Source of the DNA: Moritella sp. PE36
GTDB taxonomy: Bacteria; Pseudomonadota; Gammaproteobacteria; Enterobacterales; Moritellaceae
Length of the DNA stretch: 35,104 nt
Reading direction: 5' to 3'
Assembly (NCBI RefSeq): GCF_000170855.1
Contig: NZ_ABCQ01000051.1
Span: 1 to 35,104 of the forward strand
The notes beneath the pieces are model-generated. The model had not been told where the DNA came from. It saw only the letters and a program-made list of their open reading frames with translations, and did no database searches. The translations under genes were made by a program, and so were the position numbers. Position 1 is the stretch's first letter. Every line of letters starts with the position of its first letter. Below are positions 1 to 35,104 of this stretch, piece after piece.

Positions 1-233
1 TCTTCAACGCTTGCACATCATCTTCATAGAATGACATTAGCTTATTAATAGGCCGCTTCGTATTCATAAAACAGCTCAGTTAATAACAGCTCTTTACCAT
101 TAAAATGATAATACAAATTACCTGGGCTTATTTCTAAGGCATTCGCAATTTCAACCGTTGATACTTTGACGTGTCCGTACTGGCTGAACATTTCTAAACT
201 ACACTGTAATATCCTATCACGTGTTTTCATCAT
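1..233 (-). pseudogene. TetR-family transcriptional regulator, frame broken, cut by window edge
   Basis: The open part (233 down to 45) encodes 62 residues with a TetR-type N-terminal DNA-binding domain. The helix-turn-helix runs from about residue 23 (VSTVEIANALEIS) through PGNLYYHF to KELLLTELF. The frame then stops at TAA (47-45). Skipping one base at position 47 restores a frame that continues to the window edge as NKLMSFYEDDVQALK, which reads like the usual TetR continuation after the LFxxFE stretch. This is therefore either a one-base frameshift (pseudogene) or a sequencing error, not a genuine 62-residue protein; TetR proteins are normally about 190-210 residues. The gene follows the wax ester synthase gene on the same strand with a gap of about 45 bases, so the two may be co-transcribed and the regulator may control lipid storage genes. 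That role is inference. Confidence 0.6.
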
Positions 234-278
234 TTTTCCCTAAGCTGGATCTGATACTGTTGGATTTACTCCACCATG

Positions 279-1808
279 TTAAGTTGTTGCTTCTACTACA
301 GCGGTATTCTCAGCACTGATATCTGTTTCACTTTCAGCTAATATCTGCTCGATAATAGCCAAGGTTTCTTGTTTAATATCAGAGTTTTCACTAGGCTTTG
401 TTAATAGTGCAATTTGTTCTGATACTGAGGATACAGCACTTGTAAGTACCTCATTTTCTAATTCAACAAACGCATCAGTCACATAAGCAGCAAGGTCAGT
501 TAAATCAGGCAGTGCAGAGCGGCATGATACGAGACCAACATTGATTGTTCCGTTGTAGCTATATAACGTTATGTTTAATGACATCCCTGGTGGTAATACC
601 GAAATAGGGAAGCATTGTTCCATTTTCGCACCCATCATATATAACGGCGCTTGTGGACCGGGCACATTCGAAATGAGCACGTTCCCCATAGGTGGTAATA
701 CGGTATCTAAATTTAAGAATTCGCTAACAACAGCAAGACCTTGGCTCGCCATGGTATAGCTTGTCAGTGCTTCTTTGGTCAGTAAACGAGTTTCATTTTT
801 TAACTTGATACACGAATCTTTAATTGTCATTAAACGTTCAAGCGGTGATTCGCCACTATAAGCTAATTCGACTAAGCTGATTGCGACTTGGTTGTTTGTC
901 ACTGTGTCGCCAGCTTCTCTTAAGCTCATTGGCATTTGGGCAACAAGCGGCTTTTTAAGTTTAAAATTCTTACTTTCAAGGTAGTTATGAATCGCCATAT
1001 CACAAATGGTGACGACAACATCATTGATCGTTGCACCTGTCATTTTGCCAATACGTTTAACGCGTGTTAACGGTAGTGCCGAAATAGCGGCGCGACGGGC
1101 TCGTTTGGGACTGACTGAAAATGGTGTTTTCGGCGCCATAAACGGTGTCGGCATATCCGCTTTATACACATTAGCGGCTTGGAAAAGCAACTTCGTGGTA
1201 AGTTTAGTCAGCGATGGAATTGATTTGATTTGATCTGATAGTTTCTTCGATGTTTTGGTTATTGAAGTGAGCATACTATCAAGTTCTTTTTCTTTCTGCT
1301 CGTGCTCAACATTCCAAAAAGCGGTCATTGCCCCATCTGTATTACTGCTTAAATATGACATTAATAGTTGGTTGGCTTTTGCACCGTCAGTGAAAGCATG
1401 GTGTGCTTTAAGATAAATAGCGAATTTGTTATCTTCTAAGCCATCAATGAGTATCATTTCCCACAGCGGTCTGTTTCTATCAAGCAGACTTTCATGTTGG
1501 TGTTCAACAAAATTAAGCAGCTGACTTTCGTCGCCTGGTTGTGGCAGCATGGCAAATCGTACGTGATAAGACAGATCAATATTGTTATCTTCATGCCAGT
1601 GGAATTGGCCTGTGAGCTGTTTTTTAAGTTTTAAATTAAAAGGTGCCTTGACCTCATCTTGAGACATTAAGCAATCGAACAGATCGCGGGTAAAGTTACC
1701 TTGGTAATCTTCTGGCACAGAAAAAATCTGTAATCCGGCTACATGTTTAGGACTGGCAACTGTTTCTGTATATAAGAAACCCATATCAACTAGCGTGAGT
1801 GCTTGCAT
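279..1808 (-). CDS. Wax ester synthase / acyl-CoA:diacylglycerol acyltransferase (WS/DGAT)
   Basis: This 509-residue protein belongs to the bifunctional WS/DGAT family, which transfers acyl groups from acyl-CoA to fatty alcohols or diacylglycerol and makes storage wax esters or triacylglycerol at the inner face of the membrane. The catalytic HHxxxDG motif is intact: H136-H137-A-F-T-D141-G142, preceded by the typical PLWEMILIDGL stretch. The second family landmark, TINDVVVTICDMAI, and the PGPQAPLYMMGA region in the C-terminal domain are also present. Length is normal for the family (about 450-510). The ATG at 1808 is preceded by a weak AGGGA. The last ~50 residues are acidic and low in complexity (ESETDISAENTAVVEATT) and probably disordered. 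The TetR-type gene follows directly on the same strand. Substrate preference cannot be read from the sequence. Confidence 0.93.
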   Translation of the reverse strand: MQALTLVDMGFLYTETVASPKHVAGLQIFSVPEDYQGNFTRDLFDCLMSQDEVKAPFNLKLKKQLTGQFHWHEDNNIDLSYHVRFAMLPQPGDESQLLNFVEHQHESLLDRNRPLWEMILIDGLEDNKFAIYLKAHHAFTDGAKANQLLMSYLSSNTDGAMTAFWNVEHEQKEKELDSMLTSITKTSKKLSDQIKSIPSLTKLTTKLLFQAANVYKADMPTPFMAPKTPFSVSPKRARRAAISALPLTRVKRIGKMTGATINDVVVTICDMAIHNYLESKNFKLKKPLVAQMPMSLREAGDTVTNNQVAISLVELAYSGESPLERLMTIKDSCIKLKNETRLLTKEALTSYTMASQGLAVVSEFLNLDTVLPPMGNVLISNVPGPQAPLYMMGAKMEQCFPISVLPPGMSLNITLYSYNGTINVGLVSCRSALPDLTDLAAYVTDAFVELENEVLTSAVSSVSEQIALLTKPSENSDIKQETLAIIEQILAESETDISAENTAVVEATT

Positions 1809-2269
1809 GTAATCTAATCCCTATGTAGTAAATCCATAAAATAGAGTGTTTAGACACTAAGCTCTATTTCGTTATTTTTCTATATCTATATGGGTATATG
1901 TTAGTGTGTTGTTTATGATTTGTAAATAGTGACAAGGTGTTAAATGTACTTTTAAGGGTATGAAAATAGTATTAAATTCAATAAATCGTGTGTTACTTAA
2001 CACTTTTACGTCGTTATTTGTTAATGTTTATAACTAGCCACATAGGGTTATAAACCCTGTAGGTAAAGTGATTTTACTTGCTGGTGTTAATTTTATAGTG
2101 TCATGTTATCGGTAACTAAAGTGAGTGTTGGTTGTTATTTAAGTTATTCTAATTAAGCTAAGATCTTAATCATTTGAGTGATAATTTTGATTGGCAGTCA
2201 TAAGCGGGTTGTTTTGCACTATGGCGAAAAGGTAGAATATCAAGGAATAAATGTTAACGGATAAATACT
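1809..2269. promoter_or_regulatory. Divergent intergenic region between WS/DGAT and nlpC
   Basis: This AT-rich spacer of 461 bases lies between two divergent genes and must hold both promoters. I see no convincing ORF in it. A short dyad, AGGGTT-ATA-AACCCT (2044-2058), is the only clear symmetric element and could be an operator. It lies about 210 bases before nlpC and 235 before the WS/DGAT start. No promoter boxes were assigned with confidence. Confidence 0.35.
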
Positions 2270-2764
2270 ATGGTAGTTAAATCTTTCTGTTGTGCTGTGC
2301 TATTGCTGATCATGTCGGGTTGTAGTCAGCATAGCTCAATAAAAAAGTCTGAGAACAATACTAAAATTAATGCGCCAACTGCCGAACTTGCTTATGCTCA
2401 GGGGCTGTTATTATCACAATATAACGATTGGCGCGGTACTCCACATAAATGGGGTGGCATGAGTAAGAAAGGTGTTGACTGTTCAGGGTTGGTTAAACTG
2501 ACTTTTGAGCAACAATTTTCATTATCTCTACCTCGGACGACTGCCGGTCAAGTTAAAGTCGGACATTCGATTAAACGTCAGCAATTACGCACTGGTGATT
2601 TAGTGTTTTTTAAAACTGGGGTGAATGTTCGTCACGTTGGTATTATGGTTGATGAATTACAGTTTTTTCATGCATCGAGCAGCCGTGGCGTGAGCTTATC
2701 GCGTTTAGATAATCCCTATTGGAAAAGCCATTACTGGCAATCAAGAAGAGTTAATTTAAAATGA
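2270..2764 (+). CDS. nlpC: NlpC/P60-family lipoprotein, cell-wall peptidase
   Basis: This 164-residue protein closely resembles E. coli NlpC in length and in the conserved run from GTPHKWGGMSKKGVDCSGL to DNPYWKSHYWQSRRV. The N-terminus is a lipoprotein signal ending in LIMSGC, so the mature protein should start at Cys18 and be lipid-anchored. The papain-like NlpC/P60 catalytic residues are visible: Cys71 (VDCSGL), His122 (RHVGIMV) and a third polar position His134 (FFHASS). Family members cleave peptide bonds in peptidoglycan stems; the exact bond is not evident here. The stop overlaps the start of the next gene (ATGATG at 2761), which suggests translational coupling with yjjX. Confidence 0.9.
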   Translation: MVVKSFCCAVLLLIMSGCSQHSSIKKSENNTKINAPTAELAYAQGLLLSQYNDWRGTPHKWGGMSKKGVDCSGLVKLTFEQQFSLSLPRTTAGQVKVGHSIKRQQLRTGDLVFFKTGVNVRHVGIMVDELQFFHASSSRGVSLSRLDNPYWKSHYWQSRRVNLK

Positions 2765-3306
2765 TGGAACAGAAGTTAATTAAAGTTGTGGTTGGGTCTA
2801 AAAATCCAGTAAAAATAAATGCCTCACGTAGCGTTATCGCAGCCTTGTATCCAGATCATGATGTGGAATGCGAGGGGGTTGATGCACCTTCTAATGTACC
2901 TGACCAGCCAATGGACGCCGCGGAAACCCGTGAAGGCGCGATTAATCGTGTTAAGTATTGCCAACAAAATTCTGAGGCTGACTTTTATATTGCTATCGAA
3001 GGCGGTGTGGATCTGCTGGACGATGGTCCTGCTACATTTGCATACGTTGTCATTGCCAATAAAGAGCAGCAGTCTGTCGGCCGAAGCGCTGCGTTACCAT
3101 TACCTGCACCTATTTATCAGTCGTTACTCGATGGTGAAGAGTTAGGGCCTGTGATGGATAAGCTTTTTAAAACTGTCAATATTAAGCATAAAGGCGGGGC
3201 GATTGGCCTGTTAACCAATGGCCATGCAACACGCGAAAGCAATTATACTCAAGCGCTGACATTAGCAATGGCACCATTTTTATACCCTGACCTTTATAAT
3301 CGATGA
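2761..3306 (+). CDS. yjjX: Inosine/xanthosine triphosphatase (YjjX family)
   Basis: This 181-residue protein is of the YjjX/ITPase type, a house-cleaning enzyme that hydrolyses non-canonical purine nucleoside triphosphates (ITP, XTP) and so keeps inosine and xanthosine out of nucleic acids. The N-terminal nucleotide-binding signature VVVGSKNPVKINASR is present, followed by FYIAIEGGVD and the GGAIGLLTNG stretch near the C-terminus. Length matches the family (about 170-185). The ATG at 2761 overlaps the nlpC stop by four bases; the ATG at 2764 is an equally possible start. It is cytosolic. The link to nlpC is only genomic and no functional connection is evident. Confidence 0.9.
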   Translation: MMEQKLIKVVVGSKNPVKINASRSVIAALYPDHDVECEGVDAPSNVPDQPMDAAETREGAINRVKYCQQNSEADFYIAIEGGVDLLDDGPATFAYVVIANKEQQSVGRSAALPLPAPIYQSLLDGEELGPVMDKLFKTVNIKHKGGAIGLLTNGHATRESNYTQALTLAMAPFLYPDLYNR

Positions 3307-3422
3307 TCTTTATCGTTGCACTTTTATAGTTTACGACCTTGGTATATGTGCTCTTGGATTCAGTCGTACTTTAGTCCGTTATCTGAACGCTTTGTAATTT
3401 AGTGTCAATAAAATCCACACCT

Positions 3423-3441
3423 GCTATTGATAATCATTCTC
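3423..3441 (+). promoter_or_regulatory. Putative Fur box
   Basis: The 19 bases from 3423 (GCTATTGATAATCATTCTC) match the classical Fur consensus GATAATGATAATCATTATC at 16 of 19 positions, including the uninterrupted core TGATAATCATT. The site ends 54 bases before the likely start (3496) of the cysteine-rich protein gene, a normal place for a Fur operator over a promoter. This implies repression by Fur when iron is plentiful. The match is read directly; the regulation is inferred. Confidence 0.65.
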
Positions 3442-3495
3442 AATAACAGGTATGATGAATACATGGAGTGTCGTACGTTTATAAAGGACTTAATC

Positions 3496-3771
3496 ATGTC
3501 TTCTAAGGTTAATTTAAGTATATCGACTCGGAAGTTAGCGGAGTTGATCCAGGCGGGTCACCTTTGTGCCGCGGATTTCAACTGTTTAGATCCAGAATCG
3601 AAACAGCAAGTTTGGCAGCTATGTTTGTGGAGCTGTAACAAACGCGTCCATTGCACTAAATCATGTACTCAGCAATGTAATAGCGGGTATTGCGAAGGTG
3701 CTAAAACTACGATCAAAAATAGTACGGTTACCAGTGATCAATCAACATTTATCACAATTAACGCTGATTGA
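3496..3771 (+). CDS. Small cysteine-rich protein of unknown function, probably iron-regulated
   Basis: I do not recognise a named family. The preferred start is ATG 3496, preceded by AAAGGA at a good distance; it gives 91 residues. The reading frame stays open upstream to a TTG at 3427 inside the Fur box, so the longer form is unlikely. The protein has eight cysteines. The first two are in the motif LIQAGHLCAADFNCLD and the rest cluster in the second half (QLCLWSCNKRVHCTKSCTQQC and a following GYC). There is no signal peptide or membrane segment. Cysteine spacing suggests a metal or iron-sulphur site, or disulfides if the protein is exported by an unseen route. The adjacent Fur box points to a role under iron limitation. 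The C-terminal ~20 residues are polar and low in complexity. Confidence 0.7.
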   Translation: MSSKVNLSISTRKLAELIQAGHLCAADFNCLDPESKQQVWQLCLWSCNKRVHCTKSCTQQCNSGYCEGAKTTIKNSTVTSDQSTFITINAD

Positions 3772-3780
3772 TCGTTGAGG

Positions 3781-4746
3781 TTATGACTTTTTAAACCGTT
3801 TTAATGCTACCAAGGGCACTTTTAACCGCATAAACAACGGTGCGAGCAATGGTATTAGCACGCCTGCCATAATCAATGAAAATGCAATTATCTTGTTTAT
3901 TTCTAATTGTTCATCGTAAAAGATAACAGACCCCATTAATGCAAAGATAGGCACTAATAGTTTAAATGGACTCATCACGCTGAGCGGATATTTAGTTAAC
4001 ATTTTATTCCATACCCAATAACCTAATAATGTGGTTGGATAAGCCTGGAACAGTACCGATGCGAATGCGGTTGAATTGAGAGTGGTTAATTCGCTATAAA
4101 AACTCACCCCATTGACAAAATATGCCATTGCAAACAGCGGTAGTGGTGCAAATATACAAGACCAGGCCACAAAAGCAAACATATCTTTAATCGCCAATTT
4201 TTTAACCATTAAGCTAATGCTGCTAAAGCCTATGGCACCTATGAATGCAAATATAAAGCCTACTAAGGTAACAGAGCCGTCAGTTATATTGGCAATGAAA
4301 ACCAGCCCAAGTAAGGATAAGATCAGACCAAGTTTAAGACTTGTACTGATACGTTCTTTTAGAAAAACCATTCCCATTAGTACGCTAATGAAGGCACTAA
4401 ATTCTAAGATGATGCTGGCGATGCCTGCAGATAACCCTGTATAAATAGACATTGACATCATACCCCATACCCCAACACCAAATGTGATGCCATAGAGCAC
4501 TATATAAAACCAGCGGACATCTGGTTTGCGCACAAACAAGATCGCAGGAAATGCGGCAAAGGTGAAACGTAATCCTGTTAAAATAAAGGGATCTATGTTG
4601 TCCACACCAGCCTTGATCACAGAGAAGTTAAAGCCCCATAGACATGTTATGGCGACAATGATGATTAAGTGAATTGGTGATATTGATCTTCCGTGTATCG
4701 GTGTTATCGATTTTCCGTTCATAGCTGCTATCAATTTTTTGCGCAT
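3781..4746 (-). CDS. EamA-type drug/metabolite (DMT) exporter
   Basis: This inner-membrane transporter of about 321 residues has two EamA repeats and about ten membrane segments. It resembles E. coli EamA (cysteine/O-acetylserine exporter) in stretches such as LWGFNFSVIKAGVDNIDPF, LTGLRFTFAAFPAI and, near the end, SVMSPFKLLVPIFAL. The frame extends to a TTG at 4794, but ATG 4746 has GGAG seven bases upstream and is the better start. The first ~26 residues form an unusual hydrophilic leader built from three 8-residue units (KKLIAAMN, GKSITPIH, GRSISPIH). The gene is divergent from the MocR-type regulator at 4877, an arrangement common for exporter/regulator pairs. The substrate is unknown. Confidence 0.85.
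   Translation of the reverse strand: MRKKLIAAMNGKSITPIHGRSISPIHLIIIVAITCLWGFNFSVIKAGVDNIDPFILTGLRFTFAAFPAILFVRKPDVRWFYIVLYGITFGVGVWGMMSMSIYTGLSAGIASIILEFSAFISVLMGMVFLKERISTSLKLGLILSLLGLVFIANITDGSVTLVGFIFAFIGAIGFSSISLMVKKLAIKDMFAFVAWSCIFAPLPLFAMAYFVNGVSFYSELTTLNSTAFASVLFQAYPTTLLGYWVWNKMLTKYPLSVMSPFKLLVPIFALMGSVIFYDEQLEINKIIAFSLIMAGVLIPLLAPLFMRLKVPLVALKRFKKS
4669..4740 (-). repeat. Three 24-bp tandem units at the 5' end of the EamA gene
   Basis: On the coding (minus) strand three consecutive 24-base units occupy 4740-4717, 4716-4693 and 4692-4669. The second and third agree at about 19 of 24 positions, and the first and second at about 16. They encode KKLIAAMN, GKSITPIH and GRSISPIH, just before the first membrane segment. 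The array looks like an in-frame duplication that lengthened the cytoplasmic N-terminus. Confidence 0.7.
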
Positions 4747-4876
4747 AATCATACTCCGTCGTTTTAGTGTTTGACTAGTATGTCGTGTTGACAAATAATA
4801 AACAGATGCACTTTTTGTAATTTTTTAGAGTACAGTTAAGCTTCGTATGGATAGTTGGTTTTGAGGGAGAGGACGA

Positions 4877-6316
4877 ATGGCAGCACGTTATATTACAATT
4901 TCAGATACTATTATTAACGACATTGATAAAGGTTTATTACTTATCGACCAGCGTATGCCGTCGTTAAGGCAGTTTACTCAGCTACATGATGTGAGCATGA
5001 CGACGGCCAATAATTGCTATCAGCGTTTACTCGACTTAGGCTGGTTACATGCCAAACCGCAAATAGGTTACTTTATTACCCAGCCGCTGAATAAACAGAG
5101 TACGCCGGTATATCCTCGATTTAACGTAAAAATATCTAAGCCTAAAATCAGCCAATCCATCGACCAAGGCTTACGTGGTCCGTTCTATACCGCACAGCTG
5201 CCTGCTGCTCTGTTACCGCAAGCAACCTTGAGTCGCTGTTTACGACGGGCGAATCAACGAGCAGGTGCAGACGTGTTTGCTTATCCTGATTATCAAGGTG
5301 ATATTGGGCTACGTACCGCCTTGGCCAATCATTTTTCACAACGACACTTTCCGTTAAAAGCAGATAATTTAGTGATCACTAATGGCTGTATTGATGCGGT
5401 TCGCAGTGCCATCGAAATCACCACTAATCCAGGAGATACCATTGCCGTGTCATCGCCTTGCTTTAGTGGGTTACTGGACTTATTGGAGAACATGGGCAGG
5501 TTAGTGATCGAGATACCGTGTTACCAGGCTCAGCTCGATTTAGAGCAACTTGAAGAACGACTTAAATCTAAGCGTATTTCTGCCTGTCTATTCAGTGCCA
5601 ATCATATTAATCCACAAGGGTTTTGCCTGAGTAATAAACAAAAGCAACGTATTGCTGAGCTGGCTGCACATTACCAAGTCCCTGTGATTGAAGATGACAT
5701 TTACTTAGAATTAAGTTATTCCAATACCACACCGTTACCAATTAAATATTGGGATAAATCAGGCTGGGTATTGTGGTGTAGCTCGGTTTCGAAAACGATT
5801 GCAGCGGGTTATCGTTTGGGCTGGTGTGAGCCTGGACGTTATTTTAATGACTATTTACAGCTACGTAACGTGCAGTTTTTTGGGGTCAATAATATTGTCC
5901 AGCATACGGTCTGCGAGTTTATTAATACTGGCCAATATGCGAAGCACTTGAAGAAGTTAACGACAACCTTGGCGTCCCATGCGCGACAGTATCATAGTTT
6001 ATTACGAGAATTGTTGCCTGGTAATACTAAAATCAGTGTGGCGGAAGGCGGTATGGTTATCTGGTTACAGCTTGATAATATGGACAGTCAAGCGGTACTT
6101 AGTGAAGCATTAAAGCAAGGCGTGCCTTTTCGTGCTGGTAGTGAATTTACCACGCTTGCGTATTATCAAAACTGCTTAAGGTTAAATATTGGCTGGCCGA
6201 TTGTGGCAAATGCAAAAGACACACCAGACAAACAAGCAGAGGCACTGGCGTTAAGCGCTAAGCTTGTTATCTTGTGTGAACTGATTAACGCCAATGTTGC
6301 AGTTATACCTAAGTAG
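4877..6316 (+). CDS. MocR-type (GntR/aminotransferase-fold) transcriptional regulator
   Basis: This 479-residue protein joins a GntR-type winged helix-turn-helix (about residues 5-75, including MPSLRQFTQLHDVSMTTA and YQRLLDLGWL) to a fold-type I aminotransferase-like domain (about 110-465). The pyridoxal-phosphate lysine is visible as Lys306 in SSVSKTIAAGYRLGW, and the cofactor-binding aspartate lies in VIEDDIYLELSY. Such MocR/YdcR-like proteins use the aminotransferase domain to sense PLP or amino-acid-like ligands. The gene is transcribed away from the EamA exporter (131 bases between the chosen starts), so control of that exporter is the simplest inference. The upstream GGGAGAGGACGA is a strong ribosome-binding site for ATG 4877. 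Confidence 0.9.
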   Translation: MAARYITISDTIINDIDKGLLLIDQRMPSLRQFTQLHDVSMTTANNCYQRLLDLGWLHAKPQIGYFITQPLNKQSTPVYPRFNVKISKPKISQSIDQGLRGPFYTAQLPAALLPQATLSRCLRRANQRAGADVFAYPDYQGDIGLRTALANHFSQRHFPLKADNLVITNGCIDAVRSAIEITTNPGDTIAVSSPCFSGLLDLLENMGRLVIEIPCYQAQLDLEQLEERLKSKRISACLFSANHINPQGFCLSNKQKQRIAELAAHYQVPVIEDDIYLELSYSNTTPLPIKYWDKSGWVLWCSSVSKTIAAGYRLGWCEPGRYFNDYLQLRNVQFFGVNNIVQHTVCEFINTGQYAKHLKKLTTTLASHARQYHSLLRELLPGNTKISVAEGGMVIWLQLDNMDSQAVLSEALKQGVPFRAGSEFTTLAYYQNCLRLNIGWPIVANAKDTPDKQAEALALSAKLVILCELINANVAVIPK

Positions 6317-6353
6317 CTTGAGTATAAGTAGGTCTCTCTACTCTTTTGTACAC

Positions 6354-7391
6354 CTATTCTTCATTCAGCACATCAGTCGCTGTGCCAAGATATACTTCAG
6401 CAGCCAATAGTATGGATTCATGCAAGGTTGGATGAGCATGTACGGTATGGGCAATATTGTCTGCCGTAAACTTATTATGTATCGCTAAACAAACTTCACC
6501 AAATATCTCATCAGCATTGTTACCTATCATGCCGCCACCGATTAAGACGTGATTGTCAGTATTAAAGATCAGCTTAGTTAAGCCATTGGTGTTTACATCT
6601 GTGTTCGCTCGACCCAGTGAACGCCAAGGCATGTTTATCACCTTATAATTTAACGCACTGCTAGCCAATTGCTTTTCTGTCCAGCCTAACCAGGTCACCG
6701 TTGGGAAACTGGTGGCCATGAAGGGGTGAGTTAACAAGTTATTCTGTGACGGCTTATCGTCAGCAATAAATACCGCGTCATAATCAGCATCAGGCAATGC
6801 TTTAGCTTTACTGATGGCGGATAACTGAACTTGATCATCACTAAAATTAAAGGCGGTTATTTCTGCTTGTGGTTTTATTTTGAAAAGCCGTTTTACATAA
6901 CGTTGAAAGGTTTTGTTGATGTCTTTGTCTAGCTCTGGAAAAACTTCATCACCAGTAATAAAGATATCAACAGCAGCGCCTAAGGCTTGATAGATAGTCG
7001 CTATTTCGATGGCATTAATACCAGCACCAATAATGGCGAGTTTATTGGGAATAAAGGGCAGGGCTATGGCTTCGTTATAATGCCAGATGTACTTGTTTGT
7101 CGCTGGTGTCAGCAAATTGTTATGGTGTTTCTTTTCATCTATTTTAACTAAGCTGTCTTGGTTGCTAACGTAACCTTGACTATTAAAGTCACCTTTACGC
7201 ATCACGTAGTACTGACTTTCAAGTTGATCGAGTTTATGACGAACAGCACTAAGGTCGATGCTGGGTGCTAAATAGCCAATACCTAGTGGACTTGCCCCTC
7301 GAACACTGTGAATTGATTTAGCCATATGCAGTAACGCGTGAGTTCGGACTATAGTCGTATCGACTTGCTGTTGTTGTATGTTTGCTTTCAT
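6354..7391 (-). CDS. Degenerate dihydrolipoamide dehydrogenase-like protein (probable pseudo-enzyme)
   Basis: This 345-residue protein is clearly derived from the Lpd family of flavoprotein disulfide reductases but is much shorter than the usual ~475. The N-terminal FAD-binding Rossmann motif and the redox-active CxxxxC are absent: the protein begins where the helix after that disulfide would be (THALLHMAK). The NAD-binding domain is kept (IIGAGINAIE, G122/G124, with the third glycine changed to Ala127). The second FAD contact (the NVPHIFAIGD-type segment between the NAD domain and the dimer interface) is also missing, and VFIADDKPSQ runs almost directly into SFPTVTWLGWTEKQL. The dimerisation domain is well preserved, including the active-site acid/base motif HAHPTLHE (318-325). 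It probably cannot bind FAD or reduce lipoamide. A regulatory or dimer-partner role is possible; early decay is the alternative. Confidence 0.8.
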   Translation of the reverse strand: MKANIQQQQVDTTIVRTHALLHMAKSIHSVRGASPLGIGYLAPSIDLSAVRHKLDQLESQYYVMRKGDFNSQGYVSNQDSLVKIDEKKHHNNLLTPATNKYIWHYNEAIALPFIPNKLAIIGAGINAIEIATIYQALGAAVDIFITGDEVFPELDKDINKTFQRYVKRLFKIKPQAEITAFNFSDDQVQLSAISKAKALPDADYDAVFIADDKPSQNNLLTHPFMATSFPTVTWLGWTEKQLASSALNYKVINMPWRSLGRANTDVNTNGLTKLIFNTDNHVLIGGGMIGNNADEIFGEVCLAIHNKFTADNIAHTVHAHPTLHESILLAAEVYLGTATDVLNEE

Positions 7392-7967
7392 TTAAACTCT
7401 CGTTAAAACGCAGAAAGTATCAATCTAGCACATGTTTAATACCTATTTATAGGTGGTTTTGAGTTGTTTGTTATCTGTGTCGCAATATGATTATTCTTGA
7501 TAGCGTCGTAATAAAAGCTAAATATTCTGATATGTTGCAGCAACAGCAGAGTATCTGGTAATTAGGCTTGGAAAAGCAGGTAACGAATCGAAGTGGATTA
7601 ATGAAGGCCTGTAATGTGAACCGAGCGGATTAACGCGTTTTAACTTGTTAATTATATATCTGTAATATGTTACATCGTTGAGCAAAGCTATTAGTTGATT
7701 TAAATTAACTATTTAGGCTATTTGTATAAATATTTTATTTTTTACTTTATTTCAATGTATTACTCTCAATAACATCTAAAATAAGCCCTCATCAACACGA
7801 AATCATCATTAACTTAAGGTTAACATTCTGTTATCACTGTTTTAAAAATGAAAATGGAGTATTTCCTCTAAAAATGACTTGCTGTTACGTTTAATCAAAT
7901 CTAACATATCACTAATTGAGTATATTTGTAGAATCCTGATGTTACCGATTATTAAAAGGATATGATA
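7392..7967. promoter_or_regulatory. Divergent intergenic region, Lpd-like gene / CoA-transferase
   Basis: This AT-rich spacer of 576 bases holds no convincing ORF. A perfect dyad ACCTAT-TT-ATAGGT (7441-7454) lies 50 bases upstream of the Lpd-like start and could be an operator for that gene. An 11-base part of it (TATTTATAGGT) recurs at 10241-10251 before nrfG, possibly by chance. Translation of the CoA-transferase gene is served by AAAAGG just before 7968. Confidence 0.35.
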
Positions 7968-10208
7968 ATGCCTGTATTAGATGTCGAAGCAAAAACACGA
8001 TCAGCTCAGCAAGTTTTAAATTCAACTAAAGCTACAGATAAACCTGAAGCCGTTAGGTTAAACGATGTCGAGAAATTAGTTGATGCCGTACTTGCCGAAG
8101 TTGGAAACCATATTGTCTTGGGACTGCCGATAGCAATTGGCAAAGCTATTACGTTTAGCAATGCGTTATATCAACGCGCAAAGGCTGATCCAAGTATCAC
8201 GTTGCAAATTGAAACTGCTATATCGTTGGAAATTCCCCGGGCTAAAACAGATCTTGAAAATAAATTTCTTGCCCCATTTGTCAGTCGTCATTTTGCTGAT
8301 GTGCAAGAACTTGATTATATGAAAGATATTCGAAATAAAACCTTACCAGATAATATTACGGTTTTTGAATTCTTCTTTAAAGCGGGTAGTTTTATAAATC
8401 ACGCACAGCAGCTCAATTACACAAGTACCAATTATACTCATGCTGTTCGAGATTTAATAGATAAAGGGGTTAACGTTGTTGCACAAGTTGTTGCGGAGCG
8501 ACACGTTGATGACGTCACTACATATAGCCTTTGCAGTAACTCAGATTTAGCATTAGATATGATTCCGGTGTTAGAAGAGTTAAAGGTTGTAGAAGGCAGA
8601 AAATTTGTTTGTGTGGGTGAAGTTAATTCTAATATGCCATTTATGCGTAATCATGCTGAAGTCAGTGCTAATACATTTAACTTTATTTTAGAAAGCCAAG
8701 AAAAAGACTATGCATTATTTGCTACCCCTGAAGACGCTATTTCAAACGCAGATCACATGATTGGATTTTATGCGAGTAGTTTGATTAAAGACGGTGGAAC
8801 ACTCCAGCTTGGCATAGGTTCACTTTGTAGTGCACTAAGCTATAGCTTGTTACTCCGCCACCAAAATAATGGACGTTATAATGAAATTTTCAATGATTTA
8901 AAAATTTCAGAGAAATTTCCTATCGTGGCTAAAGTAGGCGATAGAAGTATTTTCAGCCAAGGTTTATACGGATGCAGTGAATTAATGGTAGATGGTTTCA
9001 TGCATTTGTATCAAGCCGGGATCTTAACACGCCAAGTATTTTCTGATGTTTTATTACAATCTTTGCTGAATGATAACGTGATAACCACTGATGTAAACAT
9101 CAATACACTCACCACATTACTTAAGTATAAAGCAATTTCAGCCGAACTCACCACGAAGGATCTCGCTTACCTACAAGAATTAGGGATATTTAAATCGGCA
9201 GTGACTTTGTATCAAAACACGTTATACAGTAATGACGAAAGTTGTATTGCAGATTTGAGTCAAACAGATGCACTTTTGTGGATTGAGCAGCATTGCCTCG
9301 GAGACAAACTTAAAGGTGGCATTGTAATGCATGGCGCCTTCTTTATTGGCCCTAAGGCATTTTATAAAGCACTGAATACAATGACTGAAGATGATCATGC
9401 TAAGTTCTGTATGACAAGTGTGAAGTATGTGAATGATCTGTACGATCATTTCTTGGGTGATCAAAAAATTAAAGCGATGCAACGTAAAGAAGCTCGCTTT
9501 CTTAATTCTGCAATGATGGTGACACTTGATGGTTCCGTGATCTCAGATGGATTAGAAAATGGCCAAGTGGTTAGTGGTGTAGGTGGTCAGTATAATTTTG
9601 TTGCTCAATCTCATCAGATGAAAGATGCCCGATCGATTCTTAAATTACGCAGTACCTGTGTACGAAATGGTAAACTTCAATCCAACGTACTGTTCAACTA
9701 TGGACATAATACAATACCGCGTCAGTTACGTGATATTGTGATTACTGAATATGGTATTGCAGATCTACGAAGCAAACCGGATCACATTGTTTATACCGAG
9801 TTAATTAAAATTTCTGACTCTCGATTTCAGTCTCAATTACTTCAGCAAGCAAAAGGTGCTGGCAAAGTAGCTGCTAATTACCAAATTCCCATCGCATTTT
9901 GTAATAATTTACCTGAGGCGATCACCGATCTTTGTAACAAGCATAAGCAACATGGCGTATTCCCTGAGTACCCACACGGAAGTAGTTTTACTCATGCTGA
10001 GTTGAAACTGATGAAGGCATTAAAGTCATTGAAAAATAAAGGACAGTCGAGAAGGGGTAAGTTAAAGCTGATGTTGCAAGGACTCACGGCAACAAAACCA
10101 ACTGAAGAAATTCAGCAATTGTTAAGTCGTATGGACCTCACTAATCCGGTTAATTTTGCAGAACGTATGGCTCAACGCTTATTGAGTAAAGAATTGCAGA
10201 ACAAATAG
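7968..10208 (+). CDS. Acetyl-CoA hydrolase/CoA-transferase family protein, long form
   Basis: This protein of about 746 residues belongs to the acetyl-CoA hydrolase/4-hydroxybutyrate CoA-transferase family. The C-terminal half carries the family signatures: VVSGVGGQYNF (starting near residue 534), the GHNTIPRQLRDIVITEYGIADLR stretch that closes the CoA-transferase fold, and a basic tail. Upstream are GGTLQLGIGSL and the VGEVNSNMPF stretch typical of the N-terminal domain. It is longer than the usual ~430-500 residues, with an extended N-terminal region (1-100) and an insertion around 370-440. The frame opens at ATG 7962, but ATG 7968 is better spaced from AAAAGG. It probably moves or releases CoA between short organic acids; which acids is not evident. 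It appears monocistronic. Confidence 0.85.
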   Translation: MPVLDVEAKTRSAQQVLNSTKATDKPEAVRLNDVEKLVDAVLAEVGNHIVLGLPIAIGKAITFSNALYQRAKADPSITLQIETAISLEIPRAKTDLENKFLAPFVSRHFADVQELDYMKDIRNKTLPDNITVFEFFFKAGSFINHAQQLNYTSTNYTHAVRDLIDKGVNVVAQVVAERHVDDVTTYSLCSNSDLALDMIPVLEELKVVEGRKFVCVGEVNSNMPFMRNHAEVSANTFNFILESQEKDYALFATPEDAISNADHMIGFYASSLIKDGGTLQLGIGSLCSALSYSLLLRHQNNGRYNEIFNDLKISEKFPIVAKVGDRSIFSQGLYGCSELMVDGFMHLYQAGILTRQVFSDVLLQSLLNDNVITTDVNINTLTTLLKYKAISAELTTKDLAYLQELGIFKSAVTLYQNTLYSNDESCIADLSQTDALLWIEQHCLGDKLKGGIVMHGAFFIGPKAFYKALNTMTEDDHAKFCMTSVKYVNDLYDHFLGDQKIKAMQRKEARFLNSAMMVTLDGSVISDGLENGQVVSGVGGQYNFVAQSHQMKDARSILKLRSTCVRNGKLQSNVLFNYGHNTIPRQLRDIVITEYGIADLRSKPDHIVYTELIKISDSRFQSQLLQQAKGAGKVAANYQIPIAFCNNLPEAITDLCNKHKQHGVFPEYPHGSSFTHAELKLMKALKSLKNKGQSRRGKLKLMLQGLTATKPTEEIQQLLSRMDLTNPVNFAERMAQRLLSKELQNK

Positions 10209-10253
10209 TGCATATTCATAAGTTAGCTTAATCACTAAGTATTTATAGGTAGT

Positions 10254-10285
10254 TCTGTTAAACTGATCGTCATCAGTTTAACAGA
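10254..10285. promoter_or_regulatory. Perfect 14-bp inverted repeat with FNR-like core before nrfG
   Basis: The arms TCTGTTAAACTGAT (10254-10267) and ATCAGTTTAACAGA (10272-10285) are perfect complements around the four-base spacer CGTC. No T-run follows on either strand, so it is not a standard intrinsic terminator. The centre reads CTGAT-CGTC-ATCAG, an 8/10 match to the FNR consensus TTGAT-N4-ATCAA. The right arm ends 12 bases before the nrfG ATG (10298) and therefore overlaps the ribosome-binding region, so it could act as a protein operator or as an RNA hairpin affecting translation. Confidence 0.6.
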
Positions 10286-10297
10286 TGAAAATTGACT

Positions 10298-10879
10298 ATG
10301 AATAAATTTTTATGGACGCCGATTATCACTTCAGTTCTGATTGTCGGCAGTGCGACTAGTTACTATTTATTGAGCGATTATCAGCGGCTAGAGACGCAAC
10401 AAGCGCTAATAGCGGCTGCTCCTTTCGAACAACTTTCTGCGTCTGAAATAAGTGATAAGCGTATTTTAACGCTGCAAGATAAGCTTTACGATGATAAGCA
10501 GAATGCCAAACTTTGGTTTCAACTCGGTAATGCTTACCTGTATAACGGCGAGTATGATAATGCTTTGTTAGTGTTTGATTATTCAATTCGGTTAACGACA
10601 GAACCAACGGCAATACATTATTCAGCAAAAGCATCTGCGTTGTATTACGCGCGCGGCCAGCATTTAACCGCAGAGGTTAAAGCGCTGCTTGACCAAGCAT
10701 TATCACTTGAACCCAACAACCAAACGGCACTGATGATGTTAGCGGCAAATGAATTTATGAATGTGCGGTATCAACATGCAATCGACCTCTGGGTGCAATT
10801 ACTCGATTCTGATCAGCAAGGATTAGACAGGGTTTCAATTATTAATTCAATTAATCAAGCCAAGCAATTTATTAAATAA
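10298..10879 (+). CDS. nrfG: NrfG, TPR subunit of the nitrite-reductase haem lyase
   Basis: This protein of about 193 residues has an N-terminal membrane anchor (about 4-24) followed by a tetratricopeptide domain. It matches NrfG in order and wording: LQDKLYDDKQNAKLWFQLG, YNGEYDNALLVFDYSIRL, ALYYARGQHLTAEVKALLDQAL and TALMMLAANEFM. NrfG is the helper of the CcmF-like lyase NrfE that presents the NrfA C-terminus so that haem can be attached to the special CxxCK site. The frame opens at TTG 10292, but ATG 10298 is the natural start. Unlike E. coli, where nrfG ends the nrf operon, here it stands alone and is convergent with nrfA. Its upstream region carries a long perfect palindrome. Confidence 0.88.
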   Translation: MNKFLWTPIITSVLIVGSATSYYLLSDYQRLETQQALIAAAPFEQLSASEISDKRILTLQDKLYDDKQNAKLWFQLGNAYLYNGEYDNALLVFDYSIRLTTEPTAIHYSAKASALYYARGQHLTAEVKALLDQALSLEPNNQTALMMLAANEFMNVRYQHAIDLWVQLLDSDQQGLDRVSIINSINQAKQFIK

Positions 10880-10885
10880 TGATGA

Positions 10886-10933
10886 ATACCAATCACGATA
10901 AATAGTTGATCACTTATTTAACGCAATTGGTAT
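10886..10933. repeat. Imperfect palindromic unit (ATACCAAT ... ATTGGTAT)
   Basis: The ends ATACCAAT (10886) and ATTGGTAT (ending 10933) are perfect complements, and the inside (GATAAATAG ... CTTATTTAAC) is largely self-complementary around TGATCA. The 48-base unit lies just after nrfG. It has the look of a dispersed intergenic palindrome of the REP or MITE type. I see no second full copy in this window, so repetition in the genome is not shown. Confidence 0.5.
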
Positions 10934-10982
10934 CACCACTTTGGCTTGTCGTCATTCAGTTATCTCATTATTGATTAAGAAA

Positions 10983-11011
10983 AAAAATGCCGACATCAAG
11001 TCGGCATTTTT
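10983..11011. terminator. Bidirectional intrinsic terminator between nrfG and nrfA
   Basis: A 12-bp perfect stem, AAAAATGCCGAC (10983-10994) and GTCGGCATTTTT (11000-11011), encloses the loop ATCAA. A-run and T-run flank the GC-rich stem, so it can terminate both nrfG (plus) and nrfA (minus), whose stop codon is 22 bases away. Confidence 0.92.
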
Positions 11012-11032
11012 GTCATTACCAATGTTCAGTAA

Positions 11033-12469
11033 TTAATAAGTTGCTTCACGTTTTTCTGCTTCAGCTTCCCATTTTGGCACAAGTGTTTTCAAGAACTCTG
11101 CTTTCTCTTTATGCATCTTGTCCATGTCCATACCAAGTGCTTGTTGTGCAAGTTCTTTGGTTGAGATATCAGGGATCTCGATTGGATCGGTAATCCCTTT
11201 CTTAGCCAGTAGGCGAATTAATTGAGTTCGTGCATCTGTCGCACGGTCTAACGCTGTACCTAATACACGTAGAGCAACTTCTGGTGCATGCATATGTACA
11301 CCATGAGATGCAATCGCATAATCCCAACGCCATTGTGCATGACGGATATTGAGTTGGATTTCATCCATCTCAGCCTGTGTTGCACCGGCTTCCCATGCTG
11401 CTTTCGCTTCAAAGTGTGCTGCGATGATTTGCTTTTCTGCCAACAGTTTCATCTCAGTCACTTGATCTTTACGTGTTTTGACCACGTCTTGTAGCATTTC
11501 TTTACTTTGGGTATGACAGTTTGCACACGTATCTTGGAAACGATCAAATGGGTTACCTACTTTGTGGTCGGTAAATACAGTACCATCCGCATTTTTTACT
11601 TTTGGCATATGGCAATCAACACACGTTACGTTATTTTTACCATGGATACCTTCACGCCATGTTTCATAACCTGGATGCTGTGCTTTTAACATTGGCGTTT
11701 TAGACACTGCATGTGTCCAATCTTTGAAACCAATCTCGTCATAGTATTCTTCCATTTGGTCAACTGTGGTACCTTTATCCCATGGGAATTTTACGGCTTT
11801 AGTTGGACCTGTGAAATAGTACTCAACGTGGCATTGCGCACAAACTTGCGCTTGTTGATCAAGGCGACCTTGCTCTTTAAATGGCTTACCAATTACTTCC
11901 ATTGCTCGTTCAACGTGTGGACGAGTCAATTTAAGTGCGGGTTCTCCATTTTTAAATGCGTCGCTACGGGTATCATGACAATCGGCACAACCAATGGCAT
12001 TAACAATCTCAGCACCCCCTTTCGCCCATTTACCTGAGAAGTAAGCATCTTCACCATTTTGTTCAATAAAGCGCGCTACATCAGGGCTTTTACAACTCCA
12101 GCAAGACATAACCATAGGGCCATTTTTAGCATTAGTTGGTCCTCCTGTACGTAGGGTATTACGAATATCATCAATGGCATAGAAATGACCACGGGCTTTA
12201 TTATAGTCTTTAGAAAAACCATAACCGGCCCACATGATGACCATATTTGGATCACCTTGTAATGCATCTTCTATTTCTTTGCTTTCACTGGTCGCTTTCC
12301 ACGTTTTGTATTGATCCGGATGTGCTTGTTGGAACTTTTCATTACGTGGTTCTAATTGTTCTGTTATTTGATCCGCAGCAAATGCCGTTGTACTCATACT
12401 AAGTAATAGTGATGCAAATACAGCGGCTACGCTTGACGTTGGCTTTAGAGTTTTAAATACACTAACCAT
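11033..12469 (-). CDS. nrfA: Cytochrome c552 nitrite reductase, ammonia-forming
   Basis: NrfA reduces nitrite to ammonium with six electrons in the periplasm. The 478-residue precursor has a Sec signal peptide ending in TAFA|A. It has the expected five haem sites: the catalytic C123-W-S-C126-K127, where lysine replaces the usual histidine ligand, and four CxxCH sites (CADCH, CAQCH, CVDCH, CANCH). The late [12 protein letters not shown] stretch and the HGVH ligand region are also typical. Length equals that of the E. coli enzyme. The start ATG 12469 is preceded by GGAGACAAC. It is divergent from nrfBCD, so the 652-base spacer carries both promoters, and a terminator follows the gene. Haem insertion at the CxxCK site should need nrfE, nrfF and nrfG, all present here. 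Confidence 0.97.
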
Positions 12470-13121
12470 GTTGTCTCCAATTATTAATTATTTAGATTGA
12501 CCAAGCGTTGTGAGAGTGGCAACAAATAAGAATTGGAAACGTATCTATATATTTTAATTTAATCTTTCATGTCAGAAGGATTATTTTAAAACATATAATT
12601 ACGTTATTTAAAATATCTCAAATATACCTATATATAAATAAAAACCGCCGCTTACTCTCTTGTTTATTGTTCTCGATCAAGATTATTAAAATAATAAATA
12701 ATGTGTTTTCATTATCCCCAAATAAGTACGAAAAAAGATGGTCAAAGAGTAGGCTATACAGTAAATGACACACCTTGACATTTATTTACATTTTAATAAC
12801 ATATGTTAGTCTTTTTAAAACATGGGCTTATGAGTTTGTTGACGTATATCTCAAATATCGAATTAACTCGTTGTAGGTATGGGTTATTTGTTTTTAATTT
12901 TCCAGTTTTAAAATATAGTGAACTCGTTAAGCGTTGTGGCTGGCACTGTAAATAAGAATTATTCTTAATAAGAATTAGTATTACTCAGTAAAACAAATAA
13001 TTGATAAGTTGAAATAACTTTTAATTTAAAAACATGTTTTGTCTGAATGATTAAACTAACGAAAATTAAAATGTGTTTTTAATTAATACACATTTTTATA
13101 ATTCTCATAGAAGGATGCAAA
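12470..13121. promoter_or_regulatory. Divergent nrfA/nrfB control region
   Basis: This spacer of 652 bases is very AT-rich and has no convincing ORF. It must hold the nrfA and nrfB promoters. A possible minus-10/minus-35 pair on the plus strand is TTGACA (12776-12781) and TAACAT 16 bases later, but with this base composition chance matches are likely. The size suggests several regulators or long leaders. Confidence 0.45.
12667..12680. promoter_or_regulatory. Putative FNR/CRP-family site upstream of nrfA
   Basis: TTGTT-CTCG-ATCAA matches the FNR consensus TTGAT-N4-ATCAA at 9 of 10 conserved positions. It lies about 200 bases upstream of the nrfA start in the divergent control region, where anaerobic activation by FNR is expected from the known biology of nrf operons. 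The distance implies a long nrfA leader. Confidence 0.5.
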
Positions 13122-13727
13122 ATGGGTAATGTAAAATTAGCCATACGTACAACGATTAGCTTTCTGCTCTTCATATGTATCTATGGTTTTAATTTCAGTG
13201 CTGCAGCAGAGTCGCCAGATCACTTGGTCATTAATGCAAGCACTGATAGTCGACACGAAGTGACGTTTAATCGCGACAGTGATGATGCTTGTACACAATG
13301 CCATAAGGATTCGAAAGAAACACGCCAGGGTACACATGGTGAAAAAGTCGTAGCAGAACTAGGCAGAGACCTTAAATGCGTTGAATGCCATAACACGGTG
13401 GGTCCCAACCATCGTGAAAATGCGTCGCAAGTCACCAAATTCTCATCCGCTCAATCTGAAATCGGCACACATAAAAATCTGCTTGATTTTGGCGCTATTT
13501 TAAAAGCGACGGGCAATTGTACTGAATGTCATACATCAGAAAAATTACAAGAAAAAACCTGGGTACATGATGTACATGCGAAAAAAGCCACGTGTTCGTC
13601 TTGCCATGTGATCCATGCCGACGGTGAGAAAGAAGGTATGCAAGCGCTAGAACGTAAGGAACAAATTGCGCAATGCGTCGATTGTCATAAAGACTTTAAC
13701 TTGAAAAAAGAAGATAAGGGAGAATGA
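13122..13727 (+). CDS. nrfB: NrfB, pentahaem c-type cytochrome
   Basis: This 201-residue periplasmic protein has a Sec signal peptide (about 1-30, ending SAAA) and five CxxCH haem sites: CTQCH starting at residue 57, then CVECH, CTECH, CSSCH and CVDCH. NrfB passes electrons from the NrfCD quinol oxidase to NrfA. The start is supported by AAGGATGCAAA directly upstream. The tail is lysine-rich. It heads a plus-strand run with nrfC (start two bases after the nrfB stop) and nrfD. Confidence 0.95.
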   Translation: MGNVKLAIRTTISFLLFICIYGFNFSAAAESPDHLVINASTDSRHEVTFNRDSDDACTQCHKDSKETRQGTHGEKVVAELGRDLKCVECHNTVGPNHRENASQVTKFSSAQSEIGTHKNLLDFGAILKATGNCTECHTSEKLQEKTWVHDVHAKKATCSSCHVIHADGEKEGMQALERKEQIAQCVDCHKDFNLKKEDKGE

Positions 13728-13728
13728 C

Positions 13729-14415
13729 ATGGCCTGTTCTAGACGAAATTTATTAATTGGTGCTGGTGCGGTAATTTTTACGACTGGCGTCTCTAAAATT
13801 GCGCTAGCCAAAAAATCATTAGTTGCTACGCAAGAAGTCGGTGATAAACGCTACGGAATGGTTTTTGACGAAACGGCTTGTATTGGTTGTACAGCTTGTA
13901 CCGATGCGTGTCGTGAAGTGAACAATGTACCGGAAGGCGTGTCACGTTTAAAAATTGAACGCAGTGCGCCGATGGGTGAGTATCCAGATGTTGATTACAC
14001 ATTCAATCGTGTTTCTTGTCAGCACTGTGATAATGCGCCTTGTGTCACTGTTTGTCCGACGGGTGCTTCGTATGTTGATTTAAAAACAGGCATTGTCGAT
14101 GTTCATAGCGATAAGTGTGTTGGTTGTGGTTATTGCTTAGCGGCTTGTCCGTATCAAGTACGATTCTTTAATCCAGAAACAAAATCTGCAGATAAATGTA
14201 ATTTCTGTCGTGATACTAATTTAAAAGCCGGGAAATTGCCTGCTTGCGTTGAATCATGTCCGACTAAAGCATTGACCTTTGGTGATCTGAACGATCCTGC
14301 GAGTGAGATAAATAAAGTCATTGCCAGTAATGCCGTTTATCGCTCGAAAGTAGAATTAGGTACGGAGCCAAAACTGTATAAAGTGGCGGATACAAAAGGG
14401 GAGATAAAACGATGA
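13729..14415 (+). CDS. nrfC: NrfC, four-cluster ferredoxin subunit of quinol:NrfB oxidoreductase
   Basis: This 228-residue protein begins with a Tat signal (SRRNLLIGAGAVIF) and contains four cysteine groups typical of DmsB/NrfC-type proteins with four [4Fe-4S] clusters: CIGCTACTDAC, CQHCDNAPCVTVC, CVGCGYCLAAC and CNFC ... CVESC. It should sit on the periplasmic face of the inner membrane, bound to NrfD, and hand electrons to NrfB. AAGGGAGAATGAC precedes its ATG. The stop overlaps the nrfD start (ATGA at 14412). Confidence 0.95.
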   Translation: MACSRRNLLIGAGAVIFTTGVSKIALAKKSLVATQEVGDKRYGMVFDETACIGCTACTDACREVNNVPEGVSRLKIERSAPMGEYPDVDYTFNRVSCQHCDNAPCVTVCPTGASYVDLKTGIVDVHSDKCVGCGYCLAACPYQVRFFNPETKSADKCNFCRDTNLKAGKLPACVESCPTKALTFGDLNDPASEINKVIASNAVYRSKVELGTEPKLYKVADTKGEIKR

Positions 14416-15380
14416 ATACATTTGTAAGTGCGTTTACGTTTGATTCATTGGTGTGGGACTGGATCATTGCGGTATACCTGTTTTTAACCGGGATGTCGGC
14501 GGGTATGGTGTTAATTGCGATTCATTTGAAACGCAAGGTCATTGAAGGTAAAGCATCCGCTAATGGTATTATCAAAGCAACGGCAATTTTAGCGCCGCTG
14601 GGGATCATGTCCGGCTTAGTCATTTTGATTTTCCACTTAACTAAACCCTTAGCATTCTGGAAGATCTTAGTTTACTTCAATCCCACCTCCGTGATGTCGA
14701 TGGGCGTGATTTTATTCCAAGTTTATATGATGATTTTATTTACTTGGATTGCCATCATGTTTAAAGATGAATTAGCGGTATTACTGCAGAAGTTATTCAA
14801 AGGTCGCTTTGATTTTGTCAATCCGATAGTAGATAAACTGGCTAAATTTGAAAATGCTCTAGAGCTATTTTTAGCACTGCTTGCTGTTATGTTAGCGGCT
14901 TATACTGGCTTTTTATTATCGGCATTGAAAACTTATCCGATGTTAAATAATCCGGTATTACCTGTGTTATTTATCTTCTCTAGCGTGTCATCGGGTGCTG
15001 CTGCCTGTTTAATGCTTGGTATTGTTGGATTTAAAGAATCATTCCACAGTAAAAGTGTGCAATGGATCCATGGTATTGAACGTCCTGTCGTGGTATTCGA
15101 ACTGTTTGTATTGCTCACCTTTTTTACGGGCCTTATCTTTGGTGGCGGTCAGAAAGAAATGGCTGCGATGGCCGCGATTGGCGGCGGTTTTTGGGCATCA
15201 TGGTTCTGGTACGGTGTCGTCGGTGCCGGTATGTTAATGCCATTAGCGTTAAACTTTTTTGTGCCAGCACAGTCTCGTCAAAACAAAGCGTTTGTATTGT
15301 TAGTGACATCACTCAGCCTTGCTGGTGTGTTAATGCTACGTACATTTATTTTGTATGCGGGACAGATGACAGTTGTTTAA
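14412..15380 (+). CDS. nrfD: NrfD, integral-membrane quinol-oxidising subunit
   Basis: This 322-residue polytopic protein of the NrfD/PsrC family has eight or nine membrane segments. Typical pieces are WDWIIAVYLFLTGMSAGMVLIAIH at the N-terminus, KPLAFWKILVYFNPTSVMSMG, SSGAAACLMLG and the last segment LMLRTFILYAGQMTV. It oxidises menaquinol or ubiquinol and feeds NrfC. The four-base overlap with nrfC indicates coupling. The next gene, nrfE, is separated by 171 bases that carry tandem repeats and a terminator-like hairpin. Confidence 0.95.
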   Translation: MNTFVSAFTFDSLVWDWIIAVYLFLTGMSAGMVLIAIHLKRKVIEGKASANGIIKATAILAPLGIMSGLVILIFHLTKPLAFWKILVYFNPTSVMSMGVILFQVYMMILFTWIAIMFKDELAVLLQKLFKGRFDFVNPIVDKLAKFENALELFLALLAVMLAAYTGFLLSALKTYPMLNNPVLPVLFIFSSVSSGAAACLMLGIVGFKESFHSKSVQWIHGIERPVVVFELFVLLTFFTGLIFGGGQKEMAAMAAIGGGFWASWFWYGVVGAGMLMPLALNFFVPAQSRQNKAFVLLVTSLSLAGVLMLRTFILYAGQMTVV

Positions 15381-15451
15381 CTGTTCGTTACTGATAACTG
15401 ACTATCACTTAAGAATTATCTTATTGTGTTATTAACGGTTGTCTTAAATCA

Positions 15452-15508
15452 AAGTTAATATCTTGGGCATAAGTTAATGTCTTAAGTACAAGTTAATGAC
15501 TTATATAA
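15452..15508 (+). repeat. Three 19-bp tandem repeats between nrfD and nrfE
   Basis: The units start at 15452, 15471 and 15490, exactly 19 bases apart. They begin AAGTTAATATCTT, AAGTTAATGTCTT and AAGTTAATGACTT; the 8 bases AAGTTAAT are invariant and the rest varies. A fourth, weaker unit may precede them at 15433. Two helical turns per unit would place bound proteins on the same DNA face. An FNR-like TTGTC-TTAA-ATCAA (15439-15452, 8/10) abuts the array. Confidence 0.7.
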
Positions 15509-15511
15509 AGT

Positions 15512-15544
15512 AAGAGGGTTCATTAGGACTCTCTTTGTTTTTTT
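15512..15544 (+). terminator. Intrinsic terminator / attenuator just before nrfE
   Basis: The stem AAGAGGGTTC (15512-15521) with GGACTCTCTT (15526-15535) pairs over ten positions, two of them G-U type, around the tetraloop ATTA. It is followed by T, G and seven T. This is a standard intrinsic terminator shape on the plus strand. It ends only 7 bases before ATG 15552, leaving no room for a promoter between it and nrfE, so nrfE transcripts must cross it. It may be a regulated attenuator. Confidence 0.75.
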
Positions 15545-15551
15545 ATTATCT

Positions 15552-17438
15552 ATGGATCCATTTATGATCCCCGAAATTGCATTATTTTCACTTATTCTTG
15601 GTACGCTGTGCGCTATTCTCGGTGCCGCTATTCCCTTGTTTGGCATCGTGACCAAACAACCACATTTAAGCCGTTATTCGTGGCCATTGAGTTATGGCGC
15701 GTTTGTCGCGGTGACCACCTCAATTTGTCTACTTGCTTATAGTTTCACTGTCGATGACTTCTCGGTCACCTATATTGCCCAACATTCTAATTCTCAGTTA
15801 CCGGTATTGTTTAAGATAGCCGCTGTGTGGGGCGGACATGAAGGCTCACTATTATTTTGGGTGTTTTCGTTGTCGTTATGGTCGGCGGCAATTGCGTTCG
15901 TTAACCGTCATCACAATCAAGCTTTTATTAGCCGGGTATTAATCGTATTAAGTTTATTAACCGCTGCGTTTGGTTTATTTACACTGCTGGGGTCGAATCC
16001 TTTTGCGCGGTTATTTCCGGTACCGATGCAAGGACGTGATTTACACCCGATGTTACAAGATGTCGGTCTTATTTTTCATCCGCCATTATTGTATTTAGGT
16101 TATGTGGGATTTTCGGGATCCTTTGCCTTTGCAGTGGCTGCGCTAACTATGCCAGATATCGACATTCCTTGGCCACAGTGGAGCCGAGCTTGGACGCTTG
16201 CCGCTTGGGTGATGCTAACGGGGGGGATCGCACTGGGTTCGTGGTGGGCATATTATGAACTGGGTTGGGGCGGTTGGTGGTTCTGGGATCCCGTTGAAAA
16301 TGCATCTTTATTACCTTGGTTAACCGGAACCGCATTACTGCATTCATTGATCGCCAGCGAAAAACGCCAGGCGTTGATTAACTGGAGTTTGCTGCTATCG
16401 ATATTTACTTTTAGCTTGAGTTTGCTCGGTACTTTTGTGGTTCGCTCTGGGATCTTAACTTCTGTGCATGCATTTGCGGTAGACCCGACACGCGGACTGG
16501 TACTGCTCGTGATCTTAGCTGTTTGTGTCGTTGTGCCGCTAACGTTGTTTATGTTACAAAGTAGTAAGATCAAACCATTAAAACTTCGCAGTATTGTCAG
16601 CCGTGAAGTATTATTTTTGATACTAAATAGTGTGCTGGTGGTGACGACATTGTCGGTGTTGTTAGGGACTTTTTATCCGATGGTCTTTCAAGTCTTCAAC
16701 TTCGGCAGTATCTCTGTTGGTGCACCTTTCTTCAATGCGGTATTTGTACCTTTGGCGTTATTGTGTTTTGTATTAATGAGTATCGCCCCTTTTATACATT
16801 GGCAAAAAACCAACGTTAATGGTCTACATGTGAAGTTGATATTAGTGTGGATAGCTGCAGTTATAATAGGCTCAGTGATGAGTTACTTGTTTAATGAAAC
16901 CTTGTCTGTATTGGTATTATGGGTGCTGATATTGTGCGCCGGTATCGTTATGTCGGCTTTATTTGCTGGGGTGCGACTACGCCATTTAGCCATGACTGTT
17001 GCACATATTGGTGTTGCGATCACTGCGGTTGGGATATTACTCGTCAGTTATAATTCCACCGAGGTAAGCGCAAAAATGAGCCCAGGTGTGTCGGTCGAGT
17101 TAGGTGATTTAACCGTTACTTATGTCAACACTGAATGGGTGGTTGCAGCTAATTTTACTGCCGAACAAGCTGTCATTGAAGTTGTTGATGCTAGCGGTGA
17201 GCTGGTGCAATTGAAACCACAAAAACGCCATTATCCAGTGCGCGTAATGAATATGAGTGAGCCCGCTATTCATTCAACGTGGCTGCGTGATATCTACATT
17301 ACTATGGGTGAAAAGGTTGATAGTAACGCTTATGCAATCCGAATCCAGAATAAAGCGTTTATCAACTGGTTATGGGCGGGCAGCATAATAATGATGGTTG
17401 GTGGTATTTTGGCGATAGGGCAGCGATATGCTAAATAA
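15552..17438 (+). CDS. nrfE: NrfE, CcmF-like haem lyase for NrfA
   Basis: This 628-residue multi-spanning membrane protein of the CcmF/NrfE family has the tryptophan-rich WWD signature GWGGWWFWDPVENASLLPW at about 236-254 and the flanking WGGHEGSLLFW motif. NrfE works with NrfF and NrfG to attach haem to the lysine-ligated CxxCK site of NrfA. ATG 15552 has no clear ribosome-binding site. ATG 15564 (MIPEIALFSLILG) matches the start of CcmF proteins better and has a weak GGA upstream, so the true start may be there. A terminator-like hairpin ends 7 bases before 15552. The 3' end overlaps the next gene by 11 bases. Confidence 0.94.
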   Translation: MDPFMIPEIALFSLILGTLCAILGAAIPLFGIVTKQPHLSRYSWPLSYGAFVAVTTSICLLAYSFTVDDFSVTYIAQHSNSQLPVLFKIAAVWGGHEGSLLFWVFSLSLWSAAIAFVNRHHNQAFISRVLIVLSLLTAAFGLFTLLGSNPFARLFPVPMQGRDLHPMLQDVGLIFHPPLLYLGYVGFSGSFAFAVAALTMPDIDIPWPQWSRAWTLAAWVMLTGGIALGSWWAYYELGWGGWWFWDPVENASLLPWLTGTALLHSLIASEKRQALINWSLLLSIFTFSLSLLGTFVVRSGILTSVHAFAVDPTRGLVLLVILAVCVVVPLTLFMLQSSKIKPLKLRSIVSREVLFLILNSVLVVTTLSVLLGTFYPMVFQVFNFGSISVGAPFFNAVFVPLALLCFVLMSIAPFIHWQKTNVNGLHVKLILVWIAAVIIGSVMSYLFNETLSVLVLWVLILCAGIVMSALFAGVRLRHLAMTVAHIGVAITAVGILLVSYNSTEVSAKMSPGVSVELGDLTVTYVNTEWVVAANFTAEQAVIEVVDASGELVQLKPQKRHYPVRVMNMSEPAIHSTWLRDIYITMGEKVDSNAYAIRIQNKAFINWLWAGSIIMMVGGILAIGQRYAK

Positions 17439-18045
17439 TAAGTTTAAATTAATACTACCGAGTTTGTTTGGGTTGTTGTTTGTCGCAGCGATGATGTTTG
17501 CATTAACCTCTCAAGAGGAACAAGTGACGCCTTCTGCCTTGGTTGGTAAACCGATCCCTGCGTTTACCGCCAGCAGCTTAAGTGCTACTGAACGAGTTGG
17601 TAATAATGAGCGGATCGATAACAATGAACTAGTCGGTAATAATGAGTTATTAGGTAATAGCGCACTATTAGATAACAGTATATTTCAGACGGATAAAAAT
17701 TATACCTTGTTAAATGTATGGGCTTCTTGGTGCGCTGTTTGTCAAAGTGAGCATGGTTTTTTAATGAAGCTGGCGGGTAAAGATGGCATGCGCATCGTTG
17801 GCTTAAACTACCGTGACGATCGCGCCGATGCTAATCACGTGTTAAGTGCGCTGGGTAATCCTTACGTGGCAACAATCTTTGATCCTGACGGCAAGATTGC
17901 CTTGGATATGGGGGTGGTTGCGACGCCAGAAACCTACTTGTTAGATAATCAGGGCATTGTACTCTTTCGTTATTCTGGGGCGCTGGATGAAACGGTTTGG
18001 CAGCATTACTTCAAGCCATTTATGCAGCTGTTAACAAATAAATGA
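17428..18045 (+). CDS. DsbE/CcmG-like thioredoxin of the Nrf maturation set
   Basis: This 205-residue membrane-anchored periplasmic thioredoxin (anchor about 5-25) has the active site WC102-A-V-C105 in LLNVWASWCAVCQSEHGF and the CcmG-like continuation IVGLNYRDDRADA and GVVATPETYLLD, the latter with the cis-proline. CcmG/DsbE proteins reduce apocytochrome haem-binding cysteines and work with CcmH/NrfF. E. coli nrf operons lack this gene; its place between nrfE and nrfF suggests a dedicated reductant for NrfA. Between the PIPAFTASSL strand and the thioredoxin core there is an insertion of about 30 residues made of six-residue repeats (VGNNER, IDNNEL, VGNNEL, LGNSAL, LDNSIF). It overlaps nrfE by 11 bases. 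Confidence 0.9.
   Translation: MLNNKFKLILPSLFGLLFVAAMMFALTSQEEQVTPSALVGKPIPAFTASSLSATERVGNNERIDNNELVGNNELLGNSALLDNSIFQTDKNYTLLNVWASWCAVCQSEHGFLMKLAGKDGMRIVGLNYRDDRADANHVLSALGNPYVATIFDPDGKIALDMGVVATPETYLLDNQGIVLFRYSGALDETVWQHYFKPFMQLLTNK
17596..17685 (+). repeat. Five in-frame 18-bp tandem units inside the dsbE-like gene
   Basis: The units begin at 17596, 17614, 17632, 17650 and 17668 and encode VGNNER, IDNNEL, VGNNEL, LGNSAL and LDNSIF. Each keeps an aliphatic residue, then G or D, then N. The array lies in the linker before the thioredoxin core and looks like a coding minisatellite that can vary in length without a frameshift. Confidence 0.75.
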
Positions 18046-18099
18046 ATAGGGCTAACGAACAACTGAATCAATCAATAAATTAATCAAGTGGGAACATAA

Positions 18100-18534
18100 A
18101 TGAAACGATTATCAGCGTGTTTTTGCATGATGGCGATGTTAATCATAACGCCTCTCTCTGCACAGCAGCCTAGTTTGTCTGATGGTGAACCTAAGCAGTC
18201 GGTAGAAATATTTGAATTTAATACCTTGGATAAACAAAATAGGGCGATTCATTTAGCGCGTCAATTACGCTGCCCGCAATGCCAAAATCAAAACCTGATG
18301 GAATCAAACTCACCGATAGCCAAAGATTTACGACTAAAAGTATATGTGATGGTGAATGAGGGCAAGACAAACCCTCAAGTGATCGATTTTATGACCAGTC
18401 GGTTTGGCGATATGGTGTTGTACAAACCTAAGTTTGAACCAAGAACGTATGTATTGTGGCTCGGGCCTTTGTTTTTGATTATGCTATTCGGTTGGCTGGG
18501 TTATCGTAAAGTAACGGTATCAATGACTAATTAA
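18100..18534 (+). CDS. nrfF: NrfF, CcmH-like thiol oxidoreductase
   Basis: This 144-residue protein has a cleavable signal peptide, the CcmH/NrfF active site LRC58-P-Q-C61-QNQNLMESNSP, and a single C-terminal membrane segment (about 114-134). NrfF reduces the disulfide at the apo-NrfA haem site and partners NrfE and NrfG. ATG 18100 is preceded by GTGGGA. It is the last gene of the nrf plus-strand run; nrfG, its usual neighbour, lies on the far side of nrfA. I see no clear terminator after it. Confidence 0.94.
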   Translation: MKRLSACFCMMAMLIITPLSAQQPSLSDGEPKQSVEIFEFNTLDKQNRAIHLARQLRCPQCQNQNLMESNSPIAKDLRLKVYVMVNEGKTNPQVIDFMTSRFGDMVLYKPKFEPRTYVLWLGPLFLIMLFGWLGYRKVTVSMTN

Positions 18535-18838
18535 TTTTACTTATATATTAATTATAAACCTTGACTTACTTAGAATTAAATACCCATTAAGTGATACCTT
18601 TGGGTTGGTTGTATTGTTCTTTTTATAATCTAATCTCTAATTAGATTAAAATTCCACATTTAAAATTAAACGCTAAAAATTAAACTTTATACACAAAGGC
18701 CTCGTCTTAATTTATTGATCTTAATCACATTTATTTAACGTGACTACATGTAATGTTTATTTGCTTTTATTTAGTAAAGCTCAGTTCTGGCTCTTTGAAC
18801 TGATTTATTAACTTAAATCTAATAATAAGGATAGATAA
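18535..18838. other. Intergenic region before the lipase gene
   Basis: This AT-rich spacer of 304 bases has no ORF or clear hairpin that I can support. It should hold the lipase promoter. AATAAGGATAGATAA provides the ribosome-binding site for ATG 18839. Confidence 0.4.
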
Positions 18839-19780
18839 ATGAAACGGATTCTTGCATTTTTTACTCTATGTTTGATTGTATTTAGCAGTCAGGCTAAAGG
18901 CTTAACGAATAGTTCGAATTATAAGGGGTACACAGAAACGAAATATCCCATTGTTTTGGTCCATGGACTTTTTGGTTTTGATTCCATTTTGGGTATTGAC
19001 TATTTTTATGGTGTTACCCGTGCTCTAAGTAAAAGTGGTGCTGAAGTGTATGTGGCTCAAGTCTCTGCGGCGAATACGACCGAAGTTCGTGGCGAGCAGT
19101 TATTAGCACAGGTAGAACAGATTTTAGCGGCTACTGGTGCAGATAAAGTTAACTTAATTGGTCATAGCCATGGCGGGCCAACAGCACGTTATGTGGCATC
19201 TGTTGCCCCACAATACGTCGCGTCTGTTACCAGTATTGGTGGTGTAAATAAAGGCACTCGTGTTGCTGATATTTTACGTGGAGAGGTACCAGAGGGGTCG
19301 GTATCTGAGGAACTAATAGCTTCTATGGCTGATGGTTTAAGTAAGTTAATTACTTTTCTTTCTCGTGGAGGAAAGCTACCACAAGATACAGTTGCGGCAT
19401 TAGAAGCATTAACAACTAAGAACTCGCTAAAATTTAATGAATCGTATCCAGAAGGTGTGCCTATTACTGCATGTGGTGAAGGTGATTATGTTGCTGGGAA
19501 TGGGGTTTACTATTACTCATGGAGCGGTAGTGCTAACTTTACTAACGCGTTAGATCCAATGGATTTGGCGCTTACGCTGACTGGTAAGGCTTTTAATGTT
19601 CCAAATGATGGCCTTGTTTCTTCGTGCAGTTCACGCTTAGGTAAAGTAATTCGCGATAATTATAAAATGAATCATATGGATGAAGTTAATCAAACTTTAG
19701 GTCTTCATCATTTATTTGAAACTGATCCAAAAACTTTATATCGTCAACATGCTAACCGTTTAAAACTACAAGGTTTATAG
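18839..19780 (+). CDS. Secreted triacylglycerol lipase (family I, foldase-dependent)
   Basis: This 313-residue secreted lipase of the Pseudomonas/Vibrio LipA type has a signal peptide of about 19 residues (ending SSQA). The oxyanion-hole motif YPIVLVHGLFGFD is followed by the nucleophile Ser110 in GHSHGG, the catalytic acid Asp257 (PNDGLVSS) and the catalytic His279 (KMNHMDEVN). Two cysteines (in ACGEG and SSCSS) sit where family I lipases have their single disulfide. Such lipases fold in the periplasm with the help of a steric chaperone encoded next door and leave by type II secretion. The chaperone gene starts two bases after the lipase stop. Confidence 0.95.
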   Translation: MKRILAFFTLCLIVFSSQAKGLTNSSNYKGYTETKYPIVLVHGLFGFDSILGIDYFYGVTRALSKSGAEVYVAQVSAANTTEVRGEQLLAQVEQILAATGADKVNLIGHSHGGPTARYVASVAPQYVASVTSIGGVNKGTRVADILRGEVPEGSVSEELIASMADGLSKLITFLSRGGKLPQDTVAALEALTTKNSLKFNESYPEGVPITACGEGDYVAGNGVYYYSWSGSANFTNALDPMDLALTLTGKAFNVPNDGLVSSCSSRLGKVIRDNYKMNHMDEVNQTLGLHHLFETDPKTLYRQHANRLKLQGL

Positions 19781-19782
19781 AA

Positions 19783-20655
19783 ATGAAAAAGATCGTATTA
19801 ACGCTGGTAGTTTTAATCGTAGTCGTTACTGCGATCTTTATTTATAAAAACAACACGAATAAGCACATACAAGCGAAATCGTTCCAGTCAAAATCGCAGC
19901 AGGATACTGATATTGATTCAACATTTGATCGCGATACATTTGAATATTTTTTATCGGGATTAGGTGAGGTTGAGTTGGATAATTTACAAGATAAATTTAT
20001 ACAGTTTAATTTGCAACGTCCTGCTGACTCACAAATAGATAAGGCACTATTTCAGCAATATATCAACTATAAAACTTATTTACAGACACTAGAATCTAAT
20101 GCTAGTTCTGCTGAATTTGGTTTAGAAGATTTGATTGCGTTAAATGATCAATTACTTGCTGCTCAGCTTAAGTTTTTTACAGCGGAACAACAAAAAAATC
20201 TGTTCGCAGAAGAAAATCAATTAAGAATGATGACATTGAAAAAGCTAGAACTTCAGCAAGTTGCAGCGTCGGAAGAGGAGTTTAATGTACTATGGCAACA
20301 AGAATTACAGTTGCTTCCAGAAGAAGAACAGGTAGCGTATAAGAATGCGGCCTTAATGGGCTCGTTGGTAAATACAGAAGGCATGGATCCTCAAGAACAG
20401 TATTTGATACGCCAAGAACTGGTAGGGGCCGAAGGAGCACAACGTTTAGCTGAATTAGATGCAAAGAACGAAGTGTTTAACGCTGACGTTGATAGCTATT
20501 TAAATGAGCGGCAAGCGTTAATGACTGATGATAGTTTAACGATGGAAGAGCTAGAATCAGCGATAACAGAATTACGTGAAACGAATTTTTCTTCTCAACA
20601 ACAACGCCGTATTAAAGCGCTGGAACGCATTCATGATGCTAATACGGAATCATAG
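19783..20655 (+). CDS. Lipase-specific foldase (Lif, lipase chaperone)
   Basis: This 290-residue protein has an N-terminal membrane anchor (about 4-22), a short variable linker and an all-helical chaperone domain. The diagnostic Lif motif is present as R50-DTFEYFLSGLGE (50-62). The later parts (LFAEENQLRMMTLKKLEL, RQELVGAEGAQRLAELDAK, LRETNFSSQQQRRIKALERI) match the family's second mini-domain. It stays anchored in the inner membrane and wraps the lipase to drive it over its folding barrier. The gene directly follows the lipase, the normal arrangement. Confidence 0.93.
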   Translation: MKKIVLTLVVLIVVVTAIFIYKNNTNKHIQAKSFQSKSQQDTDIDSTFDRDTFEYFLSGLGEVELDNLQDKFIQFNLQRPADSQIDKALFQQYINYKTYLQTLESNASSAEFGLEDLIALNDQLLAAQLKFFTAEQQKNLFAEENQLRMMTLKKLELQQVAASEEEFNVLWQQELQLLPEEEQVAYKNAALMGSLVNTEGMDPQEQYLIRQELVGAEGAQRLAELDAKNEVFNADVDSYLNERQALMTDDSLTMEELESAITELRETNFSSQQQRRIKALERIHDANTES

Positions 20656-20783
20656 TCATTAATCAATACCAAGGAACTTGTATAAATATATGTTTTATTA
20701 ATGGATTTATATCGTTTCAACTGTAGCATATCACCAAATATAATAGTTCTCGTTCATCGCGTTTCACTGGTCGCGGTAGTTGT

Positions 20784-20811
20784 AAATACGGCTGAATTAA
20801 CGGCCGTATTT
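20784..20811. terminator. Intrinsic terminator between foldase gene and popT
   Basis: The stem AAATACGGC (20784-20792) with GCCGTATTT (20803-20811) has nine perfect pairs and is followed by two more T on the plus strand; an A-rich left flank gives a T-rich exit on the minus strand as well. It lies between the convergent foldase and popT genes and can serve both. Confidence 0.75.
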
Positions 20812-20837
20812 TTGTACTCGATATTGAACTGATATTT

Positions 20838-21755
20838 CTAAGATGTTTTTTCTGCGGTCTTTTCTAATGCCAAAATAAGCATAATGGCAGCAAGCATAGC
20901 AACAATTGCATAGGCTAATAATGCTGGCTGACCTGTTACTTGCTCGAAACTAAATGGCGAAAGATTACGTTCTAGCAATGGGACTTCAAGGCCACTAGAG
21001 TTAGTACGCCAAGTTAACGTTTCTTTCCATGGCCATACTTTACCAAGTGTTCCTATCATCAATCCGGTTAAAAACGTCAGTGCGATATCGCGGTAGTGTT
21101 TTAGTACCCATGTCAGCACATGCGAGAATGTCAGCAGGCCAATGGCACAACCAGATGCGAATATCGCTAATGTGACGATGTCGATAGACTTAGCCGCCGC
21201 AAGAATGGGGGCATACATACCTAACATCAACAGAATGAAACTTCCTGAAATACCCGGTAAGATCATGGCACAAATGGCAATTGAGCCAGCAAGTAATATG
21301 TTGATCGAGGTTGGCTCCAGATTAAGCGGTTGCAGTACGGTAATACTATAAGCAAAAGCAATACCAGCGAGCACAGCGACAAAGCGGCTGACTTTCCAGA
21401 ATTCGACTTGCTTAAACATGTGGTTTACCGAGATGATGATTAAACCGAAGAAGAACGACCACAGTGGAATAGGGTGTGTGTTTAGCATCCATGTGATAAC
21501 ACGCGCTAGCGTAAAGATACTTGTTAGGATACCTGCCAGCAACACGATCAAGAATGTTCCGTTGATGTAATCAAAAGCCGCCTTTAGGCCATCCTTTCTG
21601 ATCATACCGATTAGGCTTGGAGTGACGCGACTAATACTTCCTAACAGAGTATCGTAAATTCCGGTAATGAAGGCAATTGTACCGCCGGATACGCCTGGAA
21701 CAACGTCTGCTGCGCCCATCGCCATGCCTTTTAGAAAGATAGAAACTTTACTCAT
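20838..21755 (-). CDS. popT: PopT-type (DUF368) undecaprenyl-phosphate translocase
   Basis: This 305-residue polytopic inner-membrane protein of the DUF368 family begins with the family signature MGAADVVPGVSGGTIAFITGIYDTLL. A second related stretch, MILPGISGSFILLMLGMY, occurs in the middle; the two are inverted-repeat halves of the fold. DUF368 proteins were shown to return undecaprenyl phosphate to the inner leaflet for cell-wall and O-antigen synthesis (PopT; the name was first used in Vibrio and Staphylococcus). The start has GGAG five bases upstream. It is monocistronic, with a terminator shared with the foldase gene. Confidence 0.9.
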   Translation of the reverse strand: MSKVSIFLKGMAMGAADVVPGVSGGTIAFITGIYDTLLGSISRVTPSLIGMIRKDGLKAAFDYINGTFLIVLLAGILTSIFTLARVITWMLNTHPIPLWSFFFGLIIISVNHMFKQVEFWKVSRFVAVLAGIAFAYSITVLQPLNLEPTSINILLAGSIAICAMILPGISGSFILLMLGMYAPILAAAKSIDIVTLAIFASGCAIGLLTFSHVLTWVLKHYRDIALTFLTGLMIGTLGKVWPWKETLTWRTNSSGLEVPLLERNLSPFSFEQVTGQPALLAYAIVAMLAAIMLILALEKTAEKTS

Positions 21756-22203
21756 GATTCTCCGTCTGTTTATTGATTAAGGGGAAATTTGACCGCATTA
21801 TAAACTGTTTGAGTGAAAAAAATGTAATAACCGCTGTGACTTTTTTGAATTTACTACAAATTCCATGCGTTAGTTAGCTTGTTATGCGTTGTAAGGAGGA
21901 TGTTTTTCAGTTTCTTAAGGGTATTCTCGATGAATTTAGCTGTGAGGGGATATTTTGTGAAGCTAGTTCTGCTTTAGAAAATATTGGCCACCAGTAGACA
22001 ATGTGTTTCACCAGAGTAACACTTATTTCAAGCCTGACGGCTGCTTCATAGCCTATCCTCTTGATTATTATGCTTAGCAATTATTGGTGTAGAACTTGCC
22101 TTATTAAAGCTAATAAATGTAAAAAGATATTCTCTGCTTTGTCAGTATTTCTAGAGATTTCTTTGTGCATTGAGGTTCACGCTAACTGTTGTAAGGTTTA
22201 ATC
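21756..22203. other. Intergenic region between popT and the surface-protein gene
   Basis: This spacer of 448 bases separates two divergent genes. A stretch at 21865-21893 (TTAGTTAGCTTGTTATGCG and flanks) resembles the closing end of Vibrio-type integron attC sites, but I could not find a convincing matching left half, and no integrase is present. On the minus strand 21890-22010 gives a short open frame without a good start. No gene is called. Confidence 0.3.
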
Positions 22204-25200
22204 ATGTTCCTATCAATTTTCATTTCAAGTTTGCTTTTTTGTGTTCTGCTGCTGAGTATTGCCCATATGAATTACAGTCTAAGCTTTAAGATTAGGCGGT
22301 GGTCAGGAAAAATTGAGTCTCTGAGGAGCATTACAGTTACTGCAGCAATTGTCATCGTTTGCAGCATGTTCACTTCTTACCCGTCACAAGCCGATGGTGG
22401 TGATTTTTCTTTGGACTTTACCGCGGCTGCACCATTTGACTATAATCACACAACTGGCGGCGGAGCCTTTGAAGACCGGACTGTCGGTAAGTTCGATGAT
22501 ATAGTCGAATCTCTCGAAGGGGGGGATTTTGCCTGTGGCGACACCGTCACCTTTCTGACTCAGGTGGTAACGGCTAGCTCTCCAAGTGATGCTATTCAGA
22601 CAATCGAACTGGATTACGTATTTCTGGCTAATTCTACCGGGCAACCAGGGGTAGCTCTTAGTGATGTCACTGGTGTTCAAATTAATTATGCTGTTGCCTC
22701 GCCTGACGGCGATGGTTTGGACTCTGGCAATAAAGATAATGACAATAGTAGCGCCACACTGACAGCTGAGTTATTGACTGGACCTTTATACACCTCAGGG
22801 GCCGAATTGCATGCCACTGTCGAAGTGACAAACCTAGAAGCCGGCGAAGAAGTCATCGTGCGGGTCGACGTTCGGGTCTCCTGTGATCTGGGTTCGAGAC
22901 CAACAGGTAATCTACAGGCCCGCCTTGACGATGCGCGCACCATAGCGCCGAATGGCGATACCATACCTGGTGGCGCGCAAACCATTCCGTTCAAGAAAGT
23001 GAATAAGATTGAACCGGCGATGATCGAGGTTTCCAAAACAGTAACGACTGTTAATGGCAATTGTCCTGGCAACGAAAGCTTGACCATTGACTTAATCGAC
23101 GCGGTGAAATACTGCTATGAAGTCACCAACACAGCGACAACAACCCCACTGTTAAACGTGATGGTGGTTGATGATAACGGTACACCGGGCAATCCAAATG
23201 ATGATTTTGAAATAGAGAACCTAATTGGACTCACAAACGAAGATAACGATAATATCACCGATGATCTGGCAGCTGGTAGCGTGGCGACAGGCTCTGCCAT
23301 TGTTGAAATCAATGATTTTAACCTTGCTGGCCAGGCTCTGGTCAATATAGCCACCGCTACCGCCGATGGAGTCAGTGATACAGATCCGGCGCAGGTGAAT
23401 ATTAACCCACTGCCTGTGCCCGCAGTCGAGATTATTAAAGAAATCTGTATTAAGGTGGAATGTACGGACGGTGATTTTGTTGATGCCAATAGCAGCACTG
23501 TTGCGCCAATAACTACGTTGGGAGGCGATGCAACTTACCGAATAACCGTAGAAAACATCGGGGAAACCAGCTTGATTAATGTCATGGTTACTGATGCCCA
23601 ATTGAATATTGTTGATTATTTTGTTGGTAACCTGGCGTTTGAGGAGACAAAAATATTAACCTCAGTTAATATTCCTGAGCTTGCGCAACCCGGGCGTTGT
23701 CAGATATCGGGCGACCTTACCAATATCGCCACGGTAACGGCTGAGTTCGCGCTCACCAGTGAAACGGTCATGGATAGTGATCCCGCAGTATTAAGATGCG
23801 TCGAAGAAGCATTGACCCTTATTAAAGAAATAAGTATTGATGGTGGTACGACGTATTTCGATGCAAATGACGGAGCCAATGCACCCGTGGTTGCCCTTGG
23901 AGAAGGTGGCTTATATCGGATATCAGTATTTAATGGCGGTACCGCAGATTTGATGAACGTTGTGCTTAACGATTCGACTTTGGGTATTGCTAACTATGCT
24001 GTTGGTACCGTGTTGGTCGGGAATACGGTGATTTTGGGTGCTGGTGAAATACCTGCGCTGGCACAACCGGAACGTTGCGAGGATCCTGGTGATATCACAA
24101 ACATTGCAACCGTAACTGGCACCTCAACTGTGACCGGAAATGAGTTAAGTGCTAGCGACCCGGCGGTGTTACGCTGTGTTGAAGAGGTAATAGAAATAGT
24201 CAAAGAAATTAGCGTTGATGGTGTAAATTTCTTCGATGCTAATAACAGCAGCACAGCACCGGCAGTGGAAATAGGCGCAGGCGCCACTTACCGCATTATT
24301 TTGAGGAATAATGGTACCACTGAATTAATCAATCTGATCGTAAATGACGCAAAACTGAGCATTAGTAATTTTGCCGTATCAGGAGCACTTGCAGCGGGTA
24401 GTTCAATCACATTAACCTCAGGTGATATTACACAGCTAGACCAATCGGATACCAATTTGTGTTCGACAGCTGACGATTTTACTAATATGGCATCCGTAAC
24501 AGCTACATCTCCTGCCACAGGCAATGAGGTGAGTGATATGGATCCGGCAGTGTTACGTTGTATCAATGAAGGGATCACCATCTTGAAGGCTGTTAGTGTC
24601 GATGGCGGTAATACCTTCTTTGATGCCAACACCAGTGATACAGCTCCAAGCCTTGCTATCGGAGGGGAAGCAATCTATCGCGTCACTTTAGAGAACATAG
24701 GGTCTAGTAAGCTAGCTAATCTTGAACTCAACGATGAAGAATTGGAAGTAATTAAATTAAAACTTGATGACTTAGACATAGGTATTAAAAGAACAGAGGA
24801 CGGGATTGAGATCTCAGCACCAAGAACTCCGTGTAGCATGGCTGGTACGCACACTAACATTGCCTCAATTAATGCAATATCAGTAGCAACAGGTAATACT
24901 GTCAGCGCCAGTGACCCGGCGCTTATCAATTGTATTGGTGATGCCGCCGGTGTATTGATTATTGACGAGGACAGCATTGATAATGACCTAGTTTACTGGC
25001 TGGGAAGCGTTGCTAAACCAGAGCCGAATAATGGTTCTGATTTTTCCACCGCTGAGATTAATGAGCATATTCCCGCTATTGGTCAGCGACTGCCACTGCC
25101 GTTTTTCGTTAGTAATGTAGGTAGCCAGTTCCAGTTAAAAACTGGTCAGGTTGGTGACGAAGCCTGGTATGCTTTACAGCAAGTGCCTTCGAACTGGGGA

Positions 25201-25602
25201 GGGAATGGTTTACGTGCATTCATTAATGGTACGTTAAGACAAAGTAAGCTCGACAAAATTGATGACGTTACTCCGCTGCGAGCGACCGGGCTGAAAGGCC
25301 TCGAAGGCGGTGACTATTGTGCTATCGTCTACGACAGTGATGTCAGCATCAATTACGCCCCGTTACAGGGGAACCTACAGGGTGAAATCCTTGGCATCGC
25401 GGCATTTCATGTTGAGATTGGCGGGGTTAGATTACTCGACACCTTCTCATCAAGTACGTTACCCTCGGTTCTTATTTCCGCGCTTGATCCAACAACTGTT
25501 TGTGCGGGACAACTCCGTTTGCTTAGCGCGCCGCGACCACCTAGTTCGTCAGAGCCGGCAGATATAGATCCGGATAATCCAAAAGGAGGTTACTTGCAGT
25601 AG
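22204..25602 (+). CDS. Large repeat-containing surface/secreted protein (DUF11-like domains)
   Basis: This 1132-residue protein has two hydrophobic N-terminal segments (about 3-22 and 44-63). The second ends SYPSQA|DGG and looks like a signal peptide with a long positively charged leader starting at Met23. After a unique domain (about 65-270) come five repeats of about 125-134 residues starting near residues 274, 408, 537, 663 and 791. Each opens with an IEIVKEIS-type strand, has a YRITVENIGE...LINVMVTD core and closes with ...SDPAVLRC; these resemble the DUF11-type immunoglobulin-like repeats of bacterial surface proteins. A unique C-terminal domain (about 916-1132) follows, with no LPxTG, PEP-CTERM or autotransporter barrel visible. 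The first kilobase is GC-richer than the neighbours. Adhesion or matrix function is a guess. Confidence 0.7.
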   Translation: MFLSIFISSLLFCVLLLSIAHMNYSLSFKIRRWSGKIESLRSITVTAAIVIVCSMFTSYPSQADGGDFSLDFTAAAPFDYNHTTGGGAFEDRTVGKFDDIVESLEGGDFACGDTVTFLTQVVTASSPSDAIQTIELDYVFLANSTGQPGVALSDVTGVQINYAVASPDGDGLDSGNKDNDNSSATLTAELLTGPLYTSGAELHATVEVTNLEAGEEVIVRVDVRVSCDLGSRPTGNLQARLDDARTIAPNGDTIPGGAQTIPFKKVNKIEPAMIEVSKTVTTVNGNCPGNESLTIDLIDAVKYCYEVTNTATTTPLLNVMVVDDNGTPGNPNDDFEIENLIGLTNEDNDNITDDLAAGSVATGSAIVEINDFNLAGQALVNIATATADGVSDTDPAQVNINPLPVPAVEIIKEICIKVECTDGDFVDANSSTVAPITTLGGDATYRITVENIGETSLINVMVTDAQLNIVDYFVGNLAFEETKILTSVNIPELAQPGRCQISGDLTNIATVTAEFALTSETVMDSDPAVLRCVEEALTLIKEISIDGGTTYFDANDGANAPVVALGEGGLYRISVFNGGTADLMNVVLNDSTLGIANYAVGTVLVGNTVILGAGEIPALAQPERCEDPGDITNIATVTGTSTVTGNELSASDPAVLRCVEEVIEIVKEISVDGVNFFDANNSSTAPAVEIGAGATYRIILRNNGTTELINLIVNDAKLSISNFAVSGALAAGSSITLTSGDITQLDQSDTNLCSTADDFTNMASVTATSPATGNEVSDMDPAVLRCINEGITILKAVSVDGGNTFFDANTSDTAPSLAIGGEAIYRVTLENIGSSKLANLELNDEELEVIKLKLDDLDIGIKRTEDGIEISAPRTPCSMAGTHTNIASINAISVATGNTVSASDPALINCIGDAAGVLIIDEDSIDNDLVYWLGSVAKPEPNNGSDFSTAEINEHIPAIGQRLPLPFFVSNVGSQFQLKTGQVGDEAWYALQQVPSNWGGNGLRAFINGTLRQSKLDKIDDVTPLRATGLKGLEGGDYCAIVYDSDVSINYAPLQGNLQGEILGIAAFHVEIGGVRLLDTFSSSTLPSVLISALDPTTVCAGQLRLLSAPRPPSSSEPADIDPDNPKGGYLQ
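23023..24948 (+). repeat. Five tandem Ig-like domain repeats within the surface-protein gene
   Basis: Units begin near 23023, 23425, 23812, 24190 and 24574 (375-402 bases each). The first is the most divergent and has an inserted acidic loop (NDDFEIENL). The last four share FxDANxxxxAP, the YRI/V strand and the closing DPA-(V/L) plus cysteine, which suggests one conserved disulfide per domain. DNA identity between units is modest, so the duplication is old. Confidence 0.75.
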
Positions 25603-26014
25603 TTGCGGTTATTTCGTTCGCCAGTTAACTTGCAGCAAGCAACTACTGATTCAATCTTGTAAATTACGTGGTATGAGAAACTACTCTAACTCATAATGGG
25701 ATATATACGAGTTAGAGTGATTGCAAAACTCATGATGATTGAGATTGATGATTAAAGGTGAATAGAAATTACGTTATGTTCGCGAAACAGAGCGTTGTTG
25801 GCGATCTTAAAAATAGAATGATATTTCAAATGAGCTAGTCATTTTTAATGCCAACTTGGAACGTTATTTTAGTGTTTACCATCAAAGGTCACAGTTATTA
25901 TTGTTGTTTATGCTTAATCGTGATCGCCACTAAATATTTAATATTATTGTGTTTTAAATGTCATATTCTTAATTTAACCTCAAATCCGTTAAAACAACAA
26001 TCAAAGGATTTGAT
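25603..26014. other. Intergenic region before the sphingomyelinase gene
   Basis: This spacer of 412 bases has no supported ORF. A perfect 10-bp inverted repeat, ACTCTAACTC (25683-25692) and GAGTTAGAGT (25709-25718), with a 16-base loop lies about 80 bases after the surface-protein stop. Without a T-run it is only a weak terminator candidate. The sphingomyelinase promoter should lie in the last 200 bases. Confidence 0.4.
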
Positions 26015-27352
26015 GTGAATATACTAAAAAATGTAATAACAACAACTTGCCTCACTTGTGTTATGAGTGCGTCTGCACTTGCCGACAGTGATATCTACCT
26101 TACCAACAACTCTAACCAGACCATGTCGATTCAAGTTAACCACACTGGTTCAGATTTACTTGAAGAAGGTGCAGAATGGCAACAACATGTACAGACACTT
26201 AAACAATGGGAAACTAAAATGGTATTAAGTTTTAATCGCTGGGAAGGGGTTAAGTCTGGTGATACTTATCAGTTCGAAACATTGGTGACCAATGAAAATG
26301 GCGAGTCGCTGTCGTTGTTACAACAAGTGAAAGGATATTGGTATAAATCAACACTTGATCATGGCGCAAGTACCAATGATGTTGCGTTGAATTGGGCGGA
26401 TGATCGTGATACTCATCGTTATGAGTCCAAATACAACAGTAACAGCAGTAGTACTGAAATCGCTTTTAAAGCGAGTGCGACTGGTCGTTATGATGATATT
26501 TATTACAGTATCACCCCGCAAAAAATTGATGAACAGCCTGTAGCAGACGCAGATACACTCAAAGTCATGTCATATAACGTCTGGGCTCTGCCTGTGATTG
26601 CAAAGCACATCGGTGACCGTTTTCAGGAAATACCGAAGCATTTAAAAGGCTATGATGTGCTTATGCTACAGGAAGTCTTTGCTTCTGGTCGTGATGCATT
26701 TTTGCGTGATCTTGCTAAAGAATATCCGTATCAAACGAAGATGTTAGATTACCCTGGGATTAATGTTTACGATGGTGGTGTGACTATCGTGAGTCGCTAT
26801 CCAATTGTTAATGAAGGGCAATACGTCTATCCCGATTGCTCTGGGACAGACTGCTTTGCCGACAAAGGCGTAAATTATGCTGAAGTGATCAAAAATGGTA
26901 AGGCATATCATGTATTCGCAACCCATACAGCGTCGTTCGATACTGATACCGCACGTGATTACCGCCAACGTCAATTCCGCCAGATGCGTGATTTTGCACA
27001 AGCGCAGAATATCCCAGTCACTGATACTGTTGTCTATGGTGGTGATTTTAATGTGAACAAACTTAAATTCCCAACTGACTATCAACAGATGTTTGCCAAC
27101 CTTAGCGCTGATGAACCGCAATATGCGGGTTATACAGAATCAACGTTTGATCCGCGCATTAATGCCTACGCAGGTAATGCGTTATCGGGTGGTGAAAATA
27201 TCGAATATCTTGATTATGTGGTGGTCAGTAATGAATTTGCCAAGCGAAACGAGAACATAAACACAGTGAAAATACCGCGTACCACGGTTGCTAGTTTATG
27301 GAAGCATTGGAATTTGTCTGATCATTTTCCTGTTAAAGCAGTAATCCGTTAA
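26015..27352 (+). CDS. Secreted neutral sphingomyelinase C
   Basis: This 445-residue protein has a signal peptide (about 1-23, ending ALA|DS), an N-terminal beta-rich domain (about 24-175) and an endonuclease/exonuclease/phosphatase-fold catalytic domain (about 180-445). The catalytic residues of bacterial sphingomyelinases are visible: the VMSYNVWALP asparagine, metal-binding Glu220 (MLQEVF), FATHTAS, GGDFNVNK, LDYVVVS and the general base His437 (SDHFPVKAV). It splits sphingomyelin into ceramide and phosphocholine and often acts as a haemolysin. The start is GTG 26015, with AAAGG about 8 bases upstream. The stop shares one base with the ATG of the next gene, a foldase-like protein, which implies a two-gene unit. 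Confidence 0.93.
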   Translation: MNILKNVITTTCLTCVMSASALADSDIYLTNNSNQTMSIQVNHTGSDLLEEGAEWQQHVQTLKQWETKMVLSFNRWEGVKSGDTYQFETLVTNENGESLSLLQQVKGYWYKSTLDHGASTNDVALNWADDRDTHRYESKYNSNSSSTEIAFKASATGRYDDIYYSITPQKIDEQPVADADTLKVMSYNVWALPVIAKHIGDRFQEIPKHLKGYDVLMLQEVFASGRDAFLRDLAKEYPYQTKMLDYPGINVYDGGVTIVSRYPIVNEGQYVYPDCSGTDCFADKGVNYAEVIKNGKAYHVFATHTASFDTDTARDYRQRQFRQMRDFAQAQNIPVTDTVVYGGDFNVNKLKFPTDYQQMFANLSADEPQYAGYTESTFDPRINAYAGNALSGGENIEYLDYVVVSNEFAKRNENINTVKIPRTTVASLWKHWNLSDHFPVKAVIR

Positions 27353-28311
27353 TGCGATTGCCATTACTATTAATAAGCGTTGCCTTTATTGGCAGCGTTT
27401 ATTTCTTCATCACCAATGAAAATGAATTGAATGCAGAGAAGCAAGAAAGTGCCATACCTGCATTATCTGAAACCGATCATTCAACAATACAACCCACAGA
27501 CATAGCACCGAATAAAACGAAAGAAAAAATACCAGTTAATGAAGATATGTCTGAGCCAGAAACCTTATTGCAAGACGCACAAGGTCAAACGTTAATGACG
27601 GCGATAACGTCATTTTGGCAGCAATGTCGAAGGGAAAATAATTGCGATGAATTGTTAGCCGAACAGCAGTTGATACTTGACGATGCTCGTTATCAGTTGT
27701 TAGTTAACTTCCCTGTAAATCAACAGAACGAACAACGGTTGATGGGGGCGTCGTTAATCAGTCAGGATGCAAGTTTGGCGGATAAAATCGCCAATGTTAA
27801 AGGGATTAGAGAGCTGGTGTGGGCTGACGATGCCGCGCTGTTATTTCAGCAGCAAGATGCTTATTATGACTACCGTTTATCGTTAGCGGATCCTGAAAGT
27901 CGATTTAACCAGACTCAGAACGCGGATGATTTTATCAATGAATACAATGCGATGTTGGCAGAGCAGGGTGATGATTTAGATAGCTTTGCGTTAAGTTCTG
28001 ATACTGCCAAGTATGAAGAGGCGTTGCATTTAATCCCACCGTCTATGCCTGAAGATGAAACAGCAAGAATTAAGGCTGAACTGGCTTCGCAATATCTCAC
28101 CGCTAATGAGCGACAATCCATTGTTAATAGAGAGCAGCAAGTTGATAAGCAAGAGCAAGAAATAACGGATTACCAGCAGGGATTAAATCAACTTGAGGCC
28201 ACACTTGCTAATGAACGTGCAACGTCAAAGCAAACGATGAGTGATGAGGATTGGCTAGCTTATAAAGCTGATCGCTTGTATCAATATCGTCTTAACTTCT
28301 TTAGTCTTTAG
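27352..28311 (+). CDS. Lif-like membrane-anchored chaperone paired with sphingomyelinase
   Basis: This 319-residue protein has an N-terminal membrane anchor (about 3-20), a low-complexity Pro/Thr/Glu linker (about 25-65) and a helical domain that resembles the lipase foldase. ADDAALLFQQQDAYYDYRLSL corresponds to the Lif segment with LFxEExxYxxYxLxRL. The C-terminal LASQYLTANERQSIVNREQQ and the coiled-coil-like stretch following it correspond to the end of Lif. The strict RxxFxYxLSxLGE motif is missing; in its place is AITSFWQQCRRENNCDELL, with two cysteines. Its start codon overlaps the sphingomyelinase stop (TAATG). By analogy with the lipase/Lif pair at 18839-20655 it should help fold the sphingomyelinase before secretion. 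The relationship is clear by eye but divergent. Confidence 0.75.
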   Translation: MRLPLLLISVAFIGSVYFFITNENELNAEKQESAIPALSETDHSTIQPTDIAPNKTKEKIPVNEDMSEPETLLQDAQGQTLMTAITSFWQQCRRENNCDELLAEQQLILDDARYQLLVNFPVNQQNEQRLMGASLISQDASLADKIANVKGIRELVWADDAALLFQQQDAYYDYRLSLADPESRFNQTQNADDFINEYNAMLAEQGDDLDSFALSSDTAKYEEALHLIPPSMPEDETARIKAELASQYLTANERQSIVNREQQVDKQEQEITDYQQGLNQLEATLANERATSKQTMSDEDWLAYKADRLYQYRLNFFSL

Positions 28312-28368
28312 GTTGTATTAAAAAGCTTAATGAAAAAGTCATGTTTCCTTCATGTTAACGGCGCAGAC

Positions 28369-28403
28369 TATAATGACATCTGGGCTATACCAGATGTCAT
28401 TTT
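28369..28403 (+). terminator. Terminator-like hairpin overlapping a TATAAT before the phosphodiesterase gene
   Basis: The arms AATGACATCTGG (28372-28383) and CCAGATGTCATT (28390-28401) are perfect 12-bp complements around GCTATA, followed by TT only (four T in all), so termination may be partial. A TATAAT box (28369-28374) overlaps the left arm and could be the minus-10 of a promoter for the next gene, whose SD is at 28415 and ATG at 28427. The element may end the sphingomyelinase transcript while the promoter restarts. Confidence 0.6.
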
Positions 28404-28426
28404 GTGAAGTCGACAAGGAGAAGACC

Positions 28427-30184
28427 ATGAAAAAGACGATGATAATTGCGTTATTAACCGTTGGGGTAGGGATGCAAGTACCCTCTGTGTTAGCGGCCAA
28501 TAAAGCTGTGTTATTGGGTATTGATGGAGTGCAATGGGAAAAGGTACAAGCTTTAAATACCCCAAACTTTGACCGTTTGAATATCAATAAAGCGTATACG
28601 GGTGGCATGAAAGGTTATGACAATGAGCAGTTAACATCAAGTGGACCTGGCTGGGCGACAATTTTAACGGGTGTTTGGGTTAATAAGCATAACGTCGATA
28701 CTAACAGTGCAGGCTTGGCTAATGCCGATTTCCCCAGTATTTTTAAACGTATTTATGATGCAAACCCGATATTAACTCAAGCGTCATTAGTGCATTGGTC
28801 TCCGATTAATACGCAGTTTTTCAGCAATGATATTGCTAATGTTGAGCGGGTCGAAAGTGGCATCAGTGATGCGGATGTAACGTCTGCGACAATAAGTGAA
28901 ATAAATAAAGGCACTGATTTTGTATTTGCACACTTAGATGATCCTGACCATCATGGGCACAGTACGTGTTTTGGTAGCGCTTATAACAAGAGTATTATTA
29001 CTGCTGATCAGCAATTGGGTGAAATCCTAGACGCAATTGAAGTGGCTGAAAAACAAAGTGGCGATAATTGGCTGCTAATGGTAACGACAGATCATGGTCG
29101 TGACAGCTTAGGTTGTGGTCATGGCGCGCAGAAGCTGAACCAAAAAACCATCTTTATCGGCAGTAATGAACTAGTTAATGCTGAGCTTACCGAGAAATTG
29201 GTTGGCTCAAATAACGATTTTTCAGGGCTTTATGGTTACGCGGCACAAACGTCTATTGTGCCCACTTTATTAACCCACTTGGGAATTAAGGTTGAGCAAG
29301 AATGGAAACTGGATGGTCCATCGCTTATCGGTGAATTAGGTGTTCGCAAATTAGTGGCAAGTACTGATGGTTATTTACAGTGGATAAATGAGAGTGACGA
29401 TGATATTCGCATTTATCGTAATGATATTTTGGTTGATGTATTGTCTGCGCAAAATAATTCGTGGCAAGACAATGCGAATACTCGGTTGGGCACAGTAGAT
29501 TATGTTCTTGCGAGTAATGCTAATCCAGTCGCTTTTAGACATAATGTGATGGATGTTAATGCTGGGCTAAGTTGGAACTTATCACGAGGCTATTTCTTCC
29601 GTAGTGATACGCAATATGTGCGTTATAACAAAGTATTGGATAAAGCAGAAGACGGTTACCCGCGCGCTGTGAATGAGAGTAATTGGCCTGGTCTTGGTGC
29701 TGATCGTGAAAACCTGGTTGCCAGTTTCCACAAAGACAGTGATACGGCTTATTTTTTTACTAATGATGGGCAATATTTATCTTACGACCTGAATACTGAT
29801 TCTGTTCGAGATGGTTATCCGAAAGCGGTCGACGCGACCACATGGTCAGGGCTTGAAGCATATGCTGACAATATCGTGGCGACATTACGTTGGAAAGGTA
29901 ATAAAGTTTATTTCTTCCTTGATGACGGAAGTTATCTACGTTATGACTTAGTTAACGATAGCGTTGACAGTGGTTACCCAAAACCGATAAATGATTCCAC
30001 TTGGCCTGGTCTGGGGGCTTATGCACAACAGATTACGGCTGCAATTTATTGGGATGATACACGCGCATATTTCTTTTTGGATGGTCAACGTTATATTCGC
30101 TACAGTATAACAAGTGATCGTGTTGATAGTGGTTATCCTAAACCGACCAATGATAATACATGGCCAGGTCTGTTGGGAATGTAA
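28427..30184 (+). CDS. Secreted type I phosphodiesterase/nucleotide pyrophosphatase with hemopexin-like repeats
   Basis: This 585-residue protein starts at ATG 28427, which has AAGGAG six bases upstream; the frame is open further up to 28352. A signal peptide (about 1-23, ending VLA) is followed by an alkaline-phosphatase-superfamily domain (about 25-330). Metal ligands and nucleophile are visible: Asp33 in LGIDGVQ, the TSSGPGWATILTG nucleophile loop (Ser72 or nearby), LDDPDHHGH, TTDHGRD and CGHG. A linker of about 50 residues leads to four hemopexin-type repeats (YFF at about 389, 442, 495 and 548), each of 53 residues with YxRY, GYPK and WPGL. Family members hydrolyse phosphodiester or phosphocholine-type bonds. 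Placement after the sphingomyelinase suggests work on lipid head groups; this is inference. Confidence 0.85.
   Translation: MKKTMIIALLTVGVGMQVPSVLAANKAVLLGIDGVQWEKVQALNTPNFDRLNINKAYTGGMKGYDNEQLTSSGPGWATILTGVWVNKHNVDTNSAGLANADFPSIFKRIYDANPILTQASLVHWSPINTQFFSNDIANVERVESGISDADVTSATISEINKGTDFVFAHLDDPDHHGHSTCFGSAYNKSIITADQQLGEILDAIEVAEKQSGDNWLLMVTTDHGRDSLGCGHGAQKLNQKTIFIGSNELVNAELTEKLVGSNNDFSGLYGYAAQTSIVPTLLTHLGIKVEQEWKLDGPSLIGELGVRKLVASTDGYLQWINESDDDIRIYRNDILVDVLSAQNNSWQDNANTRLGTVDYVLASNANPVAFRHNVMDVNAGLSWNLSRGYFFRSDTQYVRYNKVLDKAEDGYPRAVNESNWPGLGADRENLVASFHKDSDTAYFFTNDGQYLSYDLNTDSVRDGYPKAVDATTWSGLEAYADNIVATLRWKGNKVYFFLDDGSYLRYDLVNDSVDSGYPKPINDSTWPGLGAYAQQITAAIYWDDTRAYFFLDGQRYIRYSITSDRVDSGYPKPTNDNTWPGLLGM
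29591..30178 (+). repeat. Four hemopexin-type repeats with exact 159-nt period
   Basis: The YFF codons of successive units begin at 29591, 29750, 29909 and 30068, precisely 159 bases apart. Each unit carries the pattern YFF...Y(V/L/I)(R/S)Y...D(S/R/K)(V/A)...GYPK or GYPR...(W)(P/S)GL. The regular spacing fits a four-bladed hemopexin propeller. Inter-unit sequence is similar but not identical. Confidence 0.85.
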
Positions 30185-30268
30185 TAGAGCCTAACTTAAC
30201 AACCAAAATTTCGCTTTAGAAGTGATAGAAAAACACTGCCAACTTATGCAATAATCTGATGATGAGTA

Positions 30269-30955
30269 ATGGCAATATGTATTCAGGTTAACCTTATATT
30301 GCAGAAAAGGAGAAGTATTATTTACACATTGTATTGGGATCGCGGTGGGGCCAACATGGCCACACACGCTGTACTGGAAGAGTTGGGCGTGGCCTATGAG
30401 TTGATAGAGATCGACTTGGCTAAAGGAATGCAACGCACTCCGGAATATATGGCGATTAACCCGAACGGTAAGGTGCCCACATTACAGCATCGGGGTGAAA
30501 TCATTTATGAATCGGCCGCGATCCTGATGTACCTACTTGACCAGCACCCAGATGCCGGTTTAGCGCCCGAACTACAGTCGCCGCGACGAGGCCACTATTA
30601 CCAATACCTCACATGGATGTCGAACACGTTGCAGGAAGCTGCTAACCGCTGGGCTCACCCGGAGCACTACGTCGGGGGTGATACTGATTTGACCCTGGTG
30701 GTGGATAAGGCAACCCAAGAACTGAGCCGCTGCTGGAGCATTATTGATGATGAACTGGGCAATAAAGGCCCCTGGCTTCTAGGCGAAAAGCTTAGCGGCG
30801 CAGACTTCCATCTGTTTATGGTGGCCTACTGGAGTCGCCGATATGGCAGTCGTGCGCAGGACTGGCCAAACCTACGCCGGCACCTGCAGGCCATGCTCCA
30901 ACGCGACTCAATCCAACAGATGATGTCTCAGGAGGGGCTGACATTCGATCTCTGA
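30269..30955 (+). CDS. Glutathione S-transferase family protein
   Basis: This cytosolic GST has an N-terminal thioredoxin-like domain (YTLYWDRGGANMATHAVLEEL ... NPNGKVPTL ... YESAAILMYL, where the E-S-A glutathione contact is clear) and a C-terminal helical domain (LSGADFHLFMVAYW). The frame is open from ATG 30269, giving 228 residues with about 16 extra residues. A strong AAGGAG at 30307-30312 sits before ATT codons at 30317 and 30320, exactly where GST proteins normally begin, so translation may really begin at an ATT. The gene is clearly GC-richer than its neighbours and uses different codons, which suggests transfer. A hairpin follows it. Confidence 0.88.
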   Translation: MAICIQVNLILQKRRSIIYTLYWDRGGANMATHAVLEELGVAYELIEIDLAKGMQRTPEYMAINPNGKVPTLQHRGEIIYESAAILMYLLDQHPDAGLAPELQSPRRGHYYQYLTWMSNTLQEAANRWAHPEHYVGGDTDLTLVVDKATQELSRCWSIIDDELGNKGPWLLGEKLSGADFHLFMVAYWSRRYGSRAQDWPNLRRHLQAMLQRDSIQQMMSQEGLTFDL

Positions 30956-30970
30956 TCTACGAACTAAAGC

Positions 30971-30994
30971 GCCTTACCTCTGGTTAGGCCTTTA
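30971..30994 (+). terminator. Possible terminator after the GST gene
   Basis: GCCTTACC (30971-30978) pairs with GGTTAGGC (30982-30989) with one mismatch around the loop TCT, followed by CTTT. Only three T follow, so it is a weak intrinsic terminator, 16 bases after the GST stop. Confidence 0.45.
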
Positions 30995-31076
30995 GCTATA
31001 ATTGGGAACGCGCGATCTTAATGTCAAAATATTGAATATTAGAACTCATTCGGCGAGTATGTTCTCGTTAACAATC

Positions 31077-31526
31077 TTAAAGCTCATTGAACTGGTCTAG
31101 CCATTTAGTAAAAGAATCAGATACTTGTGTGACAGTACATGCACCGTGGTCAAAAAACCAGACTGCAGCATCTGTTTGCTGACTTAGACAATCGCTCAGT
31201 TTGAAACAAAACATGTTGCCCTTACAATCAGATGCAAACAAAATATGCCCCTTTGGCATACCGCTCATTTCATATAACTGAGACAGTGAAGCGACATCTT
31301 CTAGGCTTAGGAAATCTTGTACTTCCGAAATATCAGAATTCAAATCACAAATCTTAGTTAACACGTTTGGCGTGTGAACCAAGCCATAGGTAGATATTAA
31401 ATATTTATATGATTCAGGTAAAAAACAATTTAACTTTGATTCAAGCTCTGTAATATCATCACCATTTATTGGCACCATGGCATTTTTACTGCCCCAGTTT
31501 TTTACAAATGTATCAATGCTATTCAT
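31077..31526 (-). CDS. SMI1/KNR4 (SUKH) family protein
   Basis: This 149-residue soluble protein of the SUKH superfamily shows the family core: ITELESKLNCFLPESYKYLISTYG at the N-terminus, a long middle with ILFASDCKGNMFCF, and AVWFFDHGACTVTQVSDSFTKWL at the end. Bacterial SUKH proteins are mostly immunity proteins to polymorphic contact-dependent or nuclease toxins. No toxin, VgrG, CdiA or Rhs gene is nearby in this window, so it looks like an orphan immunity gene, on the strand opposite to its neighbours. The start is supported by GGAG 10-13 bases upstream. The toxin target cannot be told. Confidence 0.75.
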   Translation of the reverse strand: MNSIDTFVKNWGSKNAMVPINGDDITELESKLNCFLPESYKYLISTYGLVHTPNVLTKICDLNSDISEVQDFLSLEDVASLSQLYEMSGMPKGHILFASDCKGNMFCFKLSDCLSQQTDAAVWFFDHGACTVTQVSDSFTKWLDQFNEL

Positions 31527-31756
31527 TTAAAAACACTCCAAGATCGCTAACGGTTTATTACCGAGATTGACGATTAAAACCGTCTTAATTTTATAATAAA
31601 AACAAGATACACAGGATAACCATACGATTCAATTAATTATTGATATAACCAATGAATACTATATAAATCATCAATTGGACGATATGTTTGGATTTTGGCA
31701 AAGTAGGGTTATCGGGTCTGCAAGGCCAACACGAATAAAACTCAAGGAAGAACATC

Positions 31757-32170
31757 ATGGCTAATAAACAAGCGTTTCATAACAAAAACTTACCTGATAT
31801 GCGTAATGCTTTTAGTTGGGGGCTAAAACTGAGCGATTTTGATGAGATATTTTTTGTCACAGGTCATGCAGACTGTAACCCGCAATTTATCACCCAACAT
31901 CCCGGAGACCCTGTTGCGCAGACTCGTCTTATTCTTGCACAGATGAAGGATTTTCTGGAAGACGCAGGGTTCAGTATTAATGATATCGTGCGCACTGATT
32001 GGACATTCGTCAATGAAATCAATGGAGAACAATTTGGTGAAATAGCGGGCGTGTGGGAAGAGTTTCTTGTTGATGTAGAGGTCAAACCCGCAACCGGTAC
32101 ATTGCGTTATGTTCAACGTTTAGGGATGGAAAATATGATGGTTGAATATGAAATGATGTTGGCAAGGTAA
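31757..32170 (+). CDS. Rid (YjgF/UK114) family protein lacking the catalytic arginine
   Basis: This 137-residue protein has the Rid fold signature: GLKLSDFDEIFFVTGHAD, QTRLILAQMKDFLEDAGFSINDIVRTDWTF and the C-terminal VEYEMMLAR. RidA enzymes deaminate reactive 2-aminoacrylate-type imines using an arginine in the PAR(S/T)xV motif. Here the equivalent position reads VKPATGTLRYVQRL, with Thr instead of Arg, so imine deamination is doubtful and the protein belongs to a divergent Rid subgroup. CAAGGAAG precedes the ATG. No partner gene is apparent. Confidence 0.85.
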   Translation: MANKQAFHNKNLPDMRNAFSWGLKLSDFDEIFFVTGHADCNPQFITQHPGDPVAQTRLILAQMKDFLEDAGFSINDIVRTDWTFVNEINGEQFGEIAGVWEEFLVDVEVKPATGTLRYVQRLGMENMMVEYEMMLAR

Positions 32171-32324
32171 TGTGAGTCATGAATTGATTAATACATATAA
32201 AACATGCAGCCTTGTCATAACAATATCTTCACAGCATTTTAATTTAACCGTGCTTATTATATAGTTTTATTTATTTACTTTTATAAAACGCCGCATTGAT
32301 TACGATTAGGATGGAAATTTACTT

Positions 32325-33449
32325 ATGGCTGAGTTATTTAAAGACGTTTATTGCCCTGTATTTTATGACAAATTATCGGGTGTGTTAACCAAGGTAATAT
32401 CAGAGTTTGATTCGGTTAAATTTAACCAGATGATCTTTAATGATAGCTTTGTGGATTATGAGCTAAAGCAGCGTATGCATCATACCGCTGAAGTGTTGAA
32501 TCACTTTATGCCAGTGGATTTCTGTGAAGCAGTGGTCGTACTCAAACTGATTATTGGTGAGCTGCGAGAGCAGGGGATTAAAGAGCAAAGCATTGAATAC
32601 ATGTGTCTGCCAGCTTACATCGAAATGTATGGTATGGATGATTACGACAGCGCTGTTGATGGCTTTGAATTTGTGACGCAATATACCAGCTGTGAATTTG
32701 CGATTAGACCTTTCATTATTCGTTATTCAACACAAATGCTCGCGCAGATGTTGGCATGGACTACACATGAAAGTCGCCATGTACGCCGCTTAGCGAGTGA
32801 AGGTTCACGCCCTCGACTGCCTTGGGCGATGGCGTTGCCTGCATTAAAAAATGATCCAACACCCTTGTTACCTATTTTAACCGCATTGAAAAAGGATGAC
32901 TGTGAGGTGGTTAGGCGTAGTGTGGCGAATAACCTCAATGATATCGCCAAAGATAACAGTGATGTCGTAGTGCAGATTGCAACGCAGTGGTTAGGTAATA
33001 ATGCACAGACAGATAAACTCGTTAAACATGCGTGCCGTACATTACTTAAGCAAGCTCAGCCAGAGATCATGGCGCTGTTTGGCTTTCAACAAAATCAGAT
33101 AAAGCTCACTGCAATGGCGATTACCACGCCGATTGTTAAAGTGGGGGATAGACTTACGTTTAACTTCACGATTGAAAATACTAGCCATCAAGCCCAAAAA
33201 TTACGCTTAGAATACGGATTGTATTATCTCAAGAAGAATGGCAGCTTAGCCCGGAAAGTGTTTAAAATTACTGAACGAATGATCGCCGCTAATACGCAAG
33301 AACAGATAAGCCGTCACCAAAGTTTCAAAGTGATCAGCACTCGCGTATTTCATTTGGGCCGCCACAAACTGGCCATTATTATTAATGGCCAAGAAAGTAG
33401 GATCAGTACCGAAAAAGAGGCGCTGGTTAGTTTTGAATTAACAGATTGA
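32325..33449 (+). CDS. AlkC-type DNA alkylation repair glycosylase
   Basis: This 374-residue protein of the HEAT-repeat AlkC/AlkD superfamily carries the AlkC hallmark THESRHVRRLASEGSRPRLPW and the VVRRSVANNLNDIAKD helix pair. AlkC removes 3-methyladenine and related alkylated bases without flipping them into a pocket. Residues about 255-374 form a C-terminal beta-sandwich (MAITTPIVKVGDRLTFNFTIENTS ...) matching the Ig-like domain found in part of the AlkC family. ATG 32325 is preceded by AGGATGGA. It is cytosolic and probably monocistronic. Confidence 0.9.
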   Translation: MAELFKDVYCPVFYDKLSGVLTKVISEFDSVKFNQMIFNDSFVDYELKQRMHHTAEVLNHFMPVDFCEAVVVLKLIIGELREQGIKEQSIEYMCLPAYIEMYGMDDYDSAVDGFEFVTQYTSCEFAIRPFIIRYSTQMLAQMLAWTTHESRHVRRLASEGSRPRLPWAMALPALKNDPTPLLPILTALKKDDCEVVRRSVANNLNDIAKDNSDVVVQIATQWLGNNAQTDKLVKHACRTLLKQAQPEIMALFGFQQNQIKLTAMAITTPIVKVGDRLTFNFTIENTSHQAQKLRLEYGLYYLKKNGSLARKVFKITERMIAANTQEQISRHQSFKVISTRVFHLGRHKLAIIINGQESRISTEKEALVSFELTD

Positions 33450-33607
33450 TGCTAATAATTAAAGATCATTTAGTTTCCAGACGTTAAGTTCACATACTGG
33501 GACTAATTATTATTTTTCAAACTAAATGTTGAAAAAAAGGCATTGTTTGATATCATACCTAAAGTTGTTTTGTGTCGAACTTGATGTGTTTATTTAAAGG
33601 AAATATT

Positions 33608-34237
33608 GTGAAATACTGGAATAGATTATTAATTGTTGCATGTTTATTTTTTACTATAACAAGCATTAGTTATGCTGATGTACCGCGTGAAGGTTTGCAG
33701 TATACACGGCTTCCTGAAGCCATTAAAAATGCCCCCGAAGTTATTGAGTTTTTTTCACTGACCTGTAGTCACTGCCCAAAAATGGAAGCTGTATTACCAA
33801 AGATAGAGGCGTTAACTACTTCTGAAATTAATCAAGTGCATGTGGTGTTTAATGATAGTGCAAGAAGAGCTGCTTTTATCTATTACGCAATGGTTGTTCA
33901 GACTCATGACCAACCAGAACGTGACATGGTTAACGCGCTTTTCACCTATGTGCAAAGCCGTAATACCGATAAAAATAGCTTAGCAAGCAATAAACTTAAG
34001 CTGGCTAAACTGTTTGATCAATATGGCCTGTTAAGCCCTGATAATTTGTCTAAAGAACAGCAGAAACTGATCACGATGAAAATGGCCCAGTCGGAAGCAA
34101 TGGTAAATGCTATCGAACTTAGATCCATACCTGCGTTAATTATTCGAGGTCGTTATCTTATTGAGTTGAGAGCTCATAAGTCGATTGATGAACTGGCAGA
34201 TACGATTAACTATCTGAAACTACGTATAAATTCTTAA
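33608..34237 (+). CDS. DsbA-like thiol:disulfide interchange protein
   Basis: This periplasmic thioredoxin-fold protein has about 209 residues from GTG 33608 (AAAGGA six bases upstream; the frame is open to GTG 33572). It has a signal peptide of about 24 residues (ending YA|DV), the strand VIEFFSLTC53-S-H-C56-PKME, an inserted helical domain and the cis-proline loop RSIP175AL. The CSHC dipeptide differs from the CPHC of standard DsbA, so redox potential may differ. Compared with DsbA it has conserved FSLTCSHC and VHVVFN. Its substrate is unknown; a serine hydrolase gene follows after 494 bases. Confidence 0.85.
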   Translation: MKYWNRLLIVACLFFTITSISYADVPREGLQYTRLPEAIKNAPEVIEFFSLTCSHCPKMEAVLPKIEALTTSEINQVHVVFNDSARRAAFIYYAMVVQTHDQPERDMVNALFTYVQSRNTDKNSLASNKLKLAKLFDQYGLLSPDNLSKEQQKLITMKMAQSEAMVNAIELRSIPALIIRGRYLIELRAHKSIDELADTINYLKLRINS

Positions 34238-34731
34238 TTGTAATATCAATGCTATGTTATGAAATATCAAAATACATTTGTTAATATTTTACTTATTTGT
34301 CCTTTATTATTCGCCAAGTAGGGCTGAACTATCAATTGAATCCTGCTCATCTATTATTGCCTTATATCAGCCGAGGGTGAATATGTGAGGCATTACTGCA
34401 TTATTTTCGTATATCCTAAAGAAGATAATGCAGTGTTATTAGTTGTATCTATCTCCATATCTATCTCCATATATACCTGCTTACACCCCTCTGTATTTTT
34501 CAATTGTAACCCCCGTGTTTGTTTCGTTATCTATTAGTAATAATAATTTAATTAATGTTAATCATTCACTTGACGTTTGACGTCAAACTTATTAGCATCA
34601 CCCATAACATTTAGATTTGATGTTAAACCTAAGTGTTATGGCGTAGTTATTAACAAACAGTAAAGTTACAAACTAGATCTGACATGGATAGCGTTAACAC
34701 ATTCGTTTTTATATTCTTTTAGGTAGGTGAC
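34238..34731. promoter_or_regulatory. Intergenic region with several inverted repeats before the serine hydrolase gene
   Basis: This spacer of 494 bases has no convincing ORF. It contains a 14-bp-arm hairpin (34395-34408 with 34421-34434, 13/14 paired), two perfect 12-bp tandem copies of ATCTATCTCCAT (34447-34470), a perfect 14-bp palindrome GTTTGACGTCAAAC (34575-34588) and a 13-bp inverted repeat (34602-34614 with 34629-34641, 12/13). The last two sit 90-160 bases before the hydrolase ATG and look like regulator-binding sites. Confidence 0.55.
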
Positions 34732-35104
34732 ATGATGAAAAAATCAATTATTGCATTAAGTGTTTTAATCGCCACAGTAAGTTCAGTATCCGCTGCCACG
34801 TATCATGCTCCCGATCAAAGCTTCATTGAGACAATCGCGCAAGTCGGTATTACCTCTGAAAACTGGGATAGTGGTGAATCAGCTAAGTTGATGATGAAAA
34901 ATGCCTACCGTATGACGTCATACATGGAGATATCTAATGAAGGTACGCCAGTACAAGATTTCGGTAAAGCATCGGGGTTAGATCTTCGTAATTTAAATGC
35001 ATACGATTTTGATGGCGAGCATAATCTAGAAGTGATTGCCCGAGATAGACTAAACATTGAATCGATGGTCATCACCAAGGATAGTAAATTGATTGATGCT
35101 TATT
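34732..35104 (+). CDS. Serine hydrolase (beta-lactamase-related), N-terminal part, runs off the window
   Basis: The frame is open from ATG ATG (34732/34735) to the end of the window, 124 residues. A Sec signal peptide (MMKKSIIALSVLIATVSSVSA) is followed by TYHAPDQSFIETIAQVG and later VIARDRLNIESMVITKDSKLID. This last piece is the first strand and turn of class C beta-lactamase/6-aminohexanoate-dimer hydrolase-type proteins, just before the SxxK nucleophile, which lies outside the window. AGGTAGGTGAC precedes the ATG. The exact substrate class cannot be assigned from this part. Confidence 0.65.
   Translation, partial: MMKKSIIALSVLIATVSSVSAATYHAPDQSFIETIAQVGITSENWDSGESAKLMMKNAYRMTSYMEISNEGTPVQDFGKASGLDLRNLNAYDFDGEHNLEVIARDRLNIESMVITKDSKLIDAY

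Follow-up and report, generated by a model that had tools for sequence, protein, structure and literature searches.

The closest described systems to the locus reported here are the lipase foldases Lif, LipB and LipH (PF03280; solved complexes 2es4 and 9g8u), which consist of eleven helices arranged in the MD1, EHD and MD2 parts (PMC7046727) and are held by an N-terminal anchor with a linker of usually 30-55 residues (PMC13381987). On a broader scale, Harding et al. (2016) grouped membrane-bound chaperones of type II secretion into a proposed class that includes CpaB as well as LipB; in that work removal of CpaB stops secretion of its protease, CpaB is described with an SRPBCC-type domain, and Table 1 names lipases, proteases, non-hemolytic phospholipase C and pectinacetylesterase, and no sphingomyelinase (PMC4713064).

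We analysed a stretch of 35,104 nucleotides from Moritella sp. PE36 (contig NZ_ABCQ01000051.1, forward strand; further called the window), where a sphingomyelinase gene (product P0001) is followed by a gene of a candidate chaperone (P0002). We suggest that P0002 is probably a dedicated inner-membrane-anchored periplasmic chaperone of P0001, built on the lipase-foldase layout and probably descending remotely from Lif. A search of the open-access literature, by title, found no paper describing a pair of a sphingomyelinase and a Lif-like partner. The pair may be likened to PlcH/PlcR of Pseudomonas, a secreted sphingomyelin-active phospholipase and its dedicated partner; PlcH presumably has another enzyme fold, and PlcR is presumably unrelated to P0002.

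The sphingomyelinase and its partner

The enzyme matches the Pfam family Exo_endo_phos (PF03372) above its cut-off with E 7.8e-16, and aligns over the full length with the NCBIfam sphingomyelin phosphodiesterase model TIGR03395 with E 9.7e-45, at 153 bits and so under the 248-bit cut-off of that model. A PDB search returned seven beta-hemolysin and sphingomyelinase C sequences with E from 3e-36 to 1e-25, and these two proteins are also its closest solved chains. These matches point to a DNase-I-fold sphingomyelinase and not to an alpha/beta hydrolase, in agreement with an earlier note on this DNA, which assigned P0001 to the endonuclease/exonuclease/phosphatase type. The same note had read correctly the place where the two genes share one base (TAATG): the stop codon TAA of the enzyme occupies 27350-27352 and the start codon ATG of the partner 27352-27354, an arrangement compatible with translational coupling. 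Coordinates of these and other features are collected in Table 1.

Table 1. Features of the sphingomyelinase/partner pair and of the comparator lipase/Lif pair in the window
Feature	Position	Strand	Remarks
Sphingomyelinase P0001	26015..27352	+	445 aa; signal-peptide-like start (by eye), N-terminal domain, Exo_endo_phos at residues 185-437
Partner P0002	27352..28311	+	319 aa; candidate membrane-anchored chaperone
One-base overlap TAATG, P0001 stop / P0002 start	27352..27352	+	Coordinates in the sequence
P0002 hydrophobic helix, residues 7-21 (putative membrane anchor)	27370..27414	+	AlphaFold2 helix of low confidence; sequence
P0002 disordered linker, residues 22-67	27415..27552	+	pLDDT <50 over residues 1-67
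P0002 all-helical domain, residues 68-319, expected periplasmic	27553..28308	+	Model; colinear alignment with the Lif chaperone domain
Comparator lipase P0003, alpha/beta hydrolase	18839..19780	+	Pfam search
Comparator true Lif P0004	19783..20655	+	PF03280, E 1.7e-33

The description of P0002 as a membrane-anchored, helix-rich protein agrees with an AlphaFold2 model built on the alignment of 31 partner sequences (A2), which predicts twelve helices with pLDDT of about 90 over the C-terminal domain, preceded by the hydrophobic helix and the disordered linker. Eleven residues, all within positions 224-317, are invariant across the 31 partners, and a C-terminal R..FF is present in every one of them. 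With dN/dS of 0.13-0.38 (12 pairs) the partner gene is under purifying selection, and the amount of amino-acid change is larger in the partner than in the enzyme. Mirror-tree correlations within genera (0.84, 0.54 and 0.84) largely represent shared species history and are not taken as evidence of contact between the two proteins. A pattern FWxxCxxxxxC (C92 and C98 of P0002; window 27625-27645) was observed in 20 of the 31 partners and in none of the 11 Aeromonas-like ones; judged from the sequence, a disulfide within the MD1-like part is possible.

Distribution and joint decay of the pair

To see how often the pair occurs elsewhere we searched 394 genomes from the order with two queries. A partner profile, built from ten Moritella sequences and one from Vibrio, matched in 34 genomes (E 0.001), and P0001 matched in 37 (E 1e-10), 31 of which carry the enzyme at identity of at least 58%. 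According to coordinates compared by hand, a P0002 homologue lies immediately downstream, on the same strand, of all 31 such sphingomyelinases, so the neighbourhood expected in the earlier note is indeed conserved. These pairs are spread over four genera, namely Moritella, g21, whose enzymes cluster on the sphingomyelinase tree with that of Vibrio sp. THAF191d, g5 and g35, which we take to be Aeromonas-like; named Moritella records carry the same pair at high identity. Of the 31 partners, 30 have an uninterrupted reading frame that begins at a start codon and includes the anchor; in the remaining one (G315) the first part is out of frame. The two genes share one base in each of the ten Moritella loci, as they do in Vibrio sp. 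THAF191d, and four bases in loci of the Aeromonas-like group; in the remaining Vibrio-like loci they are separated by short gaps, and G123 has a spacing of at least about 160 bases. Since flanking genes vary between the genera examined while the pair persists, the pair itself is what is conserved.

Beyond the order, a class-wide search at E 1e-30 gave matches in two of 369 genomes, the own genome of the window and G429, and among viral contigs none of 132 pattern matches was a relative. Two Belliella loci (L014, L015) matched over just 36 and 39 residues and were set aside. One Moritella genome, G002, gave no match to the partner profile; its sphingomyelinase content is limited to a 178-residue open frame that matches the second half of a different type.

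In three genomes the partner profile matched and no such enzyme was detected (E 1e-10), and these possess only shortened forms of the partner. G074 and G199 retain 126-residue frames of it; in the remnant found in G104 (L088, 3972-4685) the start of the enzyme runs on into the second half of the partner. Enzyme and partner decay jointly.

Sphingomyelinases of other kinds provide a natural control. We scanned 12 unpaired loci, 11 of them fetched from 20 more distant sphingomyelinase matches of the order-wide search and one from G429, with two partner profiles over 309 frames (all of 60 residues or more), and found a partner in none of the 12, while the controls were positive in 9 of 9. The unpaired set includes an enzyme from the own genome of the window (G000, contig C130) and two from G333, which also carries a paired enzyme; a genome-wide search detected only one partner in each of these genomes. 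On a tree of 32 paired and ten unpaired enzymes, from which a broken copy (L094) was excluded, the paired ones lie on one side of a single branch with SH-aLRT 81, long branches being flagged. According to the alignment, several unpaired enzymes have the same layout and the same catalytic-domain motifs as the paired ones, and the fold as such thus needs no partner.

These data bear on two other explanations of the partner gene. One could see in P0002 an unrelated helical protein that happens to be in the same operon, as its lack of any family match would allow; given the linkage in 31 of 31 loci of four genera with changing flanks, the joint decay and the absence of the partner from other sphingomyelinase loci, we find this hardly credible. 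It would be less far-fetched, and still improbable, that P0002 is an inhibitor or a holding protein keeping P0001 inactive in the periplasm, or its membrane tether. Adjacency, anchor and joint decay would be expected from such a protein just as well, whereas other sphingomyelinases of the same genomes are without a partner, and the layout of P0002 resembles that of Lif. Besides, bacteria of this kind are not known to contain sphingomyelin, so that self-protection should be needless. We prefer a dedicated chaperone.

Relation of the partner to lipase foldases

The earlier note had seen in the middle and C-terminal parts of P0002 a resemblance to lipase foldases, and conventional searches do not reveal it. 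PF03280, for which P0004 served as a positive control, matched none of the 31 partners, with 20 Pfam families matched at E up to 0.1, and no lipase secretion chaperone model occurred among 23 NCBIfam families matched at E up to 1; the Pfam and NCBIfam matches that were obtained are chance hits. BLASTP of P0002 against P0004 yielded no convincing match, the narrower partner alignment A1, used as a profile to search PDB, retrieved two chance hits only, and a HMMER search with a Lif model over 509 frames (373 reported) placed no partner above unrelated frames.

Comparison of profile with profile gives a different picture. The Lif alignment (A3) contained 28 Lifs, each detected by PF03280, with P0004 representing the locus L016; from 35 Lif loci we excluded L105 (wrong frame) and L018, L077, L116, L118, L119 and L122 (partial or cut by the choice of the start codon), the weak Lif match L075 was never included, and 30 loci had been retrieved from a larger number of Lif matches. 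Alignment of A2 with A3 by hhalign scored 52.1 (probability 89.7; E 1.9e-6 for a single comparison) over 221 columns and is colinear, residues 67-319 of the partner running along positions 75-305 of the Lif profile. The score dropped to 18.0 or 20.5 when one of the profiles was reversed and reached 43.1 at most in 100 shuffles of 21-column blocks; with an alternative column setting the true score was 44.1, against 17.7 and 13.6 for reversed profiles and a maximum of 35.7 in 20 shuffles of 42-column blocks. Unrelated alpha-helical families built alike and put to the same comparison scored 22.9 (PspA), 12.1 (Skp) and 18.7 (SurA). Aeromonas-like partners are related to the remaining ones (profile-profile probability 96.2, E 2.8e-9), and the score against Lif is 49.4 without their rows. 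The narrow alignment A1 had no significant similarity to Lif (probability 2.1), nor had single-genus partner subsets (scores of 21-30), while subsets of Lif score 147-208 against one another; the relation of P0002 to Lif, if true, is therefore very remote.

P0002 lacks the foldase motif RXXFDY(F/C)L(S/T)A, as the earlier note had observed for its strict form: among the 31 partners the best fit reaches 4 of the 8 fixed positions in 12 and 3 of the 8 in the other 19. Since 11 of the 28 Lifs detected by PF03280 likewise reach just 3-4 positions, the motif is often broken in true Lifs, and its absence alone says little. The segment of P0002 that comes closest to it, DAYYDYRLSL, was considered as a displaced foldase motif and rejected, because it aligns with the middle of Lif and not with MD1.

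When the model of P0002 was superposed on 142 chains (VIA), the first and second ranks were taken by LipB (9g8u_B) and Lif (2es4_E), both matched end to end over 208 and 207 residues with modest Z of 7.2 and 7.0. Foldseek of the same model against PDB produced 22 matches to E 10, none of them significant and none a Lif, and for the model of an Aeromonas-like partner (mean pLDDT 72.2) no Lif was among the best 50 of 382 chains aligned. The resemblance proposed in the earlier note stands, consequently, in comparison of profiles and, modestly, in the predicted fold, and not in family models, HMMER or BLASTP. Of the three outcomes that the note had named as refuting, two, a lack of any Lif similarity by profile or predicted structure and a lack of a conserved neighbourhood, did not occur, and we regard its interpretation as partly supported.

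In a formal sense P0002 is not a member of Lif, having no PF03280 match, no foldase motif and a client of another fold, an Exo_endo_phos sphingomyelinase in place of an alpha/beta hydrolase of the lipase families I.1/I.2. Moreover, P0002 stops just past the position aligned to the invariant Phe near the C-terminus of Lif, and the Aeromonas-like partners are without the MD1 region. On the other side stand the place of the gene directly downstream of the enzyme, the predicted N-terminal anchor, the predicted linker of 46 residues, which falls into the range usual for Lif (PMC13381987), and an all-helical domain of 12 predicted helices as compared with the eleven given for Lif (PMC7046727), in addition to the colinear profile alignment and the two best structural matches.

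It may be asked whether these likenesses came by convergence, with P0002 an independently evolved chaperone of type II secretion, comparable to CpaB, which serves the protease CpaA. The class of Harding et al. is set by adjacency and an N-terminal anchor whatever the fold (PMC4713064), and P0002 resembles it, with its gene adjoining that of the enzyme in 31 of 31 loci, a predicted N-terminal membrane helix and a soluble part expected to be periplasmic; it differs in its client, a sphingomyelinase. The missing PF03280 match, the modest Z, the negative Foldseek search and the result for the Aeromonas-like model are compatible with independent origin. Against it stand the end-to-end colinear profile alignment, which outscores the reversed profiles, all 100 block shuffles and the unrelated families PspA, Skp and SurA, and the first ranks taken by both solved Lif complexes; we hold an independent origin for rather unlikely, if clearly the most serious of the alternatives.

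Proposed function

For a chaperone of remote Lif descent we propose the following course of events. P0001 and P0002 would be translated together, and P0001 would enter the periplasm by Sec, where the tethered domain of P0002, by analogy with Lif and CpaB, may meet it leaving the channel. The helical crescent of P0002 would bind the enzyme and aid it to a secretion-competent fold, possibly in a steric manner; P0002 would remain behind, and P0001 would exit by the type II system. Type II genes are present in the genome, with GspD above the cut-off and GspE, cut by the end of the locus, just below it. The stronger claim, that a Lif descendant has been re-tailored into a steric chaperone of a DNase-I-fold sphingomyelinase and constitutes a third class of steric foldases, appears to us evenly balanced between true and false.

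The pair suggests adaptation of a lipase helper to an unrelated enzyme and, if this is true, the use of foldase architecture is not restricted to clients with the alpha/beta hydrolase fold. A third client fold, served by a partner resembling a remote Lif, would allow one to ask directly what a foldase recognises and why one is needed by some enzymes of a family, the unpaired sphingomyelinases of the same genome serving as a natural control. Poor activity of such enzymes when expressed alone might find an explanation here as well, which we offer as a prediction.

Lipase foldases and other genes around the pair

The ordinary lipase/Lif pair that the earlier note had pointed out in the window (P0003/P0004, 18839-20655) is confirmed by the family match of P0004, and the genome has two more lipase/Lif loci (L017 and L018), three in total. 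A Lif on contig C121 aligns with no more than positions 1-101 of the 192-position profile, and in Moritella DT_65 (L012, 166-3247) a single lipase is flanked by a Lif on each side. A Lif gene is situated less than about 10 kb from the sphingomyelinase pair in seven of ten Moritella genomes (G000, G003, G004, G005, G007, G009 and G010), and one also adjoins the remnant of the pair in G104, which is possibly a trace of local duplication.

Directly after the pair, at 28352-30184 of the window, a phosphodiesterase-like protein with four hemopexin repeats is encoded; an open reading frame of the same length (610 aa) takes this position in L011 and L012 and is absent from it in L013. Between the Lif P0004 and the sphingomyelinase, at 22204-25602, the window encodes a 1132-residue protein with repeats of DUF11/DUF7507 type.
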